Source: Rhodospirillales bacterium
Lineage (GTDB): Bacteria > Pseudomonadota > Alphaproteobacteria > ATCC43930 > CGMCC-115725
Direction of reading: 5' to 3'
Assembly (NCBI GenBank): GCA_947473305.1
Contig: CANJCB010000001.1
Coordinates: 186,001-250,000, forward strand
Length of the DNA: 64,000 bases
Shown: one piece after another, positions 1-64,000 of the stretch
Layout of the letters: each line of letters opens with the position of its first letter
Position numbering within the stretch: the first letter of the stretch is position 1
Position numbers and translations under genes: made by a program
The notes under the pieces: model-generated
Told to the model about the DNA's origin: nothing
What the model saw: only the letters and a program-made list of their open reading frames with translations
Databases searched by the model: none

Positions 1-1
1 G

Positions 2-313
2 GCGAAGCTTCTCGTGACCGATGTCGAGATTCTTCGGCTGCATTACGCCGAGACCCTGCGCCTGTGGCGCCAGCGCTTCTTCGCCAATCGCGACAAGATC
101 AAGGCGGTCTACGACGAACGCTTCTGCCGGATGTGGGAGTTCTATCTCGCAGGCTGCGAGGTGGCCTTCCGGCGCCAGGCCCATATGGTCTTCCAGATCC
201 AACTCGCGAAGAAGGTCGACGCGGTCCCGCTGACCCGCGACTATATGATCGATTGGGAGCGCGCCCACGCGCAGGAGGCGAAGACTTCCGTGGCGAACGA
301 CCGGGCCGCCTGA
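2..313 (+). CDS. Cyclopropane-fatty-acyl-phospholipid synthase, C-terminal fragment
   Basis: The gene enters from the left edge and only about 103 C-terminal residues are visible. The segment around FCRMWEFYLAGCE followed by HMVFQIQL is the characteristic C-terminal helix region of the CFA synthase (SAM-dependent mycolic acid/cyclopropane) family. Family members add a methylene bridge across cis double bonds of membrane phospholipid acyl chains, using S-adenosylmethionine, at the inner face of the membrane. The catalytic SAM-binding core lies outside the window, so activity cannot be judged. Ends with TGA, 77 bases before dnaB. The assignment rests on the C-terminal motif only; a CFA-like methyltransferase of altered substrate is the alternative. 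Confidence 0.8.
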   Translation, partial: AKLLVTDVEILRLHYAETLRLWRQRFFANRDKIKAVYDERFCRMWEFYLAGCEVAFRRQAHMVFQIQLAKKVDAVPLTRDYMIDWERAHAQEAKTSVANDRAA

Positions 314-324
314 AGCCACCCCCG

Positions 325-367
325 TTTTCCACAGGCTGTGGACTTTTTTAGCCCTGCCTGTGGATAG
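325..367. promoter_or_regulatory. DnaA-box-like cluster in front of dnaB
   Basis: Three sequences resembling the DnaA box TTATCCACA lie within 43 bases. TTTTCCACA at 325-333 has one mismatch, TGTGGACTT at 337-345 is a weak inverted copy, and TGTGGATAG at 359-367 is an inverted copy with one mismatch. The first two form the palindrome CCACAGGCTGTGG and are followed by a run of six T, so a weak terminator for the upstream gene is an alternative or additional reading. The sites end 23 bases before the dnaB start. DnaA binding is inferred from motif match alone. Confidence 0.4.
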
Positions 368-390
368 CTTCCGGCAGTAAGATCGCCGTC

Positions 391-1917
391 ATGGATCCCA
401 TCTCCGCTCCCAATGTGACGCCGCTGCGCGACGGCGACGGCATCGGCTACCGCGCGCCGCCCCAGAACGTCGAAGCGGAGCAGGCCCTGCTGGGCGCGAT
501 CCTGGTCAACAACCAGGCCTATCACCGGGTCTCGGAATTCCTGGTCGCGAGCCATTTCAGCGAGGCGGTGCATGGCCGCATCTTCGAGGCCATCGCGAAG
601 CTGATCGAGCGCGGGCAGATCGCCAACCCGGTCACGCTCAAGAACCTCTTCGACCAGGACGGCGCGCTGGCCGAGATCGGGGGGGCGCAATATCTGGCCC
701 GGCTCGCCGCTTCGGTCGTCACGATCATCAATTCCGAGGACTACGGCCGGACGATCCACGATCTCCATCTGCGCCGCCAGCTCATCACCCTGGGCGAGGA
801 CGTGGTCAATGAAGCTTTCTCCCATGACCTCGACCATCACGCCCAGGCCCAGATCGAGACCGCGGAGAAACGGCTTTTCGAGCTTGCGACTTCCGGCCAG
901 TTCGAGGGCGGCTTCGCGGCTTTTTCCAGCGCGCTGACGATCGCGATCAACCTCGCGGAGGCGGCCTTCAAGCGCGAAGGCAAGACGACCGGCGTTTCAA
1001 CCGGCTTCACCGATCTCGACAAGCTTCTGGGCGGCTTCCATCCTTCGGACCTGATCATCCTCGCGGGCCGGCCTTCCATGGGCAAGACCGCGCTCGCCAC
1101 CAATATTGCTTTTCACGCGGCCAAAACCTATCGGTCGGGCAAGGCCGCGGACGGCCGCACCGTGGCCGAAGACGGCGGCATCGTAGGGTTCTTCTCGCTC
1201 GAAATGTCCAGCGAGCAGCTCGCGACCCGCGTGCTTTCGGAAGAATCCGGTGTGGCCTCGGACCGTATCCGGCGAGGCGATGTCTCCCACGAGGATTTCG
1301 ATCGTTTCGTCCAGGCGAGCCAGAAACTGGCCTCGGTGCCCCTCTTCATCGACGACACGCCCGCCCTCAGCATCGCGGCGCTCCGTACCCGCGCCCGGCG
1401 GCTGCAGCGCCAGCAGGGCTTGCACATGATCGTGGTCGATTATCTCCAGCTTCTGCGTGGAGGTGGCGACGGCAGAGGCCCCGAAAACCGCGTCCAGGAA
1501 ATCTCCGAGATCACGCGGGGGCTTAAAGCTCTCGCCAAGGAACTCGCCGTGCCGGTCCTGGCTCTTTCGCAGCTTTCCCGTGCGGTGGAACAGCGCGAGG
1601 ACAAGCGGCCGATGCTCTCGGACCTGCGCGAATCAGGCTCCATCGAGCAGGACGCCGATGTCGTCATGTTCGTCTTCCGCGAGGAATATTACCTCGACCG
1701 CGCCGAGCCGATGCGCCGGCCGGAAGAGAACGACGACAAGTTCAACGAGCGCTACCAACATTGGCACGAGCGCTTGCAGCAGGTCCACGGCACCGGCGAA
1801 GTCATCATCGCCAAGCAGCGCCACGGCCCTATCGGCAAGGTCACGCTCCGCTTCGATGGCGAGCGCACCAAGTTCGAGAATTTCATCGGCGGGGACCAGA
1901 TCCCCGACCACCACTAG
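391..1917 (+). CDS. dnaB: Replicative DNA helicase DnaB
   Basis: Hexameric 5'-3' helicase that unwinds the chromosome at the replication fork and recruits primase. The 508-residue protein has the N-terminal DnaB domain (about residues 22-125, opening PPQNVEAEQALLGAIL), a linker, then the RecA-like ATPase core with Walker A GRPSMGKT at 226-233, Walker B-like VVDYLQLL, and the DLRESGSIEQDADVV motif. Length is usual for alphaproteobacteria, with the short insert after Walker A common there. The ATG at 391 has no strong Shine-Dalgarno sequence, but the N-terminus matches the family. The ribosomal rpsF-rpsR-rplI genes often found before dnaB are absent; a CFA synthase gene is upstream instead. It overlaps the convergent hydrolase gene by four bases. 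Confidence 0.97.
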   Translation: MDPISAPNVTPLRDGDGIGYRAPPQNVEAEQALLGAILVNNQAYHRVSEFLVASHFSEAVHGRIFEAIAKLIERGQIANPVTLKNLFDQDGALAEIGGAQYLARLAASVVTIINSEDYGRTIHDLHLRRQLITLGEDVVNEAFSHDLDHHAQAQIETAEKRLFELATSGQFEGGFAAFSSALTIAINLAEAAFKREGKTTGVSTGFTDLDKLLGGFHPSDLIILAGRPSMGKTALATNIAFHAAKTYRSGKAADGRTVAEDGGIVGFFSLEMSSEQLATRVLSEESGVASDRIRRGDVSHEDFDRFVQASQKLASVPLFIDDTPALSIAALRTRARRLQRQQGLHMIVVDYLQLLRGGGDGRGPENRVQEISEITRGLKALAKELAVPVLALSQLSRAVEQREDKRPMLSDLRESGSIEQDADVVMFVFREEYYLDRAEPMRRPEENDDKFNERYQHWHERLQQVHGTGEVIIAKQRHGPIGKVTLRFDGERTKFENFIGGDQIPDHH

Positions 1918-2828
1918 CGCGAAAGACGCTCCATAAAATCCATGGCGCGCGGGATGGCGGCAGCGCGCGCGGCGGGATCCGTGCCGACCATGGCCTTGCC
2001 GCTTCCAGTCCTGATCCCTGCCATCTCGTGCAGCGCCATCCCCGGTGCATCGAAGTCGTGGTAGGCGCCGGGATAGGTCACGATCTCGACCGGCTCCCCC
2101 AGATCCTTCGCCTTCCGCGCCAGATCGAGGCAGGGAGCCGCCGGCGTCCAGTTGTCCGCCTCACCGATCAGGATCAGCAAAGGCACGTCGCTCCGCCACG
2201 TCGAACGCCGGGCATCGGCCGTCCGGCAGCCGGGATAGAAAGCCACGGCGAACCGCCAGGGTGTCGTTGCCGCCTCGCGGGCCGGCTGGTGGACATCTAC
2301 CGCGCCCAGCACGGTGCTGCCGCCATTGGACCAACCGAGAACACCGACCGCGTCGGCCCGCACGAAGGCCTGAGTCCTGAGCCATCTGAGGGCGGTGAAG
2401 GCATCTCGCGCCCTTTCCCGCTCCGGCAGGATGCCGTTGCTGCCATGCCGGGTGCAAATCTCGCTCACGCCGCGCGGCGTGAAGCTATCGGGGAAAAGCA
2501 CGGCATAACCCGCCGCTGCCAACCGCTCGCCCCATTCGCGATGTCTGGCTGTCAGCGTGCCTCGCTGACCGAAGAGACCACCGCAGCCATGAAGCGCGAC
2601 GACAGCCGGAAAAGGCCCCGCGCCTGGGGGACGCAAAAGATAAGCCGTCAGGGAGATCGGATCGCCCGCGGCGCCGTTTGCGGGGATTTGGACAATTTCG
2701 GGAGCGTTTGAAACAGTTCGGGGAGAAGAATGGGGAGCAGCCTGAACAGCTCCGGCCCATAAGAGGAGCGCAAGCGCCGGCAAAAGCCGGCAGAAGCGGT
2801 CAGTCCTGGGTTTGACCATCGCGGGCAT
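1914..2828 (-). CDS. Exported dienelactone-hydrolase-family alpha/beta hydrolase
   Basis: A 304-residue protein with an N-terminal signal peptide (basic start, hydrophobic stretch about 13-30 ending AVQA), so probably periplasmic. The fold and order match the dienelactone hydrolase family: oxyanion region ALHGCGG near 78-84, nucleophile elbow GWSNGG with Ser167, acid Asp225 in GEADNWTP and His257 in YHDFD. DLH classically uses Cys as nucleophile, whereas Ser as seen here is common in secreted esterase-like relatives. The substrate cannot be told. The ATG at 2828 is preceded by GAGGAA about ten bases upstream; an alternative ATG is at 2819. The gene overlaps the 46-residue upstream gene by 29 bases, suggesting translational coupling. 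Confidence 0.82.
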   Translation of the reverse strand: MPAMVKPRTDRFCRLLPALALLLWAGAVQAAPHSSPRTVSNAPEIVQIPANGAAGDPISLTAYLLRPPGAGPFPAVVALHGCGGLFGQRGTLTARHREWGERLAAAGYAVLFPDSFTPRGVSEICTRHGSNGILPERERARDAFTALRWLRTQAFVRADAVGVLGWSNGGSTVLGAVDVHQPAREAATTPWRFAVAFYPGCRTADARRSTWRSDVPLLILIGEADNWTPAAPCLDLARKAKDLGEPVEIVTYPGAYHDFDAPGMALHEMAGIRTGSGKAMVGTDPAARAAAIPRAMDFMERLSR

Positions 2829-2940
2829 GACGGATCACTTCCTCAAGTTCTTCCGTCGTGACGCCGTCGGCCTCCATCACCGCCCAGAGAAGCGGATCGG
2901 CCAAGATGTCCCGCAGTTCAGGTTCGCCATTACAGGGCAT
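2800..2940 (-). CDS. Small acidic protein of unknown function (46 aa)
   Basis: A 46-residue reading frame starting MPCNGEPELRDILADPL and ending in a charged helix (TEELEEVIRHARDG). A strong Shine-Dalgarno GGAGGT sits seven bases before the ATG at 2940, which is why I accept it as a gene and reject the longer in-frame extension to about 3114. No transmembrane segment or metal motif is seen. It lies between the ABC exporter gene upstream and the hydrolase gene downstream on the same strand, overlapping the latter by 29 bases. I do not recognise a family with certainty; a small regulatory or adaptor peptide is possible. Confidence 0.6.
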   Translation of the reverse strand: MPCNGEPELRDILADPLLWAVMEADGVTTEELEEVIRHARDGQTQD

Positions 2941-3013
2941 CCGCGACCTCCATATCCACTGCAAGATATAGGGCGATAGTATTGGCTTACATCCCCTCGC
3001 GCTGTGCGAGAAG

Positions 3014-4906
3014 TCACTTGGCCTCAGACATCTCAAGGCTGTCGTCGAGAAAGCCGCCCGACTGCCGCTTCCAAAGTTTGGCGTAATGGCCATTAAGGCG
3101 CAGAAGCTCGGCATGGGTGCCCTGTTCCACGATGCGGCCCCGGTCGAGAATCACCAGCCGATCCATTCGCGCGATAGTGGAAAGCCGGTGTGCCACGGCG
3201 ATGACCGTCTTATGCTCCATGAGGGTGCCGAGGCTCGCCTGGATGGCCGCCTCGACCTCGCTGTCCAGGGCCGAGGTCGCCTCGTCGAGCACCAGGATCG
3301 GCGCATCCTTCAGGATGACCCGCGCGATGGCGATGCGCTGCCGTTGCCCCCCGGAGAGCTTCACGCCCCGTTCGCCCACATGGGCGTCATAGCCCTGTCT
3401 CTCGTGGAGATCTTCGAGGGCCAGGATGAAATCATGGGCCTCGGCGCCACGCGCGGCTTCGATGACTTCCGCTTCGCTGGCTCCCGGTTTGCCGTAGAGG
3501 ATGTTGTCCCGGATCGAGCGATGCAAGAGCGAGGTGTCCTGGGTCACCACCGAAATCTGCGACCGCAGCGAATCCTGCGTCACCTGGGCGATGTCCTGGC
3601 CGTCGATCAGGATTCGCCCCCGTTCCAGCGCGAAGAAGCGCAGGAGCAGGTTGACGATCGTCGATTTCCCGGCCCCGGACCGGCCGACCAGCCCGATCTT
3701 CTCCCCCGGACGGATATGGAGGTTGAGGTCGTTGATGATGCCGGTTCGGCCGCCATAGGCGAAATTCACGTCTTCGAAGCGGATGTCGCCGCGATTCACG
3801 GTCAATACCTTGGCATCGGCCCGGTCGAGATGTTCCAGGGGCCGGGCGATGGTGCCGGCGCCTTCCTGGACGACGCCGACGTTTTCAAAGATCGCCGTGA
3901 CCTGGAAGGCGACCCAGCCGGACATGGCCACAAGCTGCCAGGTGAGCGGCAGGACCATGGCGACCGTTCCGACCGGAATCTTCCCCTGCAAGGCCAGGAG
4001 CGTCGCAGGCCCGGCGGTGCCGACGATCAGGGCGGCATTGATGGTCGCCAGGAAGAACACCATCCGCGTCACGAGCCGAAGCTGGCCATGGAATTTATGG
4101 GTATGGGAATCTATCGAGTCGCGCACATAGAGGTCTTCCTCGCGCGACCGGGCGAAAAGCTTCACCGTCAGGATGTTCGTATAGCTGTCGACGATCCGGC
4201 CGGTCATCACCGACCGCGCCTCGGACATGATCCGGGACCTCTCGCGCAACCGCGGCACGAAGCTCCGCAGCAGCAGCACATAGACGCCGAACCAGATCAC
4301 CACTGGTAGCGCGAGCCAGAGATCGGCATGGGCCAGCAGGACCAGCGCCGTGGTGCCATAGACGATGATGTACCAGACCGCATCGCCCATCGCGACGACG
4401 CTTTCCCGAAGCGCCGGGCCAGTCTGCATCACCTTGTTGGCGATCCGCCCGGCGAAATCGTTCTGGAAGAAGGACCAGGATTGCCGAACCACATGCCAAT
4501 GGCTCTGCCACCGCACGAGGTTCGAGAAGCCCGGCGCGATGGCCTGGTTGGCCAGGAGACTACGGCAGAGGATCGCGAACGGCCGGCAGACCAGGATGAC
4601 GAAGCCCATGCCCAAAAGCGTCGGCCATACTTCGTCCAGGGCCTCCGTCCCGCTATGGGTCGTGACCAAGGTGACGATCTTGCCCATGAAGACCGGGATC
4701 GCGGCATCGAGCAATGCCACCGCCAGCCCCGCCCCGATGAGGCCGAGGAACAGGCCTTTCGCCTGACGCACGAAATGCCAGTAGAACTGCCCCAGCCCTT
4801 CGGCCGGCTGCGGCGGCACCTCGCCCGCGGTCGGCCATACCAGCCGCTCGAAGGTGGCGAAAGGCTGCCCCTTCAGGCGTTCGCCGAGGCTTGCGAAAAA
4901 GCTCAT
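3014..4906 (-). CDS. ABC exporter, fused permease-ATPase (MsbA-like half-transporter)
   Basis: 630 residues with a type I exporter membrane domain (about 45-340, six predicted helices) followed by a nucleotide-binding domain (about 370-610). Walker A GRSGAGKST, signature LSGGQRQRIAIAR, Walker B ILVLDEATSALDS and switch histidine AVAHRLST are all intact, so the ATPase should be active. Such homodimers export lipids, peptides or drugs across the inner membrane. Sequence alone does not separate an MsbA-type lipid flippase from a multidrug exporter. The N-terminal extension of about 45 residues before the first helix is typical of alphaproteobacterial members of this subgroup. The gene follows a 65-residue gene by 12 bases and is probably co-transcribed with it. 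Confidence 0.9.
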   Translation of the reverse strand: MSFFASLGERLKGQPFATFERLVWPTAGEVPPQPAEGLGQFYWHFVRQAKGLFLGLIGAGLAVALLDAAIPVFMGKIVTLVTTHSGTEALDEVWPTLLGMGFVILVCRPFAILCRSLLANQAIAPGFSNLVRWQSHWHVVRQSWSFFQNDFAGRIANKVMQTGPALRESVVAMGDAVWYIIVYGTTALVLLAHADLWLALPVVIWFGVYVLLLRSFVPRLRERSRIMSEARSVMTGRIVDSYTNILTVKLFARSREEDLYVRDSIDSHTHKFHGQLRLVTRMVFFLATINAALIVGTAGPATLLALQGKIPVGTVAMVLPLTWQLVAMSGWVAFQVTAIFENVGVVQEGAGTIARPLEHLDRADAKVLTVNRGDIRFEDVNFAYGGRTGIINDLNLHIRPGEKIGLVGRSGAGKSTIVNLLLRFFALERGRILIDGQDIAQVTQDSLRSQISVVTQDTSLLHRSIRDNILYGKPGASEAEVIEAARGAEAHDFILALEDLHERQGYDAHVGERGVKLSGGQRQRIAIARVILKDAPILVLDEATSALDSEVEAAIQASLGTLMEHKTVIAVAHRLSTIARMDRLVILDRGRIVEQGTHAELLRLNGHYAKLWKRQSGGFLDDSLEMSEAK

Positions 4907-4917
4907 GCCCTGTCCGG

Positions 4918-5115
4918 TTAAAGCGGTCGGTGCGAAAAAGCCTCGACGCGGTCGGCGGGAACTTCGGCGACTTCCTTGCCCGCTTCAAGCGCTATCGTTT
5001 CGCCAAGATCGAGGATCCGGCCGGTGATGACATGTCCGCCCCTGGTGAAAAGGCTGAACCAATGGCCGGGATGCTCGCCATGGACGGTCTTGAGCTTCTC
5101 GACGATGGTCATCAC
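4918..5115 (-). CDS. Small beta-rich protein of unknown function (65 aa)
   Basis: 65 residues starting MMTIVEKLKTVHGEHPGHWF. The alternating hydrophobic pattern of FTRGGHVITGRILDLGETIAL followed by EVAEVPADRVEAF resembles a short Sm/LSm- or SH3-like beta barrel, but this is an impression from pattern, not a family match. A GAGGAG ribosome site lies about eight bases before the ATG; a second ATG one codon later is also usable. The gene is 12 bases upstream of the ABC exporter on the same strand, so the two likely share an mRNA. Function unknown. Confidence 0.6.
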   Translation of the reverse strand: MMTIVEKLKTVHGEHPGHWFSLFTRGGHVITGRILDLGETIALEAGKEVAEVPADRVEAFSHRPL

Positions 5116-5209
5116 GGGATCTCCTCGAAGGTTATCGGGATAAGTTCGGACGGCGGGCTTTTGTTGCTATGCTACCGCTTTCGCTAGGCTTCCGACGAGG
5201 GAGACACGC

Positions 5210-6334
5210 ATGGATCGCCGACTATTTCTCGCCACGAGCCTCGCCGGGGTGGCAGGCGCCCGCGCAGCCGCCGCTCAACACGCCGGCCACGCGACGCTGC
5301 CCGACGCGCCCTCCTCTCCCGAACCTTTCGCCCGTCTCCAGGGCGGTGGGACGATGGGCCATCTCATGCCCGACCAGGAGGCGCAGCGCGTCACCGACAG
5401 CCCCGCCCCCGCGGGTCCCGCAGGCCGCTGGGTTCCCCGGGCGGCGCTGCCGCTGCCCCGCAGCGAGATGGCCTGGGCCACCGCCTGGGAAGGCCGGATG
5501 CATATCATCGGCGGCTATGGCGAGGGCCGGGTCGACCGCGCCTATCACCATGTCTACGATCCCAAGGCCGACAAATGGGGCAATGCCGCGCCCTTGCCGC
5601 GCGGCGCCAACCACGTGGCGGTGGTCGCCGATGCGGGCAAGGTCTATGCCCTGGGCGGTTTCATCGAGCAGAACCGCAACCCGGACCCCAATGCCTATGC
5701 CTATGACGTGGCCTCCGACCGCTGGAAGACCATTCGCCCCCTCACCCGCTCGCGGGGCGCCGGCGCGGCGGTGTCGCTCAACGGCCGCATCCATCTGATC
5801 GGCGGCGGCTCCGAACCCACGATGGAGCGGTCGAGCGTCGGCTGGCACGAGGTCTACGATCCTGGAACCGACCGCTGGGAGATGCTGAAGCCCCTGCCCG
5901 GCGCCCGGGATCATGTGGGCAGCGTGGTGCATGACGGCCGCATCCACATCGTCGGCGGCCGCTTCAACACCTTCGAGTACAACACCAACCTTCATCACGT
6001 CTATCTGCCGGATCGCGACACCTGGGAGGAGCGTGCGCCCCTCCCCACCACCCGCTCGGGCCATGGCCTCGTGGTCTACCGCGACCGCTTCTTCGCCATG
6101 GGCGGCGAGGCCGGCGTGATCGGCAAGGGCGGGATCACCCAGGCCAAGGTCTTCGGCCAGATGGAGAGCTACGATCCCAAGACCGACAGCTGGCAGCACC
6201 ATGCGCCGATGCCGACACCCCGGCACGCGGTGGGAGCGACCGTGATCGGGGACTGGATCTATGTGGCGGGCGGCGGCGCGGTGACCGGCGGGGCGATCCA
6301 ATCCGCGGTGCATGAGGCCTTCACGCTGGGATGA
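5210..6334 (+). CDS. Exported Kelch-repeat beta-propeller protein
   Basis: 374 residues. The start MDRRLFLATS followed by a short Ala-rich hydrophobic stretch is a probable Tat-type signal, so export to the periplasm in folded form is likely. The rest is at least five Kelch repeats, each with a Gly-Gly pair and a downstream Tyr-Asp-Pro and Trp (for example IIGGYGEGRV, YDPKADKW, ALGGFIEQN, YDPGTDRW, IVGGRFNTF, YDPKTDSW), predicting a six-bladed propeller. No galactose-oxidase copper ligands were noted, so a binding or structural role is more likely than catalysis. GAGGGAGA ends about seven bases before the ATG. Its stop overlaps the alr start by four bases. Confidence 0.85.
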   Translation: MDRRLFLATSLAGVAGARAAAAQHAGHATLPDAPSSPEPFARLQGGGTMGHLMPDQEAQRVTDSPAPAGPAGRWVPRAALPLPRSEMAWATAWEGRMHIIGGYGEGRVDRAYHHVYDPKADKWGNAAPLPRGANHVAVVADAGKVYALGGFIEQNRNPDPNAYAYDVASDRWKTIRPLTRSRGAGAAVSLNGRIHLIGGGSEPTMERSSVGWHEVYDPGTDRWEMLKPLPGARDHVGSVVHDGRIHIVGGRFNTFEYNTNLHHVYLPDRDTWEERAPLPTTRSGHGLVVYRDRFFAMGGEAGVIGKGGITQAKVFGQMESYDPKTDSWQHHAPMPTPRHAVGATVIGDWIYVAGGGAVTGGAIQSAVHEAFTLG

Positions 6335-7449
6335 CGGATCAGGATCAGAAGCGCGCCGGGGCGATTCTTGAGATCGACCTCGAGGCCGTTGCCGAAAATT
6401 GGCGGCGCCTGAGCGCCAAGCTTGCGGCAGGTGCAAGCTGCGCCGGTGTCGTCAAGGCGGATGGCTATGGCCTCGGCGCGGCCAAGGTGGGGCGAGCGCT
6501 CGCGAAAGCAGGGTGCCGGCTCTTCTTTGTCGCCACATTGGGCGAGGGGATCGCCCTGCGCCGCGCCTTGCCCGAGGTCGAGATTGCCGTCCTGAACGGC
6601 CTTCTGCCAGGTACCGAGTCGGACTTTGCCGCGTATCGGCTGATGCCCGTGCTCAATGACTTGGGTCAGATCGCAAATTGGAAGCGCTTCACCCCTGGCC
6701 TGCCGGCCATGGTCCAGATCGATACCGGCATGGCTCGCCTGGGGCTGCCTACAGCCGAAGTCGCGCGGCTGGAGGCGTCGCCCGAACTGCTTGCCGGCTT
6801 CCCCCTGCGCGCGGTGATGAGCCACCTCGCCTGTTCCGATGAGCGTGACCACGACCTCAACGCAAGACAACTTGCGACTTTCGAGGCGTTGCGGAAAAAG
6901 CTGCCTCCTGCCGCCGCCAGCCTCGCCGCATCCTCCGGTATTTTCCTGGGCTCAGCCTATCATTTCGATTTCGTACGCCCCGGCGCTGCCCTCTATGGCG
7001 TAAACCCGACACCGGACGACCTGAACCCGATGGTTCAAGTCGTTCATTTAAAAGGAAAAATCATTCAAACCCGTGAGATTGACAGGGATTCTACCGTTGG
7101 TTATGGTGCGACCCATCGAATGGATGAACCTGGACGCATAGCCACCGTCGCCGTCGGCTATGCCGATGGTTGGCTCCGCAGCGCGAGCAATCGTGGCGGC
7201 TTCGCTCTTCTCTCCGGACACAAATTGCCGATTATCGGGCGCATCTCGATGGACCTCATGACGCTCGACGCGACCGGCCTCGACCCGGCGCTCTGCCATC
7301 CCGGCGCTTTCGTCGAGTTGATCGGCGAGAACGGTGTCGACGCGGTCGGCGCCACGGCCGGCACCATCGGCTACGAGGTCCTGACCTCGCTCGGGCGGAG
7401 ATATCATCGGGTCTACAAGGGCGAACCCATGTCGGATGAGCCTGCCTGA
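6331..7449 (+). CDS. alr: Alanine racemase
   Basis: Pyridoxal-phosphate enzyme making D-alanine for peptidoglycan. 372 residues. The N-terminal TIM barrel carries the PLP lysine in VVKADGYGLG (Lys42), HLACSDE is present, and the C-terminal beta domain carries the catalytic tyrosine region VGYGATHR and the substrate-side GRISMDLMTLD motif. Length is normal. ATG at 6331 overlaps the TGA of the Kelch gene (ATGA), indicating translational coupling. The dnaB-alr-radA neighbourhood is common in alphaproteobacteria, here interrupted by other genes. The stretch at about 7040-7090 is locally richer in A and T than its surroundings, without an obvious consequence. Confidence 0.95.
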   Translation: MTDQDQKRAGAILEIDLEAVAENWRRLSAKLAAGASCAGVVKADGYGLGAAKVGRALAKAGCRLFFVATLGEGIALRRALPEVEIAVLNGLLPGTESDFAAYRLMPVLNDLGQIANWKRFTPGLPAMVQIDTGMARLGLPTAEVARLEASPELLAGFPLRAVMSHLACSDERDHDLNARQLATFEALRKKLPPAAASLAASSGIFLGSAYHFDFVRPGAALYGVNPTPDDLNPMVQVVHLKGKIIQTREIDRDSTVGYGATHRMDEPGRIATVAVGYADGWLRSASNRGGFALLSGHKLPIIGRISMDLMTLDATGLDPALCHPGAFVELIGENGVDAVGATAGTIGYEVLTSLGRRYHRVYKGEPMSDEPA

Positions 7450-7451
7450 AC

Positions 7452-8231
7452 ATGCTCGATTTTCTCGCCTCAGTCGGCAGTGTCTTCTTCGCCTTCCTCA
7501 CCAGCACGGGCCGGCTCGCGATCTTCGCGGGGACGGCGCTGAGCCACTGTTTCCGGCCGCCCTTCTATCCCCGGCTGATCCTTCGGCAGATCATCGACAT
7601 CGGCTATTACTCCCTGCCGGTGGTCGGATTGACAGCGATCTTCACAGGCATGGTCCTGGCGCTCCAGACCTATACGGGCTTCAGCCGTTTCGCGGCCGAA
7701 AGCGCGGTCTCCACGGTTGTCGTGCTCTCCGTGACCCGGGAACTTGGGCCCGTGATCGCCGGGCTGATGGTGGCCGGCCGCATCGGCGCCGCCATCGCGG
7801 CGGAGCTCGGCACCATGAAGGTGACCGACCAGATCGACGCGCTCTCGACCCTCTCGACCAACCCCTTCAAATATCTCATCGTGCCGCGCCTTATCGCGGG
7901 GCTGGTGACGCTGCCGGTCCTGGTGCTGGTCGCGGATATCATCGGGGTCTTCGGAGGGTTCATCGTCGGGACCTACAAGCTCGGCTTCAATCCGGGCATG
8001 TACCTCAGCCGCACCGTCGACTATCTCCAGGCCAACGACGTGATCTCGGGCCTCGTGAAGGCAGGCGCCTTCGGCTTCGTCGTGGCGCTCATGGGCTGCT
8101 ATCATGGGTATCATTCCAAAGGCGGCGCACAGGGCGTGGGCGCCGCCACAACCCATGCGGTGGTTTCGGCTTCGATCATGATCCTGCTCTGTAACTATCT
8201 CCTCACCGCCCTTCTCTTCGCCAACCGATGA
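7452..8231 (+). CDS. mlaE: MlaE-family lipid ABC transporter permease
   Basis: 259 residues of the MlaE (DUF140, YrbE) permease family, with an amphipathic N-terminus and about five membrane helices. Family hallmarks include the coupling region RELGPVIAGLMVAGRIGAAIAAELGTMKVTDQIDAL and the C-terminal GCYHGYHSKGGAQGVG segment. These permeases form the inner-membrane core of the Mla system, which moves phospholipids between inner and outer membranes. It starts two bases after the alr stop and its stop overlaps the start of the cognate ATPase by four bases. No MlaD (MCE) gene follows, so the substrate-binding ring partner must be encoded elsewhere. Confidence 0.9.
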   Translation: MLDFLASVGSVFFAFLTSTGRLAIFAGTALSHCFRPPFYPRLILRQIIDIGYYSLPVVGLTAIFTGMVLALQTYTGFSRFAAESAVSTVVVLSVTRELGPVIAGLMVAGRIGAAIAAELGTMKVTDQIDALSTLSTNPFKYLIVPRLIAGLVTLPVLVLVADIIGVFGGFIVGTYKLGFNPGMYLSRTVDYLQANDVISGLVKAGAFGFVVALMGCYHGYHSKGGAQGVGAATTHAVVSASIMILLCNYLLTALLFANR

Positions 8232-9001
8232 GCGGACCCAAGATCTCCGTGCGCGGATTGCGCAAGAGCTTCGGCCGAAAGGTCGTGCTGGACGGCATCG
8301 ATATCGATGTGGGCCGGCAGGAGAGCCTCGTCATCATCGGCGGCTCGGGCACCGGCAAATCCGTGCTGATTAAATGCATCATCGGGTTGATCCAGCCGGA
8401 TGCGGGCTCGATCAAGCTCGATGGGCAGGAGGTCGCCGACCTTGGCCGTGGCGACCGGGAGAAGACCATGCAGAAATTCGGCATGCTCTTCCAGGGTGGC
8501 GCCCTCTTCGATTCGCTGCCGGTCTGGGAGAATGTCGCCTTCGGCCTGATCCAGGGACGCGGCATGGACCGCGCGGCGGCCAAGGAGATTGCGATCCGGA
8601 AGCTCGCCCAGGTGGGCCTGGGCGCGGAAGTCGGGGAATTGAGTCCTTCCGAACTTTCCGGCGGGATGCAGAAGCGCGTGGCACTTGCCCGCGCCATCGC
8701 AGCCGAGCCCGAGATCGTGATCTTCGACGAGCCCACGACCGGCCTCGATCCGATCATGAGCGACGTGATCAACGAGCTGATCGTCAAATGCGTCAAGGAG
8801 CTGGGGATCACGGCCATCTCCATCACCCATGACATGGCGAGCGCCCGCAAGATCTCCGACCGGATCGCCATGATCTACAAGGGCAAGATCATCTGGACGG
8901 GCGCCACCGCCGAGATCGACCGCTCCGGCAACGAATATGTGGACCAATTCATCCATGGCCGGGCGACCGGACCCATCCAGATGGAAGTTCGCGCGCTGTG
9001 A
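8228..9001 (+). CDS. mlaF: MlaF-family lipid ABC transporter ATP-binding protein
   Basis: 257-residue cytoplasmic ATPase. Walker A GGSGTGKSV, the Q-loop region MLFQGGALFDSLPVWENVAFGL typical of MlaF/Ttg2A, signature LSGGMQKRVALARA, Walker B VIFDEPTTGLDPIMSD and switch His in SITHDMASA are all present. It pairs with the permease gene in front (ATGA overlap) to form an Mla-type phospholipid transporter. The distinctive FDSLPVWENV segment separates it from ordinary import ATPases. radA follows after 22 bases. In several bacteria mlaD, mlaC and mlaB come next; here they do not, while MlaA- and MlaC-like genes appear about 20 kb away in the hopanoid island. Confidence 0.9.
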   Translation: MSGPKISVRGLRKSFGRKVVLDGIDIDVGRQESLVIIGGSGTGKSVLIKCIIGLIQPDAGSIKLDGQEVADLGRGDREKTMQKFGMLFQGGALFDSLPVWENVAFGLIQGRGMDRAAAKEIAIRKLAQVGLGAEVGELSPSELSGGMQKRVALARAIAAEPEIVIFDEPTTGLDPIMSDVINELIVKCVKELGITAISITHDMASARKISDRIAMIYKGKIIWTGATAEIDRSGNEYVDQFIHGRATGPIQMEVRAL

Positions 9002-9023
9002 CCCGGCGGCAGGTCTGATTCCC

Positions 9024-10442
9024 ATGGCGCGGACGCAAGCTCGCTTCGTCTGCCAGGAATGCGGCGCGGTCCACGCCAAATGGGCCGGCAAATGCGATGC
9101 CTGCGGAGCCTGGTCCTCGCTGGTCGAGGAAGTCCAGCGGGACAGCCTTCCCAAGGGGTTGGGCACAGCGCGAGGCCGGGCGATCGAATTCGTCGGCTTG
9201 GTAGGCTCGAGCACGCCGCCGCCCCGGCGTGTCAGCGGCCTCGCCGAATTCGACCGGGTCTGCGGGGGCGGGCTCGTCCCAGGTTCCGCGCTATTGGTCG
9301 GCGGCGATCCCGGCATCGGCAAATCGACCATCCTGCTGCAGGCCGTGGCGGCCCTGGCCTCGGGCGGCAACGGCCGCCCCCAGATCCGCTGCGCCTATAT
9401 CTCGGGCGAGGAATCGCTCGACCAGGTGAGGCTGCGGGCTTCCCGGCTGGCGGTGGCCGGATCGCCGGTCCAATTGGCAGCGGCGACCAGCGTGCGGGAT
9501 ATCGTGGCCTCCCTCGACCAAATCCAAGGCCCCGAGGTGGTGGTCATCGATTCGATACAGACTATGTATCTCGATACGCTGGACAGCGCGCCGGGCACGG
9601 TCAGCCAGGTGCGCGCCTCGGCGCAGGAACTGATCCGGCTCGCGAAGCTCAGGGGCTTCACGGTGATCCTCGTGGGCCATGTCACCAAGGAGGGATTGAT
9701 CGCCGGTCCTCGCGTGCTGGAGCACATGGTCGATACGGTCCTCTATTTCGAGGGCGAGCGCGGCCATCAGTTTCGCATCCTCCGCGCGGTCAAGAACCGC
9801 TTCGGCCCCACGGACGAGATCGGCGTCTTCGAGATGACCGATGGCGGCCTCGCCGAGGTCCCGAACCCGTCCGCCCTCTTCCTCGCCGACCGCCAGCACG
9901 CGGTGAGCGGCGCCGCCGTCTTCGCCGGCATGGAGGGCTCCCGGCCCATGCTGGTCGAGATCCAGGCCCTGGTCGCGCCCTCCCCGCTCGGCACGCCGCG
10001 ACGCGCGGTCGTCGGCTGGGACGCCAACCGGCTGGCCATGGTGATGGCGGTGCTCGACGCACGCTGCGGCCTCTCGATCGGCCCCAACGACGTCTATCTC
10101 AATGTGGCGGGCGGGTTGCGCATCGGCGAGCCCGCTGCCGATCTGGCGGTGGCGGCGGCGCTGGTGTCGGCCCTGACGCTCCATCCGGTGCCCGCTGAGA
10201 CGGTGGTTTTCGGCGAGATCGGGCTTTCGGGCGAGGTTCGGGCGGTCAGCCAGGCCGAAGCCCGCCTCAAGGAAGCCGGGAAACTCGGTTTCGACGGCGC
10301 CTGGATCCCGCCGCGCCGGGCCAAGGACAAATCCAAGGAACGCAGCGGAGGTCTTAAATTGCGCGAGATCAGCCATCTGCGCGATCTGGTCGAGCTTTTC
10401 GAAGACGTGCCGCGCCGCGCCGCGAAGGAGGCAGCCCGATGA
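9024..10442 (+). CDS. radA: DNA repair protein RadA
   Basis: RadA (Sms) promotes branch migration and processing of recombination intermediates. 472 residues from the ATG at 9024. A longer in-frame extension upstream overlaps mlaF and is rejected, because the family starts at the zinc finger. Domains in order: zinc finger CQECG...CDACG (residues 10-29), RecA-like ATPase with Walker A GDPGIGKST, the RadA-specific KNRFG motif in AVKNRFGPTDEIG, and a C-terminal Lon-protease-like domain (PxxxLNVAGGLRIGEPAADLAVAAAL) without need of the protease serine. Its stop overlaps the cvpA start by four bases. Confidence 0.96.
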   Translation: MARTQARFVCQECGAVHAKWAGKCDACGAWSSLVEEVQRDSLPKGLGTARGRAIEFVGLVGSSTPPPRRVSGLAEFDRVCGGGLVPGSALLVGGDPGIGKSTILLQAVAALASGGNGRPQIRCAYISGEESLDQVRLRASRLAVAGSPVQLAAATSVRDIVASLDQIQGPEVVVIDSIQTMYLDTLDSAPGTVSQVRASAQELIRLAKLRGFTVILVGHVTKEGLIAGPRVLEHMVDTVLYFEGERGHQFRILRAVKNRFGPTDEIGVFEMTDGGLAEVPNPSALFLADRQHAVSGAAVFAGMEGSRPMLVEIQALVAPSPLGTPRRAVVGWDANRLAMVMAVLDARCGLSIGPNDVYLNVAGGLRIGEPAADLAVAAALVSALTLHPVPAETVVFGEIGLSGEVRAVSQAEARLKEAGKLGFDGAWIPPRRAKDKSKERSGGLKLREISHLRDLVELFEDVPRRAAKEAAR

Positions 10443-11095
10443 ACGCACTCGATCTCGTCGTCATCGGCATCATCCTCTTTTCCGGCCTTTTCGCCTTCAC
10501 CCGCGGCTTTGTCCGGGAGGCGCTGTCGGTCGCGACCTGGGTCGGCGCCGGTCTCGCGGCGCTCTATTTCTATCCCTACCTGCGCCCCGTCGCGGATCGC
10601 TTCCTGTCCAATCCGACGGTGGCGAATATCGCGACGGGCGTGGCGATCTTCCTGGTCGCGCTGATCCTCCTCTCGATCCTGTCCTCGGCCATCGCCGGCA
10701 GGGTCAAGAACAGTTCGCTCTCGGCTCTGGACCGCACGCTGGGCCTGCTGTTCGGGCTGGCGCGGGGAGCTTTGCTCGCCTGCCTCGGGTATCTCGCCCT
10801 GGCCTGGGCGCTCCCGGCGGACCAGCGGCCGGCCTGGATGACCCAGGCCCGCAGCCTGCCTTTCCTGCAGAGCGGCGCGGAAACCATCCAATCCTTCCTG
10901 CCCGAGTCGCTCGTAAGACGCACCGTGGATCGCTCGGAGGAGACCCGGAAAGCCCTGGAACAGGCGCAGCAGCTCCGCTCCCTGGTCGCCCCGCCGGCGC
11001 CCGCTGCCGCTCCACCCAAGCAAGGCCAGCAGCCCGTCTACAACGAAGGCGAGCGGCGCGACATGAACCGCCTGATGCAGCAAAACTCCCGATAG
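10439..11095 (+). CDS. cvpA: CvpA family membrane protein
   Basis: 218-residue inner-membrane protein. The first 125 or so residues hold about four hydrophobic helices with the family start ALDLVVIGIILFSGLFAFTRGFVREALSV. The C-terminal tail (about 140-218) is cytosolic or periplasmic, Pro/Ala/Gln-rich and poorly conserved. CvpA is needed for colicin V export in E. coli, and in many bacteria it lies directly before purF, as here. Its general function is linked to envelope integrity. The start overlaps radA (ATGA). A gap of 137 bases separates it from purF. Confidence 0.9.
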   Translation: MNALDLVVIGIILFSGLFAFTRGFVREALSVATWVGAGLAALYFYPYLRPVADRFLSNPTVANIATGVAIFLVALILLSILSSAIAGRVKNSSLSALDRTLGLLFGLARGALLACLGYLALAWALPADQRPAWMTQARSLPFLQSGAETIQSFLPESLVRRTVDRSEETRKALEQAQQLRSLVAPPAPAAAPPKQGQQPVYNEGERRDMNRLMQQNSR

Positions 11096-11232
11096 GGTTG
11101 AAGCGGGGTGGCGCAATCGCCCGAGCCCGTGTAGAAACCGGTTTCCGGACGAAGCCTCGACAAGGGGTGGGACGATCCCCACCTGACAGCCGCGATCGAT
11201 GCATCGGTCGCTACTCAGGAAAAGGCGGCGCG

Positions 11233-12687
11233 ATGCTGACCACCGATCCCTATGACGACGACCATCTTCGCGACGAATGTGGCGTCTTTGGCATCTATGG
11301 CCATGCCGACTCCTCCGCCCTCGCGGCGCTCGGCCTTCACGCGCTCCAGCATCGCGGCCAAGAGGCGGCGGGTATCGTCACCTACGACGGCGAGCAGTTC
11401 CACGCCCATCGCGGGTTGGGCCTTGTCAGCGATAATTTCAGCAACAAGGACATCATCGCGAGCCTTGTGGGTCATTCCGGGATCGGCCATGTCCGCTATG
11501 CGACCACCGGCGAAGTGGCGATCCGCAACGTTCAGCCCCTCTTCGCCGATTTCGAATTCGGCGGGCTCGCGATCTGCCACAACGGCAACCTGACCAATTC
11601 CTATCACCTGCGCCGCCAGCTCGTGCGGCGCGGCAGCATCTTCCAGTCGACCAGCGACACCGAGGTTATCGTCCATCTCATCGCGACGAGCCTCAAGGAG
11701 ACCGTCGAAGAGCGCATGGTCGACGCCCTCCGCCAAGTGGAAGGCGCCTATTCCCTGGTTGCCCTCACCCAGACCGGCATCATCGGCGTCCGCGACCCCT
11801 TGGGTGTCCGCCCGCTGGCCTTGGGCAAGCTCGGTGACGCCTATATCCTGGCGTCGGAAAGCTGCGCCTTCGACATCATCGGCGCGGATTTCGTGCGGGA
11901 TATCGAGCCCGGCGAGATCATCACCATCGGCGCGCATGGGCTGAAGAGCCTGAAACCCTTCGGCCGTCATCGCCGCCGCTTCTGCGTCTTCGAGCATATC
12001 TACTTCGCGCGGCCCGACAGTGTGGTCGAAGGCTTGAGCGTCTACGACGTCCGGAAACGGATCGGCGCGGAACTCGCCCGCGAGAGCAGCATCGATGCCG
12101 ATGTGGTGGTTCCGGTCCCTGATTCGGGCGTACCGGCGGCGCTGGGCTATTCGGTCGAAAGCGGCCTGCCTTTCGAGCTCGGCATCATCCGGAACCACTA
12201 TGTGGGCCGGACCTTCATCGAGCCCACCGATCAGATCCGCCATTTGGGCGTCCGATTGAAGCACAGCGCCAACCGCGGCCATCTCGCCGGCAAGCGGGTG
12301 ATCCTGGTGGACGATTCGATCGTGCGCGGCACCACTTCAACCAAGATCGTCGATATGGTCCGCAATGCCGGGGCGAGCGAAGTCCATATGCGGATATCGA
12401 GCCCGCCGACGAGCTATTCCTGCTTCTATGGCATCGCCACGCCGGAGCGCGACAAGCTCCTCGCCTCGCGCTTCGATATCGCGGGGATGACCAAGTTCAT
12501 CGGCTGCGACACCCTGGCGTTCATCTCGATCGATGGACTTTACCGGGCCATGGGCGAACCTGCCCGCGATCCCGCAGCGCCCAAATTCTGCGACGCCTGC
12601 TTCACCGGCGATTATCCGATCCCGCTGGCGGATCACGACGCCGGCAAGGTCTCGACGCAGCTCTCCCTGCTCTCGGAAACGATCTGA
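11233..12687 (+). CDS. purF: Amidophosphoribosyltransferase
   Basis: First committed step of purine synthesis: PRPP plus glutamine to phosphoribosylamine. 484 residues. An N-terminal glutamine amidotransferase class II domain opens after a 15-residue propeptide at Cys16 (RDECGVFGIYGH), the nucleophile exposed by self-processing. The C-terminal phosphoribosyltransferase domain carries the PRPP loop VILVDDSIVRGTT. ATG at 11233 was chosen because it leaves the usual short propeptide; a 5' in-frame extension to 11098 has no family similarity. The 137-base leader contains a GGTGGG/CCCACC inverted repeat near 11165-11185 of unknown significance. The SDR gene follows after three bases. Confidence 0.96.
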   Translation: MLTTDPYDDDHLRDECGVFGIYGHADSSALAALGLHALQHRGQEAAGIVTYDGEQFHAHRGLGLVSDNFSNKDIIASLVGHSGIGHVRYATTGEVAIRNVQPLFADFEFGGLAICHNGNLTNSYHLRRQLVRRGSIFQSTSDTEVIVHLIATSLKETVEERMVDALRQVEGAYSLVALTQTGIIGVRDPLGVRPLALGKLGDAYILASESCAFDIIGADFVRDIEPGEIITIGAHGLKSLKPFGRHRRRFCVFEHIYFARPDSVVEGLSVYDVRKRIGAELARESSIDADVVVPVPDSGVPAALGYSVESGLPFELGIIRNHYVGRTFIEPTDQIRHLGVRLKHSANRGHLAGKRVILVDDSIVRGTTSTKIVDMVRNAGASEVHMRISSPPTSYSCFYGIATPERDKLLASRFDIAGMTKFIGCDTLAFISIDGLYRAMGEPARDPAAPKFCDACFTGDYPIPLADHDAGKVSTQLSLLSETI

Positions 12688-12690
12688 CCC

Positions 12691-13416
12691 ATGACCGAGG
12701 CTAACCCCGGCGGACGGCTCGCGGGCCGTCTCGCCCTCATCACGGGCGCGTCCCGGGGGATCGGAGCCGCCGTCGCCAAGCGCTTTGCGGCGGAGGGCGC
12801 CCATCTCGTGCTGATCGCCCGCACGGTCGGCGGGCTCGAAGAAACGGACGACGCGGTCCGCGCGGCGGGCGGCCAGGCGACCCTGCTGCCTCTCGACCTC
12901 AGGCAATACGACAAGATCGACCAGATGGGCGCGGCGCTCTACGAACGCTTCGGGCGTCTGGATATCCTGGTCGGCAATGCGGGCGTCCTGGGGGCGCTCT
13001 CGCCCACCGGCCACTTCGGTCCGAAGGTTTGGCAGGAAGTCATGGACGTCAACCTCACGGCCAATTGGCGGCTGATCCGGTCGCTCGATCCCCTGCTCCG
13101 TCTGTCGCCCTCGGGCCGGGCGATCTTCGTGACCGCTTCGGTTGCGCAGGAAGCCACGCCTTTTTGGGGCGCCTATGCGGCGAGCAAGGCCGGGCTCGAA
13201 ACGCTCGTCCGCTGCTATGCGGGTGAAGTCGCGAATACGCCTGTCCGCGCCAATCTCATCGATCCGGGCATCGTTCGCACCGCCTTGCGCGCCCAGGGCT
13301 TCCCGCTCGAAAACAAATCCGCTTTGACTTCGCCCGAGGCCGTGACCGGGGCCTTCGTCGATCTGGCGGCGGCGGACTGCGCCCTCAACGGCCAGATCGT
13401 TACCGCTCAGGCCTGA
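12691..13416 (+). CDS. Short-chain dehydrogenase/reductase downstream of purF
   Basis: 241-residue classical SDR: nucleotide-binding TGASRGIG near residues 19-26, NAGVLGALSP, catalytic Ser in VTASVAQ, and Tyr-x3-Lys in YAASKAGLE. This purF-adjacent SDR is a conserved pairing in alphaproteobacteria but its substrate is not known to me. The NAGVL...VNLTANWRLIRSLDPLL region resembles YciK-type oxidoreductases. It starts three bases after purF and is certainly in the same transcript. It converges with der with no intervening base. Confidence 0.88.
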   Translation: MTEANPGGRLAGRLALITGASRGIGAAVAKRFAAEGAHLVLIARTVGGLEETDDAVRAAGGQATLLPLDLRQYDKIDQMGAALYERFGRLDILVGNAGVLGALSPTGHFGPKVWQEVMDVNLTANWRLIRSLDPLLRLSPSGRAIFVTASVAQEATPFWGAYAASKAGLETLVRCYAGEVANTPVRANLIDPGIVRTALRAQGFPLENKSALTSPEAVTGAFVDLAAADCALNGQIVTAQA

Positions 13417-14775
13417 TCAGTCCTTGTCCGCAAAGGGGTTCTTGCCCTTGCGGAGCATCATCCGGATCGGCACGCCCTGGATGTCGAAGTCGTCCCTGAT
13501 GAGATTGACCAGATAGCGCCGATAGGCGTCCGGCAGATCGCCGGGATGCGAGGAAAACAGCGCGAAGGTGGGCGGCCGGATATTGGCCTGGGACATGAAG
13601 CGCAGCTTCAATCGCCGCCCCTCGACCAGCGGCGGCGGATGGCGTTCCTGGACCGCGCCCAGCCAGCGGTTGAGCACCGGCGTCGGGATGCGGCGGTTCC
13701 AGGCCTCATAGGTGTGGAAGACCTCGGGCATGAGCTTGTCGAGACCAGCGCCCGTCATGGCGGAAACCGGTACGAAGCGTACGCCCGAAAGCTGCGACAG
13801 CGAAATCTGGAGCCGGTCCTTCAACAGGGACAAGGTCTCCTGCTTGTTCGTCACGATATCCCATTTGTTGAGAACCAGAACAAGCGCCCGGCCCTCGTCC
13901 TCGACCAGCCGCGCGATGGTCAGATCCTGCTTCTCCATCGGCTGGGTGGCGTCGATCACCAGCATGACGACCTCGGCGAAGCGGATCGTCCGCAAGGTGT
14001 CGCCCACGGAAAGCTTTTCGAGTTTCTCCTCGATCCGCGCCCGGCGCCTCAGACCCGCCGTATCCACCAGCCGGATCGGTTTCCCCTCCCATTCCCATTC
14101 TACGGCAATGGAGTCCCTAGTAATTCCCGCTTCCGGCCCCGTCAAAAGCCGCTCCTCCCCGAGGAGGCGATTGACGAGAGTGGATTTGCCGACATTGGGA
14201 CGGCCGACGATAGCCATCTGCAACGGCTTGCCGGCAACCGGTTCTTCCGGGTCGGGCTCCTCCTGCGGCGCTTCTATGTCCGGCCCCATGACACCGACAA
14301 GCGCGTCGTAAAGCTCGCCCATGCCTTCGCCATGTTCGGCCGAAATCGGCACGGGATCGCCGAGGCCGAGCGCGAAAGCCTCGTAAAGGCCCGAGTCTCC
14401 GGCCCTTCCCTCGGTCTTATTGGCGACCAGGATGATCGGTGTCGCGCCCCGCCGCAGCAGGGCGGCGAAATGCCGGTCAAGCGCGGTCACGCCGATGCGC
14501 GCGTCGATCATCAGGAGAGCGACATCGGCCTCGGTGATCGCCCGCTCCGTCTGCTCCCGCATCCGAGCCTCGAGCGTGCCGGTAGCGGCCTCTTCGAGAC
14601 CGGCCGTATCGATCACCCGGAACTCCATACCGGCGATCGAGCCCGCCCCTTCCCGGCGATCGCGCGTCACGCCCGGCGTGTCGTCAACCAGCGCGATGCG
14701 GTTGCCGATCAGCCGGTTGAAAAGCGTCGATTTGCCGACATTGGGGCGGCCGACTATGGCGACCGTGAAGTTCAT
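13417..14775 (-). CDS. der: Ribosome biogenesis GTPase Der (EngA)
   Basis: Essential GTPase for 50S subunit maturation. 452 residues with the diagnostic tandem GTPase domains. The first has GRPNVGKST at 8-16, DTAGLEE and NKTEG. The second has [18 protein letters not shown] near 191-208, DTAGLRRR and NKWD. A C-terminal KH-like domain (about 365-452) follows. Length is usual. It is the last gene of the minus-strand group TPR protein-bamB-der, the same order as yfgM-bamB-der in E. coli; the bamB stop is one base before its ATG. Confidence 0.97.
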
Positions 14776-14776
14776 G

Positions 14777-16102
14777 CTATCGCAGCGCCACCAGATCGGC
14801 GTCCTCTGTCAGGACATAGAGGGTATTTCCGGCCAGCACGGGAGCGATGAAGGTCCCGTCTGGAAGATCGACCCGGCCGAGCGCCTTGCCCGTATAGGGC
14901 GAGAGCGAGAGGGCATCGCCATTCGAGCCGACCACGATGAGCCGGTCCCCGCCCAGCACGGGGCCAGCCCATTGGATCGGATCCTTCTTCTTCTTTTCGT
15001 TCTCGTAGCGGGGCAGTCCCTGCACCCAGCGCACACGGCCGTCCTGGCGAGCGAGGCACACAACCTCGCCCTCGTTGGTCAGCACATAGACGAAATCGCC
15101 GGCGACCCAAGGCGAGTGGACCCCGCCGATCTCCTGTTCCCAGACCCTTTCGCCGGTCCTGAGATCGATCGATACCAGCCTGCCGCTATGGCTGATCGCC
15201 AGGACCCGCCCCCGGTCGATCACCGGCCGGCCACGGATATCGGCCATGGTCGAGACCGCATCGAACCGCCGGCTGGTCGCCAGATTGTCGGTCCAGACCG
15301 GTCGGCCATTCTCGACACGGAGCGCGAAGACCTCACCGGAGGAATAGGGAACGACGACGATATCGCCCTCGACCGCCGGGCTCGCATCGCCCTGCAGGCC
15401 CGCCGTCTCGGGAATGCCGTTATGAGTCCAAAGCCGCCGCCCGTCGTCGGCGGCCATCACATCGAGCTGGTTGTTGACCGTGACCGCGAAGACCCGGCCA
15501 TCCGCCACCGTCGGCGCACCATGCACCGGGGCCGAGAGCTGCTGGCGCCAGAGTTCCTTGCCGGTATCCGGATTGAGCGCGATGAGCTGCCCATAGCCGG
15601 TCGCCACGTAGAGTTGATTGCTGTCGAAGGCCAGACCGCCCCCATAGGTATTGGCGCGAGCACCGTCAGGCTGTGTGTCGAAGGTCCAGGCGCGCCGCCC
15701 CGTTGCCGCATCGAGCGCGTAGACTTCGTCGATGGCGTCGAGGGCGAAGACCTTGCCCTTGGCGACGATGGGCTGGGCGATGACCCGGCCATAGCGATGG
15801 GCGCCGTCGCCCACGCTGGAACTCCAGATCCGTTTCACATTGTCGCCGAGCGCCAGATGCTGCATGGCGTGGTTGGGGTAGCCTCCCGCCTGGGGCCAAT
15901 CGGGGTTCTCGTCGGGCCTCGGCAGGCGAACGTCGACTTGGGCGAGCGAGGGATCGGGCTCCAACCTGCGCTCCAGGCTCAGGACCGAAATGCGCTCACC
16001 GGTCAAAGGGGTCTTGGAGCTGTCGTCGAAAAGCCCGTCGAACCATGAGCAGCCGGTCAAGGCCATCAGCGGGAGAAGGACAACGAAACGGTACTTGGTC
16101 AT
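14777..16102 (-). CDS. bamB: Outer membrane assembly lipoprotein BamB
   Basis: 441 residues. Lipoprotein signal [18 protein letters not shown] with lipobox LTGC at Cys18. The remainder is a PQQ-type eight-bladed beta-propeller with repeated blade motifs such as [31 protein letters not shown] and [14 protein letters not shown]. BamB supports the BAM complex in folding outer-membrane proteins and sits on the periplasmic face of the outer membrane. Context (TPR protein before, der after) confirms BamB over a PQQ-dependent dehydrogenase. It starts 18 bases after the TPR gene stop. Confidence 0.93.
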
Positions 16103-16120
16103 CAGGATATCCGCTGTAGG

Positions 16121-16765
16121 TTACGTGCCAAGCGCCGCGACCATCTCCGCCGCCCGGGCGCGCAGGCTCTGAGGCGCAGATAGGTCGTCCGCCAGCTTTT
16201 GGTAGGTGCTTCGGGCAGCTTCCTTGTCGCCGCCCTTGAGCTGGGCAAGCGCCGTCAATTCGAGAGCGGAACCGTGCCAGGGGCTGCCCGCGTCGGTCAG
16301 CGGCTTCAAGCGGTCGACGATCGCTTTGGCGTCGCCGGCCTTGAGCCCGTTGATCGCCGATAGGATCGTTGCGAGGTCGCGAAAGGACCGATCTATGGAG
16401 CTATCGGCGGCTATCGCGTCATAAGCCGAAAGCGCCCCGGCGGCATCGCCCGCCTTGGCTTTCAGGCCCGCCGCTTCGAGACGCGCGAGCACGGCGCGCC
16501 CCGAAGTGGTCGAAGTCGCGATTCCGGCGAAAGCAGCTTGAGCCTCGTCGGTCTTACCGTTGCGCACGAGATCCGCCGCAGCGACGTAACGCGCACCTTC
16601 AGCCTCCCGCTCGCGCTTTTGATATTCCCGCCAGCCGAGGATGCCGGAAGCGATCACAACGATGAGAACCGCGCCAACGATCAGATGGGGGCCAAAGCGC
16701 TTCCAGAGCTTGAGGAGGTTGTCGCGCCTCAAGTCCTCGTCGATTTCACGAAATAGATCGGTCAC
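16121..16765 (-). CDS. YfgM-type membrane-anchored TPR protein
   Basis: 214 residues: a short cytoplasmic start (FREIDEDLRRDNLLKLWKRFG), one membrane helix (about 27-45), then a periplasmic region of Ala-rich helical repeats of TPR type (for example AAGLKAKAGDAAGALSAYDAIA and ALAQLKGGDKEAARSTYQKLA). This matches the YfgM family that associates with the SecYEG translocon and periplasmic chaperones in E. coli. Gene order with bamB and der supports the assignment. The start ATG fits the conserved N-terminus. Confidence 0.88.
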   Translation of the reverse strand: MTDLFREIDEDLRRDNLLKLWKRFGPHLIVGAVLIVVIASGILGWREYQKREREAEGARYVAAADLVRNGKTDEAQAAFAGIATSTTSGRAVLARLEAAGLKAKAGDAAGALSAYDAIAADSSIDRSFRDLATILSAINGLKAGDAKAIVDRLKPLTDAGSPWHGSALELTALAQLKGGDKEAARSTYQKLADDLSAPQSLRARAAEMVAALGT

Positions 16766-16898
16766 CCAGCGCTCCGGAAAATTTCGGCGCTACCATAACC
16801 GGTCGCAGAGGGCGAGGCAAACCCGCCGGGGTCGCAGCCACCGGCCGACAGGCTGGACGGCGTGGCGGAAATGAGGAACACTGGTCATCCGATAGGAA

Positions 16899-17288
16899 AT
16901 GACGGCTCCACGAGGCCCAAACCAGTCGATGGCGACATTCTACCGCCTCAGCGAATACCGTAAAAAGCATCGCTCCATTTTTTTCACGCGCCTGGAGCTC
17001 AATCAGCTTCTTGGGCTCTACAGCGTTCAGGTGGCGCGCGGGCAATGGCGCGACTATGCCATCGACCAGCGGGACGGCACGGCGTCCTTCGCCATCTTCC
17101 GCCATACGCACGAAAGCGCGCTTTTCACCGTCGTCAAATCGATCCCGGGCAGCAATAAGGCGGGCGACTATACGGTCTTGAGCGGTCGCGAACTCATTGT
17201 CTCGGCCCGGACTTTGCCCGACCTGCTCGCAGGATTGCTGAAGAAACTGCCTTCCTCGCGGCTCGCTTCGGACGAGCGTTACCGCTAA
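16899..17288 (+). CDS. DUF2794 family protein
   Basis: 129 residues. The core FYRLSEYRKKHRSIFFTRLELNQLLGLY...GQWRDYAIDQ...FAIFRH matches DUF2794, a small soluble family largely restricted to alphaproteobacteria, without known function. Two starts are possible: ATG 16899 (MTAPRGPNQS extension; its AGGA is only one base away) or ATG 16929 (MATFYRLSEY, with GAGG 13 bases upstream). The second fits the conserved domain edge equally well. It is divergent from the TPR gene and convergent with the lipoprotein gene, whose stop abuts it. Confidence 0.85.
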   Translation: MTAPRGPNQSMATFYRLSEYRKKHRSIFFTRLELNQLLGLYSVQVARGQWRDYAIDQRDGTASFAIFRHTHESALFTVVKSIPGSNKAGDYTVLSGRELIVSARTLPDLLAGLLKKLPSSRLASDERYR

Positions 17289-17903
17289 TCAGGTCTTGGG
17301 CGGCGCTGCGACCGGCGAGGCGGCCGCCACCGGCCCTTCGGCATCCGGATAGGCCCGGCGCATCGCCGCAACCGTATCCGCCGCCACGAATTCACCCGAT
17401 TGGGGCTGATGGGTCAGGGTCACGTCAACCGTGACGACCGACCGCAAATCGGCAAAGGGGCTGGTCACATAGGAGGGGAAAGGATAGGCCCCGCCCCAAA
17501 GGGCGTAATCGCGATAGAGCGGCCCCCGATAGAAGAAGGGATCGGGATAGGACGAATCGGCGGTCACATCGACGTCGAAGTTGCGGGTGTCGACCCGAAA
17601 TCCTTCATATCCCTGGGCCTGGGCGACCTGCGCCGCCCGCCACATGGCCAGATCGAGCGCCTGCGCCCGCGCCGCGACGGTGTCCCGCGCCCGAAGTTCA
17701 CCCGCGGTGACCGTTCTGCGCACCGGCGCCACATAGGTGACGCTCCAATGGCCGTCTCCCGTCGGGCGCTCCGTATAGCCAAAGTTCTGTCCCTGACCCA
17801 AGGGCGACAAAAGCGGCCTTGACGGCCCTTCCGCGCATCCCGAGAGCACCAGCATGCCGACCAAGGCGCAGGCCAGAATGGAAATCCGCGAACGCTCAGC
17901 CAT
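17289..17903 (-). CDS. CC0125/CC1285-type lipoprotein
   Basis: 204 residues with a lipoprotein signal ending LSGC (Cys23). The body has the pattern GYTERPTGDGHWSVTYVAP, then ALDLAMWRAAQVAQAQGYEGFRV, seen in alphaproteobacterial CC0125/CC1285-family lipoproteins, which carry a metal-resistance-like or chaperone-like helix pair and are uncharacterised. A Tyr/Pro-rich segment (about 117-145) precedes a beta strand VVTVDVTLTHQP. AAGGAG seven bases before the ATG supports the start. Probably anchored in the outer membrane; function unknown. Confidence 0.75.
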   Translation of the reverse strand: MAERSRISILACALVGMLVLSGCAEGPSRPLLSPLGQGQNFGYTERPTGDGHWSVTYVAPVRRTVTAGELRARDTVAARAQALDLAMWRAAQVAQAQGYEGFRVDTRNFDVDVTADSSYPDPFFYRGPLYRDYALWGGAYPFPSYVTSPFADLRSVVTVDVTLTHQPQSGEFVAADTVAAMRRAYPDAEGPVAAASPVAAPPKT

Positions 17904-18010
17904 CGCCGCATCTCCTTATGCCGGAGGGATCATTGCATTTCCCGGCAGACGAGCCCTCGCCGTGAAATTTGGAAACGCGCATAGTGGATGACAAGAGGGA
18001 GTATTCGGCT

Positions 18011-18889
18011 ATGCGCTTTCTCACAATGCTGTTTCGAGCTTCCGGCCTGGTCCGCGCTTCCGGCTGGCTTGGCCTTTCGGCGATCGCGACCCTGCTGATG
18101 CCGGCGTCGGTCTGGGCGGCGGCCTGCATGCCGGCGGTAGCCTCCCTGAAGCCGTCCCCGCCCAATATCCACCTCGCCTCGTTCCGATCGGCGGCGGCGG
18201 CCACCGACGATCAGGTCGGCATCACCTTCATCGGCCATGCGACCTTTCTGATCGAGAGCCCTGGCGGCGTCTCGCTCGTCACCGACTACAACAACTATTT
18301 CCGCCCGCCCGGGATGCCCGACGTCATCACGATGAACCATGCCCATTCGACCCATTACACCGACAGGGTCGATCCGGCGATCAAGCTCGTCCTTCGAGGC
18401 TGGGAGCCGGGCGGCGGCATTGCGGATCGCAACGTCACCTTCGGCGACGTGAAGATCGGCAACGTCCAGACCAATATCCGCCAATTCTATGGCGGCGCTT
18501 TCGATTCCGGGAATACCGGCGGCGGGACCGAATTCGGCGGCAATTCGATCTTCACTTTCGAGATCGCCCAGCTCTGCATCGCGCATCTGAGCCATCTTCA
18601 CCACACGCTGACGCCCGAACATATCGCGGAACTGGGTCAGGTCGACGTGCTCATGGCGCCGGTCGACGGCACCTATACGATGAGCCATGCGGACATGCTG
18701 GATGTGATCGACCAGATCAAGCCGACCCTGGTGATCCCCATGCATTATTTCGGGCAGACCGTGTTGCAGACCTTCCTGGCCAAGGCCCGCGACCGCTACC
18801 CGGTGCGCAGCAATCCGGCGCCCCAGGTCTTCCTGAGCCGGGCGGATCTGCCCCGAACTACCGAGATTCTGGTGTTCCCGGGATATTGA
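18011..18889 (+). CDS. Exported metallo-beta-lactamase-fold protein (UlaG-like) with altered metal motif
   Basis: 292 residues from the ATG at 18011 (GGGAG nine bases upstream). The signal peptide about 1-36 ends VWAA. The UlaG-like MBL fold is recognised by ITFIGHATFLIESPGGVSLVTDYN, HLSHLHHTLTPEH, MAPVDGTYTMSHADM and VIPMHYF. In the usual HxHxDH signature the Asp is Thr here (HAHSTH), so one ligand of the second zinc is missing while the histidines and later ligands remain. It may bind a single metal or another ion. Substrate unknown. Next to copC-copD but not obviously linked to copper. Confidence 0.78.
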   Translation: MRFLTMLFRASGLVRASGWLGLSAIATLLMPASVWAAACMPAVASLKPSPPNIHLASFRSAAAATDDQVGITFIGHATFLIESPGGVSLVTDYNNYFRPPGMPDVITMNHAHSTHYTDRVDPAIKLVLRGWEPGGGIADRNVTFGDVKIGNVQTNIRQFYGGAFDSGNTGGGTEFGGNSIFTFEIAQLCIAHLSHLHHTLTPEHIAELGQVDVLMAPVDGTYTMSHADMLDVIDQIKPTLVIPMHYFGQTVLQTFLAKARDRYPVRSNPAPQVFLSRADLPRTTEILVFPGY

Positions 18890-18951
18890 CCCGGCAGCCC
18901 AGTCCGAGTTTCGGCTTGCATGCCACCGCGCCCTCCTGAATAAAAGCGCCC

Positions 18952-19326
18952 ATGCATTCCTTTCTTCTGCACGGCTTGAGGCTCGCCTTGGTGCTGGCCT
19001 TCACCGGCCTCGGCGCTCCCTCCGCTTTCGCCCATGCGATCGTGCTCACCTCGGTCCCGACGATCAACACATCGATGCGGGGGCCGGCGATCCCGATCCA
19101 GGTCCATTTCAACAGCCGGATCGACCAGGCCCGGTCGCGTCTGCTGCTCATCGCGCCGAATGGAGCGGAGACGGTGCTGAAACTCGATCCCACATCCTCC
19201 CCTGATACGCTCACCGCCCAGGCCGATAGCGTGGCGCCAGGCGCCTATCGGCTTCGCTGGCTGGTCCTGGCGGTGGACGGTCATATCACCCGGGGCGACA
19301 TACCCTTCAAGGTAACGGGTCCCTGA
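18952..19326 (+). CDS. copC: Periplasmic copper-binding protein CopC
   Basis: 124 residues with a signal peptide that would be cleaved before HAIVLTSVP, exposing the N-terminal His used as a copper(II) ligand in the CopC family. The conserved WLVLAVDGHITRGDIPFKV end supplies the Asp and His of that site. Small beta-barrel of the expected size. It delivers or holds Cu(II) in the periplasm with CopD. Its stop overlaps the copD start by one base (TGATG), so the two are translationally coupled. Confidence 0.9.
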   Translation: MHSFLLHGLRLALVLAFTGLGAPSAFAHAIVLTSVPTINTSMRGPAIPIQVHFNSRIDQARSRLLLIAPNGAETVLKLDPTSSPDTLTAQADSVAPGAYRLRWLVLAVDGHITRGDIPFKVTGP

Positions 19327-20984
19327 TGGCACTCCTCGTCGATATCTTCGGCTTCCTCAGCGTGATGCTGCGGGGGCTGACTTTGAGCGCACAGGCGATG
19401 ACGCTGGGGGGGATCATCTTCCTGCTTCTGGTGGCCCGCCCCTTCGCGCCTCAGCTCGGCGCAACGGGCGAGACGATCCTGCGGCGCTGCCAGGCCTTGA
19501 CCCGGTGGAGCGCTTTGGCCCTGGCCCTGATCGTATCCTGCTCCGTCGCGATCCAGGTCGCGGTTCTGGTCGGCACCGTCGATATCACCGCCGGCGCGGC
19601 GGCCGGAGCGGATTTTGCCCTCGCCGGCTTCGTCGTGATCGCGGCGGCGCTGGGGACCTGGCTCGCCTGTCGCGGGCAGCTCGGCGCCAAGGCCACCGGC
19701 CTGGTGGTGGTCTTCGCCATCGCGATGCTCCTGGGCCAGGCCGTGGTGAGCCACGCGGCGGCGCGCCTCGACGACCGCTTCCCCCTCGCGGCGGCGGATA
19801 TCCTCCACCTTCTCGGGGCCTCGGCCTGGATCGGCGGCATCCCTTATTTCGTGGTGGCGCTGGCCGCCAGCGCGAACGGCAACGCCTGGCGCCTGGTCGG
19901 CAGCCGCTTCTCCCATATTTCGATGATCAGCGTCGCGGCGGTGCTGGTGGGTGGCATCGTCATGGCCACGGTCTATATCGGTTCGGTGGATGCGATCTAC
20001 GGCACGGCCTATGGCGTGATGGTCTCGACGAAGGTGCTCCTTCTGATGGGGCTCCTTTTCCTGGGATTCATGAATTTCCGCGCGGTCGAGCGGCTACGCC
20101 GCGATCCCAGCGTGCCGATCCTGCGCCTCAGGCGCTTCGCCGAGGTCGAGATCGGCATCGGTCTCACCGTGCTTTTCGCGGCCGCGTCCCTGACCTCGCT
20201 GCCCCCCGCCGTCGACCTCCCAACGGATCGGGCGAGCTGGCAGGAAATCGTCGAGCGGATCACGCCCCATTGGCCGTCGCTTGAAAGCCCGGACCATGGG
20301 CAACTCGCGATCCCGGAACTTCAGGCGCGCTACGCCGCGGTGGTGGCGGCCTCCAACCAGGCCAGTCAGCCCCAGGCCTATGTTCCAGGTTCGGGTATCG
20401 TGGCTCCCCGCAATGCCGAGGACATCGCCTGGTCGGAGTACAACCACCACTGGTCGGGGATTCTGGTGCTCGCGATCGGGCTCCTTGCCTTGTTGGAGCG
20501 CTCCGGCTACGGGCCTTGGGCACGACATTGGCCGCTCCTGTTCCTCGTGCTCGGGGGATTTCTTCTCCTCCGGTCCGATCCTGAAACCTGGCCTCTGGGC
20601 GATGTCGGATTTCTCGAAAGCTTCCGCGATCCCGAGGTGGTCCAGCACCGCATCTTCGTGGTGCTGATCTCCGCCTTCGCCTTTTTCGAATGGGGCGTCA
20701 GGACCGGGCGGGTCAAATCCCCTGGCGCGGCCCTCGTCTTTCCCTTGATCACCGCCGTGGGCGGCGGCCTGCTGCTGACGCATTCCCATGCCATCGCCAA
20801 TATCAAGGAACAGCTATTGATCGAGATCACCCATGTGCCGCTGGCCCTCTGCGGCATCACGGCGGGCTGGGCGCGGTGGCTCGAACTGAGGCTGGAGCCG
20901 CCCGCCAACCGGATCGCCGGCTGGATCTGGCCCCTTGCCTTTGTCGGCGTCGGCCTGATCCTCCTTGCCTATCGCGAAAGCTAG
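19326..20984 (+). CDS. copD: CopD-family copper resistance membrane protein
   Basis: 552-residue polytopic membrane protein. The first 300 residues (about eight helices) are CopD domain, with the HLLGASAWIGGIPYFVVAL helix and RFAEVEIGIGLTVLFAAASLTSLPP, both family hallmarks. After a periplasmic segment (about 300-375, containing SEYNHHWSG) there is a second block of about five helices with TGRVKSPGAALVFPLITAVGGGLLLTHSHA. The His-rich positions in helices are suitable copper ligands. CopD with CopC moves copper across the inner membrane. It ends seven bases before the hpnN start, so it links copper genes to the hopanoid island. Confidence 0.88.
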   Translation: MALLVDIFGFLSVMLRGLTLSAQAMTLGGIIFLLLVARPFAPQLGATGETILRRCQALTRWSALALALIVSCSVAIQVAVLVGTVDITAGAAAGADFALAGFVVIAAALGTWLACRGQLGAKATGLVVVFAIAMLLGQAVVSHAAARLDDRFPLAAADILHLLGASAWIGGIPYFVVALAASANGNAWRLVGSRFSHISMISVAAVLVGGIVMATVYIGSVDAIYGTAYGVMVSTKVLLLMGLLFLGFMNFRAVERLRRDPSVPILRLRRFAEVEIGIGLTVLFAAASLTSLPPAVDLPTDRASWQEIVERITPHWPSLESPDHGQLAIPELQARYAAVVAASNQASQPQAYVPGSGIVAPRNAEDIAWSEYNHHWSGILVLAIGLLALLERSGYGPWARHWPLLFLVLGGFLLLRSDPETWPLGDVGFLESFRDPEVVQHRIFVVLISAFAFFEWGVRTGRVKSPGAALVFPLITAVGGGLLLTHSHAIANIKEQLLIEITHVPLALCGITAGWARWLELRLEPPANRIAGWIWPLAFVGVGLILLAYRES

Positions 20985-20991
20985 GCGACAG

Positions 20992-23577
20992 GTGCCGGTC
21001 ATCGCATTCATCGTTGGGTTGGTCGAAGCGAGCCGCCGTCATGCGGGCGCGGTCCTGGCGGCAGCGATCCTCCTGAGCCTCGGTTGCGGCTGGTATACGG
21101 CGACGCATCTCGATATCGATACCGACACCAATAACCTGATCTCCCCGGACCTGCCCTGGCGGCAGCGGGAAGCCGCTTTCGACAAGGCCTTTCCGCAGAA
21201 TACCGACCTGCTGGCCATCGTCATCGACGCCCGCACCGCCGATCAGGCGGAGGACGCCAGCGGGAAGCTCGCCGAGAAACTCACTGCCCGCAAGGATCTG
21301 TTCCGCACCGTCAGACGGCCCGACGGTGGCGATTTCTTCCTGAAGGACGGTGCGCTCTTCCTGCCGACCCCCGAGGTTCAGGAACTGGCCGATCAGCTGA
21401 TCGCGGCCCAGCCGATGATCGGGGCCTTGGCCGCAGATCCGAGCCTGCGCGGTCTTTTCGATGCCCTCGATCTGGCGGCCCAGGGCGTCATCCAGGGCCA
21501 GGCCAAGATCGAGGTCATGGACAAGCCCTTCACCGCCATCGGCGACGCGGTCAAAAGCGCCCTCGACGGCAAGCCGCAGCCCTTGTCCTGGCAGGTTCTT
21601 TTCACTGGACGACCGCCGGAGCCCCAGGAATTGCGGCGCTTCGTGCTGGCCCAACCCGTGCTCGACTACAGCGCCTTGGAGCCGGGCGGAAAATCGACGG
21701 GTTTCATTCGGGATGCGGCGCGGCAACTGGGCTTCACGCCGGATCGCGGGGTCACTGTCCGCGTCACGGGACCGGTGGCGCTTTCCGACGAGGAATTCGC
21801 TTCCGTCGCGGAGGGCGCGGGCTTTGCGACGGCGCTGTCGCTCGGTCTCGTCTGTCTCTGGCTTTTCATGGCGCTCCGGTCCTGGCGGCTTGTGGTCGCC
21901 ATCCTGGGAACGCTGGCCGTGGGGCTCGTCGCCACCGGCGCTTTCGCGGCTATCTCGGTCGGCAAGCTCAACATGATTTCCGTCGCCTTCGCCGTGCTCT
22001 TCATCGGCATCGCGGTGGATTTCGGCATCCAATTCGGCGTCCGTTTCCGGGACGAGAGGCATCGGAGCGGCGACAATCGCGAGGCCCTCGAACGTGCCGC
22101 CAAGGGCGTCGGCGGCCCTCTCGCGGTGGCGGCGGCCACCACGGCGGTCGGTTTCCTCTCCTTCGTTCCAACCGACTATAGCGGCGTCTCCGATCTCGGA
22201 TTGATCGCCGGCGTCAGCATGGTGATCGCGCTTTTCCTCAATCTTTCGGTGCTGCCGGCGCTCCTCGCGCTGCTGCGGCCGCCACCGGAGCGGGCCTCGA
22301 TCGGCTTTGCCTGGGCGGCCCCGATCGACCGCCTCTTGCTGCGGCGGCGCTGGGCCGTACTCGCGATCGCCGGCTTGCTCGGTCTCGTCAGCATCCTGCT
22401 GCTGCCGAAACTGCAGTTCGATTTCGATCCTTTGAACCTCAAGGATCCCAAGACGGAATCCATGGCGGCGCTGCGCGACCTCATGGCCGATCCGATCACC
22501 ACCCCCTATACGATTGACGTGCTGACCGCCTCGCCCGATGAAGCCGCCTCGCTGGCCGCGCGTCTCGAAAAACTGCCGCAGGTGGCGCAGGCTGTCACGA
22601 TTTCCAGCTATGTGCCGGAAGACCAGGACGCCAAGATCGCGATCCTGGAAGACGCGGCGATGCTGCTCGGCCCCACGCTCTCCCCGCCAACGCCGAAACC
22701 GGCTCCCAGCGATGCGGAATCCCTCGCCGCGATCACCCATTTCGCCGCCGACCTGAAGCAGGCGAAACCGCCGGCCGGCAGTGCGGGTGAGCGTCTTCTC
22801 GGTCTGCTCGACCAGGTTGGCGCCAAGGGCGTCGCGGTCGTCCCCGCCCTGCGCGAAAGCCTTGTCGGCGCGCTGAGCCAGAGGCTTGCCCTATTGCGTC
22901 TGATGCTCCAACCGGAGAAAGTCACCCGCGAGACGCTGCCGCCGGAATTAAAGGCGGCTTGGGTCGCCGAGGACGGGCGCGCCCGGATCGAGGTTTTCCC
23001 TAAGGGCGATCCCCGCGACCGCACCGTGCTGACCCATTTCATCTCCGCCGTGCGAGGCGTGGTCCCGGAAGCCACCGGCATGCCCGTCTCGATCCAGGAA
23101 TCGGGCAGCACGGTGGTCAGCGCCTTCCTGCGGGCCGGCCTGATCGCGGTGGGAGCGATTGCGCTGCTCCTTTTCCTGGTGCTGCGACGGGCGTGGGATG
23201 TGGCTCTGGTTCTCCTGCCCCTGCTCCTCGCGGCGCTCCTGACCGCTGCCACCAGCATTGCCATCGGGCTGCCGCTCAACTTCGCCAATATTATCACCCT
23301 GCCGTTGTTGCTCGGCATCGGCGTCGCCTTCGACATCTATTTCGTGATGAACTGGCGGGCCGGTATGACCGGGCTCCTGCAATCGGCCACGGCGCGCGCG
23401 GTGCTTTTCAGCGCGCTGACGACGACCACCGCCTTCGGTAGCCTGGCGCTCTCCAACCATCCCGGAACGTCGGAAATGGGCAAATTGCTGACGATTTCGC
23501 TTTGCTACACGCTCGCCTGCACGCTCTTCTTCCTGCCGGCCTTGCTCGGGCCGACTCCCAATCGGAAAGTCGAGTGA
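20992..23577 (+). CDS. hpnN: Hopanoid transporter HpnN (RND superfamily)
   Basis: About 861 residues, an MMPL/SSD-type RND transporter. The N-terminal helix is followed by a periplasmic loop (TDTNNLISPDLPWRQREAAFDKAFP), a five-helix block around 275-430 with AVLFIGIAVDFGIQFGVRFRDE, a second periplasmic domain and a second helix block around 690-855 with LPLLLGIGVAFDIYFVMNWR. The Asp residues in GIAVDFGI and GVAFDIYF occupy the proton-relay positions of the family. HpnN carries hopanoids to the outer membrane in Rhodopseudomonas. I favour GTG at 20992; a TTG at 20965 inside copD is the alternative. Convergent with hpnL, three bases apart. Confidence 0.92.
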   Translation: MPVIAFIVGLVEASRRHAGAVLAAAILLSLGCGWYTATHLDIDTDTNNLISPDLPWRQREAAFDKAFPQNTDLLAIVIDARTADQAEDASGKLAEKLTARKDLFRTVRRPDGGDFFLKDGALFLPTPEVQELADQLIAAQPMIGALAADPSLRGLFDALDLAAQGVIQGQAKIEVMDKPFTAIGDAVKSALDGKPQPLSWQVLFTGRPPEPQELRRFVLAQPVLDYSALEPGGKSTGFIRDAARQLGFTPDRGVTVRVTGPVALSDEEFASVAEGAGFATALSLGLVCLWLFMALRSWRLVVAILGTLAVGLVATGAFAAISVGKLNMISVAFAVLFIGIAVDFGIQFGVRFRDERHRSGDNREALERAAKGVGGPLAVAAATTAVGFLSFVPTDYSGVSDLGLIAGVSMVIALFLNLSVLPALLALLRPPPERASIGFAWAAPIDRLLLRRRWAVLAIAGLLGLVSILLLPKLQFDFDPLNLKDPKTESMAALRDLMADPITTPYTIDVLTASPDEAASLAARLEKLPQVAQAVTISSYVPEDQDAKIAILEDAAMLLGPTLSPPTPKPAPSDAESLAAITHFAADLKQAKPPAGSAGERLLGLLDQVGAKGVAVVPALRESLVGALSQRLALLRLMLQPEKVTRETLPPELKAAWVAEDGRARIEVFPKGDPRDRTVLTHFISAVRGVVPEATGMPVSIQESGSTVVSAFLRAGLIAVGAIALLLFLVLRRAWDVALVLLPLLLAALLTAATSIAIGLPLNFANIITLPLLLGIGVAFDIYFVMNWRAGMTGLLQSATARAVLFSALTTTTAFGSLALSNHPGTSEMGKLLTISLCYTLACTLFFLPALLGPTPNRKVE

Positions 23578-23580
23578 CGT

Positions 23581-24564
23581 CTAGCTAACCAGGGATTTCC
23601 GTCCCGAGAACAATCCTCGCCCCTCGTCCCATTGCCAGGTCAACAGCCCCGGCACGAACAGCAGAATATCTCGCGCGCGCCGCGCAAGGGCTAGGGCGAT
23701 TGCCCCCTCGGAAGGCATGCCGACCAGCCCTCCCACCAGCAGGAACGCCCCTTCCTGTAGACCTGCCGCGCCCGGCACCACGAAGGCGCTGCTGCTCACC
23801 GCCTGGATCAGGGATTCGATCAAGATCGCGTCTTCCAGATCCAAGGGATATCCGAGGAACCACGCAGCAAGCCAGATCTCGCCGCTGCCCGCGATCCAGC
23901 CGACGAACTGCCAGAACGTGCAGGAAACGATGCGCCTGGGTCGGCGATAGATGACCTTGACCGCCTGGTCGAGCCCCTTGGCGCCGCCTACCAGACCGTC
24001 GAAGCGGTCTCCGAACAGCATCCGGAAGAATTTCGCGAGCAACCCGAAAAGGCCGACGCGCTGAGCGGCCAGGAATGCACCGACAAGCACCACCGTCAAC
24101 AGAAGGCCCAGGGCGACATTGCCGATCACCGCCCAATCCCGGCTGCGCTGGATCAGCAGCGCCAGGCCGATAAGGGTGAACAGGAATTGCGACACCATGG
24201 AAAGGGTCACGTCGACCACGATCCCCCCGGCCGACACGGCGGGCCGGAAGCCATGGCGGATCATGAGCCGGGTCGTGACGACCTCCCCGCCGATCCGCGC
24301 GACGGGCAAAAGCCCGTTGACCGATTCCCGGACCCAGACGATCCAGACGAAGAAGCCTAGAGACGGCAGCTTGCGGCCCGGCATCAGCACGCGCCAGGCA
24401 TGGGCATTGAAACCCATGGCGACGAAATGAAAGAGGCTGGCCCAGACGAGCCCCCAGCCGGCAACGGCCAGCGCGGCGAAGACCTCGCCCACGCCCTGCC
24501 AGGCCACGAGGCCGGCGGCGAGAAGAACGCCCAGCAGACCAACGACGGTCGCGACCCGGATCAT
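23581..24564 (-). CDS. hpnL: HpnL, hopanoid-associated integral membrane protein
   Basis: 327 residues with about eight helices of the lysylphosphatidylglycerol-synthase transmembrane (UPF0104/AglD) superfamily. Recognisable are VWIVWVRESVNGLLPVARIGGEVVTTRLMIRHG and FVVPGAAGLQEGAFLLVGGLVG, with the conserved Gly-Glu after the re-entrant region. HpnL is regularly encoded with hpnI-J-K and is taken to be a lipid-handling, possibly flippase-like partner, but its reaction is not established. Its ATG overlaps the hpnK stop (ATGA). Last gene of the minus-strand hpnIJKL group. Confidence 0.88.
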   Translation of the reverse strand: MIRVATVVGLLGVLLAAGLVAWQGVGEVFAALAVAGWGLVWASLFHFVAMGFNAHAWRVLMPGRKLPSLGFFVWIVWVRESVNGLLPVARIGGEVVTTRLMIRHGFRPAVSAGGIVVDVTLSMVSQFLFTLIGLALLIQRSRDWAVIGNVALGLLLTVVLVGAFLAAQRVGLFGLLAKFFRMLFGDRFDGLVGGAKGLDQAVKVIYRRPRRIVSCTFWQFVGWIAGSGEIWLAAWFLGYPLDLEDAILIESLIQAVSSSAFVVPGAAGLQEGAFLLVGGLVGMPSEGAIALALARRARDILLFVPGLLTWQWDEGRGLFSGRKSLVS

Positions 24565-25421
24565 GACGGGAGGTCGCGGTAGGCGATAAGCTCGATCCCG
24601 CGCGCCGCAACCCGCTCGCGAACGGCGGGGCTGACAAGCGCCGCCTGCTCGTCCATCGGGCGATAATGGGGCATGGCGCGCTTCAAGGCGGGGGTTTGGG
24701 AAAGAGCGGGATGGGCATAGAGCTCGCTGACGCCTTCCGGCAGGGCATCGATCAGGCGAAGCACCCGGGCTTCGGTCATGGCGCCCGTCCAGGCGAGCCC
24801 CAGGAGATGGTCGTTGACCGCGAGCCCCGCGCCCTTGATCCGGCGGCGCAGGAGCTCGATCCAGGGGGCATAGAGAGGCGCGCGAACCGTCATGCCCTCG
24901 GCAGCGGCGGCCTGGCGCAATACCGTGGTCGGCTCGGCAGGCACCCGCATCGCGGCGATCCCATAGTCCCGACCGATCTCGATCGCAAGCCGCGCGATAG
25001 TGGGATGGATATGGAAATGCTTGTGGGCGTTGACATGATCGAGCACCAGGCCCGTCGCCCGGAAAGCCTCGAATTGCGCTCGTATTTCAGCGGAAAGCTG
25101 CCGCCGCACATGCGGCAGGAAGAAGAATTTAGCGCCCTGCAGCGCCATCCGGTTGTCGAAAGCGCCCTGGGCATCGACGAGATCCGGGACCCGGTCCGGC
25201 GGTAAAATCGGCCTGCCGTCCACCAGCGTCAAATGGAGCCCGACGCCTAACGTTGGAATCCGCCGCGCCCGCTCGACCGCGTCCGCCACAGCAGGCGCGC
25301 CGACCATCAGGCTCGTGCAGGTGAGGATGCCGTCGCGATGGGCCGCCTCGACCGCCTCGTTGACGGCAAGGTCCAGCCCGAAATCGTCGGCGCAGACGAT
25401 GAGACGCCGCGCCGTCTCCAT
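24561..25421 (-). CDS. hpnK: HpnK, hopanoid N-acetylglucosaminyl deacetylase (ChbG/YdjC fold)
   Basis: 286 residues of the YdjC carbohydrate deacetylase family: CADDFGLDLAVNEAV near residue 10, GVGLHLTLVDGRPIL and HVNAHKHFHIHP, which together supply the metal-binding Asp and His residues. In Burkholderia, HpnK removes the acetyl group from the N-acetylglucosamine placed on bacteriohopanetetrol by HpnI, before HpnJ ring contraction. It is 25 bases downstream of hpnJ and overlaps hpnL by four bases. Confidence 0.9.
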   Translation of the reverse strand: METARRLIVCADDFGLDLAVNEAVEAAHRDGILTCTSLMVGAPAVADAVERARRIPTLGVGLHLTLVDGRPILPPDRVPDLVDAQGAFDNRMALQGAKFFFLPHVRRQLSAEIRAQFEAFRATGLVLDHVNAHKHFHIHPTIARLAIEIGRDYGIAAMRVPAEPTTVLRQAAAAEGMTVRAPLYAPWIELLRRRIKGAGLAVNDHLLGLAWTGAMTEARVLRLIDALPEGVSELYAHPALSQTPALKRAMPHYRPMDEQAALVSPAVRERVAARGIELIAYRDLPS

Positions 25422-25446
25422 GCCCTACTTGGCTCGCGCGCCGGTT

Positions 25447-26874
25447 TTAGCCAGCGATCTGGCGCTCGCGCAGAAAATGGAAGAACTCCACGCCTTCCCG
25501 CAAGCGACGCTGCATCATCTGCGGACTGCGGACCATCTCGTTGACGATGGAAGCGATCTTGCCGGCCCGGAAGTAGAACTTCTTATAGAAGACCTCGACC
25601 GAGTCGAAGATTTCGCTATGCGACAGGTGCGGATAATTAAGCGGCGCGATCTGCACGCCACGGTCGTCGATCAGTTCCGCATGCTCGATGTCGAGCCAGC
25701 CGTTCTCCAGCGCCTGCTTGTGCAGGAAGGTGCCGGGATAGGGTGCGGCCAGCGAGACCTGGATCGTATGGGGATTGATCTCGGTGGCGAACCTGATCGT
25801 CTCCTGGATCGTTTCCCGCGACTCGCCCGGCAGGCCCAGGATGAAGGTCCCGTGGATCTTGATGCCAAGCTCGTGGCAATCCTTGGTGAACTTCTTGGCG
25901 ACGTCGATCAGCATGCCCTTCTTGATGTTGTGAAGGATCTGCTGGTTGCCCGACTCGTAGCCGACGAGCAGGAGCCGCAAGCCGTTGTCCTTCAAGACCT
26001 TCAAGGTCTCGCGCGGCACGTTGGCCTTGGCGTTGCAGGACCAGGTGACGCCCATCTTGCCGAGTTCCTTCGCGATCGCCTCGGCGCGCGGCAGGTTGTC
26101 GGTGAAGGTGTCGTCGTCGAAGAAGAACTCTTTGACCTGCGGGAAATCACGCTTCGCCTGACGGATTTCCGCGGCCACATGCTCCGGGCTGCGGACACGG
26201 TAGCGATGCCCGCCGACCGTCTGCGGCCAGAGGCAGAAGGTGCAGCGCGACTTGCAGCCCCGTCCCGAATAGATCGAGATATAGGGGTGCTTGAGGTAGC
26301 CGATGAAGTAATCCTCGATCTTGAGATCGCGCTTATAGACCTCGGTCACGAAGGGCAGCTTGTCCATGTCCTCCAGGATCTCGCGTTCCTGGTTGTGGAC
26401 GATGGCGCCGGAGGCGTTGCGATAGCTGATGCCGTCGATCTTGTCGAAGGAAAGGCCCTCGGCGATCTCCAGGATCGTGAAGTCGAATTCGTTGCGCGCG
26501 ACGAAATCGAGCACGGGAGCCTGCCTCAGGCTGTCCTCGGGCTCGACGGCAACCTTGGCGCCCACGAAACCGATCTTGAGGTTGGGATTGACCGCCTTCA
26601 GGGCTTCCGCAACCTTTACGTCCGACGCGAAGGACGGGGTCGAGGTATGCATGACCACGAGTTCGTAGTCGCCGACTTGGCTCAGCACTTCCTCGAGCGT
26701 CGTGCCCGCGGGCGGCGCGTCGATGAGCTTGCTGCCCGGGACCAGGGCCGCCGGCTGCGCCAGCCAGGTCGGATACCAGAAGGACTTGATCTCGCGCTTT
26801 GCCTGATAGCGCGACCCGGCGCCGCCGTCGAAACCGTCGAAAGAGGGCGGTTGCAGAAAAAGGGTCTTCATCAT
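25447..26874 (-). CDS. hpnJ: HpnJ, radical SAM enzyme forming the hopanoid cyclitol ether
   Basis: 475 residues. An N-terminal Rossmann-like B12-binding-type region (about 1-170) precedes a radical SAM barrel with cluster cysteines C207, C211 and C214 in GCKSRCTFCLWPQ. The rest (VKEFFFDDDTFTDN, WSCNAKANVP, GYESGNQQILHNIKKG) is typical of HpnJ. HpnJ contracts the glucosamine ring on bacteriohopanetetrol to a five-membered cyclitol. ATG at 26874 overlaps the hpnI stop; the gene then has two consecutive Met codons. A longer upstream frame to 26940 lies inside hpnI and is rejected. Confidence 0.93.
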   Translation of the reverse strand: MMKTLFLQPPSFDGFDGGAGSRYQAKREIKSFWYPTWLAQPAALVPGSKLIDAPPAGTTLEEVLSQVGDYELVVMHTSTPSFASDVKVAEALKAVNPNLKIGFVGAKVAVEPEDSLRQAPVLDFVARNEFDFTILEIAEGLSFDKIDGISYRNASGAIVHNQEREILEDMDKLPFVTEVYKRDLKIEDYFIGYLKHPYISIYSGRGCKSRCTFCLWPQTVGGHRYRVRSPEHVAAEIRQAKRDFPQVKEFFFDDDTFTDNLPRAEAIAKELGKMGVTWSCNAKANVPRETLKVLKDNGLRLLLVGYESGNQQILHNIKKGMLIDVAKKFTKDCHELGIKIHGTFILGLPGESRETIQETIRFATEINPHTIQVSLAAPYPGTFLHKQALENGWLDIEHAELIDDRGVQIAPLNYPHLSHSEIFDSVEVFYKKFYFRAGKIASIVNEMVRSPQMMQRRLREGVEFFHFLRERQIAG

Positions 26875-28004
26875 GCCCGGGTATCTCCGTCCAAAGTAAG
26901 CCGCCCCTTGGCGCTCACATGGAATGTCTGGTTGCGCCAAGCAACCTTGCGGCTGAAATAACTAGCGATAAACACTCCAAACGACAACAGATCGCGCGGC
27001 AGCAAGAGCCAAGCCGGCGTCCGGGGAAGTTTTAAGGCTCTATCGACGGCGCGCACCATAGCGAAACGGGCGAAAAACGCAACCGCAAGCAGGGCGACGG
27101 AAAGCCGCGGCAAGCCTCCCATCGCAACCGCCAAAGCCGCGAGAACGACGGGATGCGTGACCACGGACCCAGCGTAACCGCCAGGCGCCAGTTGCCGGAT
27201 CGTGCGCGCCCAGCGGAGTTCGTGCCTCCAAAGCGCGGCAAAATTGCTTTCTTCCGTGATGTTGTCGATGAGATGAGGCGAGACAACGACTTTCAGCCCG
27301 AGTCGCCGAACCGCCGCTCCCAATTCATAGTCGTCCGCCAGGTCGTCGGCGACCGCCGCCAGTCCGCCGATCGCGTCCAGGGTCGAGCGTTTGAGCGCCA
27401 TCGAGGCGCCGAAGCACCCCTCGCCCGGATTGAGTCTTTCGCCGACCAGAGCCTGAGGCAGAAAACCGTGATTCACATGAAGGCAGGCGAGCCTGGACCA
27501 GATCCCTCCGGCCGGGACACCCCGATAAAGACAGGTCACTAGCCCGACGCTCGGCTCCTGGAGTGGCGCCGTGACCTCCGCAAGGTAATCGCGCTCGACC
27601 CGCATATCGCTATCGGCGATCACCAGCACATCGTGGCGCGCCTCACGCATCATGTTGATGAGGTTCGCAACCTTCAGATTGGCGCAGGAGACATTCGGGT
27701 CCAACACGAGCGCCAGATCCGCCTCCGGCAAATCCGACATCAATCGCCGCACCACAGCGATCGCTAAATCGTCGGCGTCTCGCACCCCGAACACGATCTG
27801 AAAGGTGGGGTAATCCTGGCGGCAAAAGGAAAGAAGGTTGTCGTAGAGACCGATGTCTTCCCCGCAGAGGGGCTTGAGCACGGTTATCGGCGGTCGAGCG
27901 GACGGCACGCTTCGCGCCTGCCGGGCGAAGCGTTGCACCGATTGCGCGGCTACCCCGAGATAGGCGAGCCCTACACCGCTCATAATCAGGAATAACCCCG
28001 TCAA
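26871..28004 (-). CDS. hpnI: HpnI, hopanoid glycosyltransferase (GT2)
   Basis: 377 residues: an N-terminal membrane helix, then a ceramide-glucosyltransferase-like GT2 domain with ITVLKPLCGED, acceptor-side DxD in IADSDMRVERDYL, ADDLADDYELG and the (R)xxRW-like RHELRWARTIRQ motif, and three C-terminal helices. HpnI transfers N-acetylglucosamine to bacteriohopanetetrol. First gene of the minus-strand hpnIJKL group; divergent from mlaA, with about 160 bases between the two starts holding the promoters. hpnJ overlaps its end by four bases. Confidence 0.9.
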   Translation of the reverse strand: MTGLFLIMSGVGLAYLGVAAQSVQRFARQARSVPSARPPITVLKPLCGEDIGLYDNLLSFCRQDYPTFQIVFGVRDADDLAIAVVRRLMSDLPEADLALVLDPNVSCANLKVANLINMMREARHDVLVIADSDMRVERDYLAEVTAPLQEPSVGLVTCLYRGVPAGGIWSRLACLHVNHGFLPQALVGERLNPGEGCFGASMALKRSTLDAIGGLAAVADDLADDYELGAAVRRLGLKVVVSPHLIDNITEESNFAALWRHELRWARTIRQLAPGGYAGSVVTHPVVLAALAVAMGGLPRLSVALLAVAFFARFAMVRAVDRALKLPRTPAWLLLPRDLLSFGVFIASYFSRKVAWRNQTFHVSAKGRLTLDGDTRA

Positions 28005-28163
28005 GGAAGTTGTCAGTTCAAAGACCAGACGCTATCTCCACTTCCTGCGAGGTTCCCCGAACCCGCTGGTTCTTCGAAAATTGCTGTTGCATTGCAACGA
28101 AGGTTTGTCAACGATGCCGCGTCCCATCGCCCAACTGCGAAAATCGACGGCAAAGGAGTTCTT

Positions 28164-28958
28164 GTGATCGCATCGGTCCGCATCATCGCGGCGTCCGCTA
28201 CCCTTGGTTTGGCCTTGGCCCTGAGCGCTTGCGCCACGCCTCCGTCGGATTCTGCCGCGCGCGCCGATTTCGATCGCACGAATGACCCCTTCGAGCCGAC
28301 CAATCGCAAGATTTTTGCGGCCAATCAGGTGCTCGACCGTTATGTGATCGAGCCTGCGGCCGAGGTTTTCCGCGCCGTGTTGCCCGACCCGGTCCGAACT
28401 GGGATCCGGAATTTCCTCAACAATCTCGGCGAGCCCGTGATTATTGCCAATAATGTGCTTCAAGGGGAGTTTCACCGCGCGGACGTAAGTCTCGGACGCT
28501 TCGTCAGCAATTCGACCTTCGGCCTTGGTGGCCTCCTCGATTTCGCGAGCAATCACGAATTGCCGAGGCAAAGCGGGGATTTCGGCCAGACCCTGTATCG
28601 CTGGGGAATGCCGCCCGGTCCCTATCTGATCCTTCCGATTCTGGGTCCCTCCAACCCGCGGGACGCCATCGGGCTGGGCGTCGATTCCTATCTCGATCCC
28701 TTCGGTTATATTGCCATCAACAACAATGCCGGCGAGGCCTCCCCGTCGCGCTTTGTTGCCAGCGGATTGGACCAGCGAGCCCAGAATATCGAGACTTTGG
28801 ACGAGTTGCAGAAGAACTCGCTCGACTTCTACGCCCAGCTGAGGAGCCTCGTCCGCCAGCGCCGCGCTCAGGAACTGAACCACGGCGAGCCGGTGAGGCC
28901 GGGCGAGGACGATGCCGATCTTTATATCGATCCGGCGACGCCCGCGGCCAAGCCCTGA
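28164..28958 (+). CDS. mlaA: MlaA (VacJ) family outer-membrane lipoprotein
   Basis: 264 residues from a GTG at 28164, chosen because AAAGGAG lies six bases upstream. Lipoprotein signal ends LSAC. The body has the family features NDPFEPTNRKIFAANQVLDRYVIEPAAEVFRAVLPDPVR, NNVLQGEFHRADVSLGRFVSNSTFGLGGLLD and YLILPILGPSNPRDAIGLGVD. MlaA forms the outer-membrane ring that collects mislocalised phospholipids and hands them to periplasmic MlaC. It is convergent with hpnM, an MlaC-like gene, four bases apart, placing two Mla-type components inside the hopanoid island. Confidence 0.92.
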   Translation: MIASVRIIAASATLGLALALSACATPPSDSAARADFDRTNDPFEPTNRKIFAANQVLDRYVIEPAAEVFRAVLPDPVRTGIRNFLNNLGEPVIIANNVLQGEFHRADVSLGRFVSNSTFGLGGLLDFASNHELPRQSGDFGQTLYRWGMPPGPYLILPILGPSNPRDAIGLGVDSYLDPFGYIAINNNAGEASPSRFVASGLDQRAQNIETLDELQKNSLDFYAQLRSLVRQRRAQELNHGEPVRPGEDDADLYIDPATPAAKP

Positions 28959-28962
28959 TGCG

Positions 28963-29577
28963 TCAGGCGTGTTTCAGGGCGTCGATGCGTTGATGGAGCA
29001 ATTTTAGCAGGCCATCGCCGCCATCCTGGCGCAGCACGGACGAGAATTCCGACCGTCTCGTCGCAAGCTCGCTGACCGTGCCGCTCAGGAAGACGTCGAT
29101 GATCCTCCAATCGCCCTCCGCCTGCCGCATCAGGTAATCAAGCTCGATGGGCTTGCCATCGCCCTGGATCAGCTGGGTCCGCACAACCGTACCGCCCGCG
29201 CTTTGGCTGGTCCCTTGCTCGACATTGAATTTCTCGCCGCCATAGCCGTCGAAACGATTGGCATAGGTCGCGACGCTGTACTGGCTGAACGCCTCGGCCA
29301 ACGCATTCTGCTGCGCCTCGGGAATGTTCTGCCAAGTGGAGCCGATTGCCAGCCTGGTCATAAGCTCCAGATTGAACGCCTTGCGCACCGCCGGATCGAG
29401 CAGCTTGTAGCGGCCGTCGAAGCCGAGCTTCTGGGCGTCCTTCATGACAGTGAGCAGCACGTCATAGAAGGCAGACACGGTGGCCGTGGGCGAAGCCTCC
29501 GCCCACGCCGTTCGCAGCGCCGTACCGATCACCAAGGATCCTGCAGCGGCGCGCATCAGAGCGCGCCGCCCGATCAT
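28963..29577 (-). CDS. hpnM: HpnM, MlaC/Ttg2D-like periplasmic protein
   Basis: 204 residues with a signal peptide ([13 protein letters not shown], cleavage near AWA-EASP), possibly Tat-like because of the Arg pair. The body [46 protein letters not shown] and [36 protein letters not shown] is the toluene-tolerance Ttg2D/MlaC fold in its hopanoid-associated HpnM form. MlaC-type proteins shuttle lipids across the periplasm; for HpnM a hopanoid or phospholipid cargo is inferred only. ATG overlaps the dxs stop by four bases, so it is translated with the precursor enzyme. Confidence 0.9.
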
Positions 29578-31499
29578 GCGCGAGCTGGTTTTGCGAGAGC
29601 TTCGGAAACGCCCAGCGCTGAAATGGCGGTATCGACGATCTGACGGGCGTTGAGCCCCGCCTGATCGTACTGCTTTATCGGGGCGTCGTGATCGATGAAA
29701 CGATCGGGCAAAACCATCGGTCGCACCTTCAGTCCTTTGTCCAAGGCCCCGCTTGTCGCGAGTTCATGCAGGACAAAACTCCCGAAGCCGCCGATTGATC
29801 CCTCTTCGATGGTGATGAGCACCTCGTGCTCCCGCGCGAGTCGGCGAATGAGGTCGCGATCCAAAGGCTTGGCAAAACGCGCATCCGCCACCGTGGTCGA
29901 AAGCCCCAGCGCCTGAAGCTCGTCGGCCGCCTTCAGGCATTCCTGCAACCGCGTTCCGAAGCTCAGGAGCGCGATTTTTGTGCCCTCCCGGATGATACGG
30001 CCCTTGCCGATCTCAAGAGGCGTGCCGCGCGCGGGCAAGGGGACGCCAACACCTTCGCCACGAGGATAGCGGACACCCGAGGGGCGGTCGTCGATGGCAA
30101 CGCAGGTCGCCACCATATGCATCAGTTCCGCCTCGTCGGCGGCCGCCATCAGCACGAAATCGGGCAAACAGCCGAGATAGGCCACGTCGAAGGACCCCGC
30201 ATGGGTCGCGCCGTCCGCGCCGACAAGACCGGCGCGGTCCATGGCGAATCGCACCGGCAGGCGCTGGATCGCTACGTCATGCACCACCTGGTCGTAGGCG
30301 CGCTGCAGGAAGGTCGAATAGATCGTCGCGAAGGGAATGAGACCCTCGCTCGCGAGACCCGCCGCGAAGGTCACGCCGTGCTGCTCGGCGATCCCCACGT
30401 CGAAAGAACGGTTGGGGAACCGCTCCGCGAATTTATCGAGCCCGGTGCCCGAGGGCATGGCGGCGGTGATCGCAACCACCCGCTCATCCGCCTCCGCTTC
30501 CGCGATCAGACCCTTGGCGAAGACCGAGGTATAGCTCGGCGGGCCGCTTGCCCCCTTGGCCTGCGCACCGGTCATCACATCGAACTTGGTGACGCCGTGA
30601 TACTTGTCCGCCGCCGCTTCGGCCGGACCGTAGCCATGGCCCTTCTGCGTGACGACATGGATCAGCACGGGACCCCGTTCCTCGCTGTCCCGGATGTTCT
30701 TCAACACGGGGAGGAGATGGTCGAGGTTATGACCGTCGATGGGGCCGACGTAATAGAAGCCCATCTCCTCGAAGAGCGTGCCGCCGGTGACGAGGCCCCG
30801 GGCATATTCCTCGGCGCGCCGGGCCGTGTTCTCGACGCCCTTGGGAAACTTCTTCGCCACTTCCAGCGCCAGATGACGCAGCGACCGATAGGGCTTGGAC
30901 GACAGCAGCCGCGACAAATAGGCGCTCATCGCGCCCACCGGCGGCGCGATCGACATGTCGTTGTCGTTGAGGATGACGATCAGGCGCGACTCGGACGAGC
31001 CGGCGTTGTTCATCGCCTCATAGGCCATGCCGGCGCTCATCGAGCCGTCGCCGATGACCGCGATCACGTCGTTGTTGCCGCCCTTCAGATCCCGCGCCAC
31101 GGCCATGCCGAGGCCCGCCGAAATCGAGGTCGAGCTATGTGCCGCGCCGAAGGGATCGTATTCGCTTTCCGAGCGCTTGGTGAAGCCCGAGAGGCCTCCC
31201 CCCTGGCGCAGGGTGCGGATCCGATCGCGGCGGCCGGTCAAGATCTTATGGGGATAGGCCTGATGGCCCACGTCCCAAATAAGACGCGCCCGCGGCGTGT
31301 CGAAAACGTAGTGAAGCGCCACCGTCAGTTCGACCACGCCAAGCCCGGCGCCCAAGTGACCGCCGGTCACGGAGACCGCATCGACGAGCTCGTTGCGCAA
31401 CTCGTCTGCGACCTGTCGCAGATCCGATTCGGGAAGTTTCCGCAAATCCGCCGGGTAGACAACTCCGTCCAGCAACGGGGTCCGGTTCGATATAGTCAC
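29574..31499 (-). CDS. dxs: 1-deoxy-D-xylulose-5-phosphate synthase
   Basis: Thiamine-diphosphate transketolase-like enzyme joining pyruvate and glyceraldehyde-3-phosphate in the first step of the MEP isoprenoid pathway. 641 residues: [16 protein letters not shown], the ThDP-binding [34 protein letters not shown], and [22 protein letters not shown] are all present. The start is GTG at 31499 ([10 protein letters not shown]). It overlaps hpnM by four bases. In many alphaproteobacteria dxs sits with xseB and ispA; here it is inside the hopanoid island, so it may be the only copy or a dedicated second one. Confidence 0.96.
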
Positions 31500-31850
31500 G
31501 AGGACAATCCTTCGTATAGTGCGCGCGGGCGTCTCGAGACGCCTCTCAACGAATTAACCCGGAAACTAACCACAAGTGAGAGTGCTTGGCAATTTGACAA
31601 TCCGATGATACCAAGCGCTCGGTTGTCTGAATTCGATAAGGATCTGGGGATGGGATCCGCGTCGGGTGCAATGCTGCCAGACCGCTTCAACGAAGCCTGG
31701 GGCTAGCGTTTCCGCCGAACTCGTGCAACAAGTCGCCGTCCGTTGTAGAATTGGGCGACGAGACTTTCAACACACCGCGGCCGGGGAAGAAAACCTTCCA
31801 GGGGCTAGCGGAGTTTGGTTCTGAGAACCGCATTCTTGAGGGGTCGCAAC
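31500..31850. promoter_or_regulatory. Divergent promoter region dxs / hpnH with a perfect palindrome
   Basis: 351 bases without a credible gene. It holds a perfect 16-base palindrome GGCGTCTCGAGACGCC at 31528-31543, 29 bases before the dxs start codon; GGTTCTGAGAACC at 31817-31829, 22 bases before the hpnH start; and a candidate -10 (TAGAAT, in GTTGTAGAATTG near 31745) for hpnH. The middle part (31551-31630) is AT-richer than its surroundings. The palindrome is the right size for a dimeric repressor site, but no binding protein is suggested by the sequence. Confidence 0.45.
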
Positions 31851-32990
31851 TTGTCCGTTCCGTTGCTCCAGAAGATCCGAGTCGGCGCCTATGTGGCGAA
31901 GCAGCATCTCATGGGCGTGAAGCGCTATCCGCTCGTGCTCATGCTGGAACCCTTGTTCCGCTGCAACCTCGCCTGCGCTGGCTGCGGCAAGATCGACTAT
32001 CCCGACGAGATCCTGAACCAGCGCCTGAGCGTCGCCGAATGCCTGGAGGCTGTCGACGAATGCAACGCGCCCGTCGTCTCCATCGCCGGCGGTGAGCCGT
32101 TGCTGCACAAGGAGATCGACCAGGTCGTGCAGGGCATCATCGCCCGCAAGAAATTTGTCTACCTCTGCACCAACGCGCTGCTTCTGGAAAAGAAGCTCGA
32201 CCTCTTCAAGCCCGATCCCTATTTCGTCTGGTCGGTACATCTCGACGGCGACAAGGAGATGCACGACAAGTCCGTGTGCCAGGACGGCACCTACGACCGC
32301 GCGGTGAAGGCCATCGCGACGGCGCGGGCCAAGGGCTTCCGGGTCAACATCAATTGCACCCTTTTCGAAGGCACCGATCCCGAGCGCACGGCGAAGTTCT
32401 TCGACGATGTGATGGCCATGGGCGTCAACGCCATGACCGTCTCGCCGGGCTATGCCTATGAGCGCGCCCCCGATCAGGCCCATTTCCTGAACCGCCAGAA
32501 GACGAAGCAGCTTTTCCGCGACATCTTCAAGCGCAACACCGGCAAGAAGAAGTGGTCCTTCAGCCAGTCGTCCCTGTTCCTGGACTTCCTGGCGGGCAAC
32601 CAGAGCTATCACTGCACGCCCTGGGGCAACCCGACTCGGACCTATTTCGGCTGGCAGCGCCCCTGCTACCTCGTCGGCGAAGGCTATACCAAGACCTTCA
32701 AGGAGTTGATGGAGACCACCGACTGGGACAGCTACGGCACCGGCAACTATGAGAAATGCGCCGATTGCATGGTCCACAGCGGCTATGAGGCGACCGCCGT
32801 CATGGACATGGTGAAGAACCCGCTCAAGGGCCTGGCCGTCGCGATGCGCGGCATCAAGACCGACGGCGAGATGGCCGCCGAAATCGACATGAACAACCAG
32901 CGCCCGGCGGAATATGTCTTCTCCCGCCATGTCGAGCAGGCGATGGAAAAGCTTACGCATCAGCCCCTTAAGGCGACCGCCGCCGAATAG
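31851..32990 (+). CDS. hpnH: HpnH, adenosylhopane synthase (radical SAM)
   Basis: 379 residues. Radical SAM cysteines C38, C42, C45 in FRCNLACAGCGKIDYP; the C-terminal part has CTPWGNPTRTYFGWQRPCYL and YEKCADCMVHSGYEATAV, typical of HpnH with its SPASM-like cysteine set. HpnH joins the 5'-deoxyadenosyl radical to diploptene, giving adenosylhopane, the first step of side-chain extension. I chose TTG at 31851, because GAGGGG lies eight bases upstream and the family begins (M)SVPLLQKIRVGAYV. An upstream in-frame start at 31815 adds unconserved residues. It ends before a strong terminator. Confidence 0.95.
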   Translation: MSVPLLQKIRVGAYVAKQHLMGVKRYPLVLMLEPLFRCNLACAGCGKIDYPDEILNQRLSVAECLEAVDECNAPVVSIAGGEPLLHKEIDQVVQGIIARKKFVYLCTNALLLEKKLDLFKPDPYFVWSVHLDGDKEMHDKSVCQDGTYDRAVKAIATARAKGFRVNINCTLFEGTDPERTAKFFDDVMAMGVNAMTVSPGYAYERAPDQAHFLNRQKTKQLFRDIFKRNTGKKKWSFSQSSLFLDFLAGNQSYHCTPWGNPTRTYFGWQRPCYLVGEGYTKTFKELMETTDWDSYGTGNYEKCADCMVHSGYEATAVMDMVKNPLKGLAVAMRGIKTDGEMAAEIDMNNQRPAEYVFSRHVEQAMEKLTHQPLKATAAE

Positions 32991-33007
32991 GCTTCTTCCG
33001 GTTATAG

Positions 33008-33040
33008 AAAGCCCCGGCTGAAGAGAGCCGGGGCTTTTTT
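33008..33040 (+). terminator. Rho-independent terminator after hpnH
   Basis: Stem GCCCCGGCT (33011-33019) and AGCCGGGGC (33026-33034), nine perfect pairs with a six-base loop, preceded by AAA and followed by six T. It lies 18 bases after the hpnH stop and isolates hpnH from the next gene. Confidence 0.92.
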
Positions 33041-33146
33041 ATTTGAAGTCCCCGAAGGCCACGCCGCCCGCCCTTCCCGATAAAAAGTGCATGGGAAGGT
33101 CGTTCTTGGCATGATGGCGCATGACGCCCCCTGCCGCGAGCGGCCC

Positions 33147-34217
33147 ATGCTGACCTTCCGCCAGCTCTTCGATCCCCAATCCTCGACCTATACTTATCTC
33201 CTCGCCGACAAGTCGGGGGACGCCGTCTTGATCGATCCGGTGTTCGAGCAGGTGCGCCGCGACGCCGCGCTGATCGGGGAATTGGGCCTGACGCTGCGCT
33301 GGACCATCGAAACCCATGTGCACGCCGACCATGTGACCGGGGCCTGGATGCTGAAACAGCGACTCGGCAGCCAGATCGCGCTCTCAACGCATTCCGGGGC
33401 CGAAGGCGCCGACCGTTATGTGGAACCGGGCGATAGGATCACCTTCGGCCCCCGCTATCTGACCGTGCGAGCCACGCCAGGGCATACCAACGGCTGCGTG
33501 ACCTATGTACTCGACGACGAGAGCGTGGCTTTCACGGGCGATTGCCTCCTGGTGCGGGGCTGCGGCCGGACGGATTTCCAGGAAGGCGACTCACGGACCC
33601 TCTATCAGGCGATCCATCAGCAGATCTTCACCCTGCCCGCCGAATGCCTGCTCTACCCGGCCCATGATTATCGCGGCATCCCCTGCACCTCGGTCGCCGA
33701 AGAACGACGTTTCAACCCCCGGATTGGCGGCGATCTCAGCGAGACCGATTTCGTGGGCTATATGAGCAACCTCAATCTGCCGCATCCGAAACAGATCGAC
33801 GTGGCCGTGCCCGCCAACCTGGCCTGCGGGAAGCCGGCGGTGAGCACGCTCGCCCAGAACGATCCCACCTGGGCCCCACTGGCCTTCACCTTCGCGGGTT
33901 TCTGGGAGGTTCAACCCCATTGGGTGGAAGAACATCTCAACGACGTGCTGGTCGTGGATGTCCGCGAGCCCGATGAATTCGACGGTCCTCTCGGACATAT
34001 TCGGGGGGCGCTCCTCGCCCCGCTGGGGGGGCTCGCGACGGAGGCCTCGGGCATCCCGAAGGACAAGCCCATCGTTACGGTTTGCCGCGCCGGAGGCCGC
34101 TCCGCCCAGGCGATCAATATCCTGCAGAAGGCAGGCTTCACCGATGTCGCCAATCTGGCCGGCGGCATGCTGCGCTGGCGCGCGGATGGGCTCAGCGTCG
34201 AGGGCGGCCGACAATAG
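33147..34217 (+). CDS. ETHE1-type persulfide dioxygenase fused to rhodanese
   Basis: 356 residues. N-terminal MBL-fold domain of the ETHE1/PDO family: metal ligands in [11 protein letters not shown] (His57, His59, Asp61, His62), His113 in ATPGHTNG, Asp132 in FTGDCLL and His173 in YPAHDY. The C-terminal rhodanese domain (about 262-352) has active-site Cys313 in [12 protein letters not shown]. Such fusions oxidise glutathione persulfide to sulfite and transfer sulfur. The ATG at 33147 fits the domain start; ATG 33111 (adding [12 protein letters not shown]) is an alternative. It lies between hpnH and hpnG but has no known hopanoid role. Confidence 0.9.
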
Positions 34218-34218
34218 T

Positions 34219-34866
34219 CTAGGAAATCTTCCGGACGGCCGCCGCGAGCGCGACCAGTGCCGCTCGCGATTCCCGGGCGAGGCGTATCAGGGCCGGAATC
34301 TGGCCGGGTTTCAGCCCCACGCTCCGCAAGATGGCCGGCATCCTCGCCCGTCCCGCCGCGTCCAAAGGCAGGAGCGCTGCTGGCGGCAGGTCCCGCATTG
34401 CAGGGTCGGCCACGGCACGGAGCACGAACCAAGGCACTCCCGCTGCCGAAGCCGAGCGAGCCACCAGATGGCTTTCCAAATCCACGGCAACGGCCCCGCT
34501 TCCGAGATGAAGCGCTGCTTTCTCCGAGGCGGTCGCGGCGATAGCCTGCGTCCCCAGGATATCCCCCCCTTCGATCCCGGGTCCCAGAAGGGCGCCGAGC
34601 TTCGAACGCCAAGCCGCATCGACCTCGTAACGCGTCCCATCGGCTTCGACGACCGCTTCGGGCAGGAGCAACGCGCCGCTTGGAATTTCCGGCAGGAGGC
34701 CGCCCGCGATACCGAAACTCACGAGCGCTTCAGCGCCGTCGCGAAGCGCCAGATCGATCAGCTCCAGGGTTCGCGCCGCGTCACCGCCTCCGGCCACCGC
34801 TTGCCATCCGGCCCGCCGCGCGATCCGCGCTTCGGCGGCAAGTCCGGTGATGGCGACGATGCTCAC
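34219..34866 (-). CDS. hpnG: HpnG, adenosylhopane nucleosidase
   Basis: 215 residues from a GTG at 34866 that overlaps the shc stop (GTGA). Purine nucleoside phosphorylase/nucleosidase fold: AITGLAAEARIARRAG at the start, FGIAGGLLPEIPSGALLLPEAVV, and AVDLESHLVARSASAAGVPWFVLRAVADPA with the Glu that contacts ribose. HpnG removes adenine from adenosylhopane to give (phospho)ribosylhopane. The extended frame upstream to 34929 lies in shc and is rejected. Last gene of the minus-strand ispC-to-hpnG run. Confidence 0.9.
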   Translation of the reverse strand: MSIVAITGLAAEARIARRAGWQAVAGGGDAARTLELIDLALRDGAEALVSFGIAGGLLPEIPSGALLLPEAVVEADGTRYEVDAAWRSKLGALLGPGIEGGDILGTQAIAATASEKAALHLGSGAVAVDLESHLVARSASAAGVPWFVLRAVADPAMRDLPPAALLPLDAAGRARMPAILRSVGLKPGQIPALIRLARESRAALVALAAAVRKIS

Positions 34867-36764
34867 AATCCGTAAGCGACCTTCGGATCGTTCGCCCGGC
34901 GCAGGTTGCGGTACCGCGCAAGCGCCCAAAGGGGGAAGAAAGCCCTGTAACCATGATAGCGCAGGTAGAAGACACGTGGGAAACCGACGGCCGTGAACAA
35001 CTCCTCATCCCAGAGTCCGTGATCCTCCTGGGTCTCGACGAGGTATTTCACACCTTTGGCCACCGCTGGATGATCGACCTCGCCCGCCGCCATCAGGCCC
35101 AGTATCGCCCAGGCCGTCTGCGAGGCGGTGCTCGCCTTCCCTTCGCCGCGCGGCTGGTCAGTCCAATAGGAGGCTCCATCCTCGCCCCAGCCACCATCCG
35201 GCCTCTGGCGAGCCAGTAGCCAGTCGACCGCCTGGCGCATCAGGGGGGCCTTGTGATCCACCCCGCCCGCGTTGAGCGCGCACAGCACCGACCACGTGCC
35301 ATAGATGTAATTGGTCCCCCAACGCCCGAACCAGGAGCCATCTCCCTCCTGGTCTTTCAGGAGGTAATCGAGCCCGCGTTTCTGCACCTCTGGATCGCGA
35401 CCCAATTGCGCCAGCATTCCGACGCAGCGCGCCGACACATCGGCGGTGGGCGGGTCGAGCAGCGCCCCGTGATCGGCGAAGGGGATGTAATTCAGATAGG
35501 AATAGTTGTTGTCCGCATCGAAGGCGCCCCAGCCGCCGTTGCGGCTTTGCATCCCGGAAATCCATTCCGTGCCCCGGTCGATGGCATGGGCGTATTTCTG
35601 CTTGTCGCAGCGGTCGAGCGCCATGACGACGACAGCGGTGTCGTCCACATCGGGATAATGCGGATTGTTGTATTGGAAGGCCCAGCCGCCCGGCCTCACG
35701 CCCGGCCGCCATTCGGCCCAATCCCCGACGACCTCCAACTCCTGCCGCTCGATCAGCCAGTCGCAGCCGCGCCGCGCCGCTTCCTTGGCCTCATCGCTCC
35801 CCGCTTCCAGAAGAGCGTGGGCGGCAAGGCCCGTGTCCCAGACCGGCGAAACGCAGGGCTGGCAATAGGTTCTGTCGGGGTCAAGCACCAGGAGCTTTCG
35901 CAACGACTGCTTGGCGATGAGAAGGTCCGGATCGTCCTTGGGATAGCCCAGGCACTCGAACATCATTACCGAGTTCGCCATGGCTGGGTAAATAGCGCCC
36001 AGCCCGTCCTCGCCATTGAGCCGTTCCTTCACGAAAGCGACGGCCTTGTCGATCGACTTCCGGCGCAGGCCCTTGGGGAAAAGTGGCTCGGCAAGGCGCA
36101 GGATGCGGTCGATCCCCGCGAAGAGCCGGCCGAGGAAACTGTCGTCCACGCGCGGCGGCTTCAATTGGGAGCCCGGCAGGAACAATTCCTTCACCATCAC
36201 GCGGCGGGGGTTCTTGGCCTGCGGCTTCAAGGTCATCAGCACGAGGAGCGGCACGATCACCGTCCGCGACCAATAGGATACCTTCGCCAGATGGAAGGGG
36301 AACCGGCGCGGCAGGACCATGATCTCGACCGGCATGACCGGTACCGCGTCCCAGGACAACTCGCCGAAGAGCGCGAGCTGGATCCGGGTGAAGACGTTGC
36401 AGGCAGCGGCGCCTCCCGCCGCGAGGATCGCGGAGCGCGCCCGGACCATATGAGGGGCATCGGGACTGTCGCCCGCCGCCTTCAACGCGAAATAGGCCTT
36501 CACGCTGGCGCTGATGTTCATCTCGCCGTCGTGGAACAGCGGCCAGCCGCCATCTGTCCCCTGGATCGAACGCAGGAAGTCGGCGAGTTTCGCCTGAAGC
36601 GGGTCGTCGATCTCGTCGAGGTAGTGCTGGAGAAGGATGTATTCCGCCGGGATGGTGGCATCGGCCTCCAGCTCGAAAACCCAATGACCGTCCTCCCGCT
36701 GGCGCTCCAGCAGGGCCGCAGTGGAACGGGAGACGGCCTTATCGACCTGAGCGAGATCGGTCAT
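34863..36764 (-). CDS. shc: Squalene-hopene cyclase (HpnF)
   Basis: 633 residues of a monotopic membrane triterpene cyclase converting squalene to hopene and hopanol. The protonating motif DVDD is at 372-375 (YPDVDDTAVVV). QW-type repeats are scattered through both alpha barrels (for example QREDGHWVFE, QGTDGGWPLF, QSRNGGWGAFD, QEGDGSWFGRWG, QRPDGGWGED, QEDHGLWDEE). The C-terminal FPRVFYLRYHGYRAFFPLWALARY is also family typical. ATG at 36764 overlaps the hpnE stop (ATGA); an upstream in-frame extension to 37028 is inside hpnE. Full length and intact. Confidence 0.97.
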   Translation of the reverse strand: MTDLAQVDKAVSRSTAALLERQREDGHWVFELEADATIPAEYILLQHYLDEIDDPLQAKLADFLRSIQGTDGGWPLFHDGEMNISASVKAYFALKAAGDSPDAPHMVRARSAILAAGGAAACNVFTRIQLALFGELSWDAVPVMPVEIMVLPRRFPFHLAKVSYWSRTVIVPLLVLMTLKPQAKNPRRVMVKELFLPGSQLKPPRVDDSFLGRLFAGIDRILRLAEPLFPKGLRRKSIDKAVAFVKERLNGEDGLGAIYPAMANSVMMFECLGYPKDDPDLLIAKQSLRKLLVLDPDRTYCQPCVSPVWDTGLAAHALLEAGSDEAKEAARRGCDWLIERQELEVVGDWAEWRPGVRPGGWAFQYNNPHYPDVDDTAVVVMALDRCDKQKYAHAIDRGTEWISGMQSRNGGWGAFDADNNYSYLNYIPFADHGALLDPPTADVSARCVGMLAQLGRDPEVQKRGLDYLLKDQEGDGSWFGRWGTNYIYGTWSVLCALNAGGVDHKAPLMRQAVDWLLARQRPDGGWGEDGASYWTDQPRGEGKASTASQTAWAILGLMAAGEVDHPAVAKGVKYLVETQEDHGLWDEELFTAVGFPRVFYLRYHGYRAFFPLWALARYRNLRRANDPKVAYGL

Positions 36765-38083
36765 GAAAAACTCGGAGCCATGCTTGCGGCGGGAGGCACG
36801 GCATCGGCCGGCTGCCGTCGTTGTCCTGTGGGGAGTTTGGCGGCAAGCGTGACGGCTGCCGCCGTGACACCCGAGCGGATCGCCCCCTCGATGGTGGCGG
36901 GAAGACCTGTATCTGTCCAATCCCCGGCGAGCGCCAGATTGCGCCACCGCGTCGTTGCCTGCGGGCGCTTGGCGACCTGGGACGGCAGCGCCGCGAAGGT
37001 GGCGCGCTTTTCCTTGACGATCTGCCAAGCGGGCAGCGGCGATGGCGGCAGGCTGTAGGCCACTGTCACGTCACGCCACAGGATCTCGGCCAGTTCGGCC
37101 GCCGGGCGGTCGATCAGGCGGTCCGCCGCGCTGACCGTGACGGACAGGACCCGATGCTTGCGGAACACCCATTCCGCCGTGCCGCCGATGACCCCGACGA
37201 AGGGCGGCGCGCCCGACGGAGCCTCCGCCCGGAAATGAGCGTTGAGAATCGCGCGGTATTCGTCCGGGGCCGAGATATCGGGAAGCAGGCGCGATGCCAC
37301 CGCCGGCGGCACCGCCAGCACCACCGCATCCTCTTCCTCAAGGGTTTCATCCCCTTCGTCGAAACGCAAAACGGCGATGCGATCGCCCGCCTGTTCGATT
37401 TCCCGCAAACGGGAGCCGAAGCGGACTTCGCCACCCAATTCCCCAAGCCGACGCAGGGCAGGCTCGACGAGGCTCTCCGACAGGCCTTCATTGGGAATGA
37501 GCGGGCGACAAGCCATGCCGCCCCGGCCGAAACTCTCGCTCAACACGCGCCAGAGAAGCTGTGCCGAACCCGTATCGGTCTCGGTATTGAGCGCCGCCAC
37601 GGCAAGCGGCTCCCACAGGCGGCGGAAAATCGCGCTGCCGCGCGGGAGACGGTCGGTCACCGCCTCGTTCGGACCCGCATGCCTGAGGGCCGCGCCCTTG
37701 AGATAATCCAGGGCGCCGGTTCCGGGGATCCGCCGCTTCGACGAGAAGATCCACCAGGGCAGGCGGCCAGGGTTGGGGCGAAGTACCCAGCGCTCACCGC
37801 TCCCCATGTCGAGGAAATCGTAGCGCGGCTCATCGGGTCCGCTGAGCGTATCGGAAGCGCCGATGGCCTGGAGATACTCCATCGCCGAACTGTTTCCGGC
37901 GATCAGCAGGTGATTGCCGTTGTCGATCCGGCAGTCGAGCGCAGTGTCATGATAGGACCGGCAGCGCCCGCCCGCCTGACGCGCGGCCTCATGGAGCACA
38001 ACGCTTCTCCCGGCTTCCGCCAGCCGCAGCGATGCCGAAAGGCCGGCGAGCCCCGCGCCGACCACATGAACCTTGGCCACCAT
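36761..38083 (-). CDS. hpnE: HpnE, hydroxysqualene dehydroxylase (FAD amine-oxidase-like)
   Basis: 440 residues. N-terminal FAD-binding VHVVGAGLAGLSASLRLAEAGRSVVLHEA, then GGRCRSYHD and DNGNHLLIAGN; the C-terminal end is LALAGDWTDTGLPATIEGAIRSG, closing the FAD site. HpnE reduces hydroxysqualene to squalene in the HpnD-HpnC-HpnE pathway. ATG at 38083 (MVAKVHVVG) shares one base with the hpnD TGA. The frame stays open upstream to 38548 in hpnD but without similarity to the family. Confidence 0.93.
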   Translation of the reverse strand: MVAKVHVVGAGLAGLSASLRLAEAGRSVVLHEAARQAGGRCRSYHDTALDCRIDNGNHLLIAGNSSAMEYLQAIGASDTLSGPDEPRYDFLDMGSGERWVLRPNPGRLPWWIFSSKRRIPGTGALDYLKGAALRHAGPNEAVTDRLPRGSAIFRRLWEPLAVAALNTETDTGSAQLLWRVLSESFGRGGMACRPLIPNEGLSESLVEPALRRLGELGGEVRFGSRLREIEQAGDRIAVLRFDEGDETLEEEDAVVLAVPPAVASRLLPDISAPDEYRAILNAHFRAEAPSGAPPFVGVIGGTAEWVFRKHRVLSVTVSAADRLIDRPAAELAEILWRDVTVAYSLPPSPLPAWQIVKEKRATFAALPSQVAKRPQATTRWRNLALAGDWTDTGLPATIEGAIRSGVTAAAVTLAAKLPTGQRRQPADAVPPAASMAPSFS

Positions 38084-38946
38084 CAGAAGAATCCGTGCCG
38101 CAGAGCGAGCCAGAGCTTGACGGGCTTGGGCAGGCTGACCGGCTGAGCGAGATCGCGCCAGCCCCGCTCCCGCAGCCGATCCAGGACGGCGTGATAAACC
38201 GCGCACATCACGGCCGCCGGCCGCATCGCCTTGCGCGGACATTCCCGCATGGCTTCCCGCGCCCTCGTGTAATGCGCGTCCGCGACCCTGGCCAATTCCT
38301 CGCAAACCTGGGGCAGTGCAGGATGGCCCAGCACCGCATGGGGCTCGGTCGCGCCGATGCCGGCTTTCCGAAGCAATTCCTCCGGGAGATAGAGCCTGCC
38401 GCGCTGCGCGTCCTCGTCGATGTCGCGCAGGATGTTCGTGAGTTGCAGGGCGCGCCCCAACTCCTCGGCCACCCGGTCGGCGGCAGGGATATCCGAACCG
38501 AAGATGCGGACGGAGAGATGTCCCACCGCACTCGCGACCCGCGCGCAATAAAGATCGAGTTCGGCCATGGGCGGAGCCTGGATATCGCGGGCCGCGTCCA
38601 TCTCCATGCCTTCGATCATAGCGATGAAGTCCTGGCGCCGCAGCGCATAGCGATCGACCGCATCGCTCAGGATGCGCCCCAGGGCGCTGCCCGAACGATG
38701 TTCATAGATCGCCGCGATTTCCTCGCGCCAAGCCAAGAGACCACGGCGCTTTTCCTCGGGCGGATCGTCGCTGTCCGCGATGTCGTCGACCTCGCGGCAG
38801 AAGGCATAGATGGCGAACATCGCGTCGCGCCTTTCCACCGGCAGGAGCCGCATGGCCCAATAGAAGGACGTGCCCGCCGCCTGGACTTTGGCCTGAATCG
38901 CGGCGCGGGGATCGACAGCACCGGGGAGATCCGCAATCGCGCTCAT
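38083..38946 (-). CDS. hpnD: HpnD, presqualene diphosphate synthase
   Basis: 287 residues of the squalene/phytoene synthase fold. First aspartate-rich motif in YAFCREVDDIADSDD, second in LTNILRDIDEDAQRGRLYLPEELL, both magnesium-diphosphate binding. HpnD condenses two farnesyl diphosphates to presqualene diphosphate. ATG at 38946 overlaps the hpnC stop by four bases. Distinguished from hpnC by the intact LRDIDED motif. Confidence 0.95.
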   Translation of the reverse strand: MSAIADLPGAVDPRAAIQAKVQAAGTSFYWAMRLLPVERRDAMFAIYAFCREVDDIADSDDPPEEKRRGLLAWREEIAAIYEHRSGSALGRILSDAVDRYALRRQDFIAMIEGMEMDAARDIQAPPMAELDLYCARVASAVGHLSVRIFGSDIPAADRVAEELGRALQLTNILRDIDEDAQRGRLYLPEELLRKAGIGATEPHAVLGHPALPQVCEELARVADAHYTRAREAMRECPRKAMRPAAVMCAVYHAVLDRLRERGWRDLAQPVSLPKPVKLWLALRHGFF

Positions 38947-39785
38947 GCGCCCATCCTCCGCCCGCGCCAGAGACCCGTCAGCAAGGCGAGCGTGAAATCG
39001 GGCTTGGTGAGCTTCACGCGGCCTGCCACGGGATCCCCCGCCCGGAGCCGCCGCGTCAGCCGTTCGGCAAGGGAAACGACAACCGCCGCCTCGCGGCGCA
39101 GGCCGGGACTTTTGACATCGGGAGGAAGTTTGCGCGCCATCGCAACCAACCCATCGACGCCATCAAGCAGCCGATCGAGCACCCGGCGCAGGCCGGGAGT
39201 CGACTGCTCGCCCGTCAGATCCCCGATACTGCTGCCGAAATGCGCGAGATCCTCGTCCGGCAGATAGACCCGGTCGAGATCGCGGTAATCCTTCGCGCAA
39301 TCCTGCAGATGGTTCAAAATCTGGAGCGCCGAGCAGAGCGCGTCGTTCGCGGGCCAGGTCGCCTGGGATTCCCCATGCAGGTCCAGCAATTGGCGCCCCA
39401 CCGGCGAGGCGGAATAGCGGCAATAATTCATGAGATCGGCCCAGTCGCGATACCTGAGCTTGGTCGCATCCATCCGGAAAGCATGGAGGATATCGTGGCA
39501 ATGCTGGGCCGTGACGCCGGTCTCGGCGAGGCTCCGCCGCATGGCGACGGCCGAGGGCACGTCATCGCCGGAAGCGCCGTCGAGCACCGCGGCCACGCGA
39601 TCCAACCGCCGCACTTTTTCCTCGGGCGTGAGAGCGCCGTTGTCCGCGATGTCGTCGGCCTCCCGCGCAAAGCGGTAGAAGGCGTGGACATGCGGGCGCA
39701 ACTCGCGCCGGATCAGGAAGGAGCCGACCGGGAAATTCTCGTCCGCCGCCACCTTGCCCGATGGCGTCTCGATGGAGGCGCTCAC
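38943..39785 (-). CDS. hpnC: HpnC, hydroxysqualene synthase
   Basis: 280 residues from a GTG at 39785, overlapping the hpnB stop by four bases (GTGA). Squalene/phytoene synthase fold: ENFPVGSFLIRRELRPHVHAFYRFAREADDIADNG and LNHLQDCAKDYRDLDRVYLPDEDL; the second motif is QDCAKDYRD rather than RDIDED, the known HpnC variant. It converts presqualene diphosphate to hydroxysqualene. A longer frame to 40214 exists only as overlap with hpnB and is not used. Start without a separate ribosome site, consistent with coupling. Confidence 0.93.
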   Translation of the reverse strand: MSASIETPSGKVAADENFPVGSFLIRRELRPHVHAFYRFAREADDIADNGALTPEEKVRRLDRVAAVLDGASGDDVPSAVAMRRSLAETGVTAQHCHDILHAFRMDATKLRYRDWADLMNYCRYSASPVGRQLLDLHGESQATWPANDALCSALQILNHLQDCAKDYRDLDRVYLPDEDLAHFGSSIGDLTGEQSTPGLRRVLDRLLDGVDGLVAMARKLPPDVKSPGLRREAAVVVSLAERLTRRLRAGDPVAGRVKLTKPDFTLALLTGLWRGRRMGA

Positions 39786-40927
39786 GTTCGTAATTGTACC
39801 CGCCCCTTCCATTCGCCACCTTTGCCGCGCCAATGCCGCCGCGCCGAATCGACCGTTGCCAGGAGATAAACCCCCGCGATCACCGGCAGCAAGGGCGCCC
39901 AGATCCAGGACCGACCGTAAAACCGCAGCATCGGCAGGAAAGCCACAGTCATGGCGATCCAGGCTACCCCCGCCACAATGGCCGCAAGCCCACCACCGAA
40001 GATCGCCAGCACCGGCGGCGCCACATAGGTCGCCGCCATGCCCAGCACCGTTCCCCCCAGAAGCCACGGTGAGTAGCCGAGCTGCGTATAAGCCGTCCGC
40101 GCCACCATGCGCCAAATATCGCCGAGACGCGGATAGGCGCGCAAGCTTCGCGTCTCCCGGGTCAATCCGAGCCAGATCGGCCCCCCCCGCTTCACCTGCC
40201 GCGCCAGGGCGCAATCATCGATCAGCTCGCTGCGGATCGCTTCATAGCCGCCCGCGCGTTCGTAGGCCTCACGCCGGATCAGGATGCAGCCTCCAGCCGC
40301 CGCGGCCGTGCCCTTGCTCCGGTCGTTTGACCAGCGGAAGGGATAAAGCATCGCGAAGAAGAAGACGAAGGCCGGGATCAGCATCCGTTCGGCGAAACTG
40401 TGGCAGCGCAGCAGGACCATGAGCGAGGCCATGTCGAGCTTTTCCGCCTCGATCCGCGAGACAAGCTCCCTGAGGTTCGTCGGATGATGGACGATATCCG
40501 CATCGGTGAAGAGGTAGAGGCCAGGGGTAGAGCCCATATCCCGCTCCTGCCGCACGCCCTCGGACAAGGCCCAGAGCTTGCCCGACCAACCCGGCGGAAG
40601 GTCGCGGGCGCCCAGCACCGTCAGGCGGTCGCTTTGCCCCACGGCGCGCGCCGCGATTTTGGCCTGCTCGGCCGTTCCATCCGTGCTGTGGTCATCGACC
40701 AGCACGACCCGGAAAGCTCCCGGATAGTCCTGCCGGAGGAGCGAGGCGACGGCATCGCCCACCACCGCCGCTTCATCCCGCGCGGGCACCACGGCGATCA
40801 CCTCGGGCCAGGCGTTCGGAGGTTCCGGCAAGGGATCGAGCGTCGCGCGCCAGAATAACCCTCGCCCGAACAGCAGCACGAGCCAGATCGCGAGCGACAG
40901 GAGCGCGATGGCGAGAGCGACCGTCAT
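39782..40927 (-). CDS. hpnB: HpnB, hopanoid-associated glycosyltransferase (GT2)
   Basis: 381 residues from ATG 40927, which overlaps the hpnA stop (ATGA); a GTG two codons earlier is possible. One N-terminal helix, GT2 domain with EVIAVVPARDEAAVVGDAVASLL, VDDHSTDGTAEQ, FTDADIVHHPTNL and DDCALARQVKRGG, then three or four C-terminal helices. HpnB is a conserved member of hpn operons whose sugar and acceptor are not settled. Position between hpnA and hpnC fits the standard hpnABCDEFG order. Confidence 0.9.
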   Translation of the reverse strand: MTVALAIALLSLAIWLVLLFGRGLFWRATLDPLPEPPNAWPEVIAVVPARDEAAVVGDAVASLLRQDYPGAFRVVLVDDHSTDGTAEQAKIAARAVGQSDRLTVLGARDLPPGWSGKLWALSEGVRQERDMGSTPGLYLFTDADIVHHPTNLRELVSRIEAEKLDMASLMVLLRCHSFAERMLIPAFVFFFAMLYPFRWSNDRSKGTAAAAGGCILIRREAYERAGGYEAIRSELIDDCALARQVKRGGPIWLGLTRETRSLRAYPRLGDIWRMVARTAYTQLGYSPWLLGGTVLGMAATYVAPPVLAIFGGGLAAIVAGVAWIAMTVAFLPMLRFYGRSWIWAPLLPVIAGVYLLATVDSARRHWRGKGGEWKGRVQLRT

Positions 40928-41931
40928 GGGCACATCCCAGCCGCGCGGAACCAGGCGATGGCATCGGCCAGCCCTTCCTGCGCCGGGCGCGGCGCATAGC
41001 CCAACTCCCGCTTCGCCTTGGCGCTGGAGAAGAACATCTTCTTCCGCGCCATCCGCAACCCGTCGAGCGTGATGAAGGGTTCGCGGCCCGTGATCCTTCC
41101 GATCAGTTCCGCACCCAGCGCCAAAGGAATCAGAGGTGCGATCGGCAGACTAACGGTCGGGGGCTTGCGACCGGTCAGGAGCGCGATGCGCCGGAGGATC
41201 TCGCCCAGGGACAAGTCCTCGCCACCGAGGATGTAGCGTTCTCCGATCCGGCCCTGGGTGGCGGCCAGAAGATGCCCTTCGGCCACATCGTCCACATGCA
41301 CGAGATTGAGCCCGGTATCGACGAAGGCGGGCATTTTGCCGGAGGCGGCCTCGACAATGAGCCGGCCGGTCGGCGTCGGCTTCACGTCGCGCGGACCGAT
41401 AGGCGTCGAAGGACTGACGATGACCGCCGGCAGCCCGCGCTCGCGGACGAGCCGCTTCACTTCTTCCTCGGCCAGGAATTTCGAGCGCTTGTAATGCCCG
41501 ACCATGTCCGCGACCGTGCTGGGCGTGGTCTCGTCGGATGGTGTGCCGTCGCCCTTCAGGCCCAGGGTGGCGACGCTGCTGCAATAGACGACCCGCTCCA
41601 CCCCCGCCGCGAGCGAGGCCTCCATAAGCGCGCGGGATCCGTCCACATTGGCGCGGTACATCGGCGCCGCATCGCGAACCCAGAGCCGATAATCGGCGGC
41701 CACATGAAAGACCGTGCGGCAGCCCTCGACGGCGGATGTGAGTGAGCGCGGATCGTCGAGCGACCCGATGGCCGTCTCAACCGCCAGCCCATCGAGATTG
41801 CGTCGGTCGCTCTCCGGTCGCACCAGCACGCGAACCGTCCGGCCCTGGGCGATGAGCGCGCGCGCCACCGCCGAGCCGACAAAGCCCGAAGCGCCGGTTA
41901 CGAGGGCCGTCCCCGCCGGAAGCTCACCCAT
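40924..41931 (-). CDS. hpnA: HpnA, hopanoid-associated NAD-dependent epimerase/reductase
   Basis: 335-residue extended SDR of the dihydroflavonol-4-reductase type: TGASGFVGSAVARALI at 12-27, YCSSVATLG, catalytic Tyr-x3-Lys in HYKRSKFLAEE, and NLVHVDDVAEGHLLA. HpnA is presumed to supply or modify a sugar for hopanoid head groups; its substrate is not established. The start ATG at 41931 lies 24 bases after the ispC stop, and its stop overlaps hpnB. Confidence 0.9.
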   Translation of the reverse strand: MGELPAGTALVTGASGFVGSAVARALIAQGRTVRVLVRPESDRRNLDGLAVETAIGSLDDPRSLTSAVEGCRTVFHVAADYRLWVRDAAPMYRANVDGSRALMEASLAAGVERVVYCSSVATLGLKGDGTPSDETTPSTVADMVGHYKRSKFLAEEEVKRLVRERGLPAVIVSPSTPIGPRDVKPTPTGRLIVEAASGKMPAFVDTGLNLVHVDDVAEGHLLAATQGRIGERYILGGEDLSLGEILRRIALLTGRKPPTVSLPIAPLIPLALGAELIGRITGREPFITLDGLRMARKKMFFSSAKAKRELGYAPRPAQEGLADAIAWFRAAGMCP

Positions 41932-41955
41932 GTCGCCTGCCCATGATCTTGCGCG

Positions 41956-43167
41956 TCAGGTCCCGGTCTTGCCGAAGACCACACGGGACGCATTGCCGAT
42001 AAGCCGCGTCGCAACCGCCCGCGCCTCCCGGTCGATCTCATAGACATCGTCGAGGTCGTCGATCTTAAGGTCGGGCATCTCGTCGATGGTATGTTCCACC
42101 GTGCGGGCGATATCGAGAAAGCCGATCTGCTCCGCCAGGAATGCCGCGACGGCCACTTCGTTCGCTGCGTTGAGGATGGTGGGAGCCGCCCCCCCGGCCT
42201 CCAGGGCCGCACGCGCGATGCGGAGCGCGGGGAAACGTTCGGGATCGGGCTCCTCGAAGGTGAGCTTGCCGATCTGGGCGAGATTGAGCTTCGGGCTGGG
42301 TGCGGAGATCCGATTGGGCCAGCCGAGCGAATTGGCGATGGGGGTCCGCATATCCGGCGATCCCAATTGCGCCAGGACCGAGCCATCGGTGTAGCAGACC
42401 ATGCCGTGGATCACGGACTGGGGATGGATCACCACCTCGACCTGCTCGCTCGTCAGGTCGAAGAGGTGGAAGGCCTCGATGACTTCGAGCCCCTTGTTCA
42501 TGATCGTCGCGCTATCGACCGAGATCTTGGCGCCCATCTTCCAATTGGGATGGGCGACCGCCTGGGCCGGGGTCGCGGTCTCCATGAAGGCGACCGTCTT
42601 TTCGCGGAAGGGACCGCCGCTGCAGGTAAGGATGATCTTCTCGATGGCGGCGCGCTGGTCGAATTCGAAACACTGGAAAATCGCATTGTGCTCGCTGTCC
42701 ACGGGCAGCAGCTTCGCGCCGTGCTTCTTCGCCTCTGCCGTCACGAGGGCGCCCGCACAGACCAGCACTTCCTTGTTGGCGAAACCCACGAACGCGCCGC
42801 GCTGGACGGCGGTGAGGGTCGGCCCCAGGCCTGCGGCCCCGACAATAGCGGCCATGACGAAATCCGTAGGCCGGGCAGCGGCTTCCATCACCGCATTCTT
42901 GCCGGCGGCCGCCTCGATGCCGCTGCCCGAGAGCGCGTCTTTCAGGGCCTGATAGCAACTGTCGTCCGACACCACGGCAAGCTTCGCGCCGAGACTCTTT
43001 GCCTGGCTCGCCAATTGCTCGACATTGCGATGCGCGGTGAGCGCCTCGACCCGATAGGAACCGGGATCGCGCGCGATGATATCCACCGTATTGGAGCCGA
43101 CCGATCCGGTCGATCCCAGGATGGTCAGGCTGCGCGGCTCCGTCGCCTTACCGGCCGGCTGGGTCAT
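41956..43167 (-). CDS. ispC: 1-deoxy-D-xylulose-5-phosphate reductoisomerase
   Basis: Second enzyme of the MEP pathway, converting DXP to methylerythritol phosphate with NADPH and a divalent metal. 403 residues: N-terminal GSTGSVGSNTVDII nucleotide site, FANKEVLVCAG, metal and substrate site PVDSEHNAIFQ, HPNWKMGAKISVDSATIMNKGLEVIEA, and C-terminal LNAANEVAVAAFL. In most alphaproteobacteria ispC lies between cdsA and the rseP protease gene; here it opens the hpnA-G run. It could be the sole copy relocated or a second, hopanoid-dedicated copy. Confidence 0.96.
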   Translation of the reverse strand: MTQPAGKATEPRSLTILGSTGSVGSNTVDIIARDPGSYRVEALTAHRNVEQLASQAKSLGAKLAVVSDDSCYQALKDALSGSGIEAAAGKNAVMEAAARPTDFVMAAIVGAAGLGPTLTAVQRGAFVGFANKEVLVCAGALVTAEAKKHGAKLLPVDSEHNAIFQCFEFDQRAAIEKIILTCSGGPFREKTVAFMETATPAQAVAHPNWKMGAKISVDSATIMNKGLEVIEAFHLFDLTSEQVEVVIHPQSVIHGMVCYTDGSVLAQLGSPDMRTPIANSLGWPNRISAPSPKLNLAQIGKLTFEEPDPERFPALRIARAALEAGGAAPTILNAANEVAVAAFLAEQIGFLDIARTVEHTIDEMPDLKIDDLDDVYEIDREARAVATRLIGNASRVVFGKTGT

Positions 43168-43196
43168 ATCGGATATCCTTCAAAGATGCAGCGTTC

Positions 43197-43952
43197 TTAT
43201 GCGCCAGAGCGGTCCTTCTCCGCAACCGCCTGACGCTCGGCGACGAGCCGTTTCAGTCGCGATAGCCGGCGATCGTGGATCCCAAGTTCTCCCAGATGAT
43301 CGACAGTATTGAAAAGATAGGCGGCGCAGGGTCCCAGCGCTCCCGAGGCATTGGCGATCACCGCGGCCACGCGCTCCTCCGAAAGAACGCCCGCATAATT
43401 CTCGTGCGCACGGTTCATCACAAAAGTGATCGCCCACACCGGCCCCTCGGAAGTGACGACCTTCACCCAGCGAGGCCGATAGGAGCCCATGATCATCTCG
43501 CGCTTCCAGACGAGGGCCATTTCCTCGGCCGCCTCGGCCGCGCCGATCCGGAAGGCCACGCCCTGGCAGGCTCCTCCCGGTTCGAGCGCGAGCATGAGGC
43601 CGGGATTGGCCTGGCTGCCTCGCCCCAGCCGCGTCCAGAGGCAGAACCTCCGATGATAGCCGTAGATGGTGCCGACCCGGCGCTCCTCGAAGCGGATGGC
43701 GGGGTTCCAGATCAGTGAGCCATAGCCGAAAAGCCAGACGTCCTTGCCCGGGCAGGTCGCCATGATCCTGGCGAGAGACGCCTTGTGCTCCTCGTCGGTC
43801 AAGAGACGTTGAGTGGTGCCGCTCGATTCAATCATGCGCCGCATCGAGCCGTCGAGCAGCGCCTCTCGGGTGAGCGCCAAGGGTACCACCTTCGTTCCCT
43901 GAGGATCGTTCAGGATCGGAACTCCCACCTGCCGCATTGCTTCTAGGGTCAT
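43197..43952 (-). CDS. ChaC-type gamma-glutamylcyclotransferase
   Basis: 251 residues. The ChaC signature WLFGYGSLIWNPAIRFEERRVGTIYGYHRRFCLWT and the following RGSQANPGLMLALEPGGACQGVAFRIG are intact; an extra N-terminal region of about 90 residues precedes the domain. ChaC enzymes cleave gamma-glutamyl bonds, mainly of glutathione, to 5-oxoproline and Cys-Gly. It is 29 bases downstream of the divergent? no: it lies on the same strand upstream-flanking ispC side with a separate start, so the shared region is only a 29-base gap between its stop and the ispC start. Cytosolic. Confidence 0.88.
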   Translation of the reverse strand: MTLEAMRQVGVPILNDPQGTKVVPLALTREALLDGSMRRMIESSGTTQRLLTDEEHKASLARIMATCPGKDVWLFGYGSLIWNPAIRFEERRVGTIYGYHRRFCLWTRLGRGSQANPGLMLALEPGGACQGVAFRIGAAEAAEEMALVWKREMIMGSYRPRWVKVVTSEGPVWAITFVMNRAHENYAGVLSEERVAAVIANASGALGPCAAYLFNTVDHLGELGIHDRRLSRLKRLVAERQAVAEKDRSGA

Positions 43953-43998
43953 CTCACGGTATCACGAGCTTGACGAAAATTGCACGAACCGAGGAATC

Positions 43999-44322
43999 AT
44001 GGTGCAGCGGACGGACGTGCTTCTGGCGGTTCAGGCCGCGCTCCTGGGGGCCGTGCCTCGCGCCCTCCGGGCCGTGACCTGCGGCTGGACCGACGGCGTG
44101 GTCATCCGGTTCATGTTCGACGGCGAGGTCGATCCCGCCAATGAGAAGGACATGCAGGCCGTCGCGGCCCAGGTCGCCAGCGAACTCTCCGGAGAAAAAG
44201 TGACGCCGGACATCATCAGCGTCGATTATCCGGGCGATCTCAAGGCCCATGGGCTCGAAGGCTGGGCCTATATGCGCCGGGAAAGCATCGCCTTCAAGCC
44301 GCTGCGGGAAACCCGCGTCTGA
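43999..44322 (+). CDS. Hypothetical protein (107 aa)
   Basis: 107 residues beginning MVQRTDVLLAVQAALLGAVPRALRAVTCGW, followed by GVVIRFMFDGEVDPANEKDMQAVAAQVASEL and VDYPGDLKAHGLEGWAYMRRES. The pattern (helix, two strands ending FDGE, helix, strand, short end) suggests a small alpha/beta domain. No signal peptide or membrane helix. I recall similar small hypothetical proteins next to toxin- or stress-type genes in various bacteria but cannot name the family. Divergent from chaC, 66 bases before the next unknown gene. Function unknown. Confidence 0.7.
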   Translation: MVQRTDVLLAVQAALLGAVPRALRAVTCGWTDGVVIRFMFDGEVDPANEKDMQAVAAQVASELSGEKVTPDIISVDYPGDLKAHGLEGWAYMRRESIAFKPLRETRV

Positions 44323-44388
44323 AATCGGCGAAGGATCGCTATATTAGATGGAGCGGAGCCGTCGTTCTGTCTTTGAAGGAAGCCGGGA

Positions 44389-44991
44389 ATGAGTATTGAG
44401 GAAGGCCGCAGCGCCGAGACGGTCCTGCATGTGAACACGATCCTCCTGGCGTCGCGCCGGGCGCTCGACAACGCCCTGGAGGATCTGGGCTTTCCGCAGG
44501 ACGACGACCGCATCATCGAGGTCGAGGGCAAGCTCGGCTTCCTGACCTGCAGCCACGACGACGATTGCGACGATCTCTTCGCCCTGATTGCCGAGTTGGC
44601 GAGTCGCGGCGAAACCTGGGAGCTGCGCTTCCGCATCGATACCAGCGAGACCCGCGCGATCTTCCAGACCCTGTCCCGGCATAAGTCGGTCAGCGCGGTC
44701 GATGCGGAAATTCCGCCGGAAGCCGACGAGGCGCAGGGCTCAGGCCCGGTTCACGATCTCGCGACTCCGGAAGGCGTCACCGCGATGAAACGGGCTTTGG
44801 GGCGGGTCAAGCCGGAGGCCGTCTTCGCCTCCATCCGCACCCAGCCCTCAGGCCGCGCGACCGGTGTCATCGTCGAGCGCACAACCAAGCGGACGCTCGC
44901 GGCCGTGACCGGCGAGACCGAGCACGAACTGCGTTCCGCCATCCGAGAGATCCTGCCGAACGTCATGTTCTCGCTCGCGATGGCTCCCTGA
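44389..44991 (+). CDS. Hypothetical protein (200 aa) with acidic patch
   Basis: 200 residues, soluble, unrecognised. The N-terminal part (TVLHVNTILLASRRALDNALEDLGFPQDDDRIIEVEGK) and the C-terminal part (GVTAMKRALGRVKPEAVFASIRTQ...LRSAIREILPNVMFSLAM) look like two alpha/beta units around an acidic strip, HDDDCDD. GAAGGAAG lies about six bases before the ATG, and TATATT near 44338 could be its own -10. It follows the 107-residue gene closely and is convergent with the AEC gene, two bases apart. Confidence 0.7.
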   Translation: MSIEEGRSAETVLHVNTILLASRRALDNALEDLGFPQDDDRIIEVEGKLGFLTCSHDDDCDDLFALIAELASRGETWELRFRIDTSETRAIFQTLSRHKSVSAVDAEIPPEADEAQGSGPVHDLATPEGVTAMKRALGRVKPEAVFASIRTQPSGRATGVIVERTTKRTLAAVTGETEHELRSAIREILPNVMFSLAMAP

Positions 44992-44993
44992 TT

Positions 44994-45869
44994 TCAGAGC
45001 AGCAGGGTCAGGAGGGTCGGCACCGTGACGACGGCGGCGAGCGTCGACACCACCACGAGCCCCGCGATCTCCTCGGGTTCGTTGTTCCAGCGCTGGGCGA
45101 AGAGGTAACTGTAGACGGCAACCGGCATGGCGCATTGCATGATCAGCACCGCCCGCGCCGTTCCTTCGAGGCCGAAAAGCCAAGCCACGCCAAACCCCAC
45201 GACCGCCCCCATGGAGAGGCGCAGCGCGGAGATCGCAACGGCTCGCGGAAAGGCCGCAACCCTGAGCCTCGCAAGCGACGATCCCAGCATGAGCAACATG
45301 ATGGGGATCGTAAGCCCGCCCAGCAGAGATACCGTATTGCTGAGCCAGAGCGGCAATTCGACGCGAAACAGCGCGACGAGAATCCCGAGCCAGACCGCAT
45401 GCACCAGGGGCATCCGGATCATAAAGCGCCAATCTGCCCGACCGGCGGCGATAGCCTGGCCGATGGTGTAATTGGCGATGGAGGCGATCGAGAAAAAGGC
45501 GATCGCATAGCTGAGCCCCTGCTGCCCAAAGGCATAGAGCGCCATGGGCAGGCCGAGGTTCCCCGAATTCGGAAAGGAAATCGCCGGCAGATATGTCCGG
45601 ATCTTGAGGCCGCTGAGCTTCAGCACGACCATCCCGATCACGACGAAAGTCAGCAAGGACAGCGCCGTCGCCGTCGCCATCTCGGCAAAGGCCCAAGGGG
45701 GTATCACCGCCTTGGAAAGGGTCGAAAAAATCAGGCAGGGCGTGCCCAGATCGGCAACGAGCGGGGTGAGCACCCCCGCCTCGATCGATCGACCGGACCT
45801 CACCCAGAGGAAGCCGATGAGCGCGGTCAGCAGCACCGGCAAAACGGCGGCGAGAATGGTCGAGATCAT
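44994..45869 (-). CDS. AEC (auxin efflux carrier) family transporter
   Basis: 291 residues with about ten helices in two inverted repeats of five: FLWVRSGRSIEAGVLTPLVADLGTPCLIFSTLSK, FPNSGNLGLPMALYAFGQQG (the conserved Asn-x-Gly-Asn-x-Gly-Leu-Pro crossing), and LSLLGGLTIPIMLLMLGSSLA. Members carry malate, malonate or other organic anions in bacteria; the substrate cannot be predicted. Its ATG overlaps the murI stop by four bases. Confidence 0.9.
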   Translation of the reverse strand: MISTILAAVLPVLLTALIGFLWVRSGRSIEAGVLTPLVADLGTPCLIFSTLSKAVIPPWAFAEMATATALSLLTFVVIGMVVLKLSGLKIRTYLPAISFPNSGNLGLPMALYAFGQQGLSYAIAFFSIASIANYTIGQAIAAGRADWRFMIRMPLVHAVWLGILVALFRVELPLWLSNTVSLLGGLTIPIMLLMLGSSLARLRVAAFPRAVAISALRLSMGAVVGFGVAWLFGLEGTARAVLIMQCAMPVAVYSYLFAQRWNNEPEEIAGLVVVSTLAAVVTVPTLLTLLL

Positions 45870-46681
45870 GACAGCGCCGCCCTGATTTCGGAGAAGCCCT
45901 CGCGTCTCAATGCGCCGTGCTGTGCTGGAGATATCGCATCGAGATCGGTGGCGAGGAAGATTTTCGACAGGGGTTTCGAGGGGCTTATCCTCCCGCGCTC
46001 GCCGCCGAGCAGTTCACCGATGCGGCGGGCAATCGCGGCCCCTGAATCGATCCAGGCAATATTCGCAGGCGCGATCGCCGCGAGATCAGCCCGCAGCAGC
46101 GGAAAATGCGTACAGGCCAGCACCACGACATCGACAGCCGGCGAACCGCCCGGCTCGAACAGCGGCCCCAGCGCCGCGGCCAGGCGGCGGGGATCGAGAT
46201 CGCGCCCGGCGAATTTTTCTTCCGCCATAAGCACGAGATCGGCTGAGCCGACGCGGACAATCGTATAGTCCGACGCGAAACGGTCGATCAAATCCTGGGT
46301 ATAGGCTCGGCGAACCGTGCCGGGAGTGCCCAGGAGGCCGATAGCCCGGGTCTTGCTTAGGGCCGCAGCCGGCTTGATCGCGGGCACGACGCCCACCACC
46401 GGGACCAGGATACGCTCCCGCAGCGAGGGCAAAGCCACCGTGCTGGCTGTATTGCAGGCCACCACCACGATATCCGGCTCGCATCCCGCGGCGACGCTGC
46501 AAAGCACAGACGTGACCCGCGCGATGAGTTCGTCCTCGGGCTTTACGCCATAGGGGAAAAAGCCATTGTCACAGACGTAGATCGTTTCACTGCCGGGAAG
46601 CAGGTTCCAGATCTCACGAGCGACAGTGACGCCCCCGACGCCGGAGTCGAAAATCAAAATACGAGGAGGACCCTGCGTCAT
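45866..46681 (-). CDS. murI: Glutamate racemase
   Basis: Cofactor-independent racemase that makes D-glutamate for peptidoglycan. 271 residues: FDSGVGGVTVAREI with the catalytic Asp/Ser region, VVACNTASTVALP holding the first catalytic Cys, and VVLACTHFPLLR holding the second Cys. Complete and of usual length. First gene of the two-gene minus-strand unit murI-AEC; its promoter region is shared with the divergent phasin-like gene. Confidence 0.95.
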   Translation of the reverse strand: MTQGPPRILIFDSGVGGVTVAREIWNLLPGSETIYVCDNGFFPYGVKPEDELIARVTSVLCSVAAGCEPDIVVVACNTASTVALPSLRERILVPVVGVVPAIKPAAALSKTRAIGLLGTPGTVRRAYTQDLIDRFASDYTIVRVGSADLVLMAEEKFAGRDLDPRRLAAALGPLFEPGGSPAVDVVVLACTHFPLLRADLAAIAPANIAWIDSGAAIARRIGELLGGERGRISPSKPLSKIFLATDLDAISPAQHGALRREGFSEIRAALS

Positions 46682-46720
46682 AAGGGGGTAGAGCGGCCAA
46701 GAATGGCGCTGTCCAATGTC

Positions 46721-46734
46721 TTGATTTTAGTCAA
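46721..46734. promoter_or_regulatory. FNR/FixK-like palindrome between murI and the phasin-like gene
   Basis: TTGATTTTAGTCAA matches the FNR/FixK consensus TTGAT-N4-ATCAA in nine of ten positions. It sits in a distinctly AT-rich intergenic stretch (46720-46820), 40 bases from the murI start and 100 bases before the phasin-like start. Oxygen-responsive control is inferred from the motif only. Confidence 0.4.
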
Positions 46735-46833
46735 ATTAATCTTGTTCTCGCGTCGCAATTGGGACAGGAAATTCTTAGGATAAGCAATATTTCGGGATTA
46801 AGCTCATCTCAATACCGTCGTAAGGAAGCGCCG

Positions 46834-47349
46834 ATGACCCCAAAAAACCCAATGGACCTGTGGATGGAGATGGTGAATGGCTGGGTCCAGGCGACCCAAT
46901 CCTTCGTCGAATCTCAGCAGAAAGCCTTGCAGCAGGTAATGTCATCATTGCCTGCGATGGGCAAGATGCCGAGCGGCTGGCCCCTGTCCGGTCCCAAGGA
47001 TATCGAGCCGATATCGACGAAAGCTCCCGTGACCGCGGCGCCCGCGCCGAAACGGTCGACCAAGCCGGCTGTGCCGAAGAGAGCCGCCGCGAGCAAGCCC
47101 GCGGCCCCCGTCAAGGCCAAGCCCGCCCCGAAGGCAAAGCCTGCGGCCGCCAAGGTCGCAGCCAAGCCGAAAGCGGCGGCGCCCGCTGCCAAGAAGGCGG
47201 CCCCGAAGCCGGTCGTGAAAAAAGCCGCGGCAGCGCCGAAGCCCAAGCGCGCTCCCAAGGCGGAAAAGCCTGCCGCCGCCCCGGTGCCGACAACCGCCTT
47301 GGCGGAAGCGGCAAAGGTAGCGGTGGCCCCCGCTACCGCAACGGAATAA
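46834..47349 (+). CDS. Phasin-like protein with histone H1-like Lys-Ala-Pro tail (PhaF-like)
   Basis: 171 residues. The first 45 (MDLWMEMVNGWVQATQSFVESQQKALQQVMSSL) form an amphipathic helix like those that coat polyhydroxyalkanoate granules. Residues about 62-150 are a low-complexity KPA/AAKPKA tail with more than 25 lysines, strongly basic, like eukaryotic H1 or Pseudomonas PhaF, which bridges granules and nucleoid. TAAGGAAG eight bases upstream of ATG 46834 supports this start. A bacterial histone-like DNA compactor or simple phasin are the alternatives. It ends before a strong terminator. Confidence 0.65.
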   Translation: MTPKNPMDLWMEMVNGWVQATQSFVESQQKALQQVMSSLPAMGKMPSGWPLSGPKDIEPISTKAPVTAAPAPKRSTKPAVPKRAAASKPAAPVKAKPAPKAKPAAAKVAAKPKAAAPAAKKAAPKPVVKKAAAAPKPKRAPKAEKPAAAPVPTTALAEAAKVAVAPATATE

Positions 47350-47358
47350 GCGTCAGAA

Positions 47359-47397
47359 ACGAAGCGCGGCCCCGCCTTAACGGGCGGGGCGCTTTTT
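47359..47397 (+). terminator. Rho-independent terminator after the phasin-like gene
   Basis: A GC-rich hairpin with 5' arm AAGCGC-GG-CCCCGCC (two-base bulge), a loop near CTTAAC and 3' arm GGGCGGGGCGCTT, followed by a T run. It lies about 15 bases after the stop and also overlaps the end of the convergent sapC remnant. Confidence 0.8.
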
Positions 47398-48195
47398 CTC
47401 CGTTTCGCGAGGAGCCTCCGCAGGTTCCGCCTCTGCATCGCCCAGCGTGCCGAGCTCGATCAACTTCGGCCACCGACGCTCCGAGGTGAAGTGCGCATAG
47501 ATCGGCACGAGCCAGCCACGCTTGCGCCAATCGTTGATGCGGGCATCGTCGAGCGCTTCGAAACGGGCGGCGTCGATGACGCGCAAGCCGTCAAGCCGCG
47601 ATGTCGTGCCGTTCTTGAAGGTGATCATCACCTGCTTTTCGACCAGCAAGCCAGCGTCGTCGAGGGCGCGGCAAAACTCATGGGTGAGCCTGGAATATTC
47701 CCGATAGGAGCTGCAAAGCTGCATGGCTTCCTGCAAGGCCGGCGTCGGCTCGCCATTATCGAACAGGGGAACGCCCTGGCCGGCGATGCATTCCGCGGTG
47801 GGATCGACGCCGCAGACCCAGAGGCTGCTTTCCGGTTGCTCGATGAAGATGAAGGGGTATTGCCGGACTTAGGCTGGAATATAAATGCCGGACTGCCAGT
47901 TCAGATCTTCCTGGACGAAAAGGTTCTCTCCCTCGCGGATACCGACCATGGCCAGGGCGCCGGGATTGGGACCCCGGGAAAAAACGATGGGATAATGATC
48001 AGCAGCGACGTTGAATTCCGAGATGCTCAACGGAATGGCAGGAGCGAGCGAAGCATAGCCATAACGCTTGTTACGGCGATCGAAGCGAAGTCCCGCATGG
48101 AGATTTCGGTTGAGCGCCGTCAAGCCCTTGAAAAAGAGTGGCAGGGCCGTGTCGGATTGTGTTTCGCTCGGTGCTGCGGCTACGGTAGTCGGCAT
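47377..48195 (-). pseudogene. sapC: SapC family protein, interrupted by one in-frame TAA
   Basis: Two blocks in the same frame together give a full SapC domain. Before the stop: LPLFFKGLTALNRNLHAGL, YGYASLAPAIPLSISEF, YPIVFSRG and GENLFVQEDLNWQSGIYIPA. After it: VRQYPFIFIEQPES...ALQEAMQLCSSYREYSRLTHEFCRAL. The family usually reads Y(I/V)PAYVRRYPF here, so codon 109 (47869-47871, TAA) stands exactly where Tyr (TAT/TAC) is expected: one base change, with no frameshift or loss. The downstream 160 codons are intact, so either the mutation is recent or the base is miscalled. The start ATG 48195 has GAGG ten bases upstream (alternative 48219). SapC family function is poorly defined. Confidence 0.85.
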
Positions 48196-48389
48196 GCTCA
48201 AAACCCTCGTATGCTCCATGGTCGGTCGAGTCGACCGGGCGCAGTCGCCGAGTCGGCGATCCCCCCAATCCCCACATTAACGATTCAATGTGACAAAAGC
48301 CCCGAAAAGTGTAAAGCGCCGAACAGTAATTGACGCGATTCGGCTTCAGCGCCGCAATGCGGTTCGACGGAAAAACAGAAGGCACGCTA

Positions 48390-49019
48390 ATGAAGCTCTA
48401 CGATTGCAATACGGCGCCGAGCCCTCGACGGGTGCGGATATTTCTCGCCGAAAAGGGAATTACCCTACCTATAGTCCAGATCGACCTGCGAACGAACGAG
48501 CAGTTTTCCCCATCTTTTCGCGCGATCAATCCCGATTGCACCGTTCCCGTTCTGGAACTGGCGAGCGGCGACAAGATCGCCGATGCGGTCGCCATCTGCC
48601 GCTATCTGGAAGTAGAGCATCCAGAACCCCGTCTCATGGGGCGCGACGCGCTGGAGCAGGGAGTGACGGAAGCCTGGCTACGCCGGATTGAAGTCGAAGG
48701 CTTCTATTCGGTCATGGATGTGCTCCGTAACACATCGCCCAAGCTTAAGGACCATGCCCTTCCCGGTCCCTTGGAGCATGAGCAGATCCCTGCCCTGGCC
48801 GAACGGGGCCGCCGCCGGGTGGAAGCCCTGTTTCACCGGCTCGACGCCCAGCTCTCCGAGCGGGAGTTCATTACCGGTCCCCACTACAGCATCGCCGATA
48901 TCACCGGTCTCGTGACCGTCGATTTCGCCCGTTGGGTGAAGCTCGCCATTCCCGAGGACTGCGCCCATTTGCGGCGCTGGCATAGAGCGGTTTCAGATCG
49001 CCCCAGTGCCAAAGCGTGA
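48390..49019 (+). CDS. Glutathione S-transferase family protein
   Basis: 209 residues. N-terminal thioredoxin-like domain with MKLYDCNTAPSPRRVRIFLAEKGI (catalytic Ser in the APSPRR turn), cis-Pro in CTVPVLELASG and the SNAIL-like motif ADAVAICRYLE; C-terminal helical domain with FITGPHYSIADITGLVTVDFARW carrying the N-capping Asp. Substrate unknown; resembles alphaproteobacterial GSTs of detoxification type. Its stop TGA overlaps the GTG start of the next gene (GTGA), a coupling that may point to polyamine or thiol-conjugate metabolism, though that is speculation. Confidence 0.88.
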   Translation: MKLYDCNTAPSPRRVRIFLAEKGITLPIVQIDLRTNEQFSPSFRAINPDCTVPVLELASGDKIADAVAICRYLEVEHPEPRLMGRDALEQGVTEAWLRRIEVEGFYSVMDVLRNTSPKLKDHALPGPLEHEQIPALAERGRRRVEALFHRLDAQLSEREFITGPHYSIADITGLVTVDFARWVKLAIPEDCAHLRRWHRAVSDRPSAKA

Positions 49020-49894
49020 CATCGCTCCCTCCCCGCCACCGGACGTTATCCCGCAGCCTTCTGAACGAGTTGATCAAGCGGCAGTACGGCGAGGACGCCC
49101 GGCTTGTCGCGGTGAAACGGGCGCCGCGTTTCGGCGGCACGGTATTCGTCGTGGACTATATGGAGCGCCATCGGCTGATCCGGCTGCTCGGCTCGGTCGC
49201 GGACGATGGCCATTTCACCGAACAATCGGGCATGGATATGCTCCATCCCGAACGCCTCGCTTTTTCCTATGAAAGACTGCAGCTCCTGGCCTTCGCCATG
49301 GCGCGCAGAACCGACAAGGCTCTCCTGCTCGGCCTTGGAGGGGGCGCCATGTACAGGCATCTGAAAGCCTATCTTCCCGATTGCGAACTGACGGTCGTCG
49401 AACTCGACGAAACCATCATCGACATCGCGGGGGCCTACTTCCGTTTCGATTGGCCGGTTCTACAGGCGGACGCGGAAGTCGTCTTATCGGATGCGACCAA
49501 CGCCTACGACGTCATCCACGTCGATCTCTACGACGCTCGGGGCGTTGTGTCGGTCGAGGAGACGTTCTGGCAGGATTGCGCGCGCGCGCTGCGATCCGGC
49601 GGTTGGCTCGCGGTCAACTGGGCGGAATTCGCGGATCGGGCGCAGGTCGCCGAAGAAGTTCGGAAGATCAGCCGGTATTTCGCAGGAAATTGTTTCGCGC
49701 TCCCCCGCGGCTATGGCGAAAACCTGGTGCAATTGGCATCCAAAGACGAGCCTTTCGAATTGACCGACCTGGAGCCCAGGCTTCATCGTCTGGCGAAGGA
49801 CTGCCGCCTGCCGCGCGAAGACCGCGATATCCTAGAGCGATGCGAGGTTTCCGCGGTCTTTCCGGTAAAAATGAGGCCCGGTCAGCGAGGCTGA
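49016..49894 (+). CDS. Spermidine-synthase-like methyltransferase-fold protein
   Basis: 292 residues from a GTG overlapping the GST stop. Rossmann core with ALLLGLGGGAMYRHLKAYLPDCELTVVELDETIIDIA (SAM/dcSAM-binding loop and acidic end), then YDVIHVDLYDARGVVSVEETFWQDCARALRSGGWLAVN, as in the SpeE family and its methyltransferase relatives. The active-site Asp pair of true spermidine synthases is reduced to HVDLYDA, and a canonical SpeE N-terminal hairpin is not clear, so polyamine synthesis is uncertain. The C-terminal 60 residues are divergent. Confidence 0.75.
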   Translation: MTSLPPRHRTLSRSLLNELIKRQYGEDARLVAVKRAPRFGGTVFVVDYMERHRLIRLLGSVADDGHFTEQSGMDMLHPERLAFSYERLQLLAFAMARRTDKALLLGLGGGAMYRHLKAYLPDCELTVVELDETIIDIAGAYFRFDWPVLQADAEVVLSDATNAYDVIHVDLYDARGVVSVEETFWQDCARALRSGGWLAVNWAEFADRAQVAEEVRKISRYFAGNCFALPRGYGENLVQLASKDEPFELTDLEPRLHRLAKDCRLPREDRDILERCEVSAVFPVKMRPGQRG

Positions 49895-49904
49895 GCCGGG
49901 CCTC
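49873..49904. terminator. Terminator-type hairpin between the SpeE-like and DUF3309 genes
   Basis: Arms GAGGCCCGG (49873-49881) and CCGGGCCTC (49896-49904), nine perfect pairs around a 14-base loop, spanning the last codons of the SpeE-like gene. TATTCAT follows instead of a clear T run. It lies between convergent genes and could serve both. Confidence 0.6.
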
Positions 49905-49907
49905 TAT

Positions 49908-50060
49908 TCATATTCGTCCCGCGACAAGCAGGACGATTAGGATGACGACGACAAGGCCGAGCCCGCTGCTGGGGTAATAGCCCCAGCCGGTGCTATAGGG
50001 CCAAGTCGGCAAAGCGCCAATCAGCAAAAAAACCAGGATGATTAGAAGGATCGTTCCCAT
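49908..50060 (-). CDS. DUF3309 family small membrane protein (50 aa)
   Basis: A 50-residue reading frame starting MGTILLIILVFLLIGALPTWPYS and ending GLGLVVVILIVLLVAGRI: two hydrophobic helices around a WPYSTGWGYYPSSG loop. This pattern is the DUF3309 family of short membrane proteins, widespread in proteobacteria, function unknown. It lies 69 bases downstream of panB on the same strand and is convergent with the SpeE-like gene. Too short to appear in most ORF surveys. Confidence 0.82.
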   Translation of the reverse strand: MGTILLIILVFLLIGALPTWPYSTGWGYYPSSGLGLVVVILIVLLVAGRI

Positions 50061-50129
50061 CGAGTGCCCCGTATCTGGTTGCTCTCAGGGAAGGAAAACC
50101 TCCTTAGCGGGGATTTCGTTCCACCGCTG

Positions 50130-50945
50130 TCATTTCGCCTTGGGCACGTAACAATATTCCAGGGTCGGGAAACGTCGTTCCCGCACCTCTTCCGCGAAGG
50201 CCGTGACGGCGCTTTCGATCACCGTGCCGAGTTCGGCATAGCGTTTGACGAACTTCGGGGTCATGCCGGAAATGCCGAGAAGATCGTCGATCACCAGGAC
50301 CTGCCCATCGCAATCCGGCGATGCCCCGATGCCGATGGTCGGCACCGTAACGGCCTCGGTTATCTTCCGCGCCAAGGGCTCCAACACGCCTTCGACCACC
50401 ATGGAAAAAGCTCCGGCCTCAGCAACCGCCTTGGCATCCGCCAGGATTGCCTCCGCCTCGGAATCGGTCCGACCGCGGGCGCGATAGCCGCCCAGCGCAT
50501 TGACCGATTGGGGCTCCAAGCCGATGTGCCCCAGGACGGGAATGCCCCGCTGCACCAGGAAGGAGATGGTCTCGGCCATCTCGGTGCCGCCTTCCAGCTT
50601 GACGCCAGAGCAACCGGTCTCGGCCATGACGCGGGCCGAGGTGCGAAAGGCCTGCTGGGGCGATTCCTGATAGGTGCCGAAAGGCAGGTCGATGATCACA
50701 CAGGCGCGCGTCGAGCCCCGCATGACGGCCTTGCCGTGATTGATCGCCATGTCGAGCGTGACCGGAAGCGTGCTGTCGAAGCCATAGACCACCATGCCGA
50801 GCGAATCCCCGACCAGCAGCATGTCGACATGGGGATCGAGCAGGCGAGCCATCGGGGCGGTATAGGCCGTCAGGCAAACGATCGGCACCTCGCCCTTGCG
50901 GAAGCGGGCGGGCGAGATTCTCTGCGTGGGCTTTATCGCGCTCAT
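50130..50945 (-). CDS. panB: 3-methyl-2-oxobutanoate hydroxymethyltransferase
   Basis: First step of pantothenate (coenzyme A precursor) synthesis, using methylene-tetrahydrofolate to make ketopantoate. 271 residues of TIM-barrel type: [68 protein letters not shown] and [22 protein letters not shown]. The metal-binding Asp in GDSLGMV and the Glu in KLEGG are present. panC is not adjacent. AGGGAG lies seven bases before the ATG. Confidence 0.96.
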
Positions 50946-50958
50946 CGCAAACTCCCTA

Positions 50959-50983
50959 GGGGGACCAAAGACTTCTGTCCCCC
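50959..50983 (-). promoter_or_regulatory. Hairpin in the panB leader
   Basis: On the panB strand GGGGGAC (50983-50977) pairs perfectly with GTCCCCC (50965-50959), seven base pairs around an 11-base loop, ending immediately before the AGGGAG ribosome site. It may limit access to the start, or be an attenuator. Function unknown. Confidence 0.35.
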
Positions 50984-51051
50984 CGTATAGCGGAAGCCGC
51001 GCAGAACATCCATCCGGACGACGGGACGGCAGCTATGCGCCAAGCGGCCCG

Positions 51052-51543
51052 CTAGGCATCCTTCTTCGGCAAGGGCCTCAAGGGAACGACCGTCGAGTTC
51101 AGGTCCCTGGGAGCCGATCCGTCGTCCGAATTCGCCGAAACAATCTTGGAAAGCCGGGGATGGGTGAAGTTCAGCATTTCCATGCCCACGCGCATCGCGG
51201 TGAGGGCGTCGATCTTATATCGCGCCACCACCCCGGGCGAGGCGGCAACCTCCAGGATGAGATGTTCCTCATCCTCCGCCTTGGCAGTCTTGATGGAATT
51301 GACCGTGGCGCCCAGTCCCCCGGTCGGCGCATCGCATTTCTCGCGGGCCGCTCGCTCCAGATCGTTGGTGATCTGGACAACGAGTTCAGTCACCGACTGC
51401 GCGAGTTCCATGCAATTCCCGTAAGGAACGAAGAGATCGAACGCCTCGCCATCATCGCGGTAAGTCCCGCGCAACCGGACGCCGTAATCATGTTGGCCTT
51501 TGGCAATCGATTCGATCCGGACATAGCGTCCGCTATGAAACAT
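51052..51543 (-). CDS. Hypothetical protein (163 aa)
   Basis: 163 residues starting MFHSGRYVRIESIAKGQHDYGVRLRG; a GGAGGACG ribosome site eight bases upstream fixes the ATG at 51543 over a longer frame to 51591. The pattern (YVRIESIAKGQHDYGVRLRGTYRDDGEAFDLFVPYGN, then long helices, then EEHLILEVAASPGVVARYKID) predicts two beta-rich halves joined by helices. No signal peptide. I do not recognise it. A PilZ or YcgR type was considered and lacks the RxxxR and [D/N]xSxxG motifs. Divergent from the 372-residue unknown. Confidence 0.68.
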   Translation of the reverse strand: MFHSGRYVRIESIAKGQHDYGVRLRGTYRDDGEAFDLFVPYGNCMELAQSVTELVVQITNDLERAAREKCDAPTGGLGATVNSIKTAKAEDEEHLILEVAASPGVVARYKIDALTAMRVGMEMLNFTHPRLSKIVSANSDDGSAPRDLNSTVVPLRPLPKKDA

Positions 51544-51884
51544 CGAGCGTCCTCCGAGATCCGGCTGCTTGTGAGACGCAGCCCGGAGCAAATAAGCCCT
51601 TTACTTTATTGGCCAATCGCAGCCGCTAGTCGAGTCACTTCCGCGTAATAGGCAGCGACGGACGATCCCCAAATGGGGTCGACAGCCCAGGCGGGGTAAG
51701 GAAAAATTAAGGCTACCGAGTGATTAACGTCACTTCGCCCTTTCGGACGATCCTATAAAAACTCCGTGAAATCGTGACAAAGCGGGCGCGGTCAGGCGGT
51801 CGTCGCCCAAAGGGTGAGATGAGGTTTCAACTATCTCGTTCTTAACGGTTTGTTGGGTTTGCACTGCTTGTCTCGAGAGGCGTA
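51544..51884. promoter_or_regulatory. Divergent intergenic region with a CRP-like palindrome
   Basis: 341 bases without a gene. GTGATTAACGTCAC at 51720-51733 resembles the CRP/CooA pattern TGTGA-N6-TCACA (eight of ten half-site positions). An AT-rich run (AAAAATTAAGG near 51701) precedes it and TATAAAAA near 51762 is a candidate -10 for the plus-strand gene. I saw no small gene or RNA in it. Confidence 0.4.
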
Positions 51885-53003
51885 ATGGGGGCGCGGAACA
51901 GAATACAACCGCATCGATCTCACCTTCCCTCGACCTTCGAGGAGCGTGGCACGGCCGTCAGTTTCACGACGCCGCTGCTCACCGGCTGCCGCATCCGAAA
52001 GGACTATAAGGAACGCCTCGAAGTTCTGGTGCCTAGCCTTGCCGACAGCAAGGGCACCTATGTCATTCCCTGGCGAAATCTCGGGGAAATGGTCTCCCTC
52101 ACGCTCCACGACCGGATGCTTTATTCCGAGCTTGCCGACTACACCTCCATAAGCCCCCGCGACCTTCGTGGGGCCGTTCTCAAGGTCGCGGCGACCGGGG
52201 TGGCAGGACCCCAGGCGGCCGAGGGCGCCAAACGCGCCCGACTGGAAGAGGACCGGACCAAGACACTGACGAATTACATGCTTATCGCGCGGGTGGTCGC
52301 TTTGAATGGCAAGCGACCCGAGGAAATCCTCAGCATCATCAGTACGCTGGAAGGCCGACGCCTTATTCGTTCCTACCTCAATGAAGTGGCAAAAAAGGTC
52401 GGCGCCACGCCGGCGCAACTTGATCTTCAGATCGAACAGTTGAGCGAGATCGCGGCCCCGATCGGGCTTGGAAACGCCGGCCCTTCCACCGGACTGCGCC
52501 TTCAACTGGAGCAGCTTGCAGCCTTTCGCGATTCGATGCGCGCCTGGTCCGCCGACGCCGCCTTCGAACATGGCGGTCTTGCCCGGATTTGCGCGGATGT
52601 CGCGGACCATACCTATGCGCTCAGCTTGAAGGTCATTGCCGAATTCGACGCGAAGATGGACGCCATCGAGGGCGTTCTGCGCAATTACGAGATGGAAGCC
52701 CTTCAATTCCCGCAGATGATCGACAAGCTTTCCTGGTTGCTCGATGGTTGGCAGTTCCTCATCGACTGGTGGGAAACCGCGCGTGAACAGCCCCGCTACG
52801 AGCAGATCGTCGCACTCACAGGCATTTTCCGTATTCTGCCGCTAATCCCCGTGGCGGAACTCAAGGAACGGGGGCTTGAAACGGATACGATGAACAATGT
52901 GCTGCGCACGAAATTCGTAAAAATGTTCGAAAACTGGAAGACCGGCGATATGGACAACGAACTCGTCTCGCGGATGGAAGCGATCAAGGCAAAGTCTGCC
53001 TGA
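51885..53003 (+). CDS. Hypothetical protein (372 aa), mostly helical
   Basis: 372 residues, soluble and unrecognised, with no signal peptide or membrane helix. After a divergent start (about 1-25) come long helical blocks: YKERLEVLVPSLADSKGTYVIPWRNLGEMVSLTLHDRMLYSELADYTSIS, LTNYMLIARVVALNGKRPEEILSIISTLEGRRLIRSYLNEVAKKVG, LRLQLEQLAAFRDSMRAW and WLLDGWQFLIDWWETAREQPRYEQIVALTGIFRILPLIPVAELKERG. The size and helix-rich style suggest a scaffold or regulatory adaptor; I cannot assign a function. It is followed nine bases later by the convergent TPR gene. Confidence 0.7.
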   Translation: MGARNRIQPHRSHLPSTFEERGTAVSFTTPLLTGCRIRKDYKERLEVLVPSLADSKGTYVIPWRNLGEMVSLTLHDRMLYSELADYTSISPRDLRGAVLKVAATGVAGPQAAEGAKRARLEEDRTKTLTNYMLIARVVALNGKRPEEILSIISTLEGRRLIRSYLNEVAKKVGATPAQLDLQIEQLSEIAAPIGLGNAGPSTGLRLQLEQLAAFRDSMRAWSADAAFEHGGLARICADVADHTYALSLKVIAEFDAKMDAIEGVLRNYEMEALQFPQMIDKLSWLLDGWQFLIDWWETAREQPRYEQIVALTGIFRILPLIPVAELKERGLETDTMNNVLRTKFVKMFENWKTGDMDNELVSRMEAIKAKSA

Positions 53004-53012
53004 GGCCACTTC

Positions 53013-54425
53013 TCACTCGATGGGGATCATGTCGAAGGCGATGGAAATCCGCCTCTGATCCGCCTTGAAGGGCACGGTCCGGTGATAGACATAGGCCGGG
53101 AACAGCACCAGCAATCCGGGTTCGGGCCGGATCAGCAGAGGTTCCGCCTCTGTCGAGGAATGGAAATCGGTCGGCGGGCGGCCCAGCTCCAGGAAACCTG
53201 AGCTTCCCTGCCCCTCCGCCCCGACAACATCGGGAACCAGCGGATAATAGACGCCGCTCAGATAGCCATCCAGATGCACATGGGCGCTGAGATTACCCTC
53301 CCCCTGGAGGACCGCCGCCCAACAGGTGAAGCGCCAGCGCTTCGGGTGCTTGGCGAGAAAGGGGTGTCCCGCATCCACCGGATGGTCGCGCAGATAACGC
53401 TCCGTCGCCCCCCGGACGATGACCTCCAGATCGGCCATCGGTCCCTTGGGCTCGGCGAAAAGCTCGCCCGTTATATAGAGCGCCGGGTGGTGGTAATGGG
53501 GATCCTCCGGCGATGGCAGATAGAGCGTGGGATGCGCCAGCACGTGCTTCGTCAGAGCCTCGTTGAACTCGGCGAGGCTTGAATAGGAGGCCGGCACCTC
53601 GATCGGCGCCCGGTGGGTCAAGCGGTCGAAATCGTAAAGCTTACGAACCGACGCCCGGTCGCCCAGTTCCTTGAGCGCGACCGCCTTATGGGCAAGCGCC
53701 TCGATGTCTCCCGGCTTCAAGGCGAGCCATTTGTCGCAGACTGCAAGGGCTTCCCCCGCCTCCCCGATCTCGAGAAGCACAGTCGAGAGGTTGCTGTAGA
53801 TGGACGCGTAGTCTGGCTTCAGGCGCAAGACACGACGGAAGACCTCGGCGGCCTCAGCACCTTGCTTTGCCTTATGAAGGACGATCCCCAGATTTCGCAT
53901 CGGCTCCAGCGCGTCGGGAGTGACGGCGAGCGCCTTCCGATAGGCCTCCGCCGCCTCGCCCAATCGATCGAGGGCCTGAAGCGCGTTACCGAGATTATTG
54001 TGGGCGGTCGCCATGGCCGGACGCAGGCTTGCCGCCCTGCCATAGGCCGCGACCGCCTCCTCGGGCTTATCGAGTTTCATCAAGGCGTTGCCAAGATTAT
54101 AGAAAGCCTCGGCGAAATCGGGGCGGATCGCGACCGCCGAGCGGTAGAGTTCCACCGCCTCGGCGTACCGGTCTAGTTCCAAGGCGATCATGCCGCCGAA
54201 GGCCATCACATCCGCACGCATCGGCTGCAACTTCAGGATCTGGCGGCAAACCGCGAGCGCATCGGGCTTTCGCCCCGCCTGATAGGCGCCCATGGCCTGC
54301 TGCTGCAGCAGGGGAACGGTATCGATTGGAATGGCGGGCGTTGGACGGGCGGGCGGCGGCGGGACGGCCCCCGCCCTCCCGGAAAGTTTTTGCTGCGCGC
54401 GGCGATCTTTGCGACTCATGGCCAC
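53013..54425 (-). CDS. TPR protein with C-terminal 2OG-Fe(II) oxygenase-like domain
   Basis: 470 residues. About residues 38-260 are six or seven tetratricopeptide repeats of the PDAL-GNAL type (for example AEAFYNLGNALMKLDKPEEAVAAYGRAASLRP). Residues about 290-470 match the putative 2OG-Fe(II) oxygenase domain found after TPRs in alphaproteobacteria, with iron ligands in HVHLDGYLSGVYYP (His-x-Asp) and PAYVYHRTVPF (His) and the 2OG-binding Arg in DQRRISIAFD. Such proteins may hydroxylate a peptide or lipid substrate bound by the repeats; none is known. Starts MAMSRKDRRAQQ; cytosolic. Confidence 0.82.
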   Translation of the reverse strand: MAMSRKDRRAQQKLSGRAGAVPPPPARPTPAIPIDTVPLLQQQAMGAYQAGRKPDALAVCRQILKLQPMRADVMAFGGMIALELDRYAEAVELYRSAVAIRPDFAEAFYNLGNALMKLDKPEEAVAAYGRAASLRPAMATAHNNLGNALQALDRLGEAAEAYRKALAVTPDALEPMRNLGIVLHKAKQGAEAAEVFRRVLRLKPDYASIYSNLSTVLLEIGEAGEALAVCDKWLALKPGDIEALAHKAVALKELGDRASVRKLYDFDRLTHRAPIEVPASYSSLAEFNEALTKHVLAHPTLYLPSPEDPHYHHPALYITGELFAEPKGPMADLEVIVRGATERYLRDHPVDAGHPFLAKHPKRWRFTCWAAVLQGEGNLSAHVHLDGYLSGVYYPLVPDVVGAEGQGSSGFLELGRPPTDFHSSTEAEPLLIRPEPGLLVLFPAYVYHRTVPFKADQRRISIAFDMIPIE

Positions 54426-54524
54426 GCAGCCTAATCCATCGCCTCGGCGCTCGCCAGAGCCGCATCGGCTGCGCTAGGGTGCGCCCTCCATCGAACCATT
54501 CACGCTCCCCGGGAGAGTTTTCTC

Positions 54525-54878
54525 ATGACCATCAAGCGAAGCGGCGTCGGTCCGCGCCTCAGCCAGTCCGTCTCCTATGGCGATACCGTCTATCTCGCGG
54601 GCCAGGTTGCCGACAGCGGCGATGCCGACGCAACCGTGCAAGCCAAGGAAGTGCTCGCCAAGATCGATCAATTGCTGGCCGAGGCCGGCTCCGACAAATC
54701 CAAGATGCTCTGGGCCAATGTCTGGGTCTCGGACATGAGCTATTTCGCCGATTTCAATAAGGTCTGGGACGCCTGGGTCGTGCCCGGCCAGACCCCGGCG
54801 CGGGCCGCCGTCGAAGCCAAGCTCGCGCGTCCCAACCTCAAGGTCGAAGTGGCGGTCATCGCGGCGCGGTCGGTTTAA
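54525..54878 (+). CDS. RidA family protein (reactive imine deaminase)
   Basis: 117 residues of the YjgF/YER057c/UK114 family: GPRLSQSVSYGDTVYLAGQVADSG and RPNLKVEVAVIAAR with the conserved Arg104 that binds the carboxylate of 2-aminoacrylate. RidA trimers hydrolyse reactive enamine/imine products of PLP enzymes. ATG at 54525 has GGGAGAG about nine bases upstream. It is divergent from the TPR gene and followed by a terminator about 200 bases later. Confidence 0.92.
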   Translation: MTIKRSGVGPRLSQSVSYGDTVYLAGQVADSGDADATVQAKEVLAKIDQLLAEAGSDKSKMLWANVWVSDMSYFADFNKVWDAWVVPGQTPARAAVEAKLARPNLKVEVAVIAARSV

Positions 54879-55084
54879 AAAGGTGTTTGTGATCCGGCGC
54901 ACAGCGTCGGGCGGGAAAGTTGCCTATAGTCACAATAGCTTGGAGTTGGACGTTTCGTTCAACTCAACGTCGTTCGGTGATCCGATCGACAGCCGGCCGG
55001 CATCCCCCTCCCTGACCTGCCGACCGGTCCCTCCCTTAGGGGTGGCTGTGTCCAGCTCAGCCGTCAAGCACCCCTGCCACTAAA

Positions 55085-55114
55085 GCCCCGTCCCCAAAAG
55101 GACGGGGCCTTTTT
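55085..55114 (+). terminator. Rho-independent terminator downstream of ridA
   Basis: Arms GCCCCGTCC (55085-55093) and GGACGGGGC (55100-55108), nine perfect pairs with a six-base loop, followed by CTTTTT. It best serves plus-strand transcripts coming from ridA; on the minus strand only TTTA follows. Between the ridA stop and this hairpin (54879-55084) I see no convincing gene. Confidence 0.88.
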
Positions 55115-55124
55115 CCAAGCGGGA

Positions 55125-55319
55125 TCAGGCAAGCAAAGCCGCAGCAAGGCACAAGGCCGCAGCAAGGCACAAGGCCGCGCCGAGCGCGAGCGTCCCCCAG
55201 GCAAAGAACCCAGCGGGATGTCGGGGGGCAATAGCCGTCAAGAAAACGCGCTGCGATCGGTTCGCCAAGGTGCACCTTTCAAAAGGCCCTATCGCATGAT
55301 AGGCGCGCTTTCGCAGCAT
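55125..55319 (-). CDS. Possible small membrane protein (64 aa)
   Basis: A 64-codon frame starting MLRKRAYHAIGPFERCTLANRSQR and ending in one hydrophobic helix (HPAGFFAWGTLALGAALCLAAALCLAAALLA). It lies 23 bases downstream of coaD on the same strand and ends ten bases before a terminator hairpin, as a real gene would. Against it: no good Shine-Dalgarno, and the end is built from an 18-base tandem repeat. No family known. Confidence 0.3.
   Translation of the reverse strand: MLRKRAYHAIGPFERCTLANRSQRVFLTAIAPRHPAGFFAWGTLALGAALCLAAALCLAAALLA
55138..55173. repeat. Tandem 18-base repeat, two copies
   Basis: GCCGCAGCAAGGCACAAG occurs twice in a row and then begins a third, diverged copy (GCCGCG). 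On the minus strand it encodes the repeated LCLAAA unit of the possible small membrane protein. Likely replication slippage. Confidence 0.75.
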
Positions 55320-55342
55320 CCATCCCCGGCCCCAAGGAAAGA

Positions 55343-55848
55343 TCAGGCTTTCTTGGCGAAACGTTCCTGGAGGCGCGCGGCGACGCGGGGACTGACGAAA
55401 TGGGAGACTTCGCCACCGAGCATCCCGATCTCCTTGACGAAGCGCGAGGCGATGAACTGGTAGCGGTCGGTCGCCATCAGGAAAACCGTTTCGATGTTCG
55501 GGTTGAGACGGCCGTTCATCCCCGCCATCTGAAACTCGTATTCGAAGTCCGACACCGCGCGTAGGCCCCGGATGATAACCGAGGCGTTGACCGACATGGC
55601 GAAATGCATGAGCAGGTTGTCGAAGGGCCGGACATCGACCCGGGCGCCGACTTCCCGGTCCGCCGCATCGATCTCCTGGCGGACCATCTCCACACGTTCT
55701 TCCGTGGTGAAAAGCGGACCCTTCCCGATGTTGCGGGCGACGCCGATGACCAGCTTATCCACGATCCGCGCGGCGCGCAGGATGATGTCCATATGGCCAT
55801 TGGTCAGAGGGTCGAAGGTCCCCGGATAGACGCCGATCCGTTCCGTAC

Positions 55849-55852
<4 letters not shown>
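55343..55852 (-). CDS. coaD: Phosphopantetheine adenylyltransferase
   Basis: Penultimate step of coenzyme A synthesis. 169 residues: [22 protein letters not shown] with the nucleotidyltransferase T/HxGH motif (His20), [20 protein letters not shown] and the C-terminal ISSR/K-like [27 protein letters not shown]. Complete. ATG at 55852 overlaps the gyrA stop by four bases, so gyrA and coaD are co-transcribed, an order seen in other alphaproteobacteria. Confidence 0.97.
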
Positions 55853-58662
<2,810 letters not shown>

Positions 58663-58696
58663 ATCAGGGCTCTAAAGCGAGGACTAACACAAGGAA

Positions 58697-58721
58697 AACG
58701 CTGGCTTTGAAGGCCAGCGTT
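58697..58721 (-). promoter_or_regulatory. Perfect 9-base-pair hairpin in the gyrA leader
   Basis: AACGCTGGC (58697-58705) and GCCAGCGTT (58713-58721) pair perfectly around a seven-base loop, 35 bases before the gyrA start codon. On the gyrA strand the 3' arm is followed by TTTTCC, so it could act as an attenuator or as a repressor or supercoiling-sensor site in the shared region with the divergent oxidase gene. The 201-base gap 58663-58863 holds no gene. Confidence 0.5.
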
Positions 58722-58863
58722 AAGACCATATGACACTAGACCATTTGGTTCCCGCGAACAACGACGGGGACGGGTCTCAGGTGGCTATTCGGACGTGAAT
58801 CGCAAGCCGCGACGTTGCAACGCAGCCACAGGGGTGCAAGCTTTGCGCGAGGAGGCACAATAA

Positions 58864-60039
58864 GTGACCGAAAGTTGCGATGTCGCGATCATCGGAGGCG
58901 GCGCGATCGGCAGCGCCATCGCCTTTTTCCTCCTGGAGAAGGGTTTTGGCGGCCGACTCGCGGTGATCGAGCGCGACCCGTCCTATCGCTTTGCCTCCTC
59001 GGCCCTGTCTGCAAGCTCGATTCGCCAGCAATTCTCGACCCCGGTGAATATTGCGCTCTCCCGCTTCGGGATCGATTTCCTGCGGCAGGCCGGCGACCGG
59101 CTGGCGATCGGCGACGACCGGCCCGTGATCGGCCTCAAGGAAGCCGGCTATCTCTTTCTTGCGAGCCCTGAGGGCCTATCCATTCTGGACAAAAACCATC
59201 TTGTCCAACGCGCCGCCGGGGCGGATGTGGCGCTGCTTCCCCCGCCAAAGCTCGAAGCGCGATTTCCGTGGCTCAGCTTGGAAGGGCTCGCGGCCGGCTC
59301 CCTCGGCCTCAGCGGCGAGGGCTGGTTCGACGGCCCCGGCCTAATGCAGGCCTTTCGCCGCAAGGCCCAAAGCCTGGGAGTTCGTTATCTGACGGGGGAG
59401 ATTAGCGGGATGGAACGGGAGCGAAATGGGATTTCCGCGCTGCTTTTCGGGAACGGATCGCGGCTGACCTGCGGGACGGTGGTGAATGCCGCCGGCCCCC
59501 AGGCAGGAAAGGTCGCCGCCCTAGCGGGGCTGACGCTTCCGGTCGAACCGCGCAAACGCTGCGTCTTCGTCTTCGACTGCCGGGCACCTCTGCCCGACTG
59601 CCCGCTGGTGATCGACACGAGCGGCGTCTGGTTCCGGCCCGAAGGCGCGAGGTTCATCGCGGGGATCTCCCCGCCGCCGGAGCGCGACCCTCAAGATCCC
59701 GATTTCGACGTCGATTACGCACTCTTCGACGAGATCGTCTGGCCGGCGCTCGCCGCCAGGGTTCCAGCCTTCGAGGCGATCAAGCTGACCTCGGCCTGGG
59801 CGGGCCATTACGAATACAACACCTTCGACCAGAACGGCGTGGTCGGGCCGCATCCGGAGGTTCGGAACTTCCTATTCGCCAATGGCTTCAGCGGCCACGG
59901 CATCCAGCAATCGCCCGCCGTGGGCTGCGCCATCGCCGAATGGATCATCGGAGGAGCCTATCGCTCGGTCGACCCGAGCGACCTTTCCTACGACCGGATC
60001 CCGGCGGGGCAACCGCTCAGGGAACTCAATATCGTCTAG
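58864..60039 (+). CDS. FAD-dependent amino acid/amine oxidase (DadA/sarcosine-oxidase-like)
   Basis: 391 residues. FAD-binding Rossmann motif DVAIIGGGAIGSAIAFFLLEKG at the start, then SSALSASSIRQQFSTPVNIALSRFG, AGYLFLAS and C-terminal NTFDQNGVVGPHPEVRNFLFANGFSGHGIQQSPAVG, which closes the flavin site as in DadA-type D-amino acid dehydrogenases and sarcosine oxidases. Substrate unknown. GTG at 58864 has AGGAGGCA eight bases upstream. Divergent from gyrA, convergent with ssb. Confidence 0.86.
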   Translation: MTESCDVAIIGGGAIGSAIAFFLLEKGFGGRLAVIERDPSYRFASSALSASSIRQQFSTPVNIALSRFGIDFLRQAGDRLAIGDDRPVIGLKEAGYLFLASPEGLSILDKNHLVQRAAGADVALLPPPKLEARFPWLSLEGLAAGSLGLSGEGWFDGPGLMQAFRRKAQSLGVRYLTGEISGMERERNGISALLFGNGSRLTCGTVVNAAGPQAGKVAALAGLTLPVEPRKRCVFVFDCRAPLPDCPLVIDTSGVWFRPEGARFIAGISPPPERDPQDPDFDVDYALFDEIVWPALAARVPAFEAIKLTSAWAGHYEYNTFDQNGVVGPHPEVRNFLFANGFSGHGIQQSPAVGCAIAEWIIGGAYRSVDPSDLSYDRIPAGQPLRELNIV

Positions 60040-60042
60040 GTC

Positions 60043-60564
60043 TCAGAACGGGATTTCGTCGTCGAGGTCCTGGACCGGGGGCTGGCGTCGTTGACCGCCA
60101 CCGCCGCCACCGCCGCCACCGCCCATTCCACCGGAGCTACCGCCACCGCTGCTGCCACCACCGTAATCCCCGTCGTCGCCGGAGCTGAAGCCACCGCCAC
60201 CGCCGCCACCTTCACGGCCGTCGAGCATGGTGAGTTCGCCACGGAAACGCTGCAACACGATCTCGGTGCTGAATTTCTCGACGCCAGAGGCATCGGTATA
60301 TTTCCGTGTCTGCAGAGCGCCTTCCACATAGACCTTCGAGCCCTTCTTAAGGAACTTCTCGGCCACGGTCACCAGGTTCTCGTTGAAGATCACGACGCGG
60401 TGCCACTCGGTCTTTTCCTTGCGCTCGCCGGAATTCTTGTCGCGCCAGCTTTCGGAGGTCGCCAGCGACAGGTTGGCGATCCGCATCCCGTCCTGGGTCG
60501 AGCGGATTTCAGGATCGCGCCCGAGGTTTCCAACGAGAATGACTTTATTGACGCTTCCGGCCAT
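60043..60564 (-). CDS. ssb: Single-stranded DNA-binding protein
   Basis: 173 residues. N-terminal OB fold ([55 protein letters not shown], with Trp, Phe and Lys that grip DNA), a Gly-rich linker of about 45 residues with long Gly runs, and the acidic C-terminal tip LDDEIPF that recruits partner proteins. Tetramer at forks and repair sites. Its neighbour uvrA is separated from it by a CoA transferase gene, whereas in many alphaproteobacteria the two are adjacent and divergent. Confidence 0.96.
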
Positions 60565-60677
60565 GGCTTCCGTCCGAGATCTGCAGGGTTGCTTTAAGAA
60601 CCCATCTTACCCCGTCGCCCACGGCAAAGGCAAAGGGTGCTTCCCTCTCTTTACGATCGGGAGCCCCTTCGTGCGCC

Positions 60678-61874
60678 CTATACGACCCCTTCGGCTCGCA
60701 GGCTCGAAATCTCTTGCTCGCCAAGCCCCAAGCCGCGCAGAACCTCGTCCGTATGCTCCCCATGGCGCGGCGGCGGCGACCGCATCGCGGGACCGTCGTT
60801 CGCATAGGTGAAGGCGGCGACCGGCACGGTCAGATCGATGCCCGGCCCCAGCGCGTCCTTGAACTCGTGAAGCACCCCACGATGGGGAACCTGCGGGTGC
60901 TTCAGCGCCTGGGAGACCGTCAGTACCTCTTCGGCCGGGACATGGGCCGGGTTCAGCAGCGCTACCCATTCCGAAGCCTTCTTCCTGGGCAGGATCTCCG
61001 TCAGGAGAGCCGCGATCTCGGGTCTATGCCGGTCGATCTCCCTTGCGTCCATCCGGCCATAGATCTTGGCTTCCTCGGGCCGGCCGAGCACCAGCCACAT
61101 GTCGCGATGATGCTCCGGCGTCGAGGTGCCGAGCATGATCTGCCCTTCCGCGGTGTCGTAGCAGCTATAGGCCGCATTGGCCGCGTCGTTGCCGGTCGCC
61201 ATGGGCTCGATGCCACTCGCCATATAGCCGACCAGGGTCGAGCCCATCAGCATGAAGGCCGCGTCCATCATGGAAACGTCGATGCGCTGCCCCTTGCCCG
61301 ATTGCACCCGCTGGAAAAGGGCGCAGGCGACCGCAAAAGCCGACATGATCCCCGCGCCGTAATCCAGAACCGGGGCTCCCGTCTTAAGCGGACCTGAGTC
61401 ACGGGTGCCCGTCGTGCTCATCAGGCCCGAAACCGCCTGGATCACATTGTCGAAGGCGGTATGGCCCCGCTTCGGCCCGTTCTGGCCGAAACCGGTCATC
61501 GAGCAATAGATGAGCTTCGGATTGATCGCGGCGAGATCGTCGTAGCCGAGGCCATATTCCTCAAGGGTCCCGGCCGTGTAGTTCTCGACCAGGACGTCGG
61601 CATCCCGGACCAGCTTCTTCAGGATCTCCTGACCCTTGGCCTGCTTGATATCGAGGGTCAGCGCCCGCTTGTTGGCCGCCTGGGTCAGGAAGTTCGTCCC
61701 CATGCCCATGTCGCCCAATGCCTTCACCGTGGAACTGCGGCGCGACATGTCCGGACGATTGGGCGGCTCGATCTTCAGCACATCGGCGCCCATCACCCCC
61801 AGTTGATAGGCGCAGAAAGGCCCTGCCAGCACATGAGTGAGGTCGAGAACCTTGAGATTCGCGAAGGGTTGCAT
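60678..61874 (-). CDS. CoA transferase family III (CaiB/BaiF type)
   Basis: 398 residues. Opening LKVLDLTHVLAGPFCAYQLGVMGADVLKIEPPN, MSRRSS, nucleotide-handling ANKRALTLDIKQAKG, ENYTAGTLEEYGLGYDDL with the conserved Asp-type CoA ester nucleophile region, and LDYGAGIMSAFAVACALFQRVQSGKGQRIDVSMMDA. Family members move CoA between carboxylic acids such as carnitine, oxalate or succinyl compounds. Substrate unknown. It lies between ssb and uvrA, a gap that normally holds no gene in the familiar ssb-uvrA arrangement. Confidence 0.9.
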   Translation of the reverse strand: MQPFANLKVLDLTHVLAGPFCAYQLGVMGADVLKIEPPNRPDMSRRSSTVKALGDMGMGTNFLTQAANKRALTLDIKQAKGQEILKKLVRDADVLVENYTAGTLEEYGLGYDDLAAINPKLIYCSMTGFGQNGPKRGHTAFDNVIQAVSGLMSTTGTRDSGPLKTGAPVLDYGAGIMSAFAVACALFQRVQSGKGQRIDVSMMDAAFMLMGSTLVGYMASGIEPMATGNDAANAAYSCYDTAEGQIMLGTSTPEHHRDMWLVLGRPEEAKIYGRMDAREIDRHRPEIAALLTEILPRKKASEWVALLNPAHVPAEEVLTVSQALKHPQVPHRGVLHEFKDALGPGIDLTVPVAAFTYANDGPAMRSPPPRHGEHTDEVLRGLGLGEQEISSLRAEGVV

Positions 61875-62026
61875 AGGCCCAATTCCATTTTCCGGAGAGG
61901 AGTCAGTCTATCCGGCCCGGTCCGCGCAGGGCAACCGTTGGCACGCCCCCTGTCCATCCCTATCTCTGGGTGGCGTTCCCCGGCACGGGCGATATACTCG
62001 CCCCCCAACCTCATCGATAGAGCCTC

Positions 62027-64000
62027 ATGCAGTCGTCCATCAGGGTTCGCGGCGCCCGCGAACACAATCTCAAGAATATCGACGTGGAAATGCCCCGCGA
62101 CAGCCTGGTGGTGATCACCGGCATGTCGGGTTCGGGCAAATCCTCGCTCGCTTTCGATACGATCTATGCCGAGGGCCAACGGCGCTATGTGGAGAGCCTC
62201 TCCGCCTATGCGCGCCAGTTCCTGGAACTGATGCAGAAGCCCGACGTCGATTCGATCGAGGGCCTGTCTCCGGCAATCTCCATCGAGCAGAAGACCACCT
62301 CGAAGAACCCGCGCTCCACGGTCGGCACGGTCACCGAGATCTACGACTATATGCGGCTCCTCTTCGCCCGCATCGGCATCCCCTATTCCCCGGCCACAGG
62401 CCTGCCCATCGAGAGCCAGACCGTTTCCCAGATGGTCGACCGGGTCATGGCCATGCCCGAAGGCACCCGGCTCTATCTGCTGGCGCCCATGATCCGGGGC
62501 CGCAAGGGCGAGTACCGCAAGGAACTGGCCGACCTCCAGAAGCGCGGCTTTCAGCGCGTCAAGATCGACGGCAAGATGGTCGAGATCGACGAGGCCCCCG
62601 CCCTCAACAAGAAACTGAAGCACGATATCGAGGTCGTGGTGGACCGAATCGTGGTCGGCGGCGATCTCGGCAACCGGCTCGCCGATTCATTCGAGACGGC
62701 TCTCGAACTCGCGGACGGGATCGCCATCGCCGAGAACGCGGACGGTGGGGAACAGACCACCTTTTCCGCCAAATTCGCCTGCCCGGTTTCGGGATTCACG
62801 ATTTCCGAGATCGAGCCCCGGCTCTTCTCCTTCAACAATCCCCATGGTGCCTGCCCGGCCTGCGACGGGCTCGGCACCAAGCTCTTCTTCGATCCGGAAC
62901 TGGTCGCCCCCGATGAGCGCCTCAGCTTGCGCGAAGGCGCTGTAGCCCCTTGGGCGCATTCGAGTTCCCAATATTACGCCCAGACCCTCGACAGCATCGC
63001 CCGGCACTTCAAGGTCAGCACCAATACGCCCTGGAGCGAATTGCCCGAAGAAGTCCGTCAGACCGTTCTCTTCGGCTCCAACGGCAAGCCGATCGAGATG
63101 AAATACGACGACGGCTTGCGCGCCTATAAGACGGACCGCCCTTTTGAAGGCGTCATCCCCAACATGGACCGGCGCTGGAAGGAAACCGACAGCGCATGGC
63201 TGCGCGAGGAACTCGGCCGCTACCAGAACAACACGATGTGCGAGACCTGCCAGGGGCAGCGCCTCAAGCCTGAGGCCCTGGCGGTAAAAATCCACGGCAA
63301 GAACATCAGCGAGATCGCCCAGCTGTCCATTGCGGAGGCGGGCGACTGGTTCCTTGAGATGTCTGGGCATCTTTCGCCCAAGCACCAGGAGATCGGCCAG
63401 CGTATTTTGAAGGAAATCAATGAACGGCTCGGTTTCCTGCGCAATGTGGGGCTCGACTACCTGACCATGATGCGGGCTTCGGGCACGCTCTCTGGCGGCG
63501 AGAGCCAGCGCATCCGATTGGCCTCCCAGATCGGCTCCGGTCTGACCGGCGTGCTCTATGTCTTGGACGAGCCCTCCATCGGATTGCATCAGCGGGATAA
63601 TGAGCGGCTGCTCGCAACCCTGCGGCGGCTGCGCGACCTCGGCAACACGGTGATCGTCGTCGAGCACGACGAGGATGCGATCCGCAGCGGCGATTATCTC
63701 ATCGACATGGGTCCTGCGGCCGGCGTTCACGGCGGCCAGGTCATCGCCGCGGGCAAGCCTGAAGAGGTGATGGCCAATCCCAACAGCATCACCGGCCAAT
63801 ATCTCACCGGTGTCCGCCAGATCCCGGTGCCGGAGGACCGTCGCAAGGGCCATCTCGGCCAGCGGCTGTCGGTCATCGGCGCGAAGGGCAACAATCTCCA
63901 AAACGTCTCGGTCGACATCCCGCTCGGCACCTTCACCTGCGTGACCGGCGTTTCGGGTGGCGGCAAATCCACCCTGGTGATCGAGACGCTCTACAAGGCA
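62027..64000 (+). CDS. uvrA: Excinuclease ABC subunit A, N-terminal part (runs off the window)
   Basis: The first 658 codons of about 950. Damage-recognition subunit of nucleotide excision repair. First Walker [10 protein letters not shown] (32-40), [14 protein letters not shown], first-domain signature [19 protein letters not shown], Walker [17 protein letters not shown], and second Walker [10 protein letters not shown] at the edge. The first zinc site reads CPVS...CPAC: Cys252, Ser255, Cys276, Cys279, so one of four Cys is Ser, which I believe is common in alphaproteobacteria. No LexA-type GTTC/GAAC repeat was seen in the 152 bases upstream. ATG 62027 starts [15 protein letters not shown]. 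Confidence 0.96.

Follow-up and report, generated by a model that had tools for sequence, protein, structure and literature searches.

A single in-frame TAA within a SapC-family gene of a Rhodospirillales bacterium, probably the trace of a recent loss

Programmed stop-codon readthrough, selenocysteine, pyrrolysine and reassigned codes are known ways past stop codons. More ordinary outcomes are the subject of two papers of which parts are drawn on here. Premature stops are described as a usual form of bacterial gene disruption, with sequencing errors as a known confounder, in the part used of a review (PMC11078800). In the sections used of the other paper, in-frame stops in bacterial genes are widespread and short-lived on the scale of population polymorphism, and the genes that carry them, taken as a group, still have dN/dS below 1; readthrough is discussed there as a possible reason, and the vast majority of such stops are assumed not to reflect functional recoding (PMC7918605).

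The locus examined here lies in a window of 64,000 nucleotides (the whole stretch of DNA that was analysed) from a draft Rhodospirillales genome of 105 contigs. A sequence-only reading of the window had proposed that a single TAA splits a sapC gene, that the two halves share a frame, and that recent loss, a sequencing error and readthrough are equally open as explanations. The family concerned is PF07277, which we take to be distinct from the SapC of the sapABCDF transporter and from human saposin C.

The interrupted gene and its homologues

On the plus strand the interrupting codon is written TTA, which gives an in-frame TAA on the minus strand, and the natural terminator of the gene is a TAA as well (Table 1). 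Each half matches PF07277 independently (E 5.5e-18 before the stop and 7.2e-33 after it), and when they are joined with an X in place of the stop they give a single match of 198.3 bits over profile positions 1-220; both halves and the joined sequence score above the curated Pfam cut-off for the family, 28.9 bits. The two halves are therefore parts of one gene and not a chance pair of frames, which bears out the proposal of one TAA dividing one sapC in a common frame. Of the two possible starts, the second ATG, at 48195, is the likelier because an AGGG-type ribosome site can be read just upstream of it, and its use would leave 108 codons ahead of the stop. Beyond the stop, the first in-frame start is a TTG at 47736, 44 codons on.

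Convergent with sapC lies a gene for a short phasin-like protein (46834-47349, plus strand), whose long Lys-Pro-Ala-rich tail has, in our reading, a histone H1-like composition; on the other side a glutathione-transferase-like gene is divergent from sapC. Both names were read from the translations. Two terminator-like hairpins were found against a mean of 1.5 in shuffled sequence, a weak signal when taken alone.

Table 1. Features of the sapC locus, in window coordinates, and interrupted frames elsewhere in the sampled genome.
Feature	Position	Strand	Remarks
sapC (PF07277), interrupted by one in-frame stop	47377..48219	-	start at 48219 or, more likely, 48195
TAA stop, in frame, within SapC domain	47869..47871	-
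sapC upstream half, 116 codons	47872..48219	-	PF07277 positions 1-82, 65.8 bits
sapC downstream half, 162 codons + natural TAA (47377-47379)	47377..47868	-	PF07277 positions 85-220, 114.5 bits
Terminator-like hairpin of the convergent phasin-like gene	47369..47390	+	overlaps sapC 3' end
S49 peptidase	L153:19556, contig 14	-	TAA inside Peptidase_S49 domain; scanned stretch ends before gene start
PAS-type hybrid histidine kinase	L156:17316, contig 25	+	single TGA in first PAS domain; remaining 568-codon frame open
AMP-binding C-terminal domain, decayed fragment	L176:3890, contig 36	-	TAG inside, with a further stop upstream
Alpha/beta-hydrolase-like frame	L164:19851, contig 6	+	split by TAG, judged by eye; stretch ends 49 codons later

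For comparison, the window copy was aligned with 92 homologues, namely the best 80 of 579 matches confirmed in a scan of the genome collection and 12 found by HMM searches of the genomes of the taxonomic family. Tyr is the commonest residue at the column of the stop (86 of 92), a count that is biased because 80 of the homologues were gathered by two patterns, one of which spans this column. Those 80 have Tyr in 79 cases and His in one, and the 12 found by the HMM, from which the window copy is excluded, have Tyr in seven, Ala in two and Phe, Met and Ile in one each. The earlier description of the stop as replacing a conserved Tyr thus holds in that the aligned residue is usually Tyr, and goes too far if it is meant as an invariant position.

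A stop at this column occurs in none of the 92 homologues, the relatives compared being no closer than about 50% identity. Across the class, PF07277 has 97 matches in 81 of 385 genomes (own genome included, and with two matches that cover the domain only partly), and 96 of them keep open the domain that is stopped in the window copy; across the family, 13 matches in 9 of 39 genomes likewise contain a single one with a stop, the window copy. The idea of a stop common to the family or class was accordingly rejected for the matches examined. Matches in four relatives (L017, L025, L028 and L029) also showed stops. These matches extend beyond the domain match obtained for the gene in question (G010, G011, G040), within which no stop is listed, and we read the stops as the natural ends of the genes. 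In the alignment, three of the 92 segments include a stop close to the C-terminal end (query residues 260-271) and were trimmed there for the scoring of decay.

The genus consists of this one genome, and a scan of the genome collection with the downstream half alone found no close relatives; among the best 80 of the 579 confirmed matches, the highest identity is listed at 45%. Within flanks of about 1.5-3 kb (some shorter) beside the homologues, murI, the phasin-like gene, the GST gene, a methyltransferase-like gene and panB found no matches apart from one GST-like neighbour of 25% identity (L050). Among the neighbours tried, then, there is no conserved gene neighbourhood by which orthologues in the same place could be compared.

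Decay was scored as the mean substitution score, column by column, of the window copy against the other homologues in the 93 rows of the alignment. The window copy scores 2.11 before the stop and 1.87 after it, and its after-minus-before difference is mid-range, 58 of the 93 rows having a lower one; 37 of 93 rows score below it after the stop and 23 of 93 before. Among columns conserved in at least 85% of the sequences, it keeps 14 of 15 before the stop and 14 of 17 after, where the other homologues have medians of 14 and 16 and minima of 12 and 7. The statement that all SapC motifs are kept is therefore mostly right and slightly too strong, and that of some 160 well-conserved codons following the stop is confirmed by a downstream half of 162 codons, matching its family at 114.5 bits and undecayed. 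Scored against 92 homologues, no decay of the downstream half relative to the upstream half is measurable. A young stop, a base-call error and a translated gene would all leave the second half in this state, so the result does not choose among them.

Paralogue, predicted structure and other interrupted genes

The same genome carries an intact SapC paralogue on contig 44 (G000:C44:9767-10414), which matches the family at 219.7 bits with no stop and is 50% identical to the window copy over 244 residues. In a tree of the 93 rows the two pair with each other (the contig 44 protein as L001), with weak support (95/54) and on long branches. This placement makes redundancy plausible and suggests that the duplication, if there was one, is old, the two proteins being at best old paralogues. 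The contig 44 copy may make loss of the window copy tolerable.

In our reading, the structure predicted for SapC (mean pLDDT 87.8, pTM 0.80) is a single compact domain whose middle holds the stop, within a short helix (116-119); neither half, then, looks like a natural unit. Foldseek comparison of the model with the PDB gave no match at E 0.001 (best E 0.43, probability 0.23), a second structural comparison against 952 chains gave none with Z of at least 2, and a sequence profile search against the PDB gave none at E 1. PF07277 is apparently a family with no solved relative, and the structural searches give no clue to its function. A literature search on the function of PF07277 SapC found nothing, the term yielding saposin C and unrelated acronyms.

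Other stops flanked on both sides by coding-like sequence in the same frame were sought in a sample of the genome. A first scan covered 264 kb, made up of the window and ten 20-kb stretches, and listed 26 such coding-to-coding stops; all 26 were put to Pfam and three fell within one domain. Relisting of the same 264 kb with slightly different settings gave 27 stops, and five outside the first list were left out of the Pfam comparison. A further 300 kb gave 30 stops, of which 18 were put to Pfam and one fell within a domain. In 300 kb of a control relative (G010), 55 stops were listed and 20 put to Pfam, none of them within a domain. The candidates from the second 300 kb and from the control were chosen by hand, mostly for higher coding scores beside the stop, and the contrast of four in 564 kb with none in 300 kb, being small and partly tested, proves nothing about the genome being unusual.

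The four domain-splitting stops, that of sapC included, represent TAA, TGA and TAG (Table 1). The alpha/beta-hydrolase-like frame listed with them has no Pfam or PDB sequence match. Genome-wide, none of 137 ABC-transporter ATPase matches contains a stop (150 of 202 candidates were scored), and one of 97 permease matches does; that one lies close to the end of a contig, and its frame contains other stops. The four confirmed genes (the SapC copy, the PAS kinase, the S49 peptidase and the AMP-binding fragment) look accessory in our judgement, and a scatter of such genes broken by all three stops suggests mutational loss of the ordinary kind, or errors in the draft for some of them, rather than one decoding device.

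Signs of decoding at the stop were looked for directly. No tRNA with a UUA anticodon is present among the 38 tRNAs found by covariance search, a list that is incomplete in that tRNA-Tyr is missing from it, and a laxer search added one sub-threshold, untyped match of 24.6 bits. In the draft, neither the covariance search nor an anticodon-arm pattern found a tRNA-Tyr gene, so that either the draft or the search is incomplete; an assembly gap is the probable cause. The 100 nt around the sapC stop fold in an ordinary way (z = 0.54, with 143 of 200 shuffles folding as well), which leaves no sign of a stimulating RNA structure beside the stop. The 564 kb sampled hold 309 ORFs with 250 codons or more, and 49 of these end in TAA. 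Reassignment of TAA was considered and rejected, as TAA ends sapC itself and these long ORFs, and as all three stop types interrupt genes.

Competing readings of the stop

The grades of confidence given to the following readings are judgements and not computed values. We consider it probable that this sapC became a nonsense pseudogene not long ago. One substitution would have created the stop codon in a SapC-family gene, with too little time since then for the rest of the gene to decay. Translation would end at the TAA and yield a fragment of 108-116 residues with less than half of the folded domain; with no start codon in the vicinity of the stop, the downstream half would not be expected to be made. 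The loss may be bearable owing to the intact second SapC encoded on another contig. The analysis itself shows the stop, the continuity of the gene across it, a downstream half free of decay, the intact paralogue and, in the relatives examined, the lack of recurrence; that the base is real, the product non-functional, the gene dispensable and the paralogue able to cover for it is what we infer. Recent loss is the best supported of the three explanations first put forward as equals, because the downstream half is undecayed, the paralogue is intact and a few genes of the genome are broken alike. Absence of decay is, however, also what a functional gene would show. The opposite possibility, that the real gene is intact and the stop arose in base calling or assembly, we hold to be unlikely but worth keeping in view: a single stop in a gene with no other lesion or decay is also how an error would look, the sample holds further single stops in otherwise open frames, the control relative had no domain-splitting stop among the 20 candidates put to Pfam, and a draft in which tRNA-Tyr was not found may have gaps, unless the searches themselves missed that gene. 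Weighing against error, the four confirmed interrupted genes are judged accessory, the ABC ATPases contain no stop and the permeases only the one near a contig end, and the excess over the control is small, with candidates tested in part.

Passage of ribosomes through the TAA at some rate, programmed or regulatory, would yield full-length SapC, and the intact, in-frame downstream half is what this reading would require; it may also draw on the argument, made in the part used of PMC7918605, that many bacterial genes with in-frame stops keep dN/dS below 1. Nothing else found here favours it, and we regard it as very improbable. Recurrence, RNA structure and the type of stop speak against readthrough as one of the first explanations: the domain is free of stops in every other match examined, the RNA fold is ordinary, TAA serves as the terminator of sapC itself and of 49 of the 309 long ORFs sampled, and TAA is a codon recognised by both release factors, as stated in the part of PMC4989110 drawn on. 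The tRNA list, incomplete as it is, contains no UUA anticodon. A bolder form of the idea, in which the TAA is passed often enough to supply a low dose of SapC and the gene is one of several preserved in spite of an interrupting stop, the lineage being unusually lax in its termination at each of the three stops, strikes us as more doubtful still. The most far-fetched of the readings is a sapC divided into two separately translated, cooperating proteins. Both halves do keep their similarity to SapC, but a second protein begun at the first possible start, 44 codons past the stop, would be without the conserved YPF segment and without two strands. In the model the stop lies within a compact region and at no evident boundary, and no homologue examined is split likewise.

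Relation to known systems

For annotation, the young nonsense pseudogene that we favour means that sapC is here to be marked as a probable pseudogene, or as a place for a read check, and little beyond. Were it true that preserved stop-containing genes of this genome are translated through, the case would mean that termination is relaxed in a bacterium that uses the standard code, and the same few interrupted genes would form a ready test set.

Set beside its own family, the window copy is alike in giving a full-length match (1-220) once the stop is masked by X, and differs in being stopped inside the domain, as the other 96 class-level matches are not. With readthrough, selenocysteine, pyrrolysine and reassigned codes it shares an open frame that continues past the stop; it differs from them in that the codon is TAA and not TGA or TAG, in that the stop does not recur, and in that no suppressor tRNA or special RNA structure was found. 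The closest likeness is to the nonsense pseudogenes treated in the parts drawn on of PMC7918605 and of the review PMC11078800, with which sapC has in common one in-frame stop and no further lesion, a conserved gene that is otherwise intact, and a paralogue. From these it shows no difference in kind. The sapC of this genome is thus an example of the already known class of lone in-frame stops, and not of a new way of decoding.
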